Positions 1 to 64,000 of a stretch of 64,000 nt of DNA are shown here, in pieces; position 1 is the stretch's first letter, and every line of letters starts with the position of its first letter. The stretch lies in assembly GCA_025890175.1 (NCBI GenBank), contig JANPYM010000004.1, forward strand, positions 1,805,134-1,869,133. The letters are read 5' to 3'. This stretch comes from Ciborinia camelliae. Its lineage: Eukaryota; Ascomycota; Leotiomycetes; Helotiales; Sclerotiniaceae. Below the pieces are notes generated by a model, which saw only the letters and a list, made by a program, of their open reading frames with translations, made no database searches and had not been told where the DNA came from. A program made the position numbers and the translations under genes.

Positions 1-1140
1 ACTATGTTCGCCATCTTTATTTTCCTCAAGCAAAAAGTCGGGCCGAGAGATGTCATGGTGAAGTTAAAGAATTTTGATTTCATCGGTATGGCTTTCTTCA
101 CGGGATCTTTGGTCTCGGTTTTGTATGGAGTAACTGGTGGCGGAATATCATATTCCTGGTCCTCTGGGAATATTATTGTGTCACTAGTCATCGGGGTCGT
201 CGGAGTGACTCTCACAGCGGTCTACGAAGGATTTATTGCATCAAATCCCATGATTCCACCACGCATCTTCAAAGACCGCACTGCATCATTGGGATATTTA
301 ATGACCTGGTGTCAAGCATTTGTTCTTTGGGCCTATACTTATTTTATTACGCTTTATGTGAGTTGTTTCAGGCCCCTCCCCATATTATTGAATGGCCCTT
401 TGATTGTTGGAAAATAGTTTATGGTTTGCAAGAAACACTCTCTCCTTGGCTCAGCCATCCAATCTTTATCGGCCATCGCCGTTGTCCCTTTCGCAGCAGC
501 AGCAGGAGGGATCACAATGTCTATTACCAAACGCTTTAAATGGATAAATGTCTTTGCAGCCACTCTCATGACCACCGGTCTGGTACTCATGTCTCGCCTC
601 AAAGTTAACTCAAATCGAGCATCTCAAATCAGCTTTCAAACCATCTCGGCCATTGGAGGGGGAATCCTATTCCCGGGAAGATTATGTGCTGTGCAAGCAC
701 CGCAGAAATTGGTAGATGTGAGTATAGCGACTGCGCTGGTCAGTTTCTTTACGAGTTTGGGAGAGGCGTTTGGAGTAGCTATTGGGGACGCGGTGTTCCA
801 GAATTGGTGGGAGATGGAATTGAAGAGAAATTTGAGGGAGGGCTTGATAGCGGATGAATTTGTGGTTAGGGGTAAAATGGCTGAGAGTATTGGGAAGGTT
901 ATCAATGAATTTCCTGAAAATGTACAAGACATTTATAGACTTATGATGGCGGATGCAATTGGTAGTTTGTGGTTAGTGATTACGGTGTTTGCGGGGATCG
1001 CATTGGCGGGATGTGTGATCAGTAGGGATTTGAGGTTGGATGGTGAGAATATGATGGAGCAAGATGGACGAAGTGAGGAGAGTTTAGAGACGATTGTAGA
1101 TGACAATCAAAGAGACAACTCCTCGTTGGAAAAGTTGTAG
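1..1140 (+). CDS. MFS drug/metabolite efflux transporter, 3' part (5' end outside window)
   Basis: Two exons are visible: 1..357 and 418..1140. The 60-nt intron has a GTGAGT donor and TAG acceptor in phase 0. The protein is very hydrophobic, with several membrane segments (FIGMAFFTGSLVSVLYGV, IIVSLVIGVVGVTLTAV, FVLWAYTYFITLY, LLGSAIQSLSAIAVVPFAAAA, a last helix near SLWLVITVFAGIALAGCVI). It ends in a charged cytoplasmic tail. The order and the long loop before the last helix suit the 14-TM DHA2-type major facilitator drug antiporters of fungi (family knowledge). The substrate cannot be read from sequence. Roughly the first third to half is missing at the window edge. It lies 7.5 kb from the RiPP-like cluster, with unrelated genes between, so a role as its exporter is only a possibility. 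Confidence 0.8.
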
Positions 1141-1851
1141 TTAAATTGGTTATAGTATATCTGTCATTTTAGTTTTGAATTAGAATATGCAATGAGATTC
1201 AAACGTAGATCAAAGCTACCCCCGGTCTCAGATTTCTTCATTAGCACTTCAAATATGCTCCCTTCTCAAAACCGCCTTTCAGAGAAGGATAATAATGATA
1301 TCCTCTACTACTGCCTACTTTCTCACCCCTCCATTGGCTCACTCGTCGCCGCAGTAAGTTTGTAACCCCCCCTCCCCAACAAAGGTAGTAGCAATCCAAT
1401 ACATTAAAGCTAAAGGTTCAAAATGAATTAAATATTTCAATAATTTGAGTTTTTTGATTTGATTCAAGAATGAACCAGTATTCCATTGGTGGACTGCGGT
1501 TTAGACTGGTACTGGAACGTTACAGGAGTCTGCAATATGTCGATCACATGCGCAATTATATCTTTCAAACAACGATCAATTAAAATCTCAATGCTGAAAT
1601 CATTTCAACCACTGAAACGTTTCTATCATCCGAGAGTTATCAGTCTAGACCCCTTGATCATGTTCATATCGATATCACTAAAGGTTTACAGTGAAATTAC
1701 TAGTAAACGATAATTATCAGACCAGAATAGGCCTTCATGGTTACGATGATGCACCTGATACTTCGCTGATCTGCGATCTCTATACAGCGGATATTTTGTA
1801 TGCAAAATTTGAAGGCATTGGATTTTACTAGGTCTCCAATGGGAAGGATTT
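1141..1851. other. Intergenic, no gene seen
   Basis: AT-rich spacer after the transporter. Short open frames here, such as the one at 1486..1713, show no family resemblance and no plausible splicing. I see nothing else to support. Confidence 0.5.
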
Positions 1852-2146
1852 TTGATTGAGCACAAGCCTCTTTCTTATGCCTGGGGCAAAAGCAATCGCA
1901 CGAAGATCATAAGATGCAATTGGATCGACCCCTTAAACACAAAAAAGGTCGTTTTCGCGGCTTTCCGAGCTCTTAGAGCTCCCCAATCTAGGTGTTCCAC
2001 TCGAAAAACATTTGATGTTTGTGAATGGATGCAATCTGCATCAATTGAAGTGATATGGAAAAGGCAGGGCAAGTCTGGAACGTGCTGAATATCTATGACA
2101 GAGCAGCGAGGGGGGTCGCTTGGCTAGATGTTGATCAAGTGGGAAA
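1852..2146 (+). pseudogene. Decayed heterokaryon-incompatibility (HET) domain gene
   Basis: One frame reads KPLSYAWGKSNRTKIIRCN, the hallmark start of a fungal HET domain, then a stretch like FAAFRALRAP. Downstream in another frame the DNA reads MDAICIN, a TGA stop, then SDMEKAGQVWNVLNIYDRAA and RGVAWLDVD. That matches the conserved D-A-I-C-I-N-Q ... QV ... IY ... A ... WLG block of HET proteins. The two blocks are in the right order and spacing but are separated by a frameshift, and the Q after CIN is replaced by a stop. No start, no full-length frame and no later domain can be followed. I call this a relic of a nonself-recognition gene. Whether repeat-induced point mutation caused the stop is inference. 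Confidence 0.75.
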
Positions 2147-3239
2147 TTTCAACGCTCGTTGCTAGTGCTGATTCGCTCGCTGACAATTTGAAAACGGAGG
2201 TTTGTCATAAGATTGCGATTCTTGACTGGAATTCAATTCTAAATGCAGGGTGATAACTTTATACACAATACTTTAGTTCAGTCGAATATTTCCCCCAGGA
2301 AGGTTTTGCATCCCAAGAGTTAACCTTTCCATGCGGTGGTGTTCAGTTCAAGTGGTCAAGATTGCTATCAGGTCAAAAGATTCTTTTGGGAATTTAACCC
2401 GTTCTAGAAGACCGTGACTATTACGATATGTTTAAATTGGATCAAAAATTGCTGTTAAATTCTTTGGTAGGCGGCCTTTAGACTATGAAAGATGTAACCA
2501 TCGGGTTCTATTCCCTGATACCAAACCCGTGGTAATCATTCAAGAATACCAGACGCATGCCGGGGACGGCCCAAGTTTTCAGTTTTGCGAGAATAATGAG
2601 ATTATTAAGGTGATAAAACCAAACTCATCCTTCGTAGTCTCTAAGGCTCAGAGTACTCATGATATATTTTCATTGTTCCATTTCAAATTTGAGAATTGAA
2701 TTCTTGTAGGCTCAAACCCCTCATAATAGCTTTTCAATTTCACCAGTACAAGTTTCATGACGAAAAGCTCTGTAAGACTTATAATCTTCATGGTCATGAT
2801 ATTTTCTCAATGTTCCAATACAAGTAACGCAATCAAAAGTTCTCAAGCTTAGAGGCCTTGAATCAAACCCCTAGGAGTTCTCAAAGATTATTCAACAACT
2901 CTAATGGATTAGATGTATAAAAGTGATTCAATAATGGAAAGGGTCTAATTGTCGGACTAGACTCCAATCTATTGGATGTTGGATTCAATGAGGTCAATTT
3001 GGGTCAAATTTTCGGTGGAACCGAGGAAAATAAATGAAGGTGATTGCTTGCATGGACGATATATTTGCAATTTAATAATTACTATTTTTTATATAAAAAA
3101 GGCCAAGTAATCAGAAGGTAATTGAGATTGCACCACTAACACTGGATAAAATATTTCATATTTTCTTTGATACCACGGAATTAACCCTGAACGAGACCGG
3201 TCTATCATGCTGGCGGATCTCCACAAAGGCTAAGCGTCG
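2147..3239. other. Intergenic, no intact gene
   Basis: AT-rich DNA after the HET relic. It may contain more of the decayed gene, but I cannot align any frame with confidence. Confidence 0.4.
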
Positions 3240-4773
3240 CTATCTTTCTTCGGTCTCTGCTACCAAACTGGAAATATCCTCCAACCCATTCGCAGTGGTG
3301 TCCTTATCCTTGACCTCGACCTCGCTCTCTGCTACCTTCTCGACATCCATTAACCCGCACTTTACCTTCCAACGAGTGCGACTGTGTCTACCTCCAACGG
3401 TAACATGTAAGCTGGCATCCATTCTTTCTTTCACACTACCAAAGATCCCTCGAGTGGCTTCGGTCAGTGCACCATTGTGTCCTTTGTCTTCATCATTTGT
3501 CTGTAGAATTTGGCTTTGGTGTCTCCTTTCCACGAAAGACATCCATCGAAGAGACTTTCCCCACGTATCAGCGTATTTATATTCACGACCTGGCACTTTG
3601 ATATAGTCACCAAGCTGAAGTTCGCGAAGTGTGGGTAGTCCTTCGACCACTCCTCTCACAATCTCATCAACCAGATCCTCAGCACTCTCAAGCTGAGGAT
3701 CACCGAAACTAACATCCCAAAATGAATTCTTGTAGTGTGGCTGTTCATCCTTGTTATGAATGGTAAGTTTCCGAAAGTCTGTGCATACTCCTCGCAGAAT
3801 GGCGGTGTAGATCGGCAATAGTTCTCGAAATCCAACATGTTTGTTGTCTTGATCGTCAACAGGATGATATGACACCCTGAAATACCCATCAATCTTGATG
3901 TCTCTGAGAAACGAACTATTTCTTGGCCCGATGATTCTCATGAAACGGATAAGTGGATCCTTGCAAAAGAATTTAGGATGTCGACACTTCCAACAAAAGA
4001 GCTTCTCGATGGCCCCTCTCAGCTGGCCGTTACTAATAGCTACTCCATTGTCACTTATCAAACCTGGGATGTCTAATGGCATCTCTTTCAGCTCCTGAAA
4101 TTCGATGTAGTTGATGTGAAATGCATACGAATTTTCCCCATAAAGAATAAGAGCACATTCGTGTTCGATTTGTTGACAGGTTTGCATAATATTCACGGAA
4201 TCCCAACCAAATGGAACTAAAGGAATTTTGGCTCTGTTGATAATTTGTGCGCCATAGTTTTTCCGGTAGTGTACATTGCATTGCACCATATCCTCGGAGT
4301 CGGTGAGTATAGTGGCTTCTTTTTCGACATCGTCCGTATCGATATTGCCACTAGGACCCAACGTGCCGATCTGAATCATTTTTTGCTGTTCCATAGTCGG
4401 TTTTGTGGTCCATGAGATAAATCTCATCATCGGATACTCATTACTGATATATGGAACGTTACAGTGATTCTTGCCATGGTCGGGGTATTGGTGCCAATGA
4501 TATGCAAACTTGTTATGGCTTGTATCGGTATAGTACGAGTAATTGTATCGACCTCCCATTCTATATGGCTGGCGATAAATGTACCGTCCTGTTGGTGATA
4601 TTGTCACAGGCTTCAAAAGTATGTATCGCCAGATTTTGTCTCGGATCTCTGAATAATCTATTAGCATAGCAAGGTTTTAAGCTGGGAATTTACATACCAC
4701 GTGGTAACCTCTCAAGGAGAAAACATATTGTACTGATGCCCCATCTTTCTTCGATTAAGGATGTAGAATCCAT
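3240..4773 (-). CDS. 2EXR/DUF7730-like protein, tandem paralogue 1
   Basis: Proposed as complement(3240..4657, 4698..4773), 497 aa. The 40-nt intron (GTATGT...TAG) joins an upstream ATG exon so that LLERLPRDYSEIRDKIWRYILL is continuous; a start at 4667 would lose the LxRLP part. A second 40-nt intron occurs in the metallopeptidase gene, so this length is credible here. The N-terminal LPxEIRxxIW element and the later ILYGENSYAF element are typical of the large fungal 2EXR/DUF7730 group, whose function is mostly unknown. The C-terminal block LPTLRELQLGDY...LRWMSFVERR recurs in the next gene (6178..7429), so the two are tandem paralogues on the same strand. There is no signal peptide or membrane segment. 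The acidic tail is low complexity. Confidence 0.7.
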
Positions 4774-6177
4774 GATATCTGGAAGTCTCTTGTTGTGATT
4801 CACGGTGGGTATGGAGATGGTCGAAACTGTGCTTGCGTGAAAGTGTTTTGGATTTTGTTTTGGATTTTGTTTTGAATTGTCTGAATTTTCGTATTCTTCA
4901 AAGATGGAGAATTATAATAGTAGAAGTTGCCATGAATATTATGGATGTATGATATTGAGTGTAGTTGATATTATATGGGAGATCCTGAAGATGAAAAATA
5001 TATAGAGCTGAAGCTGCTGTACAGTACTAGGGCTAGCGTTAGCGTAGTACTGGCCTAGACTAAGTATTGATATTCGCGAACACTTGGATAGGAGCGGCGT
5101 CTACGGTCAAAGATCTCGAATTATCTAGAAACATGAATGATCGGAGTTAAATGATCGAGACGCACTAATTGCCAATGAGATGATTAGCGTGCTTTTATAT
5201 TCAAGTTTCGAAACCGCCGGACCATGGTTCAACAATTAAAAACTCTTGTAGTTCGATTTTATCTATAGATTTATTAAGAATACAACCACTATGCTATTAC
5301 CAAGGTGCATTCTGTCACGAAGGAAGATAGGTATAGAAAGTATTGTATTAACCAGTGAATAGAAGACGTAACTGTTGAATCATTGCCCTTATATGCTATT
5401 CCCCCATTCCCAATGTGGCCTGGTGCCAAACCATGTGACCCGACTTCCTCAATAAGATTTGTTGGTATCACCATGGGTGGTGAAGACGTAATAGTACTAT
5501 TACTTCGTATGGTATTTTAGCTTATTTTTCTAAACTCTACTATGCTACGGATCGTATATATGCGTACCGCTAGCTCATGCGCTAGCTATCCAGCAGCCGC
5601 ATGTGCTTGCCGAACTATGTCACGTGATTACCCAACAATATCGATTTTCGTGAACTATACTTCAGGATCAAAGAATCTCATGAAAGCAGAATAACACCAA
5701 GAAACCGAATTTCACTTCCTGATCGAGCCAGTCGGCACGAGGGAGAAATATCGAGTTAGTTCTAACTTATAACAATTGATTAGGTTGCATTTGTAATAAT
5801 TGTTTGATGTGCAATTAGACATTGAATCTATCTCAAGAAATCAACTGATTTCAAGTATTAAAGTCTATTTGAGATGTTGAATCTGTTTGAGATGTTGAAT
5901 CTGTTTGAGATGTTGAATCAGTTTGGAATTTTTATAGTTATAAAATATATGAAAATAGTCTTGTCCAAAACGGCCTGGATACACCTCACTCCCATACCAT
6001 CCCTGATAGCCGAGAAAACCAAATCAAGAAACCGTCCTCGAGATAAAACAAAGATCTTTTAATATACCAAAATCTGTGCCATCCTACTGATGAGATTACC
6101 AAAGCCATTTTTATAGACTCTCGTAAATTAGCGTGGGGACCAAAATTTTCTTCCTTGTGTTTCCTTCTGATGGGCCG
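4774..6177. other. Intergenic between the two paralogues
   Basis: About 1.4 kb of AT-rich DNA without a convincing gene. It holds the promoter of the 3240..4773 gene and a short tandem repeat at 5871..5924. Confidence 0.5.
5871..5924. repeat. 18-nt minisatellite, three copies
   Basis: The unit gagatgttgaatctgttt occurs three times head to tail, with one substitution in the third copy (ctg to cag). Confidence 0.9.
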
Positions 6178-7429
6178 CTATCGTTTCGAACTTGCTTCTA
6201 CCACTACATGGTTCTTGGCACGTTGTTCAACGAAACTCATCCACTTCAAAGCCTGTCTCCATTCATCATTCGGCTGTATACGGGGTATTATCTTACTACC
6301 AGAGACACCCGGATCATAACCACAACCTGCTGGCACATATTTATACTGGCCTAGTTGCAGTTTCCGAAGATGCGGAAGCCCATGAACGAGCTTCTCTACG
6401 GATTCGCTTATTTCCTTGTCCCTGTCAGTCTTTGGTGGCCCCAGCTTGTTTAATTGAGGATAACCTAGGTCGCCATCATGCAAAATTATTGTGTGAATAT
6501 TCTTGCATGCTTCCTTGAGAATGATGGTATATATCGGAAGAAGGTCATGAAGTCCGACTGGTTGCGATCCTGTTCTCTTCCATTTCCCGATAATCCAGTT
6601 CCATCTTCCTTGAATGATAATATTCGTGATCTGTGAAGCATTTTTGCGGCCAATCTCCATGAAAAATCTAGTTAATGGGTCTTGGGAAATGAACTTCGAT
6701 CGATGTTGATTCTGTTCAAAGATCTTGGCAACCGAGCGGGTGATTTGTTGGTCACTTGGTAGTGAACCGTCGGTGCGACGGCGACCTGGTATTTCATTGG
6801 GCTTATGCGAGAGATCTTCAATGGTGACTACACTTTGAGGTTCACAGAAGGGTGAAAGACCGCGTGTATCGAACAAAAAGGAATTCTCTCCGTAGAGTAA
6901 AGTGACTCCCAATGCCCCAAGCTGTTTGCATGAACGAAGAATCGCAACACCGGATATCGCAGTCACAGGAATAACTGACCGATGGATAATTTGATCACCG
7001 AAATCTTTGCGACTGTGGATAAAACCTTCAATCTCTTGGCCGTTTTGAAGAATGGTGGTAAGATGATTGTTGCCAGCTTCAATGAGTCTGGCCTCTTCTT
7101 TGGTAGGAGCAGCAGCCCAGAAGGTCTGTATATGTGTGCTTCCAATATTTTTTGGAAGAAGATCTCTTTCGTATTGTTCTTGACGTGCATCACTCCATTG
7201 ATATCGGTAATCCAATTTTGGGGGATCACCGAAAGCCCCCTTTTCTCGAACAATCCCCGGCATAAGGTGAGCCGGTCGGACTAAAAGCTCTCTTAAGATC
7301 TTCTTTAAGACATCTAAAAACAGGTCAGGTAATTGACACATCATGAGGGACAAATGGCTTACTTGTCGGAAGATCTAAAATTGTTTTGCTCCTTTTAACA
7401 ACACTTTTATTCTTCAAGGAAGGCTTCAT
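6178..7429 (-). CDS. 2EXR/DUF7730-like protein, tandem paralogue 2
   Basis: Proposed as complement(6178..7313, 7363..7429), 400 aa. The 49-nt intron (GTAAGC...TTTTTAG, phase 1) joins ILDLPT to NVLKKILRELLVRP. This restores the family's N-terminal LPxxVxxxIL element and gives a clean ATG, which I prefer over the in-frame start at 7353. Shared features with the 3240..4773 gene are LLYGENSFLF, a middle block DPLTRFFMEIG (compare DPLIRFMRIIG) and the end block LPHLRKLQLGQY...LKWMSFVEQR. It has no signal peptide or membrane segment. Family function is not established. The pair sits between an MFS pump and the RiPP-like cluster, but I see no sign that it belongs to either. Confidence 0.75.
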
Positions 7430-8348
7430 CCTGTCACCCCCACCCATTGGAAAGGCCAAATGTTTGTCGTGCAAGTGATCTTCTTTATTGTTTTGTAGTG
7501 GTTCCGAGTTATTGTTTAGTGGATTTAAAAGGAATTCTTGGTGTTATATTGCGAAAGTTATTCAAAGGTTGTGGAGATGTTTAGTTTGTAAAATGTAGGA
7601 AAGAATTTTGGATAACCCACATTGATGTTGCGCAATGATACAGTTAGGAATCTTGGTTGTAGCCTACATTACTTTGTATGCTACCGTAATATCGCAGTGA
7701 ATGTATGGGGCAGTGTAGAAGGAGAAAGAAACATCACGAAACCTTCCATAAAACTTCTGTATGACGAAATTATTCTGAATTTCAGGCACCAGACTGGCTT
7801 AACTATCATGATCTTAGTCCACATAGGTTTTCCTGAGGGATTGTCGTATCTTTAGATTGGATCTTTACGGGCTAATTCTCAATATGCATCAACCAGTTGT
7901 GGTATAAAACGACACTTTCGTGTCTCTTTACAAAACTTGATACGGCCCATCTTCTCAGACGACATTTTTTAAGTCTGAGTAGGCGCTCTATCAAGCTCCA
8001 CCACATTGAAGTGCGAAATTATATGAAATCATCTATAGTGTGATGCTACATTGTACAGCTGGCTTTCAACGATCCAGAGGTTGACATGAGAGATAGCATA
8101 TTCTCTTCCTGAAATAAGAGAGGTGATTTACCAAAAATAAGATTGTTCTACCCGCTGTCGGGCTTCAGTTCCGATCCCAGCTCAGTAAGCCCAAAAGGAG
8201 GATGGAACAAAGACTACCTAGATTTCAAAGATCAAACATTTTACATATTAGCGGAACGGGTTTAATGGGTGGGCATCAGTTAAATACGGGAGAATTTATT
8301 GATGAAAATTTACCTGTATGATGAAACGATATGCCTAAAATAACACAC
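7430..8348. other. Intergenic, no gene seen
   Basis: AT-rich spacer. The small frame at 7622..7855 has no family resemblance. Confidence 0.5.
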
Positions 8349-8567
8349 TTATTTGTTTTTAGACTCACGAAAAAGTTCCAAATTAGAAGGTACATTCAAA
8401 ATTGAGAGAATCAACATGCAACTTGATATTGGAATAAATGGAATAATGATTCCTTGAGCTTTGGCAACCGTTCTGAATTCACTGAATGCTACGTGTGGAA
8501 ACATACAGAAAAGTCTGCATATTGAAAGGAGAAGATAGAAATGAGTGACAAAAGAGGTATCATTCAA
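8349..8567 (-). pseudogene. Possible RTA1-like membrane protein remnant
   Basis: This minus-strand frame reads SEFRTVAKAQG, then a short gap, then CMLILSILNVPSNLELF and a charged end before a stop. The pattern FRxxExxxG ... PMLxxxxLNVxHPG is typical of the last part of fungal RTA1-like seven-helix proteins, and the match here is only partial. No upstream exons with the earlier helices can be found, so this is at best a 3' fragment. It lies just downstream of the RiPP precursor. The call is tentative and could be chance. Confidence 0.25.
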
Positions 8568-8726
8568 CCCTCCCTTCCCCCGACCCCCAAACCACTCCTT
8601 TTATGCACAAAATCTCCATCTATGTCATTTAATCAGCCACATTGTTTGGAGCACCATAGTGATTGACATAGAAACTTACATATAACGGCGAACTATCTAG
8701 GCTTCGTTGACTCTTGCGTCCGTTGA

Positions 8727-9169
8727 TCACTTGTCCTTTTTAGCGGCCTTCGTATAATACCAAGTATCCTGAGGTCCTTGTGTCCCATCAACAGATACTA
8801 GATTGCGTTTATCTTTTTTGGCGGCCTTCGTATAATACCACGTATCCTGCGGCCCCTGTGTCCCATCAACCGACACCAAATTACGTTTCTCCTCTCCGAA
8901 AGCCTTAACATACCCCCACGTCTTACGATTTTCTTCCTCGTCAACAGTAACCGGAGTTCGTTGCTCAATAGCCTTAACATAAGCCCATTGCTGGCGAGTT
9001 TGTGCGGCGTCAACAGTGATGTCTCGCTCCTGAAGTCCAAGTTCGCGCTGGAAGCAATTGTTAGTTAGCAGTTTTGTAATGTTGGTTTATCGAAATAACT
9101 TGCCTCTGTGGGAATTGGCGAGGCAATGCTGGTTGCGACTAACATCGCGATAATGCTTGAGATTCTCAT
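8727..9169 (-). CDS. Secreted repeat precursor peptide, dikaritin/KEP-type RiPP candidate
   Basis: Proposed as complement(8727..9047, 9104..9169), 128 aa. The intron is GC-AG with a near-perfect donor (AG|GCAAGT), 56 nt, phase 0. Exon 1 encodes almost exactly a signal peptide (residues 1 to ~17) plus a short PIPTE segment. The rest is four tandem repeats of about 23-26 residues. Each has a (I/V)(T/S)VD element followed by a core: WAYVKA (43-48), WGYVKA (66-71), WYYTKA (92-97) and WYYTKA (118-123). Units 2/3 and 3/4 are separated by KR (76-77 and 102-103), the Kex2 cleavage signal; unit 1 ends in QR. This is the layout of UstA-type precursors of ustiloxin, phomopsin and asperipin (family knowledge). 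Two UstYa-family genes follow at 10305 and 11773. The product and cyclisation pattern are unknown. Confidence 0.85.
8730..9031 (-). repeat. Four tandem core-peptide repeats in the precursor gene
   Basis: The repeats are units of 75-78 nt. Copies 3 (8805..8882) and 4 (8730..8804) encode the same 25 residues. They differ at 12 nucleotide positions that I count, all synonymous. The stretch over W-Y-Y-T-K-A is unchanged in DNA except the last Ala codon. Copies 1 and 2 are more diverged but keep (I/V)TVD and W-x-Y-V-K-A. Confidence 0.9.
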
Positions 9170-10304
9170 GGTTGGAAAGATGCTTTTTTGACTTGGTTTT
9201 AAGGGGAAATGACTTTGATGCGCTATAAATCGATGAGTTTATCCGCTTGGGGAAGTGTGTCGCGCGAATGATGCTGCAGTAATGTCACAGACAGTTGGGA
9301 ACATCGTTTTATATATCCATTCTTCCACGTTTGCATTCCTACCCTCCCGTAACTTTCCCAATAATCATTAAAGAGGATAACAGCTAAAGTCTTACTGTAC
9401 TCGCAATCGATATTCTGCACTCATGACACCGCCATGCCCCGAGATCACCTTCATAGCTATCACCGAAGACGACCTAAAATGTGTCAAATCAATCTACGCC
9501 TTTCCTCCACCGACGATCCAGACAAACGCCTCTGAAATCCACCCAACTCTCCTTAAACCCAGCCAACACAACCGACAACCTGATCATTTGAGACTAGATC
9601 AAATAACATCGGCGACCAAGCACATCATAAAAATGGTCTCGAGCAAAAAGCTAAAGAAAGCCCATCATCTATTTCTACATTTGAGTAGCTGAAGTCCTGT
9701 TCCAAAGTTCTTTTCGAATATCACAGGGTTGCATGAAAATAAGCTTGATTGTAAGGTTACCTACCTACCTACGCAGGTGAGACTTACGTGTAGTGTAGGT
9801 GGGGTCAGGACTAGGGGTCTCGGCAGTGGTGTTGATGACGGCTGAATGCAGGGGCTTGTGTTTAGGTAAATGATAGAAGTTCTAGAAGTGCGCAATGTCG
9901 GTGTGATGCTACGTAATCAGATTGGGCATCGATGGCATTTTATGATGGATAAATGTGTGTTTGATTTGGGTATCTTGTGATGAACGTGATTTCGCTCGCG
10001 TGATTGATGGTTTGTGGAGGGACTATCTTGACTATCTTGGTGATTCCATGCGCACGGCAAAACAGAAATTTGTTTTAAGTTGTAGAAAAAGAGTTTGTTA
10101 GAGAGTACAAAGATATCTCAAAATTGGTCGGTTAGATCATACGTCTGCTGTCCTTGTGATTATGGCTATAGAAATTCCGTGACAAATTTTAAGCAAGCAC
10201 TTGCGTGACAAAGAAATATTTCCGCCACAACAGGAATACTGATCGCTTATTGCGTTCAATACATGTTCCATCTAGAGAAACCGATACTACATCATACTTT
10301 CCAC
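9170..10304. other. Intergenic inside the RiPP-like locus
   Basis: Holds the promoter of the precursor gene at its left end and the 3' flank of the first UstYa-like gene at its right end. The plus-strand frame at 9423..9692 has no recognisable domain. No tyrosinase, methyltransferase or peptidase is present here. Confidence 0.5.
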
Positions 10305-11257
10305 TCACAAATCATCCTCCACCTTAACAAAGCGATCAAACACCTCCACACGATGTTCCCTCGCCCACGCAACAATCATTTCAAAATCCCTACACGTATG
10401 AGCAACCTCCGCATAAACCTTCGCCTGAGGCCTTTCCCCCTCATTTCCCGGATCCCATATCCAACTCAGTGGAGTCACATCCGCCGAACACATGAGCGAT
10501 TGTCTAAGATCATCTATACAATGTTCGATATGAGAAAGTTCCAGAATGGGATCCGAAGTATTCAAAGAATCGGCGGTTGATATTTGATCCGGTGTGAGAT
10601 AGATGCGACGACGGATTTGGTTCAGACAGTGGAGTTGGTGGAATACGTTGAGGGAGATGACGTATTGGCCTGCGTCGCCGGGGATGGGAACGGTTTTGTT
10701 GGCGAGTTGGGAGGCGGATGATTTTGGGATTCGGCTTACTCCGACTTTGATTCGCTGTTAGTAACTTGATTTTGTTTGGGAATATTGGTATTCTCACAAT
10801 TGTATAAGTCAGTCCATGCTTCATCACGTTCGGGTGTTGATGGGCCAATGTATTTGGTTCTTCCTTGTCCGAAGCCACTGGTAAAGACGACATCCTTTCG
10901 GTGTACCAAATGTTGCACTGGCGCTGTGTAATATTATTGTTAGTTGGAAACAAAAATGTGTGGCAGAAATTATGAAGGGATTGCTGTTAGCAAGAACGTA
11001 CAATAAAGATGGCCAGTCTCCCACGCCGTAATAGATTCTTTTGCTTGGTATGATTGAAAAAGTGCAGAGCAAAGAATAACAATGATAAACCAATGGAAAA
11101 GAATTATGATTTTGGTTCGTATTTTTCCCTCTTGAAGAGAACCTACGGAATGTTCTTCTAGGTCTGAATGGAGGAGGAATGACTCGCTATACCGAGTTTC
11201 AGTCGAGTGTCTATCCATTAAAAGTTCGCTAGACATTTTGGAAGACTTGAGACTCAT
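10305..11257 (-). CDS. UstYa-family (DUF3328) oxidase-like protein A
   Basis: Proposed as complement(10305..10744, 10798..10923, 11002..11257), 273 aa. All junctions are GT-AG and in phase, with introns of 78 and 53 nt. It has a short cytoplasmic N-terminus, one membrane anchor at about residues 50-67, then a lumenal domain. The YSPVQ element is at 85-89 and [13 protein letters not shown] follows. FGVSRIPKS comes after the second intron. The first signature is FHQLHC (HxxHC at 163-167) and the second is [12 protein letters not shown] (from 202). These are the two HxxHC/HC motifs of UstYa and UstYb, membrane oxidases that crosslink Tyr-containing core peptides in ustiloxin-type pathways (family knowledge). 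The start at 11257 is the first ATG. The gene is divergent from UstYa-like B and upstream of the precursor on the same strand. Confidence 0.92.
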
Positions 11258-11772
11258 CGAATAAAAGTCTTGATGCCTCTCCAAGATCTGTTTTGCGATA
11301 ATGATTGAAAGGTTTTACGCACTCCCTACTATGCTGGACCCCTTCAATATTTATTGAGAGCAAAGATCAAAATGGGATATTCCTCATCAGCCCTATATGG
11401 CTGCTTGTGCCACGTAACATCCCCTCCTCACGACTTGCCAAAAGGCTAGTTGATCTCGCTTCTTTCATCTCAGTAATCTCACGTAATTGTTGTGGTTGTG
11501 GTACAGTATCAGCTCACACATATCTTTGTCAGAATTTAGTCACGCAATTAGTGGGAGTGAGCGGGGACTTGGCAAAGAAACGTATACCTTGGCGAGCAAG
11601 GGGTGTATATTCGGACTCACCGATATCAATTTTCAGGAAATTTCTGCTGCGCTATAAGATCTTTCATATATTTAGTTTAGAGTCCTGAAGATAAGGTATA
11701 GATAGGTGGACCTTTTAAACTCTTGATATCCTGATTAAACCTACTGGGTTGAAATATTGAAAAATTCTCACC
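11258..11772. promoter_or_regulatory. Divergent promoter between the two UstYa-like genes
   Basis: A 515-bp gap separates the start codons of two genes that point away from each other, so both promoters must lie here. The frame at 11305..11688 inside it has no domain and is probably chance. I do not see an unambiguous factor site. Confidence 0.6.
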
Positions 11773-12832
11773 ATGAATCTCAAATTAGAAATCGAAAAGT
11801 ATCTCCCTCTACAGACAAATTCAGAAGACGAGGAGTCGTCGGGTCTCATTCATCAAACTGAAAACAATGGACCCCAACTGATCGGAAATCAACTCAAAAA
11901 CAAAGGATTTCTGTTGTCATTTGTGGTTGTTCTAATCACTTCCACCGCAATAGCTTTTATTCTCGGATGGAAACTACATCCCAAATACCCTGATAGATTT
12001 TCAGATAACACATGGGGTAAGGCAATCCACCACCGAATTTTGTATCGATCAAGAATATCTACTGATCACCATCCCATCGTTTCCAGATGCTGTAAAACCA
12101 GCAATCTCCTACCATGAGCAAACGTTCGAGCCTCGCTTCGAGGAGAAAAATGAATACATGGGAGAACCCAATGATCACTTAGATGACCTATGGTATGAAC
12201 TAACAGCCAGTGAGTCAAACGTGCCTGCATTGAATTTACATCAAGAATACCATCTAACGATGAATATGAAGTGCGCAATCTAGCTGCCGATTACAACGCC
12301 ATCCAGAAAGCAAATAAAACCAAGAATATAGTGCAATGGCCTGGGACAGATAAATATCAGGTTACTTTGGAAGCTTTTCATCAGCTTCATTGTTTGGTGA
12401 GCTATCCCAGAAATGCCACCCGTGAAAGACTTTTGAGTTTAGGAGACTAACCATGTATTTAGAACTATATTCGAATGTACACATTTATGGATCACTATTC
12501 ACAAATCGATCCCGATATGAAGAACGAGACGCCCGAAGAGAGATTCGATCACAAAGGTAAATGAAAAAAGATTCTTTACTCTTTTCTGCTTCTCATCACT
12601 AATTCGAAGCACATTAGATCATTGCGTAGAAATGCTCCGTCAAAGACTTCAATGTAACCCCGATCTCTCGATAATCACATCACATTGGCATGAGGGCCAA
12701 GATTTGCCTGATGTAGATTTGGCAACTAATCATGTGTGTATCGATTGGTTCAAGTTCTCTGTCTGGGTGAGGGAAAATGTTGTGCATTCGCCGCCTATCA
12801 AGAAGCCTCAGGGGTATGTGGTGGAAGTTTAG
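11773..12832 (+). CDS. UstYa-family (DUF3328) oxidase-like protein B
   Basis: Proposed as join(11773..12016, 12087..12209, 12272..12396, 12463..12556, 12618..12832), 266 aa; all introns are GT-AG and 61-70 nt. The membrane anchor is at about 45-66 (FLLSFVVVLITSTAIAFILGW). FHQLHC is at 158-163 and the second motif HCVEMLRQ starts at 197, both in the positions expected for UstYa proteins. The second intron needs comment. The obvious short option ending at 12245 breaks the frame, and a donor at 12193 would make a stop. Donor GTGAGT at 12210 with acceptor at 12271 and branch CTAAC at 12254 restores the frame, at the cost of a shorter loop before the first motif. It probably acts with protein A on the precursor at 8727..9169; that is inference from proximity. 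Confidence 0.88.
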
Positions 12833-13387
12833 TTCTTTGTTCTCTTCTTTTGCATTGCTATAAATGTATAGGATAATGAAACTGTTGGATTTTTGGAAAG
12901 GAAAAGAAAGGAATGTGTGAAGTAAAACCTAGAATCGCATTGACCTTTCTTCCTATATGGCCAATAGATTTGATACCATCTTGCAGAGGAGACCTTGTTT
13001 CATTCAAGAAGTTTAATGGATCGGGATGGTCAAAAGATTACTGAACAATACAGGTAGCATTTTGTAATTACAGATAAGACTTCCACTTGGATATATATCA
13101 CAGAACTAACGAAGAAATACTGAAAAGAAAAGACAGGGGCAAATAATTGCCTATCACTTTTGACTCAGAGGAAGAGGACAATACCACACGAAGGTTCAAA
13201 TATCCTGCAATCAGAACAGAGGAGGTGATATGACCCGACCGATGAGAGAGTGAGATTGTGTGATATTATATGGATAGAAAATATTATCGGTTACAAATTC
13301 AAATATGGTTAGAATGAGTGGAGTTTAAAAGACATCCATAAGTCGCGGCCAACAATAGAATACTCCAGGCTCGAAAATGGCTGTTGA
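12833..13387. other. Intergenic, no gene seen
   Basis: AT-rich 3' flank shared by two convergent genes. Nothing else is supported. Confidence 0.5.
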
Positions 13388-14242
13388 TCAAAGGTTATCC
13401 ATAATACCATCAATAATACCATCGAGCCAACCACCCCCATCACCACCACCGCCAGCAGCACCTTCACCTCCATCTCCCCAGCCTACAGAACCATCACTTC
13501 CATCCGTGCCCGGTGGACTTTGCATAGCCGAACCCGCACCAATCCCACCTATTGCTCCAATTGGAATGGGGATTGGGATAGGTAGTCCCCAAGCAAAAGC
13601 ATCCGCACCACTCAAGACACTATTTGTAGCTCCAATATCAAAGCTACTTTTCTGTCTCTTTCCATCTTGATCCTTGTATACATTTAACTTGGTCACAGCA
13701 CCAAGATGTATCTCCAAGTCGTTCGGGAAATATTGACCGAGTCTTGCATGGACTTCCTCTGCATCGATTTCCTTGATATTGCATAGGAAATCGATATCGG
13801 GACCGCGGGGTAGATGGTTGCTTGGTACCAATCTCGATTTTCTGAATTCCTCGTATAAATTCTCATAATACACATTCCAATCTTCGCGTCTGGCAATGCG
13901 GAGTAGAAAATTAGGACATTCTAATCTTGAATTGACTCTACCGATCTCGAACTTTTGCAACTTGCTCGCGATGGTTTGGATCCTTTGGGCTTGAATTTCC
14001 GGCGAGTTGTGATCGAGTGCGATGTTAAACAGTCGCGCTTCATTGGACGGGAGTCGTAGCCATGGGACTAATGCTTCCTGAACTTTCACCAAAGTTTCGT
14101 TGGTTTCATCGTCGAAGGATATGGTCACTAATGCTTTTTGTAATTTGGGAGGCTGGCTATAGTACCTCAATTGCGATAGGTGGGTTGGAAGGAATTGAGG
14201 TCGTACACGGCGAGCCGCGAGTGAAAGGGGGTGGACTAGCAT
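13388..14242 (-). CDS. Probable mitochondrial protein of unknown function
   Basis: A single-exon frame of 284 aa with a clear ATG. The first ~33 residues are rich in Arg, Leu and Ser and lack acids. They contain RYYSQ, which resembles a mitochondrial processing-peptidase site, so import into mitochondria is likely (inference). The middle part (about 35-215) is a mixed hydrophilic region with no motif I recognise. The last ~65 residues are low complexity: a Pro-Ile stretch (LPIPIPIPIGAIGGIG), then Gly/Asp-rich sequence ending in GWLDGIIDGIMDNL. The tail codons are repetitive. No function is assigned. Confidence 0.7.
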   Translation of the reverse strand: MLVHPLSLAARRVRPQFLPTHLSQLRYYSQPPKLQKALVTISFDDETNETLVKVQEALVPWLRLPSNEARLFNIALDHNSPEIQAQRIQTIASKLQKFEIGRVNSRLECPNFLLRIARREDWNVYYENLYEEFRKSRLVPSNHLPRGPDIDFLCNIKEIDAEEVHARLGQYFPNDLEIHLGAVTKLNVYKDQDGKRQKSSFDIGATNSVLSGADAFAWGLPIPIPIPIGAIGGIGAGSAMQSPPGTDGSDGSVGWGDGGEGAAGGGGDGGGWLDGIIDGIMDNL

Positions 14243-15108
14243 CGTGAAGATGATGTACGGATGATTGACTAAGTGGAAACTAAAATATTATATATGGGAC
14301 TGCTAGTTCTAATGGTTATCTGGAAAAAGCAAAGTTTCCAACTCGGTGAGATGCATATGCATGTCATGTCACATTATTTCACCATCTAACTTCATCGGGA
14401 TATATTTCCGATTTGAGGAATGGATATTGGCTCCACCATAGGCGATTATCAAATGAAAAGCTACCATGGATAATTTTCGTCGTTCTTTTGAATCTAGAAA
14501 TCAACAGTTATGCATAGTCTTCAGATGCATATCCCGTTTCTCAAGATGGGAAACCGAAATGTGATGGTAATTGTCTCAAATAATTATTTCTTATAGTGCT
14601 AATACAATACCTCCATGAGTATCATCCTGTTTACAAGATATAATCTGAATGAGAAAACAGTATCGAATGAGAGAGAGTATGGCATTATATCAATATCGTA
14701 TGATCAAATGAGTATATGATCTCCAAGATTTTAAAATACATGTCCAAATTTAAACAACCACGGAAACAACATCCACAAGTACTTTTTGTCGTTGTTGCGT
14801 ATCAAGATCAAGGTTTCCTGAAAATGGAAATAACAGGATAAATAAATATTAATAAGCTTCACAAGTGTAAGCCTAGAATACTTCCATCATTTAAACTTTA
14901 TGCACCGTTTATATAGGAGATTGACCTTCTCACCTCCAATATCAGAATCAAGCACATAGTACTCTGCCACATATACAACCACTTGATGAGCGTGGCATCA
15001 AAGTTTCTACCAGTCTGGGCCTTCTTCAGAAGAAATGGGATAGTCTACTCTTTCATACTAGATAATCCACTACGCAACTTGCGGAGAATCTGTAGGCAAA
15101 CGGATTAT
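14243..15108. other. Intergenic, no gene seen
   Basis: AT-rich spacer carrying the promoter of the 13388..14242 gene and the 3' flank of the next gene. The plus-strand frame at 14983..15168 overlaps the 3' end of the neighbour and has no support. Confidence 0.5.
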
Positions 15109-15853
15109 CTAGTATGCAAGCAAAGAGAGGATCGAATCATATCCCAAGAAACACAGCATACCACTTAGAACTCCTACCCATACATATAGTAAAATTAACA
15201 TTCCCACAGCCAGATCCTCTACATCCTTAAGAAACCATTTGATTCTAAGCTTTCCGATGCGGATGGATTCACCTTGAGATTCGAGAAACTGAGTTGCCTG
15301 TTCAGCATTGGGAATAACTTGAATGCATTGTATATTGAAGTGCTGATTCCTTTTCATCTTAGCTGATCATTATCAATCCCATCAGACTAACATGACAGCT
15401 ACACATACCTCCTGCTATCATCGGAAATACTCTCGAGATTATATAAATTAGACTTCAAAGTGATGAGTGGAGTAGCAATCGCAAACCCAATCGCAAACGC
15501 AAATTCCTCTAAAGTATATTAAAGGTATCTTAGCAGATAATTAAATCATACTGGGCAACAGGCAAACTGCAGTTAGCTTTCGAATAGATTTGTATTTGAA
15601 CTTTTGTAGATTATATATGGTGTTCAGGCTTTTAAGATAGGCTACAAGTGTTATCCCGATTCACGGGGGTGAATTCGATGCGAATAAATATGCAGAGTAA
15701 TGTACGTAATGCTTAAGAATTGTTATCTGGAAATACTACAATACTTTGCGGTAAGGCTGGTGCTTGTGGTTGTGGTTGTGGTTGTGGTTGTATGTATAGC
15801 GTTGATGGTGATACTGTTTCATGATTCTCTGATGATCTTCGATATCGTGTCAT
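15109..15853 (-). CDS. Small membrane protein of unknown function, four exons
   Basis: Proposed as complement(15109..15349, 15409..15508, 15552..15641, 15745..15853), 179 aa. Introns of 59, 43 and 103 nt are all GT-AG, and all three junction phases agree, which is unlikely by chance. It starts MTRYRRSSENHE, then has a PQPQPQPQAPALPQ stretch, a basic segment (FKYKSIRKL), and a hydrophobic segment FAFAIGFAIATPLITL. Near the end is a strong membrane region (LAVGMLILLYVWVGVLSGMLCFLGY). No known family is recognised. The PQ stretch is encoded by a GTGGTT microsatellite inside exon 1, so its length may vary between strains. The last exon alone looks like a separate short frame (15109..15357) if splicing is ignored. 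Confidence 0.6.
15765..15790. repeat. TGTGGT hexanucleotide microsatellite in coding exon
   Basis: About four copies of TGTGGT. On the minus strand they encode the Pro-Gln repeats of the small membrane protein. Six-base units keep the frame when copy number changes. Confidence 0.85.
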
Positions 15854-18800
15854 CACTTACTGATTGTATTGCAATACTAGTTTGAACAGGAAAACTATTC
15901 CTTCATTAATTCATCAACCATTATATTAACAAGGTGCTCCTTTAAATACCTCATATAGCGCATGTCCATATCCACTAGCCCATAAAATATCCCCCATCTC
16001 CATCCCAGAAAATAGCAGTTAATAAAGATATCCATAAGTAGGTAGGAGCTATCCATCATGTGGCAAGCAACAAATTAACAATAAATAAGAAGGATTATTC
16101 AAGAGGACTTCTCTTCTCTCCTAGACTACCTGGACTACCAAAACTACACTAGATAGGTATAGTATGATATTTCCACTCGAAAACCTTCCTTTCTACCTTC
16201 CCACCTTCCTAACATGCTACATTCCAATTTCCCATATGGCTCAGAACCCCATCCAACTTTGGACTATACCAACTTCAACTTCAATTTCAACTTCGATTTC
16301 TAGAATTTATAACCTATATCTTTCTTCGTCATGAAGAGTACTTGCGGTAACTTATCCATACATACATACTCATCCTGGATCCATATGTTAGTTTGTCTTT
16401 GTCTTTTTCTTATATATAATCTTATAATTTCTGGAATACTTGTCAGAATACTTGGTATTAAGAAAATATAATAGGATAGATGATGGATAACTGGTTCTTG
16501 ATCTTGATCTTGATCTTGATCTTGCTGTATGGATTGATTGATCCGGAAAGTAGCAAGTGGGAAGTAATGCAGATGAAAAGATTTAGGTGGATATTTAACT
16601 GAACTGAGGAGAGTTGATAGATGCGAATTGATGGATTTTAAGATGGATGAGGTATACTTGTACTTTAAAACCTTTTCTCCGTCTTTTATCTTTCCAATTT
16701 TTTTATCTTCTTTAATTCCTTCGCATCTATCAACTACTACTCTCTCTCCATTTTCCTCTGTCCTTCCCCTGTTTCTCCATTTTCTTTATTCATCCATCTA
16801 TATACCTACCTCGATAAATAAACAATAAATCCTCTCCTCCCCCCCTCTCCCCCCTCCATCGCCAACACCTTTCCAACATACTAACATAGTGCCCATCCCG
16901 GTCCCCATCCCCATCCCAGTCAATCCAATCCAATCCAATCAATCCAGTCAATCCAGTCCAATCCAATCCTCTATCAAAAATCAACCATTAACCATCAACC
17001 ATCAACCATCAATTTTCTTTCTTTCGCCGTTTACTCCAATCTAAGGTTCTATTTTTGATGGGTTTTCGATAGGTACCTAAATCTTCTGCTCTTGCGGACT
17101 TGTATTTGAAATGTGTGCCCGGGGATCGGGGATTGGGGATTGGGGGTTGGGGGTTGGGGATTGGATTTACTATTTTTTTAGGGATGGGCGATGGGTAATG
17201 GATGATGGGTGATGGGTGGAAGGTGGAGAGAAGGGGGAGAATTTAGGTGATGAGGAGGAAGGGAAGGCGGGGGGGTGTGATGTGACGTGATATAATTTCA
17301 ATGTTAATACCTTAGTAGGTAGGTATAAATAGGTACCTAACCTTGATTTGCGTAGGTAATTCATCCATCGCAATAGTCTAGTCTGATCTTATTATGCAAC
17401 CTGAGAACCTGAGGGACAGAGAATACCTAAGTTTCTCATCATTACCATTAAAATTATTCGAAATAATGTTGCAGTATGATTTTACCTACCCGATTTCAAT
17501 CAATGACAAATCCTTACTACATCTAAAAGTGAGGTCGCAAGTGAAACAAATCCCCGCCAAAGCCCAAACAAATTCCAAGCAAGCATGAGGTTAGGTAGGT
17601 AGAATCCAAACTTCTCGGATGTTTTTATCCGAGACAGTACATGTAGCTAGTCTGGAGGTTGCACAGACGTTGTTTCGTGAGAGTTCTTACTAGGGTTAGT
17701 TCTGGCTGTTTCCTCCTTAGGTATTGGATGGATGGATGGTTAGGTGTATAATGAGAATGAGAATGGGAATTGGAATTGGAATTCTAGATGAATGTTGAGA
17801 TGGATGTTGAGATGGTAGATATTATTTTGTTATTGGGAATTATTCGTATATCAAATACAATACGAGATGCGAGTATTTGTGCGAACGTTGTCACAATAAA
17901 GTTACTTACTTACTTACCCATCCATCCATCTAGATAACCAAAAAATAAAAATCCCAAACCTAAATAAATCCCGCCATCAAATTTCCAGGTAAATACAAAT
18001 GTGGAGGTGGAGTAATTTGATACCCTCACCTGGGCAGTGCTCCCCCGCCAGCCACGATGCCCCTGAGTAGATCCCTTTCCCACAGCGCCTCAGCCCAGTC
18101 CAGCATACCAAGATACCCACCCACGCACCTATCACAGACCTCCAGCTCTACCTTTCACCCACCCAGATATTACGCCATAGCCAGCCAATTACCCCTCGTT
18201 TCAATTCCCATCCAACCATTTCTTAGTGCACAGCTTGTAAATACCAACCAACCTAGGTAAGTAGGTAGGTAAACAAGAAACCAACCCAAACCAAACGAAA
18301 AGAAAGAAACAAAGAAAGAAAAAAACATCTAAACACACAACCTTATCAATCTCCAACATATTTCAAATCAAACAAATCAAAAACGAATGTGCGTGTGTAT
18401 GTGCGTGCGCGCGGAAAAAATTCCAAGATGCGAATTGGATCGAATGGGTTGTGCGACGATGCATGCAGGAGCTAGAATTGGATTTGGATTTGGATACGAG
18501 GAAGGATGATGGGATGGTGGTATCCATGGAGTGAGTGGTATGATGGATGTTTGACCTTTTTTATCTTTTTTATATCTTCATGTTCCTCACCTTCTTTTTG
18601 AATGTTTGATTTTTGAATTGTTTTTGAATTGTTTTTGATTTATTGATTGATTGATTGATTTCGTAGGTTATTTACTTTTTGGGATTCTTGTTATTTATCT
18701 GTATTCTTTCTCATGGGAATTATTGATATCATATGCCTATGAATTAATTGTTCCATTTGTTCGATTTGTCACATTTGTCACTCTTCATAGTGGATTTGTT

Positions 18801-18982
18801 TCTTGAAACAAACGTTTCACGACGATTTCACTTCGATTTCACTTCGATTCGAATACATTGGGCTTATTGCATTACATTACTAGGTACATATCGAGCGGTT
18901 CTATAACATCATACATACATACCCACCTTTGCATCGCAAGCATCACAACCATAGAAGAAGAACAAAAAAGCAACCCTCCAAA
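15854..18982. other. Long intergenic region upstream of the GH16 gene
   Basis: About 3.1 kb with no convincing gene. It has many low-complexity stretches: pyrimidine-rich runs near 16680-16800, TCCAATCCAATC-type runs near 16920-16970, G-rich GGGGATTGGGG-type runs near 17120-17270, and several TACCTACC/GGTAGGTA tracts. It may act as a long promoter or leader for the GH16 gene (inference). Confidence 0.5.
16498..16524. repeat. TTGATC hexanucleotide microsatellite
   Basis: Four to five perfect tandem copies of cttgat in intergenic DNA. Confidence 0.9.
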
Positions 18983-20245
18983 ATGAAGATATTCGTACTC
19001 CCACCCATTCCCCTCACACTATTATTCACGACACTCAGCCTCAGCGTCCACGCCCAAAAAGACAACGGGGAAGAATGCTCATGTTTCCTCACCGACAGTG
19101 CCTCCTCGGGCTATTTCACATACCACCGCTTTCACGATTTTCGCACCGTGGCCGCGGCTTCCCAAACGGTGCCGGATTTGATCTCAAATGATAGTGATAC
19201 GACGAGTGCGGGTGTCACGTCGGATTTCTTCGATGGGGCCGCCTGGAATGGTGATTGGTCGACGCAGAATTGGAATAATAGTGATTCGATGGTCGCGAGT
19301 GGGAGTAGTGTTTTGATGGTTAATTCTATGAATAATGTTTATATCGGTATGTATACGGTTGGATTTTCGGGAAATCGTCTCTTCTCTCGAGCAGTTCAGA
19401 TAAGATATTAACATACATAACCTTCCCCAGAAACTTCAAAAGATAATGACTCCTCCTATGACACCTACCTCACCCTGCGCACCGCCCGACTCGAAACCTT
19501 CCAATCGGTCGCGGAATTCGACTCCAACGAAAAAAACTTCAAATACCTGTCCGCGCGATTCCTCGCCCGCGTCATCGGTTCCAAAGGCGCATGCGCAGGA
19601 ATGTTCACCTATCTCGACTCCAACCCGATCCAAGAAGCCGACATAGAAATCCTGACCTCGGGGCCTCGAAACGTCGTGCAATACACGAACCAGCCATCGC
19701 TCAACAAAGCCGGCGATGCCGATCCCCGCGCCACTTCGAATGCGTCGACGCCGGATGGGAATATGGATTGGAGCGTTTGGAACACCTATCGAATGGATTG
19801 GATGCCCCATCAAACATCCTGGTACGTCAATGGAGAAAGCGTAGCGAATATCTCCTTCCAGGTCCCGAAGAGTCCCAGCGGTTTGATCCTGAATATGTGG
19901 AGTGATGGCGGGGAATGGACGGGCAACATGTCGCTTTTTGATGAGGCGTTCCTGCAGGTTCAATGGATCGAATTGGTGTATAATACGAGTGGGAATTATG
20001 CAGGGGGGAAGCGAGAGCTGGACCTGCAATGGGAGTTGCAAAAGAGAGCGGAATTGGAAAAGAGAAATAAGAAAAAGGGTTGTAAGGTCGTTTGTTCGGT
20101 GGATCGCGGCGTTAATGTTACGGGTACCCCGGTCGTTCTGTTTAATAATACGGGTTCGGCGACGGTGGGATGGAAGGAGGGGACGGGCTCCATGGGCTGG
20201 GTTCCCTTGGTTGTTATTGGGTTGGCGTTTTTGGGTTCTTTGTGA
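18983..20245 (+). CDS. Secreted GH16-family glycoside hydrolase (glucanase/transglycosylase type)
   Basis: Proposed as join(18983..19346, 19431..20245), 392 aa, with an 84-nt phase-1 intron. The start at 18983 places a signal peptide directly at the N-terminus (MKIFVLPPIPLTLLFTTLSL...AQ, ~24 residues); the in-frame upstream codon at 18929 would bury it. The GH16 catalytic signature E-x-D-x-E is EADIE at 190-194, followed by ILTSG. Later conserved parts include YRMDWMPHQTSWYVNGE and LILNMWSDGGEWTG, typical of the beta-jelly-roll sugar-binding face. The C-terminus is hydrophobic (MGWVPLVVIGLAFLGSL), which fits a GPI signal or membrane anchor. It probably acts on beta-glucan at the wall or outside the cell; the exact substrate is not determined. 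The long opposite-strand frame at 19436..20041 is a GC-rich shadow. Confidence 0.9.
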
Positions 20246-20739
20246 GCTTGGCTTTTTGGTGTTTGGAGGATCTATATGCTGGATATGCTGGGCTTGGGTT
20301 GGAGTGGATTGGGTTGGATTCGGTTGGATTTCCCGGGAAAAATGTTGCCTGGCATAGAATTACATACATACATATAGTAACATAAACTAACATACACTAA
20401 AATACACTAACATAACCAACAATATTATATAGATTAGATTACATCAAAGTCGAGTGGAGAGGCGATGATGGATGGATGGGTATGTATTTTCATATTTTCA
20501 TATCTTTATCACTTTATATGTATGTATGTATTCACGGATTTAGCATTACATGGTATGGCATCGCATAGTGTAGCATAGGAGTTTGGATTTGAGATTTTTC
20601 TTTTTCTTTTTCTTTTTCCATGGGGTTTTATTGTGTTTACCTACCTACCTAGTAGGTAGCTAGTTATTTTCTTGGGGATACCTAGGTACTTGGGTACTTG
20701 GTTACTTGGAATATAGTATTATATATTAGGTACTATAAA

Positions 20740-20815
20740 TAAATGAATGAATGCATGAATTAATGAATTAATGAATGAAGAAATGCATTAATGAATGAAT
20801 GCATTAAATTATAGA
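20740..20815. repeat. Degenerate GAAT/AATTAATG simple-repeat tract
   Basis: Interrupted tandem GAAT, ATGA and ATTA units just before the N run. Confidence 0.75.
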
Positions 20816-20872
20816 TAGATGGATAGGTGTTGAAATAAGGTATGTATGTAGGTAGGGAGGTAGGGAGGTAGG

Positions 20873-20882
20873 NNNNNNNNNN
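20873..20882. other. Assembly gap (10 N)
   Basis: Ten N bases follow a GGTAGGGA repeat tract. The true length is unknown; repeats probably stopped assembly. Confidence 1.
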
Positions 20883-21106
20883 GGGGAGTGGAGCGGATGT
20901 TTATATTGTGGGTTGGGAAGGGAGAATGGAAAAAAGGAAGGAAGTTGGAAAGTAAGAAAGGTGGAGGAAAGTTGAAAGGTGGTTGATGGGTAGGTAGGTG
21001 GGTGGGTAGAAGGTCAGTAGATGTGTTTTATGATAAAGTAGATAAAGTAGATGTAGGGAAAAGTTAAAAGTGCTTGATGTATAGACAGTATGGCTGCATG
21101 TTACTT

Positions 21107-21134
21107 GGTAGGTAGGTAGGTAGGTAGGTAGGTA
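21107..21134. repeat. GGTA tetranucleotide microsatellite
   Basis: Seven perfect tandem copies of GGTA. The same unit recurs in shorter form at many places in the window. Confidence 0.9.
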
Positions 21135-21556
21135 AGTATTATTATCAGCTGGGGTGTAGGGGGCAGTTAGACGGTTGATATTTGGTAGTTGGTATTTGGT
21201 ATTTGTTGATGATTTATTTGTACCTATCATATCGAAAAAAAATACCTGGAGAGTAGTATATCAGATGATTCAGATTAGATGGGATAGAATAGAATAAGAT
21301 GAAATAAGATGAACAATAAGCTGGAGACTTTTAATTGATTAATTAAATATTCTCATCCTAACCATTCAAACCATCTATACTCTTCCATCCATACACTGAA
21401 TAATTAATCGACAACAAGAACTCCCCAACTATCATCCCTCCCACTACATCCCTCATCCTCATCCCTTCCCCCCTCATACCTCAAACCTCAAACACATCCT
21501 CATCACCCCAACTCAAACCTCCCCCTAGAGTTATTGGCTACAAATCTGCATCCCCT

Positions 21557-21591
21557 CAGTGTGGCACTCCCTGTTCAGCAGGGAGACACTG
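21557..21591. other. Strong stem-loop in intergenic DNA
   Basis: Nested inverted repeats: cagtg (21557-21561) pairs with cactg (21587-21591), and ctccctg (21567-21573) pairs with cagggag (21579-21585) around a 5-nt loop. A run of T follows (gagtttttat), as after a Pol III transcript. There is no match to a known RNA that I recognise, so this is only a structure candidate. Confidence 0.3.
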
Positions 21592-24500
21592 CGAGTTTTT
21601 ATAAGTTTGTTTGTTAGCTAGGGAGGTGGATGGGTATTTAGGTGTTTGTGTTTGTGGAGGAGATCGGGGGGATGTGGTTTATGGGGGAGGAGAGGAGTTT
21701 GGATTGGATGTTAGAGAGAGTAGTGGTTTGGAATTTGGGGCCGAGGTATTACATTCTAATTTGACCTCGGGAATGATTTTTAGGGGGTTACAGGGGGTGT
21801 GGATGTGAATGTAAAGGAGGATTGGTTTTGGGTGGGTGAATGCTTCGGGATGATTGGGTTTATTTCGATATCCTATGCGAGTTATTAAGGGTATTCAATA
21901 CACCTTCACTATGAACACGTGTAAGTCCCAATATTCAATAGAGGTATTCAAAACAAGCATCAGATTTCATTTCATTTCTTTCGCACTCGCTTACTGGAAC
22001 TTAATTCGCTAATTCCCCGCATCTAGACTGATTCATTTCCTTCCTTCACCACCCACACTTGACATTCATCTCTCTCCAGCTACCTACCTAGGTACTTAAA
22101 AACCCGAAACTAAACCCTCTTTGTCCCAAACGTTGAATACAAAAAGATTGTTACCAAAGCCATGGGAAGGGTTTTTTCTGTAATGAGATAGGAAACTTTT
22201 CTTGTCTGGACACAAGTAAATTTGGTCTGGAAGTTGGGAGTTTTTTTACTAGGGGAATGGGTTATTGGGGGGGTTTTGGATGGGGTAATAGAGGGGGATA
22301 TTCAAAGTAGGGAGGAGAGGAGTAGAGATGATAAGATCAGAGAAAATTAGATAATTAGATGTTCGATGTTCGACGACAATAAATCTATTCCGATTTCAGA
22401 TTTCAAACATCTAAAGACCTGATATATGATCTTTGATAAATGGAACTCTATGGTGTTTTGCACAGAACTTCCTTTTCCTCGATTTTACAACCATCAGGAA
22501 GAAACTTGCCAGATTGTAAAACTAGAGGATGTAAATGCCTTTTATGCATCGAGAATCATCACGCATGACTGCTTGAGCCTCGGTCACGCTGGGGAGTCGA
22601 GATTCTGGATTTGTCTCCTGTTGGTGAATATTTCCGTTTCTTTCCGAGTTGATATTGGATATTAGATAGGTCTTTGAATATACCCCCTTATTTACCTCGG
22701 CATTTGCTATGAGGAGTTAAATTTAGTTTTGCTCTTCCACGTCAAAATTTTGTGATTGAGGATCTATTTAATAACGTGGAGTTTGATAGCAACTCAATCA
22801 ACAAGGCTTCTGTATTAGGAGTAGGAGAAGAGTAAGCAATAGATAAGTGAGTGAGATGTACTTGTGGAATTGTGTTATTTATTAGCATTAGCTATGCTTT
22901 TGAGACTCGAGCTGTATCTTTGTCAAAGGCGTACTGGAAAGTGTTCTCCGATATTTTGACTTGGTCAACTGTTACACAACTGTCACTGTCTTATTATTAG
23001 TCTTGTCACGTACAGGCAGAACGTTACTATTTTCCGATAAACAAAAGATAATATTGAGTACCAACTAGATTTCGACTTGACCAGCCAATATTCCATAGAC
23101 GTTTTAAACCTCCGGAAAATATGACGTTACTAAACACCTAACGAGATCACACTCCTTGAGTATCCTAAACATTCATCCAAGAACATGGATTGCTATTGTT
23201 TCTCCGGTTGAAGCTCTTGATATTAAAGAAGTGAGACTTGTGGGACTTGGATGGTATTAATAAGTATTCCCATCTTGATCTACCTAATCTGTGGTAGATT
23301 CAATTTCAGGCTGGGCACATGATAAATCCCAAGCCGCCTCCTTGGCATCTCGGTAACTGTCACATACCTAGGTACTATGTTTACCTAATTTACTATCAGC
23401 TAGCTTCTTCTTGTTCTTCGCTGCTTATTTATAGCAAGTGAGGTTATGCTGGTGATCTGTAGTGGATTAAAAAGGCTCTCGATCGCGAATTATGCGTCTT
23501 GAGGAAGTGAGGTAAATTAGTTATATCTTTTCTATTGTAGTTTCGACGCGTCACGGACGTTACTTTTAACATGTTTCTCCGATCTTTCATCTGATCTTCC
23601 AGATAGCTAAATTAGAGCAACGACAAATGATTGCTAGAAGTTGACAATACATGTGCCTGTTTTGATGTCATATATATAGAATGACTTATTCTCGATCCAG
23701 AATCCATATTCTAATCATATAGATTTCGATAACTTCGCATACCGCTACAATAGAAATATTAGTCTATGAATCTGACATAGAGGCCGATTCATCATTCTCC
23801 TGTAGCAGTGCGAAGTCTCGTAAACCAAAGAACCTCCGTTGTTATCCATGCACTAAAAGTATGTTGCGCATTATCGCCAGCTGTTTTGGATCTAGCCCTT
23901 CAATGGTATCGATAATACTATCGAAATAAACTACTATTCTCGATCGCCACTTTTATCAACATAGAAGCGTGACCGACATCTCCATAAGGCCTTGATTTGT
24001 TCTGAGTTTATTCCCTCTATTGAGATGCTTTCCTTATATGTTAACTTTTAAGTTGAATTAAGATATTGAATCCATCTAAACTCTCCAATCATTCAGACTA
24101 TTTTCAAAAATGCCAAGACTCACATGTTTTCGAACATTTACAGTTTTTGAATCACTTGAATACAATTTACTAAATTATAATGTAAACTATTGGACATCCT
24201 TTTCCAAAGCTAATGAGACATGTGATGGTTTAATCCCTTGGCATCTCATGAATTCACCCGTTTCATTATAGCGCTTCCTTCGCTAACTATATTAGACATT
24301 GAGAGCATGGAATTATGCTGCAACAAGTTGGTAACAAATATCCCTCCTCATCACATGGGGATTTTTGGAAGATGGAAATGCTTTCTTGACGTTTTAATTA
24401 ATTATGCGGCGGTATAAAGTGTATCAAGACTCAAGAGCCCTAGTTTTACGCGTCTTATTAGAGTATCAACTGATATATTGATGCAGCACAGTAGTTTTGG

Positions 24501-27500
24501 CAACGATAATCGTTATAATGAAAACAAAAGACAATCAAGCTAGCATTTAACATGTTTCAAAAGTAGAAAGATGTATACAGTACGAAGTATGGTATTTCAA
24601 GACAAAGTTATGCAGTGGCACAAGGCATACTAACTCCCCTTGGTTTGCGTGGTAAAATTTGTGTTTGTTTTCGTAAAGATGCTACTAGCCACTTTTATAT
24701 ATCTATTGCGAATGTTATACAGAAGTAGTTTAGATTATCGACATCAGTAGTCTCGCTATGTTGTTATGGAAATGCCAATACTTAAAGCAACAACGCCCTA
24801 CAGGATACAACTCGAGGAACAAGGCCAATCTACCTACCGCTGGATGTGTAAAGAATTTAAAATAATTGTTGCGAAACTGAGAATATTATTGTGCATGTTC
24901 ACATGTCCTCTAAATTAAATTAGCGACACCTAGGGGTAGATAGGTTCAAGTTTATCCACCCTCTGACTCCCTCTGGATGTTATTTAAGTCCACTTCCCAG
25001 TCTCCGAACTTTGTGGTTGAAAATCACCATTCTAGTTTTCATCTATGGATGCACCACTCAGTTGGAAGTCGGTAGGAGAAATCCTAATTATGGAACTAGT
25101 TTGACCATAGGACGATTTTTGCTTTCTCTGCTCTGAAGCCAACCTCTGGTATTGTCTTCCCATGTATTCTCATTGCACAAATTCAAATAACAATGCTACT
25201 ATGAAAGATTGACAACCATATAGAAAACCTAGAAGATAATAAAGTCTACGATTTGAGATTCGTGCTCCGTGAAGAAATGATCATGTTTATACTTTGAGTT
25301 GATCACACCCTGGCATACCTCCATCACTGTCTTTGCAGCAGTCATAATCCCCATTGTGATCACCTCTTTGCCCCTTTTTCTGCACATAAAGAAAGGGTCT
25401 TCTGCATAAATACTTGGCTCATCGGTTGGACTTCCGCCTAGAGCGCCCTTCAACCCGAGTGGTGAATTTTCCAAGCACGCAATTTCTCAGATCTCCTCAA
25501 TTTTCACCAGTGTTCGTGATTCATTGGTTCAAGAATCATATGATCCCCTCATTCTCCCCCAATCTTCCCCCGCTGACTAAAAACAATACAAGCCGACAAC
25601 ACATTCATTCATCTTTTCATTTTCCCGCTTCGTTATACGTCTGTTTCTCTGTTTCCCCTTGTATTTAAGAACTTGCCTTTCCATTATTGCTTCAATAATC
25701 AAGTTATTTCCCAATGTTCGATATATACAAGGGAAATAATCACTGCAGGTAGCATGTCCGTTATTTAGCGGAGATCACGGTGTTATACGCTCGATTCAGA
25801 TGTGTTCTATAGTTACGTGTGTCAATTTATCATAGTACTAGCCACCAAGTACTTTGTCATCTCAATTCACAATTTATGTCATTAGATAAATTTAGTATTG
25901 TCGTTTTGATTCTGTTTAACAGATGAGACGTACGAAATCATAATAGCTTCTTTTTCGATTGTAACCACTTCAAACCCACCTACAAAAGAGAAACGGCACC
26001 TTCTCCGTAACTTTGTAATTCAGTTTGATCAAGACAGTACCCAGGCAGATATAAATACTAGCTCATTATCATTTCACGCTGGGGTTTGAGTCAGTCACAA
26101 TGCCAAGACTCTAGTAGATGGCGAATTAGTCCAGTCTAATGACTCCAGGGCTCTTTTCACTAGCGAAATATGAATAATGGCTCATTCCACTACCGTAATA
26201 TCTATACCAGTCCCCTTGACACCTTTTGATCCTGTAATTTATTTACTGACCTTTCATGCAAGTCAAGGCAAATACATTTAACCACACCCAATTTATTTCA
26301 AGCGTGTATCCCGTACAATCATACAATAAGATCCTCACCCAGAACTAGGTTCAGTCTGGGAGGATTTGGCCAGGACTCAGAGCATAGCTCCGCTATAGAG
26401 TTACTATGCCAATTGATACCACAATAATGACAATGCTTTAGGTTAGGACGAAGATTTTCGTCCCAGCTATTGACAGCGCTGTCATATATCATACTGTTGT
26501 CATGTATGATTGGTGTTACTATAATGTCTCAACTAGATTGAATGAAATAACTAATAGATCAGAAACAGAAGATATTTCGAGGTACCTAGGTACCTATTGA
26601 GCGTAAAAGCCCTACTAGGTGATGATAGATATTCCTTCTCAATCAAATATCTCCTTTCTTCCATCCCTAATTCAAAGCATCTGAAGAACCATAAACAATG
26701 CGTTCCTGTTAATAAGATAAGTCCTCAAATCAACAAAAGTACAGTATTCAATACAGATCAGATGGCCCAATCAACTCAACACCTCGTGCACGAAGAGATA
26801 ATCTCGGCTAACCCTCCTTCATTTACCTCTAAATACCTACATACATTCACTTTCTAATTCCCATGTGTATCCTACCTTCACTTCGGCTGCTTCAATATTT
26901 AAAAGTAAATCTGAACTAGATTCCTATGATCAACAAGTAAAATATAGGGACAAACCAATTTCACATGGTGTGGATGAGTATTATTTTCGGATCTCTGGTA
27001 TCCATGGATGCATGAAAGCCGGGAGCGCTAGTTAGCATCCAATGAAGTAATATTTACTGCTTCCAAGTAGATTCTTGGAGTTCTCATCTTGAGAAAAAAA
27101 CCTATAGAGAACAAGATGTAGAAACAGATGACAGTGATGGATGGGAAATATTAAGGGATGGATGTTGTGATGATATTATTACTCGGCATATTTTCTCTTC
27201 TCAACACTACAAACAGCAAGTGAGATCATGGGCTTGCCTCAAACTCATTGTTTAAAACATGAACTAGACTTGATGCCTCTGAGATGTTGGAATTGTTCAA
27301 TTTAAGATACAAGTCCTTCTCCTAGCCGGGTGACTCTTCTATGGGCCAGACCACTAATTCAGCTCATATCTCCCTTGTGACCTAATCCCCTCAAAATTCA
27401 AAAGAATTCCTTCAACTATGACACCATTAATCCTATTCCGCAAAAACCCGTAATGCAACACCACTAAAATCACGACATCGCCCCTGTATAAGCCTAAATG

Positions 27501-27783
27501 CGGGGTAACTGAGGGGTCCACGGGTACTGTCAGACGGTGTCAGACTTTAGGCAGGTACAATTTAGAACTTCTGAACATGGAACACCTCACTTTTGTTCTT
27601 CTGTACCAGGTTGTATTCGGAGCATACGGGGTGCTGTCGTGTGACCATGTGTAATTCCGTATGAAAATAAGAAAGAAATGAGCTGATAATGAACATCGAG
27701 AGTCTCAATAAACTCATAATAGAATTGCAACTATAGGGACACAAATATTGCCATCACAGTGACACATCAATTATTTTGGGAAC

Positions 27784-28857
27784 ATGGCAAAGAAGATTAT
27801 CGCAGCCGCGGTTCACGCCGCTCCAGTTTTCATGGATAAGAATGCTAGTATTGAAAAAGCTTTACGGCTCATTAAAGAAGGCAAGGGAGAAGGAATTGAT
27901 TATTTAGTATTCCCCGAGACTTTCGTACCTGGATATCCGGTAGATTTTCCAAATTAAAACTCATACTCCGCTTAGAAAACTAATACGAATGTTGAAAAAC
28001 AGTATTTCATCCAAACCTACCCACCTCTCAAATACGCCGGTGCACAGGCCAAATATGCAGAAGAAAGTGTAGTCGTTGGATCAACCGGTGGTGATCTCAT
28101 ACCCATCATGCGCCTTTGTGCCGAACTAAATATTTCCGTTTGCATTGGCATATCCGAACGTGTAGAAGGGGGGCACACATTGTTCAACTCCCAAGCCTTC
28201 ATCGACACAGATGGTACACTGCTAGGTGTGCATCGAAAGATCCAACCCACGCATGCTGAACGGACAATCTGGGCTCAAGGAAGTGGGCACACATTACGCG
28301 TATGGCCTAGCAATGTCGGCAGAATAGGAGGATTAGCATGTTGGGAAAACACGATGAATAATGCACGACAGGCATTGATTGAAGATCGACAGGAGATTCA
28401 TGCCGCGGCATGGCCTGCGCTTAGCGCTATATCTGGGTTTGAACCAGTGGCTGATATACAAATTGAAGCATTGATGAAGAGCCATGCATTGACGGCGCAG
28501 GTATGGGTTATTTGTGCGAGTAATTATGTTGATGATTGGACTTTGGAGTGGATGAAGAAGAATTTGGGACCGCAGGATTTGGTTACTAAGGGAGGAGGGT
28601 GGAGTGCAGTTATTCATCCATTTTGTGATGTGCTTTCGGGTCCGCATACCGGGGCAGAGGAGAAATTTTTGAAGGCTGAGATCAATTTTGAAGACCTTGG
28701 GGGGGTAAAGGTTTGGATTGATGCTAGTGGGCATTATAAACGTCCTGGGTTGTTGAAGTTGAATGTGAATAAAAGTCCAGAGTGGCCCGATGATGAGATT
28801 GTGGCATCTGGAGCTCCTGCACCAACTCATGAATCACCTGGCGTGGCAAGAACATAA
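27784..28857 (+). CDS. Nitrilase-family carbon-nitrogen hydrolase
   Basis: Proposed as join(27784..27939, 28003..28857), 336 aa. The 63-nt phase-0 intron joins FVPGYP to YFIQTYPPLKY. The Glu-Lys-Cys triad of the superfamily is visible: E45 in FPETFVPGYP, K131 in HRKIQPTHAER, C165 in LACWENTMN. The PETFVPGYP and CWEN contexts are those of true nitrilases, which hydrolyse nitriles to acids and ammonia, rather than amidases (family knowledge). Length is typical. There is no signal peptide, so it is cytosolic. A shorter start at 28108 would lose the Glu. It faces the 29135..30394 gene on the other strand (convergent). Substrate unknown; cyanide or plant-nitrile detoxification is possible. Confidence 0.93.
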
Positions 28858-29134
28858 GCTTGAAAAGACAATACCTGATTCTGCCATATGGGAAATAATG
28901 GTGGTCATGACATGATTGATGATTAAACGCCCCAATGAGAAAGTCATCCTTTTGGTCGTGACCAAACTAAGGATTGCCTGGGACAAAGGAGTGAAGGCAG
29001 TGGGGAAATACAATAATGATATGATCTATTGAAGACTGTAGACGACAATAATAGCTTTATGAGTAGCTAAATATCCTCAAAACGCTTGGTTTATCTCCAT
29101 AGTCCAAGCTAAGAAATGTATTGTCTTTCCGTAT

Positions 29135-30394
29135 TCATACAGTCTCCGCAGCATGAAGTATTCTCGCCCAACTCGCACACCCAAGCATCGTCTTGCACAA
29201 GTTTCCTTGTTCATCCCTTTCTTGTTTATTAATCTCCAAGCCTTTGTTCAAACCAAATTTGGCATTGAATCTCTTCGCGTGATCTTCCGAAATTGTATAT
29301 GGACAACTACCACGATAGTACAACCCGTCTACAGGATCCAACATAAACTCTCTTCCCCAATCCGCGATGCGTCGGATTTCTTTTCGGAGCTTTTCGGTGT
29401 GAACATGCTTAGATAGAGCGACATAACCATCTACGAGATGATGTAAGAAGAATGATCCATCCGAAAGCATTCTCTGGGATGGATCGGGAACGCAGTGATC
29501 ATATAGTTCTCCCTCGGGATTCATTGTTGCTTCCGCAACTTCTGTTGCCCATTCCAGATAATACATCTGCTTCGTAGCTTCGTATGCAAGGGTGAAAGCA
29601 TGAATAGCGAATCCACTATTATAGGACCATTTCGTACGATTTATCTGCTCGGAACCGTCTTCTTTACATTCCAATTGATCCCATATAAGTCCATCTTCAG
29701 GATCTTGCAAGTACGTTCTAATCCAGTCTGATAAGGCTTCCGCAAATTCTATCAGGAAAGGATTATTATTTTCGATTGCTGCTATTCTGAAGGCTGCTAT
29801 AGCAGCTGGACCGGTGGAACAGGCTGCTAGGACTCTTTTGTTCGAGATATGCCAAGGAACACCATCCATAGGCACTCCAGTTTTGGATCCAGGAATGATG
29901 AATTTTGCTAATATATCCTTTGCTTGATGCAAAAATGTAGGCTCCCCAGTAGCTTGAAAACATGATATAAAAGCTTGAGCCGCATGTGCATTATCATCAT
30001 AATAAATGTCATTATTTCCCGGGAACATCTTCCAGGCACAAAATGCATGATGTTCAGGGTTCCAATACTGTTGATGTACTGAGACGGCTTGATATATTCG
30101 CTTGGGAGAGAGGCAATCGGCCGTGGCATGTAGCATTATTGAGACGGGCCATATGACATATCCGAAGTCGTTTTCAGCGCCGAGAGTACTCTCGGACTTT
30201 ACTTTGGCTTGGAATTGATTGTTCTTTTCAGAGTAGAAGTATCGGAAGGTTTTTTCAGCGAAGGCGGAGGATTCGGTCTTGGGGATGTGTGGGCTTGACG
30301 GAACGATATCTGAAAACAATGATTTGGAGGGCTGCTCTTCATCTTGAGAGACTAACTTCTCGAACTTTTCTTTGAGGTGGTCTATCGAAACCAT
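29135..30394 (-). CDS. Six-hairpin (alpha/alpha)6 glycosidase-like protein, GH76/AGE-like
   Basis: A single-exon frame of 419 aa with an ATG start. Repeated helical segments carry aromatic and acidic motifs, such as YYDDNAHAAQAFI (DDNAH at 133-137), GLIWDQLECK, KWSYNSGFAIHAF and DGSFFLHHLVDGY. The pattern of paired helices with D-D-N-A and Y-N-S-G is seen in six-hairpin enzymes such as GH76 alpha-1,6-mannanases. No signal peptide is visible, unlike secreted GH76, so an intracellular relative is more likely. The adjacent nitrilase is convergent with only ~280 bp between the stops. Activity is not assigned. Confidence 0.65.
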   Translation of the reverse strand: MVSIDHLKEKFEKLVSQDEEQPSKSLFSDIVPSSPHIPKTESSAFAEKTFRYFYSEKNNQFQAKVKSESTLGAENDFGYVIWPVSIMLHATADCLSPKRIYQAVSVHQQYWNPEHHAFCAWKMFPGNNDIYYDDNAHAAQAFISCFQATGEPTFLHQAKDILAKFIIPGSKTGVPMDGVPWHISNKRVLAACSTGPAAIAAFRIAAIENNNPFLIEFAEALSDWIRTYLQDPEDGLIWDQLECKEDGSEQINRTKWSYNSGFAIHAFTLAYEATKQMYYLEWATEVAEATMNPEGELYDHCVPDPSQRMLSDGSFFLHHLVDGYVALSKHVHTEKLRKEIRRIADWGREFMLDPVDGLYYRGSCPYTISEDHAKRFNAKFGLNKGLEINKQERDEQGNLCKTMLGCASWARILHAAETV

Positions 30395-31049
30395 TTTGCT
30401 TCGTAGCTATGTAGAGATGCAGTGATGCTTTGATGTTCTGATGAATTTGAAGAATTTGAAGAATTTGTAAATAGAATGGTGAAATATGACGATGCGATAA
30501 AAGAGAAAGAGCTTTCAAGTTGTACCTTGCGTTTGGAATGGAATATCACGTGAAGGACTACTTTACCATGACGTTGACGGGGTAGGAATGCTGCAGGGTA
30601 CTACAGGAAGGTACGGGTCGGCTTTTAGCGTGTGTGCGCTATATGGCAGCCTGTAATTATCGCCAAAATAATCTGAGTTAGGTTCCTACCTATGTTACCA
30701 AGGAACTATTAACAGTTACATTTGCAGTTGCTACAATAAACATATCGGTATGCCAAGTGTATTCCAGTGCCATCTTAATACAAGAGATAACCAAAAACAG
30801 ATGACACTGAGTACATCCTTGAATGAAAGAAATAGACTGTGTGATTAAGCACAATGAACATACCAATCCATTTTCCAGAAAATGCAAAAGTATCTTCAAG
30901 TTTCACATCCCCATAATCCCAAATACATTTCTTCACACTAAAAGCCTCTCATCAAACAAAACCCACCCCATTTCCCCCATCTTACACATCCTATCCCCCC
31001 TTTCCCCTAAAAAATCCCCTTTAACCCAACAACTGTAGTCTCAGCATGT
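30395..31049. other. Intergenic, no gene seen
   Basis: Promoter side of the 29135..30394 gene, then AT-rich DNA. No supported frame. Confidence 0.5.
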
Positions 31050-31470
31050 TTAAAACTCCTCAACCTCATGCCCACAATTCGTATCCGGATACGTGATTAA
31101 CCCATCCGTAGTCATCCAATCACTAGAGTGCGTGAAGGGTTGTTTTTCTGTTAGGAGAAGAAGGATGGATGATAGGTTGATGGATTGGCGAGTGTTCAAT
31201 GAAATCCCGGTCCACTGCGAGTATGATGTATGATGGGCAGTTTGAATTGCATTGAGAAATTATGATGGGGATCAGGGTGAGGGACCTAACATATCTAGAC
31301 TGCAAATACTCATTCCTTGGTTGGGAGGTAAATGTAAAATTTCTTCCTCGAGGGTGAAGTGGTCGCCTTCTTTGGCGCTGCAGAGAATTTTGACTGGAAG
31401 GCGGACAAATCACTTCTATGCGGAGATCATAGAGTTGGAAGATGTCGTCTGATATCTTTTTGGATAAGTT
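31050..31470 (-). pseudogene. Broken TIGR04076-like small protein gene
   Basis: Minus-strand pieces in different frames line up with the fungal TIGR04076 family of short proteins: SDDIFQLYDLRIEVICPPS, then VKILCSAKEGDHFTLEEEIL with HLPPNQGMSICSL, then SSILLLLTEKQPF with THSSDWMTTDGLITYPD, and a stop at 31050. The first two pieces are separated by a single extra base near 31385 (a frameshift). The middle and last pieces are separated by ~150 bp that could be an intron, but no clean splice pair keeps frame. No ATG lies in frame before the first piece. I read it as a recently disabled gene; a sequencing indel is the alternative. Confidence 0.5.
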
Positions 31471-33487
31471 TGCCTTTTTTTGTTTAGGATTACATGTGCA
31501 ACAATGCTAATACGTGTTAGAATCTGAGGACTATGTGATTTTGGAGGTTAAACTACAAGTGGGGGTGTATTGGATTGATATAAATGAATCCCGCGATGTC
31601 GTGTCCTATTGCTTACTATGGGTATAAGCTCTGGTATTTCTAAATGACATTCTCGAGAAATCGTGCTTGTATTGTTGACAGAAAGTATCAGACGAGAGCA
31701 GGATTTCTTCTGGCAATTCTGTCTCAGAGTAACTATTATTATCCGTTTTCAGGGTATTTTTTCATAGTCAACCGAAGTTTTGGAGATATAAAAAGTTTTA
31801 CCTTGATTAGAGAGTTGGCAGTTTTAGCAGTCATCACATGAACCGAATCTTGGACAAAGTAAAGCTGTTTCAGAGGCTCACGGGCGCTTGATGAACATTA
31901 CCACAATGCCAATTTCGATACTACAATCCTCTTTCTAACAGACTTTGGGGGCTTTTGTAAAGTATAAGATTTGAGCAGGAGGCCAAGATATGAACCATAG
32001 AAGTTGACGAGGAATTTCTGTGGAGGGGGCAACAGAATCTGCTAGAGGTTATTGATGCACCAACATCTTCGGCATGGATTTTGACAAACCATCTTCAAAC
32101 CTTCAACCAATCATTTCCCATATGCTTATTTGAGTATTGAGAAATCTAGAAAAGATGTTTGACCGAGAACTTTGAGCTTCTGACTTTGTTGATGATGCAA
32201 GCTCGAGAATCTCAGTATACTAATGAGTCATATACAGACGAATGCTGATAGAAGTATATCACCACCAGACACAGCGTATATTTCTTGATACTATTCGCTA
32301 GCTTGAAAGAATCAGAAAGTTCTGGTCTATCATCCAAGGGTTATCGAGTTGTAAGCTCAGGCTGTTTATTATTAGAACGCGTCCTTGTGATTTGACATGG
32401 AAGACTAACCACAAAAACAAGACTAGCCAAGCTCTTTCAATTTTTCTAGCTTCTCTAATAGTCATTTTATTCACTGAAGCTAGGGGCTTTTGTGATACCA
32501 GATTCAATTCATGCCATTCAAGCTCAATCCACATATGGATGGCATAGTCCACAATTAGCCAGGTACGTATCTCAGCTGGCCCTTTATAGTCAGTAAAGCT
32601 TGGTATTATCTGAAAAATTTCGACGGACTTGTGTCCCTGAGCAAATACCTTGCCAAATAGATATTCGGTAGGGGATCTGAGTGTGGGTTGAATTGTGGGG
32701 TGGAATGCCCGGAGAATGCTGAAGGATGGTGAAGGAATTGGTTTGAGGCGAAATGATCAACCTTTACGAGGCTAATCAAAGGTTCATAATGGAATTTGCG
32801 ATCTAGTTGAGAAATATATGGATTTCAACAATGGATAAAACTATCCTTCATCAGAATCACGATCGAACCTCATGGCAATTTTGCCTCAATGGGAGAATTC
32901 TAGTCAATCAAGGAAGCTCACCTATAAAATAACGCAAAGGTAACCGGGAAACTGAGCATGTTACACGTAGCCCATCAGTTACCTGGCTACATAGATGGAC
33001 TGGCTACATTCCACCTTTAGACGCCTACTCAAGTATCTGTACGATGTGCATCTTTTGAGTGATATCGCCAGATGCATTCATGGATTACACGTGGTTCATA
33101 TGTTCATGAATGCTGTATCGTGACCCAGAATTGACGCAGAAGTCAATTGACTCTCAGGAGGCGCACCAAATAGCCACAAGATGAATGAATGAATGAATGA
33201 TTTGAAGGACAAGTCGGTTCAGCTTCTGATATTATTGATTATCATCGCAACTGCTCAAAATGATGTATATTGATGATGGGGCGCGTGAAATAGGATGTCC
33301 TAATTTTAAAGTTCTAGCAGAATTGGCATCGCCAAGTCTTAGCAGGATACCAAACTTTAGGCTTAGTACGTGACAGCACATTGATGAAATCACGCGTTAC
33401 CAAAGTATGGGGATTAACACCCCGTGTATTAACTTAAGTCTTTTGGAAAAATCCGGAGTTTGCATACAAATTGTCATCATTGTTGAA
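31471..33487. other. Intergenic, no gene seen
   Basis: Two kilobases of AT-rich DNA with a short GAAT microsatellite at 33182..33200. The frame at 32298..32552 shows no family resemblance. Confidence 0.5.
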
Positions 33488-35323
33488 TTATTGACGATAT
33501 TCCGCCCCACAATCTCCCATTGCGTCGAAAACATCTTTTGCTCTTGATCTATCCAATACACTTTGTATAGCATCTTTGTCCTCTCCGGTAAGCTTAAACG
33601 AGAAAGTTTTGAGGTTCTCATCAATATGCTCACTAATTCCCATCCGGGCGCCGATGATCACCGCTCCAACATAGTCATGATCTAGCACCCATCTAATTGC
33701 CACGTTCGAAACAGATACATTATGCTCGGATCCAATGGCTGCAAGAACTTCAAGTAGTTCCTGGAAAAGTTTCCATCCTCCCCATATGGTGATCATTTCG
33801 AGATATTTACGATGACTTGGAGTCATATCCAGGTCGAAGAGGTTCGGAGCAGATTTTCCCACCCATTTATCCGCTAGGAAGCCACCACACAATGAGCCAT
33901 AGGTAAGGAGTTTTACATTGTACTTCCTACAACTTCTAGCCATCTTGAAAGTGGGTCGGAGGTCAATTAGAGAAAATTGAACTTGGTTTGAAACGGCTTT
34001 GACGCCGCTCTCCATGATTTCGCACATCCGGTCTGTGTCGAAGTTGCAGAGACCTAGGCTTTGAACATGGGGATGCTCGTCTATCAACCGCGCTGCTTCT
34101 ACATATTGATGATCGTTGTACTATGTTGTTCGTCAGTAAATTTGTTGTCAATCCTCATACAGGTGAACATACGTCTTGCCAGTGAAACTGGAGCAACTCC
34201 ACGCTTGTAGAGTGGATGGCTGCGAGACGCTCAGATATATTGGCATCTACAACTTCTTTCGTCACCTGAATGGGTTCGAAAACCGCCCACTTTGTTGCAC
34301 AATAAATATTTTCTGAATCTTCTTGTGAAGATCTAAATTGTCCCTGAAGATCCTGTTATTAGGTGATTTTCCAACGAGGATGGCTGGCCTTCTTACAAAT
34401 GTAATTTCAGCATCACCATAATGATCAGCCATATCATAAGCAATGAATCCAGAATCGACGTGCTTTCTGAAATGACGATCAATCTTCGATTTAGAAGCAG
34501 TTCCCCAAGCAGGACTAGAAAATTGCCATAGACCCATGAACATCCTGGGTACTTCAGCTGATCCTAGATGGAATGATTCTAGTGCACTCTTAGAAGAATG
34601 GAAGCCGTTTGTCGGGGGAACCTCGTTTTGTTTGCGAGATTGCCCTTCGTTCCCAGTTCCTCCAACCAGTTTCTGCAGACAGCATAACCCACGCTCAAAT
34701 GCAAAATCTTGGCCACTGGTAGCGATTTCTTTACAGGTATAAAGTGCTGCCATTAATGCTGCAACTGTTTGAGAATTATCATACGTCATAGGCCGCTTCC
34801 CAGAGCTGGTAAGAAGTAGTTTATGTACCGCTGTTGTTGACTGTACGATGTCACCATCAATTGTTGCGAGAACATCTAAAAAGAATTCCCCTTCTTCGGA
34901 CGTTTCATTCCACTCCAACTTCTGTATTTGTCGTATGACGCTGGTGAGAAGTCCCATGCTCTCGAATCCAAAGCCACAACCCATCAGACACCTGTATCTA
35001 TTTTGTATTCGCTGAAAGTCTGTATTTGGTTTAGGCAAGCCGTCAGATGTAATAAACAGTTCTGGGATAGACGATGGTCGGGTGTTTGCGAGATATTGTG
35101 ACGCAAGTTTCGTGAGACTTGCCGTATTCGAAGTGTTCTCTCCCAAGAGACCCCTAAGAATTGACCGCAGTCCTTCCACTGGCATATTCGCGATTATACA
35201 GTCTGTCATCATGTTGACATGAGCAGCCTTTGTGGAAGACTGCGCATCATAGTTTTCGGTCCCCATGTTGCCAAAATATGGTACGGAAGAAATGTGAGAT
35301 GATTGATCGTTAAGAGTCTTCAT
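33488..35323 (-). CDS. Aldo-keto reductase with long unknown N-terminal domain
   Basis: Proposed as complement(33488..34120, 34173..34352, 34397..35323), 579 aa. Introns of 52 and 44 nt are GT-AG and in phase. The last ~320 residues form an aldo-keto reductase barrel: D297 and Y302 in YDMADHYGDAE, K330 in CATKW and H366 in LLQFHW give the complete Asp-Tyr-Lys-His tetrad. LGLCNFD and the C-terminal GAVIIGAR also fit. Before it lie ~260 residues (NMPVEGLRSILRGLL, then a helical region with MGCGFGFESMGLL) that do not belong to the AKR fold and that I do not recognise. Both parts are in one uninterrupted exon, so this is a real fusion rather than a wrong join. It is divergent from the amino-acid permease 527 bp away. 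Confidence 0.88.
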
Positions 35324-35850
35324 CTGAGATGGGAGTCAAAATTTCTTTTGTTTCTCGAATCGCATCGTCTGCTTCAAATTATATAGTTCCCCAGATAATC
35401 TATAAACCCTCCGTGTTTCGGCTCGCATCTTTACATATGAGTAGTGAATTCATCGTGAAGATGAGCATGTTTGGAAGCTATCGATAGGTTTTAGTGGGGA
35501 AATACCTTATCCATTTTGAACGTCGAGTACGCTAAATACCCCTGAAATAATTAGCGCTGTCACCCCAACAGGGTCTTATAATCCTGGACATTTATCCTAT
35601 CACTTTTAAAGGCCAATCCTTAACCTACATACTGCTTATCTTACCGGATGTATCAACTTCAAGATTCCACAGATTACTAACGCACTTCGACTATACCTGT
35701 TTCAATATGTCGTACTTGATGTTAATGGAGCTTTTCAAACCTTCAATCATATATCATGTCCATCGAGGCTCCCCTAGCAATAGACGATTCGTTCCTGATA
35801 TCCCAAGCTCTCGTCCATGGTAACCCATTAATTACCAGAAGTTTCTACTC
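35324..35850. promoter_or_regulatory. Divergent promoter, reductase and permease
   Basis: 527 bp between the starts of two divergent genes. Co-regulation is a reasonable guess but no specific factor site is certain. Confidence 0.55.
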
Positions 35851-37945
35851 ATGAATTCGATCTCAACTAAATCAGAAGAACCAAATCCATCAGTTATGAA
35901 GTCTGAAGTATTTCGTCATCCAGCTACTGATGTTGACACCGAGTTGGGCTCAACTGAGGATATGCCCGCCGGAGATGAGCTGAAACGGAATATGAAGGGG
36001 CGCCATATCAATATGATAGCCATAGCTGGTATGATTGTGAGTCACCATGATCAGAAAACACAGGATACAGGAATGGAAAACTGATAGTTCAAACAAGGGA
36101 ACGGGTCTCTTTTTGAGTTCTGGGACTACAATTGCCCGAGCTGGTCCGGCCGGTGCATGGCTTGCATACATTTTCATGGGATTCGTGACTGCAGGAGTGA
36201 GCGTAAGTTGCGAAGATCTCTCCTGTCACGAGAAACTAGTGGAGTAACCACCCAGTCCATAGTACACGACTGGTGAGATTACTGCGTTCATGCCAGTCAC
36301 TGGTGGATTTGTTCGTCATGCTACGGCATTCGTGGAGCCTGCTTTGGGGGCTGCCACGGGGTGGAACTTTTGTATGTTTGGACGACATAACATAACTTAG
36401 GAATTATTTGACTTATGGAAAATAGGGTATACAATGGCTATCACCGTGCCGGCTGAACTGAGTGCAGCCGCGACTCTTATTCAATTTTGGGATTCGAGCA
36501 CAAACCCAGCGGTTTGGATAACCGTTTTCTTGGTGGTGATCGTATTCCTCAATTTTTGTGGTGTGCGGATGTATGGTGAAGTATGGTTATTAAACTATCC
36601 CCCGTATCTAGCAGCAACTAATCATGAAAATTTAGTCTGAAGTCATCTTCGCTTCGATGAAAATTGCTCTCATCATTGGTTTGATTATTGCCGGCCTAGT
36701 TGTCGACCTTGGTGGTGGACCAAAGGGCGAACGACTTGGATTCACTTATTGGAAATCACCAGGGGCTTTCAACGAATACCTAGTTAGTGGTAATACTGGA
36801 CGATTTCTCGCGTTTTGGTCCTCTCTCATTAGCGCCGCCTTCAGTTATGGTAATATACAAGTGGTGGCACTCTCTGGTACAGAAACAGTAAATCCTCGAA
36901 AGATTATCCCCGATGCCACTAAGAAGACATTTTTTCGTGTCTTTTTCTTCTATGTTTTGAGTATCTTGATAGTTGGAATGATTGTGTAAGTCCAAGTCTT
37001 CCTTTTTCCTATCGATCGATTTCACTAAACAATATGTAGTCCATATGACAGTGAGGCCTTATCCAATCCTACAGGAACAGCCTCCTCGTCTCCTTTTGTT
37101 ATCGCTTTTCAAGCCGCTGGAATCAGGATCCTTCCTTCCATCATCAATGCTATTGTCTGTACATCTGCTATCAGTAGTGGATCCGCTTGTATCTTCCTTG
37201 CATCTCGTACACTCTATGGTTTGAGCGTCGATGGCCATGCTCCAAAGGTCTTTATGAAGTGCAATAGATTCGGTACCCCATGGTATGCTGTTGGTCTGAG
37301 TGTTCTCCCATCACCCCTTGTGTACATGGTAGTCAGCAACCAAGCTTCGGTCGTCTTTGGATGGTTTGTAAATATTACTACAGTGGCGGGACTAATCGGA
37401 TGGGTGGTGATAGCAGTTACTTATCTTAGATTCTTCTATGCTCTGAAAAAACAGGGTATTTCTCGTGATGGTAAGATACTTCCGAGTCCCACCCACCTCG
37501 ATTCTTCATTTGCTAACATTATCGTACCAAGCTTTACCTTATAAAAGTCCTTTGCAGCCTTATATAGCATTGGTCACAGGATTCATCGTCTTCTTCATCA
37601 TCTTGTTCTCCGGTACCATCTATATTTTTATTCTAACAACAATTGGAATTCATTTATTTTCTCCTAACATACCACATAGGATATGCCGTATTTTTCCCTG
37701 GGAACTTCACAGCGTCTGGATTCTTGACATATTATATCAACATTGCAATTTTCATCGGTATGAAACTTCTAATCCTTACATTACCACACCCGAAGCTAAT
37801 CAATCAACTGTCAGTACTCTACGCCTTCTTCAAATTTTTCCTCAAATCTAAAGTTATTCCATTGGAGAGTATAAATTTCCAACACGAGCTGCACGCGATA
37901 CGTCGATGGAAAGAAAGATCGGAGCTTATGAAGAGAAACTCATGA
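35851..37945 (+). CDS. YAT-family amino-acid permease
   Basis: Proposed as join(35851..36036, 36098..36202, 36263..36371, 36426..36580, 36636..36985, 37040..37470, 37532..37612, 37680..37757, 37815..37945), 541 aa. All eight introns are GT-AG and every phase agrees. The N-terminal KGRHINMIAIAGMIGTGLFLSSG motif and the following YTTGEITAFMPVTGGF block are hallmarks of the yeast/fungal amino-acid transporter family (APC superfamily, 12 TM). Later signatures include NPRKIIPDATKKTFFRVFFF and RTLYGLSVDGHAPKVF. Length is normal. The protein sits in the plasma membrane and takes up amino acids by proton symport (family knowledge); substrate range cannot be read. The neighbouring reductase may handle a product of the same nutrient. 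Confidence 0.95.
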
Positions 37946-38988
37946 GAAGAGTATGGTACGAGATTTTCTAAATTTCACCCTTTCGAGATTGTTGTGGGGA
38001 ATTTTCCGGGCATTCCCTGGGAAATTGCTTCTCCATTTTATGTTTCAACTCTGAGTTGGCCATGAATAATAATATAATTTCTGGAGAACGCTTTCTATCC
38101 TCTGTCCTCGGTCCTGGGACTTTTATGTCTAATTATCCGGACTTGCTTAACCAAGTAGGACTTAATTAGTCCGCCAAACTCCGATGTACCCCTCATCTGC
38201 TATGGCCGATGTGACCTCAAGAAGCGGAATTGATGCCGCTTGACGATATTAACGTACCAGAAGTTACAGCTGAAGATGGGAAAGATGGGGTGTATTTTCA
38301 CATTTAGACACGAGAAATCTGTGAGAGATTTGCATTCAATTCTTATAGTGTGTCCAGTGGTCCGGAGAGCAGCCCAGAGAGAAGAAATTGTTGATTCTAA
38401 ATTCATTTCAAAATATAAAAGAAATCTTATTAATTGAATCTCTTTTCAATAAGAAATCCATTGATATAAGCAAAGTTTTCTCTCATTAATAGATTTCTGG
38501 ATATCGAAAGATCTGGTCTTTCCTAGATCTGACAATACTCCGGATATGCCAAAATGGTCACGCCAGGGGGCCGCCGGCAAAATAGGTTAATCTCACTTCG
38601 GATCGGAGAAACTTATACCCCACCCATGAGATTGATTCTCTTTCGTTATTTGCCGACTCCAGATGCAGTTAATCGTCACATTGCAGACTCTCCCCGCACC
38701 CTATATACAAAACATTCCATTTTTGAAGTTTTCATGACACCAGAATGAAGATCACGATGATTCCGGATGCAACAATTACTACGGACCGGACCGCATTTAG
38801 CCTGAAATACATCTCCCCCCCGCTCCCCGCTGTCGATCTAAAAAATCTCCCGGTTTGTCATAATGGATCTACACAATGGTGAGTATATCTTCTTCGACGT
38901 TCTCATCTTAAAGCTGGAGAAATGGTACCTTTCTAAACATTGTTTTGTCGACTTCTGTTTTTCATTAGTCGAGATCATTTCTTTCATC
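37946..38988. other. Intergenic, promoter of the GH3 gene
   Basis: No supported gene. The right end carries a candidate XlnR site and GC-rich CGGACCGGACCG near 38783. Confidence 0.5.
38796..38802 (-). promoter_or_regulatory. Candidate XlnR/Xyr1 site
   Basis: Minus-strand GGCTAAA, 187 bp before the GH3 start codon. GGCTAAA is the consensus for the xylanolytic activator XlnR, which fits a beta-xylosidase. A 7-mer alone is weak evidence. Confidence 0.4.
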
Positions 38989-41409
38989 ATGAGGATCCCA
39001 AATTTACTAAATGTCATTGGTATCACTGGAGCTGTCGCACAAACGTTTCCCGATTGTGTGAATGGGCCTGTTAGTACCTTCATAGCATCAAAGTCCAATG
39101 TTAAACGTGCTCTTGCTTACTAGTCGTTATTAGTTGGTCAATAACACAGTTTGTGATACGACCACCGATCCGTATACAAGAGCCACAGCTGTAAGTGAAA
39201 ATCATCATTTCATTACTGAGCTCGGTGTGTTAATGTATTTTAGCTTGTATCATTATTTACCCTGGCAGAAAAAATCAATAACACGGGGAATACAAGCCCT
39301 GGAGTTCCAAGGATCGGTCTTCCACCATATGAATGGTAAGCACTACGAATAATTTCCAACTACCTTATTGAGAGATATGTAAACAGGTGGAATGAAGCTC
39401 TCCATGGGCTCGCTTTTGGAGCTTCGTATGGACCCGACGGTGCCAATTACTCTTATTCAACGTCGTTTCCTCAGCCAATTCTAATGGGAGCTTCATTTGA
39501 TGATGAATTGATCCACAATGTCGCTTCTCAAATCTCCACAGAAGCCCGAGCTTTTAGCAATGCGAATAGGTATGGTCTCAATTATTGGACACCTAATATT
39601 AATCCCTACAAAGATCCTCGGTGGGGTCGTGGTCAAGAAACCCCTGGCGAAGATCCGTTTCATGTCTCCAGTTACGTCGATGCCCTAGTAACTGGTCTCC
39701 AAGGTGGACTCGATGACCTACCTTACAAGAAAGGGGTAGCCACTTGCAAACATTATGCAGGATATGATCTTGAAAATGGTGGTGGAGTCCTGCGATATGG
39801 ATTCGATGCTATCATCACCTCTCAGGATCTGAGGGATTATTACCTTCCACCATTTCAGCAATGCGCGAGGGATTCGAATGTACAAAGCGTGATGTGCAGC
39901 TACAACGCAGTGAACGGTGTTCCCACTTGTGCTGATGAATGGTTATTGCAAAGTCTTTTGAGAGAGCACTGGGAATGGGAAGAGGAAGATCAATGGGTTA
40001 CCAGTAAGCGAAATCCTTCTTTGGCATACACCTCTATAAACGCTAATGGAATTAGGCGATTGTGATGCCGTCCAAAACATCTGGGACTCCCATAACTACA
40101 CATCTACTCCTGAGCAAGCAGCCGCAGATGCCTTGAATGCAGGAACTGATCTTGACTGTGGTACTTTCTGGCCAACATATCTAGGTTCAGCTTACAATCA
40201 AAGTTTGTATAACATATCTACTCTTGACCGATCACTGATCCGACGGTACGCATCGCTAGTCCGTGTTGGATATTTTGATCCCCCATCTATTCAGCCATAT
40301 AGACAGCTTGGCTGGTCTGATGTTTCCAAACCAGCTGCTAAACAACTTGCGCTACAGGCGGCGGAAGATGGAATTGTGTTACTTAAAAACGATGGGGTAC
40401 TTCCTCTATTATCAAATATCACCAAAGTGGCGCTGATTGGTCCATGGGCCAACGCCACGACTCAAATGCAAGGAAATTATTTTGGACAAGCTCCATTCTT
40501 GCATTCTCCATTAATCGCAGCCTTAAATTCGGGTTTCAAGGTCACATATGTAGAAGGAGCCGATATCAATTCCACAAGCACAACTCAGTTCTCAGCAGCC
40601 ATAGCTGCAGCCAAGAAAGCCGACGTCGTGATATACATTGGCGGAATTGACAACTCTATAGAGGAAGAAGAAAAGGTACAGCTACCCAAAAATCCAAATC
40701 TCATTACTTCAACTGACTATATCCTGCACAGGACAGAGCAACCATCACCTGGCCATCAACTCAATTATCTTTGATAAACCAACTCTCAAATCTTTCCACT
40801 CCACTCATCGTCTCCCAAATGGGTTGCATGATAGATTCATCCTCTCTCCTCTCAAACCCCGGCATCAGCGCTCTAATCTGGGCCGGCTACCCCGGTCAAG
40901 ACGGTGGAACGGCTATCTTCAACATCCTAACCGGTAAAACCGCACCCGCAGGTCGTCTACCCATTACGCAATACCCTCAAAATTACGTAGACGAAGTCTC
41001 AATGACCGACATGAATATTCAACCGGGAGCCAAAAATCCCGGGAGAACTTATAAATGGTACAACGGAACACCAGTTTTTGAATTCGGCTTCGGCTTGCAT
41101 TATACAACTTTCAACGCCACGATTACCCCTCCATCATCCAATAAATTCTTCATTTCCGATCTCCTTTCCAATCCTACTACAAAATATAAAGACCAAACCC
41201 CCTTCCTCAACCTCCCCATAACAGTCTCAAATACAGGCACCACAACATCCGATTACGTCGCCCTGCTCTTCCTCGGCGGAACATTCGGCCCAGCTCCTTA
41301 TCCTAAGAAATCTCTGGTTGCATATACCCGGATTCATGATATTGAGGGTGGTAAGAGTGCAAGCGCAGTGTTGAAATTAAATTTGGCGAGTTTGGCGAGG
41401 GGGGGATGA
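38989..41409 (+). CDS. Secreted GH3 beta-xylosidase-like enzyme, C-terminus cut by an in-frame stop
   Basis: Proposed as join(38989..39069, 39134..39190, 39244..39335, 39387..40003, 40056..40675, 40732..41409), 714 aa. It has a signal peptide (MRIPNLLNVIGITGAVA|QTF). The start LVNNTVCD...PYEWWNEALHG, the middle PNINPYKDPRWGRGQETPGE and VATCKHYAGYD are GH3 beta-xylosidase signatures. VTSDCDAVQ holds the catalytic Asp (D284). Downstream are the second domain (GIVLLKNDGVLPL) and the FnIII-like end. At 41407 a TGA interrupts the frame, yet the same frame continues with GDLVLFPGDYRVLLDVEGMD to a TAG at 41542. A G7 run before and a G5 run after the TGA suggest two compensating one-base slips. An upstream ATG at 38863 with an extra intron is an alternative start. 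Confidence 0.88.
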
Positions 41410-41544
41410 GAGGGGGATTTGGTTTTGTTTCCAGGGGATTATAGGGTGCTGCTTGATGTTGAGGGGATGGATGAGTGGGGGTTTACGTTGGTGGGGGAGG
41501 AGGTGGTTTTGGATCGTTGGCCGGAGAGGTCGAGTGTGGGGTAG
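41410..41544 (+). other. In-frame continuation of the GH3 gene after the stop
   Basis: About 44 codons that look like the natural end of the FnIII-like domain (PGDYRVLLDVEGMDEWGF, then GEEVVLDRWPERSS) and end in TAG. It is reached only if the TGA is an error, is read through, or both G runs are six long. Confidence 0.6.
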
Positions 41545-42372
41545 GATTCCTTATTCTTTGAGGAATGATGGGGAAACTGCCCTGTGATTTTACTGGATGA
41601 AAGAGGTTGACATCGTTTCAGTATCTGGTGGGATACCATATTGAGACCGTGTCATAGAGCGTCCCACCTATACCATTGGCTCGGGGTATTCATAACACAT
41701 ACTACCCAGATAAGTTTGTCTGGTATATATAAGCGCTACCAAAGTGCGGCTCTGATTGATTAACCAAAACCATGCTACATCCCTGCTCCCTACTAAACAT
41801 TCCACAATAACAATAACCGTATTCAAAAAAGTGAATCCTGGTCTTATTATTGGGTATTCAATGGGTGAGATTTACCTAATATGAGATATTCCGAAGAAAT
41901 ATCACATCTAATTCCCACCTTTTTCAGTAGAAACCTTTCTACGGTCCTCCTACAAAAATATAATATTCATTTGATATAACTCCCATTCACCATTTACATA
42001 GTTTCCTAGTTAGGTATATACTTCCTTCCGAATCCGAATCGAAACTTTACAGACGCCCAGGATTTGATACTTCCCAGACCTAGACAGATTATAGTATAAA
42101 CATTTGTGATATATGTTAAATACGCGCTATTCATGAATATTTCCCGTATCCAGAAAACCTTGCTCCTGTTCCTATTCCTATTCCTATAACCTAACTCGTG
42201 AATAAATGAATACCCCAGATTCCCAGTAAAGCCTACCAAGCCTACTATACCATCCTAAAAAAGCTCCATACCCATCCAAAAAAGAAAACTCCCGCCTTGC
42301 TCCTTATCCCTAAAAAAGCGTTAGCACTCCCATTCACCTCATCCCCCCCCCAAAAAAAACGTATAAAAGATT
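41545..42372. other. Intergenic between convergent GH3 and GH71 genes
   Basis: AT-rich 3' flanks of both genes. The small frames at 42006 and 42297 have no support. Confidence 0.5.
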
Positions 42373-45179
42373 TCACATCCAACTTACCGAAGCACAAGCC
42401 GTCGGAGGACAATACCCATGATTACAAGCAAAACTACAAAGACCCAAATAACTATCATCCTCCCCGGGCAACGGTTTCCCAGGTGGACTACTTGCTGGCG
42501 GCGCCGGAATCGGTGAAGGGCCATAGTTAGTACAGGTGCAGGGACCCGGGGGACAGTAGCTGTATTGGCAGCAGAATATGCATACTGTGGGATTTTAAGG
42601 GGAGTTAGTTCATTTTTGGGGGGGGTTGGGAGAGGAAAGTGAAAGGGACAGTGAAAGGGGTGAATGAGATGAGATGAGATGAGATGAGATGAGACTTTGT
42701 GTTTTTGGGAAGGTAAGTGAATGGATAGATGTGAGGAAACACAAATGATAACTTTTGAGATCAGGACATAGAGTCAGAAATTAAAAGCAAGGGATAAATC
42801 TAGGAAATCGATGCATACGCCCGAGATAATTTCCGGGACCAGTGCCTGCTACACAATACGAAGTTCCAGAAGGTGCAGACGATGATGAGGATATTGTGGT
42901 TGATATCGTGGTGGACGTAGTTGTGGAAACGGGTAGGGCGGTCGTGGAGGAAATGGGGGATCCGTCGGAATTGTATGTACAAGCTGTTGGGGGGCAATAA
43001 CCGTGGGTGCATGTGAAATCGCAGAGGCCCGCATAGGTTGAGTCTTCGCCTAAGAGGGGGTAGCCGGGTGTGTTGGTTACCGGAGGAGCGGCGATTCCGT
43101 TCGCCGAGTATGAGGTGCATGTACATGGTGCGGGACAGTATCCGAAGTTACAGGAGAATGAACAGAGCCCTACATAATTTCCTGGTCCGGTTCCTGCAAC
43201 GCATGTACCGGATGGCACGGATGACGATGTTGTGGAAGTTGTGGAAGTCGTTCTGTTATTTTCATGTTAGATTATAGAATGCGGTATACAAAGAAAGACT
43301 TACGTGGTAGTGGTGGGTGGAGTAGTGACTGGTGGTGTGGTAGTTGGAGGTGTAGTGGAAGTAGGTGAAACAACGGTTCCTCCTCCAGGTGGGGTAGTTG
43401 TGGGCTTGATTGTAGCAGTTGGCAGAGACGGAGTTGCACTACATGTGCTTACATGAAGTCCAGCAGTCAAAGAAGCCAAGCCATCATGAAGAAGTGGATC
43501 AGAAGGTCCATCTGGTACAGTTCCGACATAAGCGTTAAAGTTGTAAATGCCGCAAATGCAAACATCTTTTACGTCATGGAGACTAACAGCTTCGAGCAAA
43601 ATTTGGGAGCCACGCTGAAGGAAAAATTGTTGCTTGCCGACTCTCATGTCGACTTGGTAGGCCGAAGCTCCGGCAGGTGCATTGAATTGTTTAACGTTAT
43701 CTCCAGACATCACCGTAACAACTCCCGGTGCTGTGAGCATAGCGACAACAAATACTGAGTCCTGCATATCTTCCCAACCATTTGGTCGTCCTTCAAAATA
43801 ATTTCCACTGCTGTTACTAGCTGTTACCATCGTAGTATCTGTAGCATCACAGTTAAGAGTGCGGAGATTTGGTCGATACCAATATATGAGCTGATCAGAA
43901 GTAATGTAACTGTTGGGAGATGAAGCGCCGGCATGATACGCAGCAATGAATGGTTTGGCCATATCTAGCCAACCATCGTGAGGCCTTTAAGCGTCAATCT
44001 CTTTTTCTTTTACAACGATGGAAGTGAACTTACATATCATTGACCCACTTAGAATTTCCATCATCGAAATGTAAAGAATTGAGAGGACCAATATAATGGG
44101 ACTCGCCATAGTCATTCCAAGTGATAATCTCGAGATATTGCGGTCCAAGGGTTAATATTTCGTTCCAACGATTAAACCATAAGAGATCAGATGGAAACAC
44201 CCAGTTCTTGCTGTATGGGACTTCCTTGAAGGTTGTTAATATGACACTACTTTCTCATTATAGACGTGCACGAACTCACCGGACCAAAATGGGTGCTAAA
44301 CCAAGGAGAAACCGCTAAAATAGGGTTAATCCCCATTTTTCATTTGGATTCAATATACATACGTGCAATATAAGCCTTTCCAGCTAGCGCCTTGATATAT
44401 GCAGCATCACCGGTTTCAACAGTGACATTGGCACCTGGAGTAGGTGCTTTATTGTTTCCATTATTGGGCCATGCCTAAAAAGGTGTAAACTTCTGTTGGA
44501 ATCTACATCGGGAAAAAAAGTTACTTACCATCCAGTTCAAAGCACCATCGATTGTACCAAAGTTGGTTCCCATCTCCGGGTGAAAGTTGGGCGCAAAGAA
44601 GATTGGAATACCCGCACCAGCTCTTAGAGCAGTGATATCAAGTTGGTCGCCAGCAAATGACGATGCAAAGGCTTTTCCATTAACGAATAGTTGCGCTGGT
44701 AGAGCTGCATATTTTGCAATCATTTGCCCAATCTGCGTTGCTTGACTGGATGGATTCCACCAATTGAAATCGAAGGATATAAACACCTTCATCCCATTAT
44801 TTGCTGCAGATTGATATGCAAAGCCAAGCTGTGTGTCTGTGTAGGGGTCGACTCCAATGTTCAAGGCGAAAGCATCAATACCGAGTGATTTTGCACGTTT
44901 CATATCGGCGTCAAAATCTTGAGGACCAACTCGCTCACCTACAATACCAATCTTGATGAAATGTTAGAATAAAAGTGGGTCGAGGGACCTTGCACGACCC
45001 AGATACCTTAAAACGAAAGTTTCAACTTCACGTACCATGAAGTGACAAAACACAAGTCTACCATTAGACTGCCTTTCCTCGAGAGAAACTACATCGTGGG
45101 ATGTTGGAGCTGCAATAGCAAAGGTTGCAGAGAAGATTAGTATAATCGCCTTCAGGAAGGCTTTGGTCGAGACCATCAT
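42373..45179 (-). CDS. Secreted GH71 alpha-1,3-glucanase (mutanase) with Cys-rich tail modules
   Basis: Proposed as complement(42373..42584, 42819..43252, 43304..43984, 44034..44224, 44280..44314, 44363..44474, 44529..44951, 45036..45179), 743 aa. All phases agree. A signal peptide is followed by GRLVFCHFMIGIVG and FDADMKRAKSLGIDAFALN, the start of GH71 enzymes; ISFDFNWW, FAPNFHPEMG and ITWNDYGESHYIGP complete the catalytic domain. A Ser/Thr/Pro linker (TPPTTTPPVTTPP) leads to several Cys-rich units of the type CVAGTGPGNYxGLCxFxCxxGYCPxxxC, separated by further Ser/Thr linkers; these are probably carbohydrate-binding. The enzyme cleaves alpha-1,3-glucan of fungal walls (family knowledge). The last intron is unusually long (234 nt) and holds a GAGAT repeat. 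The exact 3' end (SVSWM) is less certain, since GTAAGT there could be a donor. Confidence 0.9.
42666..42694. repeat. GAGAT pentanucleotide microsatellite in GH71 intron
   Basis: Five to six perfect copies inside the 234-nt intron at 42585..42818. Confidence 0.9.
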
Positions 45180-46159
45180 GTCTCCTGGTATCGCAAACTA
45201 TGCCAGGCGGGGTTGTAGAAAGCAATGATTTATTTGATTAAGTTTTATTGTTAGAAAGCTGTGGTTTCTAGGGAGATGGTCGCAAAATATAGAGGTGGGA
45301 AGGACAGAAATAGTTACTTTTCTGATTCAGACCGTATCGATAATCTGCAGTAACCGAAATTGCCACTTTTCTAGGTGTCAAGTTAATTTTAGGGGTGGGA
45401 CCAGAAGAGCGGACACGGTAATCATTTTGATCTCAAGACGTCAAATTAAAGGCAATAACCTTGGCATGCTTCATTACTATTGGGTGTACTCGAATTGTAT
45501 TGACTTTTGAGAAACATATGTTACGGCGTGAATAACTAATCCTACAGCACACGACCTACTTTACCCCGCAATATGCCAATATATTACGTAGCGAGTGATA
45601 GGAGATTCCATGTTATACTTTATTGTGATGCATATAAAACGTACTTGATGCCAGATGATATATTGAAGAAAGGAGAAATTCCCGAGGGAAAGAACTTCAG
45701 TTCCGAGATGCTTTTGATTTGCCCTTAGTCTCTAGTTATTCACTAATCACCAAAGAAGGCAGGTTTTCCACTTATGAATTGGAATCAAAGAAGTGCATCA
45801 ACTGTGTCTCAAGCGGTAAACAATGCATCCTAAAGAATACTTGAGCTTGCTTTGAAGTTCTCTTGTGAGCTGAGCATTCAGAGAAAAATCACCATGGGGA
45901 CTTGACCTCACGGGAACAAAATTTCCTATATCGTCAAGCCTGAGGATATCGACCTTTAACAATCATATATAGAGAGCAAACGTTACACTTAACATATGTA
46001 TCATGCATCCCAAGATCTGAGACTATGCAGACCTTCTGTATGGTGGTAGATTGCCCCTGTCAAAATTTTCACTCCGGAACCCCTATTCAAGAATGTGGGG
46101 TAGGATGAAACAGGCATTTATCCGGGGAAATCATTCACAAGATAATATGATGACTTCTG
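45180..46159. other. Intergenic, promoter of the GH71 gene
   Basis: No gene supported in this AT-rich stretch. Confidence 0.5.
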
Positions 46160-46333
46160 TCATTGTATTGCTCGAATAACTTCGTCGGCGAGGTCATCGG
46201 ATTTGAAGAAGTCCTCGAGGTGATGTTTCGACAAGAAAGTGATGTGTTGAGTGATCACAAGGTCAATTTGACGGGCCGACTGGCGTTTGTGTTGGACTTC
46301 GGCAAGACCTGAAGGAAGTTGAGAATCAGACAT
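46160..46333 (-). CDS. Possible 57-aa small protein
   Basis: An intact frame from ATG at 46333, starting MSDSQLPSGLAEVQHKRQ and ending DLADEVIRAIQ. It is charged and helix-prone, with no signal peptide. No family is recognised. It could be a true small gene, a terminal fragment, or chance. Confidence 0.3.
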   Translation of the reverse strand: MSDSQLPSGLAEVQHKRQSARQIDLVITQHITFLSKHHLEDFFKSDDLADEVIRAIQ

Positions 46334-47112
46334 CTTCTGAATTCTGAAATGGTAATTCAATTACGATACTAATATCATATGTAGTTCGCGAAGACAAATG
46401 GACAGAATAAACACTGATGGAAGTCAGATTGTCGTGAGGAAAGGAAAGAAAAGTGTGGGTTGGAAAAATGGGATATCGGAGCCGGAAAATCAAGGTTCCG
46501 AGACAGTGCACGGACTATTTGGGACCCATATGGTGTGGTCATCTTTGTTTTCCCCATCTTTCTTTCCCATCTACCTACCTGTGTTCACCGATTACCACAC
46601 ATCTTAACTTCACCTGCGTAAAAGACCTTGAGCCGCTCGAATCTACTACCTCTCTTGGTAACCAAACAAATCACTCATTTGAAAGGGTGAGTGGCATTTG
46701 AAGATCATGGTTTCCATGTGCCAAATCACTACTTCTTCACAGTCGCATCTAGGGTACGAGCGAGCCGCTTCCGCATTAGGTAGGTATTTAACCTTAAGGT
46801 TAGTTTCACGTCAAAATAAGCTTTGTAGCAGAATTTCAAAACACTAGTCTAGATCATTGCACAAGCTTTGGATTTAGCCTTGTAAGGCTCCATCTTTGTA
46901 TCCATGATGATGTCTATCCAATCAAATTTCAAAATAAGTATCCGAGCCTTGGCCCCTTTAGATTGTGGTTTGACAAGAAAGAACTACAACAGACATTTCC
47001 GACTTGGCGATGCTAAGCCTTGGGATTGTTAGTGGTAAAAGTTCGAATAGTTTCTTTTCAAGGAATGGAAAATTTTAAGCTTGTTGTGAAGTTGGAGTGA
47101 TAATCGTACGCG
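46334..47112. other. Intergenic, no gene seen
   Basis: AT-rich sequence with overlapping chance frames on both strands. Confidence 0.45.
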
Positions 47113-47120
47113 TATAAAAG
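47113..47120 (+). promoter_or_regulatory. TATA box
   Basis: TATAAAAG lies 49 bp before the ATG at 47169, a normal core-promoter position. It belongs to the small secreted-protein gene that now looks decayed. Confidence 0.5.
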
Positions 47121-47168
47121 GTGTGTACTCCCCCGGAGCTCAATATAGTTTCATCAATAATATTCATC

Positions 47169-47720
47169 ATGTATCGATACCTACCTTTTATAATTGCACT
47201 TCTAGTGACTTTCGCATCTTCTCAATCCAACTCAACCGCAAGCAGCGGAAGTGGACATTCGTACTTCGAAGAATACAATCAATACCCCAACGCCACATGA
47301 CCGGGTGTCTAGGTGGCCCAAACACCTCTTAGAACCCCGCTTACCCTCGAGTCCCCAGTTGAGATCCCCGTATCAACGTCACTGAAGTCCCATTGGACGG
47401 TAAGCAGATTGAAACGAATACAGTGATCTCGATAAGTGTGACTGATGATATTTTTGCTTTCAATTCTTTATGGAAACCTGTGTGTTTCTTTTCGGCAATG
47501 TCCCACCGAATGTGGCGGTAAAGACGGGAAAGGTACAAGATGACACCGGGCATTGTAAGACAATGAATGTTTATTGATTTATGCTTGAACAGTTTTACTT
47601 ATCCGGCACAAACGGCAAGACCGCACCTACAAGGGAAAACGCTACGAGTCCCTGTGGAGGTATGCCATTTGACATAGTAAATCGATATGCAGGATCATTG
47701 CTTGTTGGGTCTGTTGCCCT
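47169..47720 (+). pseudogene. Decayed small secreted-protein gene
   Basis: A good signal peptide (MYRYLPFIIALLVTFASSQ) starts at 47169, and the frame ends at a TGA after 43 codons (47298). Beyond it, coding-like pieces continue in other frames: GCLGGPNTS, a TAG, NPAYPRVPS, a TGA, DPRINVTEVPLDGKQIETN, then CVFLFGNVPPNVAVKTGK, and after a possible intron ATSPCGGMPFDIVNRYAG. Cys spacing and PCGG recall small secreted copper-binding-type proteins of fungi, but I cannot name the family. The TAG and TGA are one C-to-T step from CAG and CGA. I read this as a disabled effector-like or wall-protein gene that still has its TATA box. Confidence 0.45.
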
Positions 47721-48035
47721 CAGTATGTATCCCTGAGTATTTATATCTATTCTTATTCTCATCCCCACAAAAGAAAACAACCAACCCAACCCAGACGTTA
47801 CCCCAAACAAACCAAGGGACACTGTTTACAATGCTCGTTTTAAATATACTCTTTGCGGTGAGACAAATATTGAGATAATGAAGATAGGTTCTCCTGGGGA
47901 AAATATCTAATTATCAAAGTATAGCTGGGATATTGGAAACCCGGTCTTAATTGCTGTTGTGAAATCCAGCTGTTTCGACTAATTGACAACTTCAAAAACC
48001 ATTTTAAATGAAGATTTACACCATCTATACTTTCA

Positions 48036-49466
48036 CTACAAGCCGGTCTTGAATTGATCCACATTTGAAATCGAATCATTACCCCAAAATGTCCGAATGT
48101 TGTCAACAAGCAAGTCTGGAACTTCATATGCTGCAAAATGTCCACCTTTTGGATTGTTCACTTCATATGTCAGATTAGCCCATCTTTGGAGCCAGGATTT
48201 TGGCTAGAGATCTGTTAGTAAAATCATATTACTTGAACTGGGAAAGGTACATGCCGTTCTATACCCGTCTTTAGGAAAGGATGCAACCCCAACCGGGTTA
48301 GGAATAAAGATAAATCCCTCGTTCAACCAAGTTCCTGCCTAGTTATCAGTCAGTTCACACACCCGTTTGCACTGGAATACAAAAGTAGGTCATACCTTAG
48401 CAAGTTCTTTATACATTCTCATTCCCCCATATGGTCCCTGAATATAATACATCATAGCCCACGTAATAATTTCCTGCGGCGTCCACTCATAACCATCTAC
48501 ATGATTAAACATAAAATCATAAATCCAAGCCGCCAACCCCACCGGACTATCAGTCATCGCAATAGCCAACTGCTCTGGCCTCGTCTGTTGAATATCTCTA
48601 TACCCCGCATAGAACTCATTGAATCCCTGAAGCTGCTCGATCTGATAATTCTCCTCCACATCAGTCGTCCCGTTTCCATAACGTGCCATATCTGTGGAGT
48701 TTGGTGGCACGATAAAGAAATTCGAGAGGGAGGATACGATGGTAGATGGGAACTGTCCGGCCATGTACCGCAGTGTGAAACCCCCAAAGTCACCACCTTG
48801 GATTACATATTTTGGGTATCCAAGCTGTTGCGTCATGAGATTATTAAACGCCTCTCCCGTTTCGCGAAGTCCCAGACCGGGATATTCGGGGGCTGGAGAG
48901 AAGCCAAAACCGGGGAGACTGGGGGCTACGATATGAAAGGCTGGTATTGATGTATTTGGAGGGTCTGTGAGATGATTTATTATTTTACTCACTTCTAGGA
49001 ATGAGCCAGGCCAGCCGTGGATGAATAATAACGGAATTGCATCGAGGCGGGGAGATTTATGATGGATGAAGTGGAGGGGGATTGGGTAACTGTAGTTTCC
49101 GTCTGCGTAAACGGTGGTGGTGAATTGATTGAGATTTTTGTTGATTTCATCTTGAACGGAGAACCATGAATATTCATTGACCCAATAGTCGCGAATTGTG
49201 GTAGTATTGTGGCGAGGGGGGCCATCGGTGAAGTCTGGTTGATTTAAATCCGTAATGTATCGGGTGAGAGACACTTTCAATATGGTTTCACGAATGAAAT
49301 CTGGGTTGACTGATATCTTGAAGGGTTGAGGCGAGAGTCCGAACCTTGCTCTGAAGTTTTCAATTATTGAGGATAGATTATCCGGTGGAGATATTTGAGG
49401 GATTGTCAGGGAGTTGGCTTTGGTAAGGAAAAATATGGACCACGTAAAAAGATGTGAAGAAATCAT
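48036..49466 (-). CDS. Epoxide hydrolase (EHN N-terminal domain, alpha/beta hydrolase)
   Basis: Proposed as complement(48036..48203, 48255..48338, 48396..49466), 440 aa. The second intron (48204..48254) is GC-AG with a TACTAAC branch site; it is the only option that keeps frame and joins FPKDGYRT to PKSWLQRW. The start at 49466 gives a hydrophobic signal-like N-terminus; the codon at 49493 is GTG. The EHN domain (FKISVNPDFIRETILKVSLTRY) precedes the hydrolase fold. HGWPGSF (150-156) carries the oxyanion HGxP, QGGDFGGF the nucleophile D226, and GGHFAAYE the catalytic His (H407). It adds water to epoxides, for detoxification or secondary metabolism (family knowledge); secretion is inferred from the leader. 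Confidence 0.9.
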
Positions 49467-50888
49467 TTTACTTCTGAGAGTCGCTGAGATCACAAAGTTT
49501 TAAATATTGTGTCCTGTAGACATGCCTCTATTTTATACCCCAATCTTTCCTTCAGAGCCATGGCATCATGAATAATCTTGGTCGTTATAGCCAGCATTTT
49601 GTCAGCTTCGATTCGAAAGACAAACCACTGCACTTCAACAAATGAATTACTTATCATGACAAGCATTCATTTACCTTTTCCGATCAAGCTCTATATCTTC
49701 CAGTAAGACTTTAGCACATCCGTGATAGATTTATGTGCGTCTTACGAAGATACCCTATATATACAGTGGTGATTACTGCACCCGGTTTAATACCGTATGT
49801 CCAAAAACGTGATTTTTAAGTGCTTTAACGATTTCATCTAAATGAAAAAAAGAACAATTTAATCACTTTATAACGCAATAGAGTTGCAGATTGACGATTA
49901 ACTCAATATATATGGTTGATCCAATCAAATTGAATAAAAATCTCGATATTAAATACCTAGATAGTATACGGAAACCATATATGTTATAGGTTATATAATA
50001 ACTAGTTTTTATATATAAGCATTTCGTTTTTAGTTGTTATCTATAGATTTCTTATTAATTATATTATAAACATTCCTAGTATATATAAACGCAATATAAT
50101 ATTTTATTAACCTTTATCTTTTTTATATTGATAATGATTATAATAAAGGGACATATCAATTACTTGAGAAAGATATACTAACGAAGTTGAGCTTTTGAAT
50201 AATTTACTGCGGGGTAGGAAATCAGAGAATATTGGAAAAGCTTGGATAGACTTGGATCAGAATCATACACATCATATAGTACGGAATTAGATCGAGAGTT
50301 TGGTGATTACGGAAAAGTACATCCATTCCCGAAAACCATAGAATGGAATCGATATATAACAAAAATTCAACTTTACTATACAAACTTCTGAAGTCAAAAT
50401 ACATAATCTTCTAGCTTTCTTTATATGCCATCTTTCTCGACCCTCTTTCCTGCGCCTTCCCGTCACCTTCCTTTTCTCTGTGCACGCCGCTGGAAGCCTG
50501 CATGCTCTTTGCCCCTCACTCGTCTGACCGTTCACTTAACTCTTTCTTTTTCTTCGAACCTGTGCTATAGAGGCACGGTTTCCGCACCCTCTTCCTCTAA
50601 TCCTCTAATTCTCTACATCGGTCAGAAGGTCAGAAGGTCAGAATTCGCAACTCTTTTTCCAAGGAAACAATAAAGAATATTCGCTTGGCGACGTGGCTGG
50701 ATCCTGACGAACCGAACAGTTTGGGGTGGAAACACAACCTAGAGTCAAAGACGCCCCTCTTGCGAAATTTCCGTCAAACCGTTTGGACAAACGCAGCAAC
50801 CTGAGTGCCCACAGACCTTTCGATCCTCGTTAAACTTTTATTTCATTAGCAATATCTCTTACCTCCCAACCAAACCTTTTGTTCAAGA
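49467..50888. other. Intergenic with an AT-rich island
   Basis: No gene. The stretch at about 49820-50220 is almost wholly A and T, with long ATATAT/TTAAT runs, more extreme than anything else in the window. It may be a mutated repeat remnant. The right part holds the pyrimidine-rich promoter of the 910-aa gene. Confidence 0.55.
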
Positions 50889-53621
50889 ATGGCTTCCAAC
50901 GTCGACCACCAACCAGTTTCTGAGAAGGAAGTTGGCAATGCTTTAGCCAGCCCCACTATGAAAGACGTCAAATACAGAGCCATTGATGAGGCTTTACAAG
51001 CTGGAAACAACGATGAGGTAGTCCTGGCGGCGACTCGAATTTTACATAAGATGCACGATGTTGTTATGCATATCCGTGACAACAGAACCTATAGCGCAGA
51101 TGAGGCCTACGAATTCACCAGAAGCTTGCCAGTAGAGGATCGATACGACGATTTAGATCATATCATCATATCATTAGCAAGCGTGGATCTATCTTTTGAA
51201 GAATTGTTAGGATATATGATTATAGATGAGATCTACAAAGATGCTAATGTGTCGGTAAATCAGTTCAAGGCGGAGAAAAAGAATATGATTATCATCGTGA
51301 AGAGAATCCAAACTGAGCGGCAAGAGTTAATAAAATCGCTAGAAAAAGTATGGGGAGAGGAACAAAATGGTATGGCTCTCGCCAAGACCTTGATAATGAC
51401 CTTCGGGTATCTTTTTGTGAAGATCAACGAATGGGCAAAGTGCACTCCAACTCGAGCTCTTCACTTGTTCAATGGGGAGCTTATAGATCGGCTAGATAAT
51501 CTGCCTAGACAAGGAAAGACATCGACCCGTTCGTTGATGCCATCCGACATTATGAGGGCATGTTTAGTTATAGCAAAGAAAAAGAGCGAAGTCAAATGGG
51601 ACGAGGAAGCCCTTTTCCGTCTCAACCTACGCTACAATAACGTTGGCATGCTGGGCGAACCCAGTGACGAGTACGCTAGCCAGACCTTTCCACGAGACCG
51701 GATTGGAGTCGAAATTGACAGTTTCCCCAAAGTCTGCAAATGCAACAATGTGGAGATTAACAAGGGATGGTATTCGATGCTAAACGAAGGATATGTGGCA
51801 AAGGCTATCGTCTGGATGACCATGGCTGAGTTGGTAAGCAATATGCCAAAAGGACTCTGCCACTATCATTGCAATCAGTTAGCCAATGCACTTGGGCTAG
51901 AAACGACTCACATCAAGAAAGAAGACCTCTTGGGCCGACTCAAAGTAGTCTATGATCAAAAAGACATCATCGACGACATTGGCATTGATGCCAGTTACTA
52001 TACATGGCTGAGACACAATAAGCTTTACAAGAAAGAGCGAGAAGAAAAATCAATCGGCACCTTGAAGTTCAGCCCTCCTGAAACCGAAGAGCTACCACGT
52101 ACTGCCGTACCGCCCCACAAACCAAATTATACCTTACGCGAAAGAGGCTATGTTACTGGAGGACGGCTCACCATACATGATAATGACTTGAAAGTATTGG
52201 TCCGGCGGGTGGTCGATATGTACGTACATCACGACCGTCTGGCTGGTCAGTCCGCCGGTTTTGCGTACCATTGCTACTTCGCACCAATCCAACAGTTAGC
52301 AAGAAGAGACTTGAAGCTATGGTACATAGTTTGTTCGCAGCGCTTGGATGGAGAATATAGGTTGGTCACGATTCCTCGACCCATGATGATCATCCAAGAC
52401 AGCGAAAATTATAGATCTGTGTTCACCAACGGGAATGCTAGAGAAATCTTTGGGGCAGCAGGAATTGTGGCCAAGGAAAGTCAAGTGACGGGATATATCT
52501 TGCACGATCTGTGCAGTGAGGGTCAAGAGCGAAGCCAAGCTATTGATTTACTTGTACCAGCAAAGGGCAAGAGTTGGGGTTTGGAGTCGCACAGGTACTT
52601 TGACACTCAAGCCAGTCTATTTGATAAAGGCACGTGGCAAGACTTAACACCAAAAATCGGCTTCGCTCCTTTTGAAAACGCATTGAAGAAAAATGCACTT
52701 GGCTGGCAAACTCTTGACAAAAAGGAACGATCAATTATAGTTGCCCCAGGACTTCCGATGAGGATAGTCACTGATTGCGGTGATGCTACGTTTGCTGTTT
52801 CCCCTATACCATTCGCCGCTGTCAAATTCAATAAGTACGGACAAGCAGAAAACACCCTAGAAAATGGAATGTCTTACGCAGAAGTTCGGATATCGCATAC
52901 AGAGCTCCGCCCAATCTTCGACGATAATATTACAAAATTTGGGAAACACACGATACCCAAGTTTCCACCCGAAGTACGAATTCTGAACTGCCATCCTGTC
53001 GAGCAAGCTCTGGTGGGAGCACTCTCATGGGATGATCCTATGGTAGTGAAGGAGGCGCTACGTCTTTTGGCGTTACCCAAGGACCAGTTCGACAAGTTCT
53101 ATAAAACACATTCCACAAAAGCCAAAGAAGATTTGAGGAAAGCCACAAGAGAAGTCATGAAACTAGAACGAGCCTATGGAGAACGATCTTTTTTCAACAT
53201 CATGGATGAAGAAGCAGGAGGAGAACTTGTCGAGGAACCAGACGAGGATGATGAACTTGCAACTACCCGGAGGCGAGACAAAGACGACTGTATCTGCAGA
53301 CAAAAAGAAAGCACAGATCCAAGTCAAAGAAAACGCAAGAAAGTGGTTAGACCTGCTGGGAAACCTCGACAGCTCCAAGTAAGCCAAGAAGTCGGTGAAT
53401 CTTCGACCGCAGCTGGTGAAGGAGCCATCAAAATGGGCGACGAAACCGACGACCCCCAATGCCGGCAAAAACAGAAAGGCAAGGGCCGAAAGCTTAGTGG
53501 AAGCGACAACTCGATACTGCCAGCCAAGAAGAGGACAAAGCCTTCAAAGCCCTCGGCACAGGTTCCTGCGGCAGACAAACAAGCTCGAAGCAGCAGACCT
53601 TTTGGACTCTCTAAATATTAG
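50889..53621 (+). CDS. Large orphan protein with basic, nuclear-type C-terminus
   Basis: A single uninterrupted frame of 910 aa, unusual among multi-exon neighbours. I recognise no known domain. Visible parts: a helical N-terminal ~200 residues; Cys-rich spots CKCNN and CHYHC that could bind metal; a globular middle with GYVTGGRLTIHDNDLKVLVRRV and LKLWYIVCSQRLDGEYRLVTI; a last globular part (PEVRILNCHPVEQALVGALSWDD). The final ~140 residues are disordered, acidic then basic, with RKRKKVVRP and KKRTKPSKP resembling nuclear localisation signals. Codon use looks normal. No inverted repeats or integrase/transposase motifs were seen around it. It could be a lineage-specific gene or part of an unknown mobile element; function unknown. 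Confidence 0.8.
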   Translation: MASNVDHQPVSEKEVGNALASPTMKDVKYRAIDEALQAGNNDEVVLAATRILHKMHDVVMHIRDNRTYSADEAYEFTRSLPVEDRYDDLDHIIISLASVDLSFEELLGYMIIDEIYKDANVSVNQFKAEKKNMIIIVKRIQTERQELIKSLEKVWGEEQNGMALAKTLIMTFGYLFVKINEWAKCTPTRALHLFNGELIDRLDNLPRQGKTSTRSLMPSDIMRACLVIAKKKSEVKWDEEALFRLNLRYNNVGMLGEPSDEYASQTFPRDRIGVEIDSFPKVCKCNNVEINKGWYSMLNEGYVAKAIVWMTMAELVSNMPKGLCHYHCNQLANALGLETTHIKKEDLLGRLKVVYDQKDIIDDIGIDASYYTWLRHNKLYKKEREEKSIGTLKFSPPETEELPRTAVPPHKPNYTLRERGYVTGGRLTIHDNDLKVLVRRVVDMYVHHDRLAGQSAGFAYHCYFAPIQQLARRDLKLWYIVCSQRLDGEYRLVTIPRPMMIIQDSENYRSVFTNGNAREIFGAAGIVAKESQVTGYILHDLCSEGQERSQAIDLLVPAKGKSWGLESHRYFDTQASLFDKGTWQDLTPKIGFAPFENALKKNALGWQTLDKKERSIIVAPGLPMRIVTDCGDATFAVSPIPFAAVKFNKYGQAENTLENGMSYAEVRISHTELRPIFDDNITKFGKHTIPKFPPEVRILNCHPVEQALVGALSWDDPMVVKEALRLLALPKDQFDKFYKTHSTKAKEDLRKATREVMKLERAYGERSFFNIMDEEAGGELVEEPDEDDELATTRRRDKDDCICRQKESTDPSQRKRKKVVRPAGKPRQLQVSQEVGESSTAAGEGAIKMGDETDDPQCRQKQKGKGRKLSGSDNSILPAKKRTKPSKPSAQVPAADKQARSSRPFGLSKY

Positions 53622-54412
53622 TTAAAGGCTTTTGAGCTTACAGATGGACTTGTAATTGCAGCTGATTCTTGATTAACAGATGGACAGACAGTTTAATTAG
53701 TAGTTGTTAGAAGTGCGATTGTGTGGTGATCGGGACAGTCGAGAATGGGACGGAAGGGGAAGTGCGGAAACCACATGTGACTCAAAGAGACATTTATTAA
53801 TTGAATATATTTATTCTTTCCTGATAATGATTACATTTTTCCCCTTTGCCAGAGACGAATTGTAACTATTTCCAGGTACCGTCTAGGGCTGGACAGCTCT
53901 GCTGCATGTGATGTGTGTGATAGTAGTCCCACTATTTCCAGCACCTGGGCGGCTTTGGGGAAGGTAGGCAATATAAGTAGGGTAACTGATGCCCCCGCAA
54001 CAACCGCAAAATCCGACTCTACATATAATTTTAATCTGTAGGCCGAAATTCAGATGCCAAATCACGTAAACTGATCGCAATAAAATTTGGAGTTCCAGTT
54101 TTTGCTTCTGCCCCGAATCCCTTCTACTTCGTCTCAGGCATATTAACTTAAATTTCAACCCCTCTATATTAGTAAAGTAAGATTACATTTAGATTATTAT
54201 TTGAGATCGATTCATTTAATAAACTCTAGCATTTAACACCAACTTATATATTTAAATTAATTTGTATAACAAATCTATAAAGTGAAGTCTATAGCCTTTA
54301 TGTGACTAGCTATATGATATTTACTAGGCAGGGGCCGAGGCATGACAGATTCATTTACATTAAAGCAGAGTCAACTTCTTAATAATAGTGGTACAATGAA
54401 AAGCTTCATATG
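53622..54412. other. Intergenic between convergent genes
   Basis: AT-rich 3' flanks, especially 54170-54330. No gene supported; the minus frame at 53883..54158 looks like chance. Confidence 0.5.
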
Positions 54413-57400
54413 CTAATTCTCCAACCCGCAAAGAACCATCGGGTAAATACTAGTGAAGGGGTCACATATAACCGGTTCATCACCTACGTTCCCCTGGCAA
54501 GATACCGTCGGTTTACCTGGACAAATAACAACACCCGCTCCCGACCGATCTCCCTTGTAGTTACAACCATTACCCGCGCCATCCGTTGGAAGAAACCAGG
54601 TGCCTTGAGGGTAAGGAATAGGATTTGGAAGCGGATCCGTATTTGTAATATTTTGGTCCTCGATGCCCGCCTTTCCACTGATTTGGCATAAATTCACACG
54701 ACTTAAATTGATGTCTACCAACTTATTGACATACATATACCACAGATTTCCAGTGGACTTTTTGTTTTCATCAGTTTTATGCCAGAAGTTCATTTCAAAC
54801 ATGTTAACTGGAGTTGTAGCTTCAATCGCTGGAGTGGTTGTGGAGGCCGCGTGAGTTGATGGGAGAGTGGTTGTGGAGGCCGCGTGAGTTGATGGGAGAG
54901 TGGTCTTTGAATGTGGAGCGGGTGTAACAGTAGCGGTCGCTAGCGCTGGAAATGGCGTAGAGCTTTCACTACCGAACCAACAATCTATCGGATTGTTGAA
55001 AGGACAAGACGAAGAAGTACCAGAGCTTGTCACAGAACCAGTTTTCTTAGTTGCGGAGGCAGATGGTAAGCTCGAGCTCTCAAAGTTATTTTGACTGCTA
55101 GACACCTTTGAGGTGACAAACTGTGTAGAGCTGACAGAATTATTGGATATTTGCTGGCTCCCGGTCGCAAACACACTCGAACTGTACTGAGCCGCAGACC
55201 AAGATAATTCCATCGAGATATCTGAGCTCGCATCCAGACTCCCTGATGCCGTAGCGAACGCCTTGGCAAGCTCCGATTGTATTGCTTCTTGTATGCTGAT
55301 GTAGTCTAATGGTACCGAATGTTCGTATGCAGTTTGTGTGTTCGTGGCGTTTACTGAAGATATCGTAGATGAGGTAGTTGCGGTTCGGGAACATGCGGAT
55401 ATTGTTGAGCATACGGTGCTACATCTTTGAGTGCTGCCAGCGGAAACGGCGCAGGAGGCTATACATGAAGATACAGCCGAGGCGCTACATGTGGATGATG
55501 CTATGGATGTAGTCGTTGCGGTTCCAGAACATGTCGTTATCGTCGAACAGACTGATGTGCAACCATGAGTGACGGTTCCGGAAATAGCGCAAGAGTTTGT
55601 GCAACGTGGAACTGCCGATGGTCTACAAGTGGATGAAGATGATGATAACGAAGAAGTTGATGTTGAAGATCTCTTCGAGCTCTTATCTTCATCGGGATTA
55701 TCTGGAAATGACTCTTGAGGAGGGTATATATCAAATGTTAACCAATCAGGCAGCGGCAATTTGATACCTTTGACAATCGGAAATACAAGATGACATGCAT
55801 CGTCAAGAGTTCCATCGACGAGCTCGCTTGCGAAATTGAAAACTGCCCCAAAAATCCCGCCGTGATGAACTTTAGGAAGAGGTTCGCAAGCATCTTTGGG
55901 AATGGTCACTTTGACGAACGGAATCTTAATATCGTCATTGCTCTCTGAATCAGGATTCTTGACCATCACGGTAGGAAAGCTGTTCAAATTGGTGAGACTT
56001 GGAATGTAGAGGGTTGAGGCGGTGAAGATACTAAGAATATTTTCTGTTGTGCTAGGAGTGTATCCCTCCCAAAATATAGGAACCTAGAATTTTGACTGAT
56101 CAATGCTATATTCTTTGATGGGCAATTCATTAAAAGTAAAGACATATGTTCTCACTAGTTGTACATACAGTAAAGGTAGCTGTGGGGATGGAAGTAGTCG
56201 AGATTGAGCACCAAATATTGTCGACTTCATCCGTAGCTGTACACAGAGGAAGCGATGATGCATCAGATGTATATATCACAAGCGTGCTTGATTTGACAAC
56301 GGTGACAAATCCTCCAGGTTGGGTACTTGTGAGCGTAAAATCACTAAAATACCCTTCCGTTGGTGTGAGTGGATTGTTGATAGAAGAGGATGTAGTTGTG
56401 TTGTTGCCCAAAGTTAGATTACGTGATAGATTAGGTACTGTCGTGCCCGTTGGCACAATAAGAGATGTCGGAGCCGGGGAAAGTATGGATGCCGATGAAA
56501 TCTGGACGCCAGTCGATGGTAAGGAAATGTAGGATGAAAAAGCTGACTGTGCATGTGAAGCGCTAAGAAGGACAATTGAAGATGGTGAAACTATTGATGA
56601 AGTAAGTAGGATGTTTGATCCAATGAACATGGTGGTATTTGAGAGCCAGGCAGAAGATGATTTTGATGATGGATTGAAACCGGTGTTAAATGCAGGGGTG
56701 AAAGGTGTGGAATTTTGCCAGACTGGAGATAATGGTAAAGCGGGATTGGAGCCAGTATTTGCCACAGTCGGGGTCAATAACACCTGGCCGCTTATAGCGC
56801 GGGTAGATGTGAGTAATGATAATGATTCCGAGGAAGCTTTGCTATATGCGGATACGTTGGATAAGGGTGAAGTTGAAGAAGTTGCTATGGTTCCTGTAGC
56901 CTGTCGCTTGAATCTCCTCCTGGGAACTTTTGGGGGAGGTTCATTATTTGTCGAGTTGGATGTTCGCGCTCGCAATTTTCTAGTTGGAGCCCAAGTCGTA
57001 CCAACCAGTACGGTGTTAGCAAGATTCCCCGATAAATCGATTTTAATATTAGGGTCAATGGGCAAGATCTTGCCATCAGAACTGATTGTTCTCCCTTGGG
57101 TAAGTTGATGAGCACCGATACCGAAGTAAGCCCATGAGTCTGTTATACGAGTGTAAGTACATTGGCATCTAAGGACAAAGTGTGTTCTTACCTGCGTTCG
57201 TATACGCTGATTTTGGTTGACGACGGGCCAGAGGATATATGTTCTTCCATTGATATGCGCCAAGATTCCAAGCTCGGTTATCACTTATCTTTTGTGTTGC
57301 CAAGTTGTGGTTTGGATTACTCTCATCGACTGGAATAGCGTGGGTGAGCTGATTGTGGACTAAGTATTAGTGCAGCTCCTGCATCATACTCTGGTGGGAC

Positions 57401-58451
57401 CTACTTCATGTAATAAAGTTGAACAAAAGAAGGCGATTCTATCTACCGGATAGTCATGGAAATAAGATATGCTGTTGCTCACCCCATTGATGATACTGTA
57501 CCAGAGTTTGACTGGGATGGACAAGTGGGTCCTGAATTTCAAACTTAACTCCTACGATTGACATCGTAGGTTAGCAATATGATGACTTTCAGGCGTAAAC
57601 GAAATCTTCTTACCAAGTCCAGATACCAGGGGCAAAGCTGGATGATAGGATATTCTAGTCCATCACCTGTTGGCTGGGTTACGGCTGCATCTAAGAACTT
57701 GAGACGAGGACTGCTGTTGCACGTTTCATAGTCTTCGTCTGATATCCTGTCTTTTGTGTTTTTCGAATTTACATAATATCCATCATTGTTCTTCGACGTT
57801 TGTGGATTATTGTCTCTTTCAAATCGTGACAAATCACAATACATCATCTATGAAATATTTATGTCAGTTAAGAGTACGTTCTATTACCTGCATGAAATAA
57901 GTTATTACCACGTCCGTAGCCTGTAAAGTGGCTAGATTAGGGTCAGGCTGCGCAGTTCCAGATGCTGCACCACCAGGGACTGGCCACGCAAAGTTGTTCA
58001 ATATATATTCTAGCCCGTCTAAAGACTTTTGTCAGTAATAGAGCATGCAAAAGATCGCAAAACAACATGCGATCTGGGTCACTTACTTTTGATGTATTGA
58101 TAATTCCAGGGAGCATTCATTGGTGCATATCGATATAGAGAACCAAAGATTCTCCCAGCTAAGTCTCGACTTTCTGTATCTGGGAAGCCCCATGGGCTGT
58201 CCGGAATATCTTGAATGGGACCACCTATAGCAACCTGGGCAAGCTGAGCCATTTCAAAGGCAGCCGGAACAACCTCATCGAGCATTTTCACGTAATCTAC
58301 ACAATGTTAGTATCCTTATATTTGAGGCGCCTTAAATATTTAGAAGGAAAGTACTTTTGCATGATACCGAGTCATAGTATATTCTAGCCGAAACATTGGC
58401 AAACAAAATGAAAAGAGCTAAGAGAAAGCGAGTAAATCTTTGGCTAGCCAT
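54413..58451 (-). CDS. Large secreted zinc metallopeptidase, M35/lysine-specific-like
   Basis: Proposed as complement(54413..56083, 56169..57139, 57192..57348, 57405..57442, 57497..57551, 57614..57847, 57888..58018, 58087..58296, 58355..58451), 1187 aa. All nine exons agree in phase. A signal peptide is followed by ARIYYDSVSCKNYVKMLDE. Splicing creates STLLHELTHAIP: the HExxH zinc site (H254, E255, H258) is formed only when the exons ending at 57405 and starting at 57348 are joined. NADSWAYFG supplies the third ligand (D308), the aspzincin arrangement of M35-like peptidases. The rest, over 800 residues, is Ser/Thr-rich and contains two ~42-residue Cys repeats (SAVxxCxxSCAxSxxxxxxC type), a doubled TTLPSTHAAS, and a C-terminal Cys-containing domain. 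It is probably a glycosylated wall-linked or extracellular protease. An alternative start lies three codons upstream (58460). Confidence 0.82.
54836..54901. repeat. In-gene tandem duplication, TTLPSTHAAS
   Basis: Two near-perfect ~33-nt copies (gggagagtggttgtggaggc...) encode a repeated Ser/Thr-rich segment of the metallopeptidase tail. Confidence 0.85.
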
Positions 58452-59796
58452 ACCGGCCATTTGCTGAGAGCAACGAACCAAGAAAATGAACCGCCTTGCA
58501 GGCGAATATCTCCCAAGAAAAGAGATGTGCTTATATCTCATATTAACTGCGTGGAGTACCATTTATAAAAGGAGAGAACAAGGCAGCGAGACACATCTTG
58601 GGAGGCACACTGGGGATCCAACAAATCCCAAAATATACTCTACCCAAGGGCTCAACTTTCACGTTTGTTCTTCAGTGAAGACTGTTAGAATTGATACTAT
58701 TTTTGTTTTATTTTGAAACTCTTTCGCAGCTCTTGAGTAGGTATGCCACTCTTCTAATCCCACGAGAAGTTGAGGGGCTGAATATTTCCCTCCCTTTCAA
58801 GAGTAGCATACAACCTATAAACCCCAATTATTGTTGGCGTCATAGTTATTTTCAGTACGGCTGTGCCTTCGTTATACCTTTAAATCAGATTGCAATTGCC
58901 TCGAGGTTGTTGAGAAAATCGTCCCAGTGTCGATCTCCCAGAGATTCGGCCAATTATCCTTGTTGAGAGAGTTATGCAATGAATTAGATTGTTCTTCAAT
59001 GGCTGGCTTATGTTGATTTTCCATAGTGCGCCACTCCCGGGTTGAATTACTTCTCGATACCACCAACTAATACCAACCAACACCAACCACATATGCGGTC
59101 CTTCAGCATAGCCTTAGAATATCTCAAAAGATAACGGAGACCTTGACTTCGTACTAGGCTATCATACCAAGCACACCAAAAGCAACCTTTATGTCCTTCC
59201 AAGACTTTAGACCAAACTTTTGGGCCCCTCCCATTGTTTTGGAGCGGGGAATTCGATCAAGGGGCAGGTATAACCCAAAGGATTATCTGTTCTTTACTTG
59301 GAGTCATGGTGATGAAAAATGTGTGTTGTAAATATGACAATACATGCAACTATATATACCCTGTATGCCAGTCGTATGGGGTTTGCCCGGTGACCTGCTT
59401 ATTATTTTCAAAGTACATCCATCAGATCTGAAAGGTTCAACGATGATGTTCGAGCGAATATGAGATAGTTAGCGAAAATTATGATCGTGAAATGATTAAT
59501 TGGAGCAACCAATTTTTAACTTGCAGAGTTTGTAATTGATGAAGAATAAGAACTTCAGATTTCGATAGGGTAGAGTGAATGGTGGCTGTGCCAATGAACT
59601 GCTAGGGTCACTGTAGCATGTGACATATCCTTGTTGCCAGATAAGGCACAGTTAGCAGGCACAGCTGGAAGGCACAACTTGAATGGTCTATTTTGGAATC
59701 GAGTCTTCAGGAATACCTGAATACCGTTCCTGTCCAACTGTATCTCATCTTCACTTTTTTCATTCCAGAAATTCATTCCCACACAATCTATCTAGT
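58452..59796. other. Intergenic, divergent promoters
   Basis: Between the metallopeptidase and the 2EXR/DUF7730-like gene. No further frame is supported. Confidence 0.5.
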
Positions 59797-60827
59797 ATGG
59801 CACACCAAGGACTCCCACCATCACCAGGACCCCAACAGATACCCTTCTGGGAAGAAATCGTGTTAAAATATGTCGCGTTGCCAATTGGCTTTGTATTAAT
59901 CGGTCCTCCATATGTTGTTCTGCTTGGTGTGAGCTGGTGCTATGGGACTCTAAAGCGTACCGACTTCAATCCGATGTCACGACGCCGAAAAAGGCGAAGG
60001 AAAGAGAGGCTGGAAATTGTGGGGAGGGAATGGGACAAAACCCAGAAGGAAAGGATAGCACGAAGAGGCCTTCCGAATGAGGTGGAAGGGAGAGAGAGGG
60101 AGGACGGAATATTTTGGGATGGGAAAGTCGACCAGCAGAATAATAGTATGCTGTGCACATTACCGAGAGAGGTAAGAGATATGATCTGGAAAGAAGTGGT
60201 AGGGGGGTATCTGGTCCATTTTATTTGGTTGGATGCATATAGAAGGTTTGATGTATTCAGATGCAAGGGAGGAGAGGGAAGGTGTATTGGAGAAGCCTGT
60301 AATGGAATCAAGAAGGAAAAAGGCATAAAAGATCTGTGGGGGAATGTAGACCTACTAGGTCATTTGTTGGTTTGTCGTAAGATGTGAGTTTACCGCCATT
60401 CTCAAAAACCCCAGACTAATCAGTTTGAAATAGGTATGAGGAGATACTCCCGATCCTTTATGGGGAAAACTATTTTCGGTTTCTCACTCTAGACAACGTG
60501 ATTAGATTCTCCCTCACAATTCCTCTTCAGCAACTATTCATGATGAAACAGTCACAGTGGGCAGTACCAAAGTAAGATCTCCAATATTCTATCTGGTTTA
60601 TCTCGAACCCAGAAACTAATTTTGCAAGATTACTGAATGGATACGTCAAATACTACTACGAAGATGATTTCACTTATTCTGCATGGCCGGAATGCAAGGG
60701 TGTGGAAGAGGATTGTTATTGCTTAAAATGCTGGAAAAAAGGAAATTGGCAGAAGAAAGGTGAGGGTTTTCAGGGGCTATGTAATTCTTACTGGACTCAT
60801 GATCCGGCGTCGAGATTTTGGCAATGA
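59797..60827 (+). CDS. 2EXR/DUF7730-like protein with N-terminal membrane segment
   Basis: Proposed as join(59797..60383, 60434..60571, 60629..60827), 307 aa, all phases in agreement. Residues ~25-50 are hydrophobic (YVALPIGFVLIGPPYVVLLGVSW), probably a membrane anchor, followed by a very basic stretch (RRRKRRRKER). Then comes the family core: CTLPREVRDMIWKEVVGG, LLVCRKMYEEILPILYGENYFRF and LNGYVKYYYEDDF. The LPREVRDMIW ... CRxxYEEILPILYGEN pattern is the same as in the two tandem genes at the left of the window, so three members lie within 60 kb. The family function is unknown. Confidence 0.82.
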
Positions 60828-61784
60828 ATGACAATCTGAGTTTCAAGTCAAAACAATTTCGTGAAATATCACATGCGAACCGCATAGTTCTCCTCAAAAT
60901 GTAACTATTCGCCGCATTTCAATATCAGCTTTCACAGCTACCCCTTGAATGCAGGTTTGACCACCCGTAGCTTACCGGGGGTATTCGACATCTGCGGATG
61001 GCGGACCCTACCCCGTAAGGCTTTATGGGGTTGTTAGGGCACGTTTGGATGTCAAAATCCGCAAAACTATCCGCATTTTTCAGCAAAATAGAATGGTTAG
61101 ATAGTTTCCTTCGAGCCAAAAACTGTAAAGAGTGGTGTTTATGACTGACAAGGCGCCCATGCAGTGATACCAATTCCGGCAACGACGATGCTCATTTCAA
61201 TTACGAGACAACCAATGCTTTGTCCACCGCAAATTTTGACGTTCTGCCATCCATATTTCTGTATAGATCAGGAACAAATCTTTTGAATCAAGCAGCCATA
61301 TATTTAGACCCTGGACTGATTGCTATGAAATTAAGCATTTCTAGCTCGATATTTTTGACCATGGCCTGGGACGATATCGAGTTACCGTTCCTGTACTTGT
61401 ACAATACCGGCGGATCCGTCAGGACTACTCGCGGGCGATTTGTTTCCGGTTTCTGATTTTTCTTTTGGACATCTTCATGTATGCGAGATCGATAGGCAGG
61501 GGATTCCTCATTTTAGAAACTAATGAGTGGGATTATATACGTGCTACTTGCACTTGTTAAGTTGTGGAATTGGTCACGAAAAGATTACACATGATAAGAT
61601 TACGATGAAGCCAAAAGTGTGCCAGGAGCTGCTGAAACCTATTGAATTTAACCACCGTATACTTGACACTAGAAATATATTCACCGATCATTTACCATTA
61701 AAATGCCTAACCCATACACCTTAGATAGCCGACACCCCAACCGAAACATCTCCGAGAAAACTAACCAGTGAATATATTCTCCCA
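60828..61784. other. Intergenic, no gene seen
   Basis: Frames at 60925, 61220 and 61527 show no family resemblance. Confidence 0.5.
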
Positions 61785-63530
61785 CTAACCCTTCGTAGCC
61801 CTCGCCCTAAACTCCACATAAGGACCATCCTTCATACTCGTAAAACTATCCCTCAACTGATACTCATCCTTTCTCTGTCTCCCAACCTCCATATTTTCAT
61901 TGCCCTCACCAACGGTATATCCCTCCGCCATTCTCATCTCATACATAAAAACCACTCTCGCTAAACTAGTCATGAGCTCCACATACGCGACCCCCTTCCC
62001 AATGCATCCTCTAGGACCAATGCTAAAAGGACAGAATGCGCTTTGGGCGAGTGCTACCGATTCCTTTGTGACGTGAGGCAAAGAAGAAGGGATCCAGCGT
62101 TCGGGGAGGAAGGTGAATGGGGAAGGGTAGTATGTGGGGTTGTGGTGTATGGCGTAGTGTGGAGTTCCAACTACGTAGCCTGCGGGGATGTGAAGTCCAT
62201 CGATGTCAATGCCGCCGGGAAGGACCTCGCGGGGAAGGATGCCGCCGACAGGTGGAGAGAGACGCATTGACTCGTCAACTACAGCTCTTAGATATTCGCA
62301 TCTGTTGAGTGTAGGACTGGAATGGATATCTTCGATATCAGAAAAGGTGGACAAGATTTCTTTGGTGAGAATCTCTAATTTATCCGGGTTGTGAACCAAG
62401 TAGAAGAAAGCCGCCGCAAGAGCCGTGGAGGTGGTATCAGATCCAGCAATAATAAGCAAGTTACTCTCGCCCCAAAGCTCCGGAGTTGTAAATCCTTGTC
62501 CAGTTTCTGCATCACGAGCATTGAGAAGATAGTAGAAGAAATCCTTTCGGTCAGTATCAAGTCCAATCTTTGTTCTTTCGGCAGCTTGAGCTCTGCTGTA
62601 TGCCATGTACTTCATTCTCTGAGCATAAATTTTATGAAAGAGAATTTTACTCAAACCAATCGTTTTAATGATTGGGTATGTGCCAGTCTATAAAGTTAGC
62701 AAGCGTGCTCCAGATGCATAGATCAAGCACTTACAATCAAGTGAGTGTGTGCAGCATTTCCAATCAAATCAATCACATGGTGATTCGATGCATTCTCCAA
62801 CATCTCAAATGCTTTACCAAAACAAAGATCACCCATGACATCAAATGTCAGGTAATTACACCAATCAGACATGTTCTGAGCGACACTCCATCCACCAGTA
62901 GATTTTTCTGCTGATGCTTGTGGTTGACCAAGGTTAGTACAGAAAGTTCTGACATTTGCCATGATATACTTCTCCATGGTCTTAATAGCACTGTCTGAGA
63001 ATGCATGGGATAGAACTCTTCTTTTTCTTGCATGACTTGCTTTATCAATGCTGCTGTGAGTATTGAATGTATCCTTGGTTGGAGGAAAGACTGAATAAAA
63101 TTGAGACTTCTTGACGTTCGATTTGTGGCCATATATCGTTTTCAATGCGGTGTTTGAATTGATCGAGAGACTATCAGGACCATATCGAAACACGGGACCT
63201 AGTCGATTAGTATCATCAAACCTTTACTGGGGCGGCAAATATTCACCATATTTCTCATGGCATCTATAAAACTCAAGATGTCTGTCACCTTTCCATGCAT
63301 GATATACCGAATACCAATCTGTAATCTTCGCAAGGAACGGACCAGGATATTTTGCGAAAGGATGAATTGTCAGTCGATAAATCGTAAGAATGGTAAGCTA
63401 CAATGTGGTCAGCAGAGATGACTTGCACCATGCAAGGAACACTCACGTATACCACGGAGATAGTTGTTGCAAATAGTAGAGCCCAAAGGGTTCCACTTAG
63501 GATAAAAGTCATCGTGAATGGATGTGCCAT
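61785..63530 (-). CDS. Cytochrome P450 monooxygenase
   Basis: Proposed as complement(61785..62687, 62735..63198, 63247..63397, 63447..63530), 533 aa, introns 47-49 nt, all in phase. The N-terminal membrane anchor ([24 protein letters not shown]) is followed by [18 protein letters not shown], typical of fungal class II P450s. Motifs: I-helix AGSDTT (314-319), K-helix ESMR (E372-R375), PERW, and the heme loop [10 protein letters not shown] with ligand C461. The layout ([30 protein letters not shown]) recalls isotrichodermin C-15 hydroxylase-like or benzoate-hydroxylase-like fungal P450s, but the substrate cannot be stated. It is ER-bound and needs a P450 reductase. No other biosynthetic gene lies next to it in the window. 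Confidence 0.95.
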
Positions 63531-64000
63531 TATGGTCGAGAAATTGTATTGACAGATTGAAAAATTGCTCTCAGGAATATCGCGATAGAGGTTCTTAAGA
63601 GTTACTCGTATTTAGCTACGGCACTTCTTTTATGTAGGTCATGAGCTGTACTGAATTGTTTCAGATGCATTCGATACCATAGATGACATTCATTCATTCA
63701 CCAACTTTGGCCGTACGATTGATTTTCAGTGAATGCCGAGAATGCCAAAACACTTATGACGATGGAAATGAATGCATGTAACCAAGTTGAGAAGGTAACA
63801 GTAACACAAGAGGCAGAAGAAACGAAAAGCAATGCCTACTGCAGAGAACTTCCCAATTGAGATACGGTTGACCAAGATTTACTCGTGATGATGTAGCCTT
63901 TGTCCGACGGTAACCGAAAACCATATTCAGACAAAGGGGTAACCTTGATTTGAATCTACTTTAAATTTGTCGGTACCTACCATTGAGCACATGAACACGG
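63531..64000. other. Upstream region of the P450 gene
   Basis: Promoter DNA running to the window edge. No gene seen. Confidence 0.5.

Follow-up and report, generated by a model that had tools for sequence, protein, structure and literature searches.

The window, by which we mean the whole 64-kb stretch of DNA analysed, contains a three-gene set from Ciborinia camelliae, a plant-pathogenic fungus of the Leotiomycetes, that consists of a repeat precursor gene and two copper-oxidase genes we call UstYa-A and UstYa-B. The precursor gene (8727-9169, minus strand) encodes an intact 128-aa secretory repeat protein and is spliced at one GC-AG intron. Exon 1 (9104-9169) encodes a putative signal peptide, MRISSIIAMLVATSIA, followed by SPIPTE after a putative cleavage point; we judge it a signal peptide from its hydrophobic stretch and from alignment with LLAFTATASPLPIE in a relative, a fused gene model of Paramyrothecium foliicola. 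The intron (9048-9103, 56 nt) has a GCAAGT donor, a CTAAC branch-like site and a CAG acceptor, and the splice model places exon 2 at 8727-9047. This spliced model bears out the description given in the initial annotation, a 128-aa secretory precursor with four repeats and the cores WAYVKA, WGYVKA and, twice, WYYTKA. All on the minus strand, the repeats are R1 (ITVDAAQTRQQWAYVKAIEQR, 8958-9020, core WAYVKA at 8970-8987), R2 (TPVTVDEEENRKTWGYVKAFGEEKR, 8883-8957, core WGYVKA at 8901-8918), R3 (NLVSVDGTQGPQDTWYYTKAAKKDKR, 8805-8882, core WYYTKA at 8823-8840) and R4 (NLVSVDGTQGPQDTWYYTKAAKKDK, 8730-8804, core WYYTKA at 8745-8762).

Both the core motif and the repeat architecture are particular to this gene within the window. 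The motif TGGNNNTAYNNNAARGC (W-x-Y-x-K-A) occurs four times in the 64 kb, always inside the precursor gene, as against a mean of 0.15 occurrences in shuffled windows (four or more in 0 of 100 shuffles). Among the 506 window ORFs of at least 50 aa, only the precursor passes a scan for repeats with at least two [KR]R sites, and no ORF passes in 20 dinucleotide-block shuffles; how often repeat precursors arise was thus gauged within the window and its shuffles. R3 and R4 are identical as proteins (25 aa) and differ at 12 nucleotides in 11 codons, every difference being synonymous, an outcome that random placement of 12 changes produced in 0 of 100,000 trials; the precursor repeats are under constraint. 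The KR sites that had been claimed between repeats are present at the R2/R3 and R3/R4 junctions, whereas the R1/R2 junction reads AIEQR followed by TPV, so that dibasic Kex2 sites occupy two of three junctions (QR at the third) and the last unit, R4, has no KR. The arrangement that defines a Kex2-processed repeat protein (KEP) is found here: KR bounds two identical repeats and also ends a third that is similar to them, and the first ends in QR.

UstYa-A (10305-11257, minus strand; exons 11002-11257, 10798-10923 and 10305-10744) encodes a DUF3328 oxidase of 273 aa (266 aa if translation starts at the second Met, 11236), and its stop codon lies 1,135 bases from the precursor start. Between these two genes is a short plus-strand ORF (9424-9690) without a Pfam match. 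Several splice choices for UstYa-A tied in scoring, and the model chosen equals the public protein P0001 (NHQ30_004020, Ciborinia camelliae; an alignment covering 97% of the query at 100% identity). UstYa-B (11773-12832, plus strand), also a DUF3328 oxidase, has a splice model of five exons (11773-12016, 12087-12209, 12272-12396, 12463-12556 and 12618-12832) that encode 266 aa. The public protein P0052 (NHQ30_004021, 197 aa) agrees with it up to the last intron and lacks the last exon, which carries the second motif and through which relatives continue.

That two UstYa-family genes lie close by, each with both Cys/His motifs, was likewise upheld: both proteins match PF11807 (E = 4.9e-47 for UstYa-A, 3.4e-47 for UstYa-B) and contain HxxHC(x)nHxxHC, as HQLHC and HIEHC at residues 163 and 199 of UstYa-A and as HQLHC and HKDHC at residues 159 and 194 of UstYa-B. 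The H and C residues of the UstYa-A motifs do not vary across the 12 sequences aligned. Each protein has one N-terminal hydrophobic stretch, and the two genes are intact and divergent. No solved structure matches UstYa-A by sequence at E <= 1; its AlphaFold model, built on 12 sequences and of low confidence (mean pLDDT 64.6), which we consider too weak to base a fold search on, places both HxxHC stretches in helices. Pattern matches to UstYa in bacterial or archaeal contigs (49) and in viral contigs (137) yielded no confirmed relative.

The precursor illustrates how such genes go unseen. The protein database contains both oxidases, yet not the precursor, which had no match at E <= 1 among 297 candidates, itself included, and a search of its own genome for paralogues at E <= 10 returned only the gene's own two exons. 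A Pfam match to DUF3931 on the precursor fell under its cut-off and is taken as repetitive-sequence noise. In another fungus the annotated gene model appears to merge the counterpart with an oxidase: P. foliicola (Sordariomycetes) protein P0061 (456 aa), which is beyond the length range of the precursor protein search and was found through the UstYa-B search, has a UstYa domain at residues 40-232 followed by a signal-peptide-like stretch and seven units of the form N[GN]VDAAATRAGWLYx[KR][EK]R, matching the Ciborinia unit VDAAQTRQQWAYVK. Apparently P0061 is two genes, a UstYa-B homologue and a precursor, joined in annotation; its public name, cyclochlorotine biosynthesis protein O, makes no mention of the precursor part. 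It is the only one of 63 fetched proteins with W-x-Y-x-K. Matches of its repeats to VasX_N and DUF2198, slightly over the Pfam cut-offs, are also taken as noise.

The relationship between the two precursors was assessed in several ways. Alignment of the P0061 tail with the Ciborinia precursor over signal region and repeats scored 100, whereas the best score in 20,000 trials with the mature part of the precursor shuffled was 92. When columns of six P. foliicola units were permuted, the observed score was reached in 75 of 20,000 trials, so the repeat similarity by itself is significant but not overwhelming. With a profile of the seven P. foliicola units, the Ciborinia precursor ranked first among 8,303 ORFs of the DNA examined, overlapping loci included, at E = 0.064 (0.016 for a copy cut at a locus end; next unrelated ORF 1.8), and with the reciprocal Ciborinia repeat profile P0061 came out ahead of the other 63-protein set members at E = 8.8e-8, the runner-up having 2.9. 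A search of the Ciborinia genome with the P. foliicola tail, in which 3 candidates were scored after a loose pre-selection, did not return the window precursor, and its sole match was unrelated (E = 3.65). The P. foliicola homologue of UstYa-A is P0009. In both P. foliicola and Penicilliopsis zonata, homologues of UstYa-A and UstYa-B share one longest-contig figure (507,297 and 17,174, respectively), and on that basis the pair seems to be linked in other fungi too. UstYa-A/B homologues also occur in Aspergillus terreus, Venturia effusa and Colletotrichum.

Elsewhere in the Ciborinia genome at least five further UstYa loci have repeat precursors with other cores, indicating that such clusters are not rare in this species; exon-level UstYa matches number 58. 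The genome has 12 tyrosinase matches and 4 S41 peptidase matches, with none of either on the contig of the locus (C22). The search for MFS transporters scored 9 of 432 candidates.

We conclude that the locus is very probably a minimal dikaritin-like RiPP cluster. The initial annotation had proposed a dikaritin-type locus of UstYa genes and a repeat precursor, and domain, motif and coding evidence supports this well, as does a second species with a matching W-x-Y-x-[K/R] precursor joined to the UstYa-B type. The broad sense of the name, in which UstYa/DUF3328 is the class-defining enzyme (PMC12048977), agrees with the locus in two respects: both proteins are of the UstYa family with two HxxHC motifs, and a secretory precursor with repeated cores lies near their genes. 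The strict sense, which follows the definition by five genes that PMC12048977 quotes from Ding et al., includes a tyrosinase in the cluster, and none of the tyrosinase matches lies on C22.

The product is most likely a ribosomal peptide oxidised at Trp and Tyr, with Trp(i) and Tyr(i+2) probably cross-linked by the UstYa pair and the peptide perhaps closed into a ring. In the mechanism we propose, the signal peptide would send the precursor into the secretory pathway, and two membrane-anchored copper oxidases would act on it in the lumen, by extension from the characterised family member CctR, for which dependence on copper and O2 and the role of the motif have been published (PMC12435403); reports of UstYa-family copper oxidases working in vitro have only recently appeared (PMC12186524, PMC12435403). 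A conserved VD-x7/8 stretch precedes each core; the pair would recognise this stretch and oxidise the W-x-Y-x-K core, itself conserved. The likeliest chemistry is a ring that joins the fixed aromatics Trp(i) and Tyr(i+2) and leaves the residue between them free. That residue varies, being A, G or Y in Ciborinia and L in P. foliicola. The link might, for example, join the Tyr phenol oxygen to the Trp beta-carbon, as Tyr-O is joined to Phe-C-beta in asperipin-2a; a Tyr-O to Phe-C-beta link made by UstYs is described in PMC12186524. Peptides would then be freed after basic residues, by Kex2 at KR and by another step at QR; the calculated [M+H]+ of the WYYTKA hexapeptide is 831.4036, or 829.3879 for loss of 2 H. 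We have good confidence that UstYa-A and UstYa-B oxidatively modify the W-x-Y core, and advance a Trp-Tyr link in particular as the product chemistry only tentatively.

There is a substantial, if lesser, chance that the peptide is modified by the UstYa pair and has no Trp-Tyr ring, the chemistry being instead hydroxylation, desaturation, a link from Tyr to Lys or to Val/Thr, or separate sites for each oxidase. Hydroxylation, halogenation and macrocyclisation are all reactions in which the family is implicated (PMC12435403), two different oxidases are present here whereas a single one, AprY, has been proposed to form the two rings in asperipin-2a (PMC6514808), and the residue four after Trp is Lys in 4 of 4 Ciborinia units and, in P. 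foliicola, Lys in 6 and Arg in 1 of 7. Against these points, a fixed i/i+2 pair with a free middle mirrors the Y-x-I of ustiloxins and phomopsin (YAIG, YVIG, YVIP; PMC7329392), and W-x-Y resembles the F-x-Y of asperipin-2a.

A linear repeat peptide, secreted as a signal or resembling a pheromone, is improbable in our judgement; it would be an ordinary KEP whose UstYa neighbours are there by accident or serve another pathway. Judged by eye, the precursor shows no ascomycete alpha-pheromone core and is probably not such a pheromone. Of 7,878 KEPs, 6,120 lack a DUF3328 gene within the 15 genes closest to them (PMC7329392), many KEP peptides are not known to be modified (PMC9769878), and 58 exon-level UstYa matches in the genome make chance neighbours possible; but the precursor is only 1,135 bases from UstYa-A, and a fungus of another class has a matching precursor joined to a gene of the UstYa-B type. 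A decaying, silent cluster is quite unlikely: just four units are present, the last without KR, and no transporter, protease or regulator was identified alongside in the few such searches made, yet the reading frames of all three genes are open, their splice sites are good and the R3/R4 differences are silent throughout.

Somewhat speculatively, the cross-linked reading can be widened to a subfamily not yet described, spanning Leotiomycetes and Sordariomycetes, in which a conserved dicopper UstYa A/B pair would cross-link the Trp of a W-x-Y-x-K core to the Tyr two positions further on, under the direction of the VD-x7/8 recognition stretch. Some of the release would take place at basic sites that are not dibasic (in P. 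foliicola, units end in KKR in 2 of 7 cases and in KER or RER in 5). If so, tryptophan would be cross-linked in a UstYa product, something for which we found no report in the literature searched. No product with a W-x-Y-x-K-A core was found in the paper texts searched, a search with supplementary precursor tables outside it, and the 15 papers with letter matches to the core strings are all unrelated, judged by title. The short conserved core, defined upstream stretch and two-oxidase cluster offer a convenient system for studying paired UstYa specificity, suited to asking which residues each UstYa oxidises and whether tryptophan cross-links.

Among known systems, plant burpitides are a functional analogy only: copper-dependent enzymes cross-link Trp or Tyr in repeated-core precursors, but the BURP domain belongs to another protein family. 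Epichloecyclins (GigA), likened here by description, resemble the locus in what one review gives for them, a four-repeat secretory precursor, a Tyr-containing core and a modified Lys; their core is a different one, and another review describes an Ile-Tyr link. Ustiloxin and phomopsin, the strict dikaritins, are alike in having a signal peptide, repeats whose core has a variable position flanked by two fixed residues, and several UstYa-type oxidases, but their core is Y-x-I and their clusters include tyrosinase, methyltransferase and peptidase genes, whereas the Ciborinia contig has no tyrosinase or S41 match. The asperipin-2a cluster of Aspergillus flavus, likened by core and gene content, is likewise small, with a repeat precursor and a UstYa-type oxidase, and is described as four genes (aprA, aprY, aprT, aprR), with no tyrosinase in that description. 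Its core FYYTGY resembles WYYTKA (aromatic-x-Tyr-Thr). The Ciborinia core has Trp for Phe and Lys at +4, and its locus has two UstYa genes, as against one in the asperipin-2a cluster, which includes a reductase and a transporter; with two UstYa genes and a W-x-Y-x-K-A core, it is not of the asperipin-2a type. The P. foliicola locus, known from its protein P0061, joins a UstYa-B homologue to VDAAATRAGWLYx[K/R] units, which differ in being seven, near-identical, terminated by [KR][EK]R and with Leu in mid-core. Because the same kind of precursor is found in a fungus of another class, the Ciborinia locus looks like part of a conserved branch of a known peptide class.

The Ciborinia camelliae assembly (46.2 Mb, 27 contigs) derives from a fungus of the Leotiomycetes, Helotiales, Sclerotiniaceae, grouped with necrotrophic plant pathogens (PMC7060139), and contains the window at G000:C22:1805134-1869133, where three genes within 4.1 kb form a gene set that is real and intact. 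The precursor gene (8727-9169, reverse strand) consists of exon 1 at 9104-9169 and exon 2 at 8727-9047, separated by a 56-nt GC-AG intron, and its spliced product of 128 aa carries four units after a hydrophobic N-terminus, ITVDAAQTRQQWAYVKAIEQR, TPVTVDEEENRKTWGYVKAFGEEKR, NLVSVDGTQGPQDTWYYTKAAKKDKR and NLVSVDGTQGPQDTWYYTKAAKKDK, bearing out the initial annotation of a four-repeat precursor with W-x-Y-x-K-A cores. Common to all units is V-[TS]-V-D, then 7 or 8 residues, then W-x-Y-[VT]-K-A; the first deviates upstream of the core, reading I-T-V-D with T-V-D kept. KR sites, previously placed between the repeats, occur at two of the three junctions and are missing from the remaining one. Units 3 and 4 encode the same protein over 25 aa; the 12 differences among their 75 nucleotides are all silent, which none of 100,000 random draws of 12 changes reproduced. 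Within the 64-kb window, W-x-Y-x-K-A is matched at the DNA level 4 times (expected 0.15), always inside the precursor, which is also the sole pass among 506 window ORFs (50 aa or longer) in a scan for repeats with dibasic sites. A protein database search with the precursor returned nothing at E <= 1, itself included; because both C. camelliae oxidases are found in that collection though the precursor is absent, the precursor gene seems to lack annotation there.

UstYa-A (10305-11257, reverse strand; public protein NHQ30_004020) and UstYa-B (11773-12832, forward strand; public counterpart NHQ30_004021) match PF11807 at E = 4.9e-47 and 3.4e-47, and each carries two HxxHC motifs and, towards the N-terminus, a single hydrophobic stretch, in agreement with the earlier reading of two UstYa-family genes with both Cys/His motifs. 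All 12 rows of the alignment for UstYa-A (12 of 51 matches used) have the same His and Cys residues at both motifs; for UstYa-B (11 of 12 matches used), 11 of 12 rows retain the second motif, and only the shortened public model P0052 lacks it. This 197-aa model stops at the last intron of UstYa-B and thus lacks the second HxxHC; relatives support an extra exon (12557-12832). CctR, of the same family, is a membrane-bound dimer with two coppers per monomer, whose O2-dependent activity is abolished by motif mutation (PMC12435403). The top-identity relatives of UstYa-A come from Colletotrichum sojae, at 63% across 65% of the query, and from Tricladium, at 56% across 69%. Neither Botrytis nor Sclerotinia appears among the names shown for the 51 matches of this word-based search, some of which are nameless or have truncated names, which suggests that UstYa-A may be lineage-limited within Sclerotiniaceae. 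An 89-aa forward open frame (9424-9690) between precursor and UstYa-A has no Pfam match, nor do two long reverse-strand open frames (3240-4676 and 6178-7374), alike by eye (LLYGENS..., ...LRELQLG / LRKLQLG...) and on that basis possibly paralogues.

A 456-aa protein of Paramyrothecium foliicola (Sordariomycetes), P0061, aligns with 66% of UstYa-B at 44% identity; its database name is cyclochlorotine biosynthesis protein O. Downstream of its UstYa domain (40-232) the protein has a stretch resembling a signal peptide, then seven repeats of the form N[GN]VDAAATRAGWLYx[KR][EK]R; six of them match W-x-Y-x-K, and unit 1 has Arg in place of Lys. Read from the protein, it appears to be an adjacent oxidase and repeat precursor merged by annotation. 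Its local alignment to the C. camelliae precursor scores 100 (best of 20,000 mature-part shuffles, 92); in a stricter column-permutation test with six P0061 units, the observed 76 was reached in 75 of 20,000 trials. A profile of the P0061 units ranked the C. camelliae precursor first among 8,303 ORFs (325,543 bases, overlaps included) at E 0.064, or 0.016 for a copy cut by a locus end, and the reciprocal profile ranked P0061 first among 63 fetched proteins (E 8.8e-8). Counting against the relationship, the P. foliicola tail, used as query against the C. camelliae genome, failed to recover the window precursor. By sequence comparison, the core and upstream stretch are conserved between these two fungi, which belong to different classes. 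The oxidase pair may also be linked in P. foliicola and Penicilliopsis zonata, as is indirectly suggested by the equal longest contig reported for A and B homologues (507,297 and 17,174, respectively).

PF11807 gave 58 exon-level matches in the C. camelliae genome, grouped by eye into about 31 loci. In the stretches covered, which reach 5 kb on each side for part of these loci, at least five other loci have dibasic-spaced repeat precursors whose cores differ from this one and whose distance to the closest UstYa match is 1.3 to 2.8 kb: 12-aa repeats SADEDLIEQYKR (G000:C9:8000-16000, L048, ~1.6 kb), units like DTNSNGHRINEAVDDGVPDTHYKR (G000:C5:526300-536200, L036, ~2.8 kb), a secretory-looking protein with units like ASPNVETILPDPGEIGSPNSHNFAIGKR (G000:C1:1744300-1754200, L041, ~1.8 kb), three units like GDAKEALNAYQMFSEIERR (G000:C9 near 129 kb, L002 and L052, ~1.3 kb from a match group) and two units of type RDSGAIVVVDAPVVNEIEKR (G000:C26 near 312 kb, L006 and L051, ~1.4 kb). 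One further candidate, with YVRNPLSD repeated in two units 0.8 kb from a UstYa match (G000:C24:1310400-1320300, L040), is weak; that stretch also holds an MFS match (9 of 432 candidates scored in the genome search).

A published survey reports 7,878 repeat precursors, of which 5,318 fall into 838 types, 2,560 have no homologues and 22% lie near a DUF3328 gene (PMC7329392), so one more is unsurprising in kind. Candidate RiPP loci in Sclerotiniaceae had likewise been noticed earlier, since Sclerotinia sclerotiorum is noted to have four pairs of adjacent DUF3328 genes (PMC6941272). W-x-Y-x-K is absent from the conserved cores that PMC6339444 gives in its section 10, and literature searches on core strings, dikaritin/UstYa and both fungi found no described product with this core; since supplementary tables and most subscription papers lay outside these searches, this type may be on record there already.

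We infer the whole chemistry of the locus. The Lys at +4 and the VD that precedes the core, both conserved, may act in recognition or cleavage. Our best guess, held tentatively, is that the UstYa pair would join Trp and Tyr of the W-x-Y core, and a new cross-link in the product is plausible, if unproven; the cluster is a good test system. The Trp-Tyr link is favoured because the W-[A/G/Y/L]-Y layout, in C. camelliae and P. foliicola, resembles the cores of ustiloxins and phomopsin, where residues 1 and 3 (Tyr, Ile) are linked and residue 2 varies (PMC7329392), and of asperipin-2a (FYYTGY), where beta-carbons are tied to Tyr side chains through ether bonds (PMC6514808), among them a Tyr-O to Phe-C-beta link (PMC12186524). 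None of the 12 tyrosinase and 4 S41 peptidase matches in the genome lies on contig C22; the cluster therefore looks minimal, at three genes, and closer in make-up to that of asperipin-2a than to the ustiloxin cluster.
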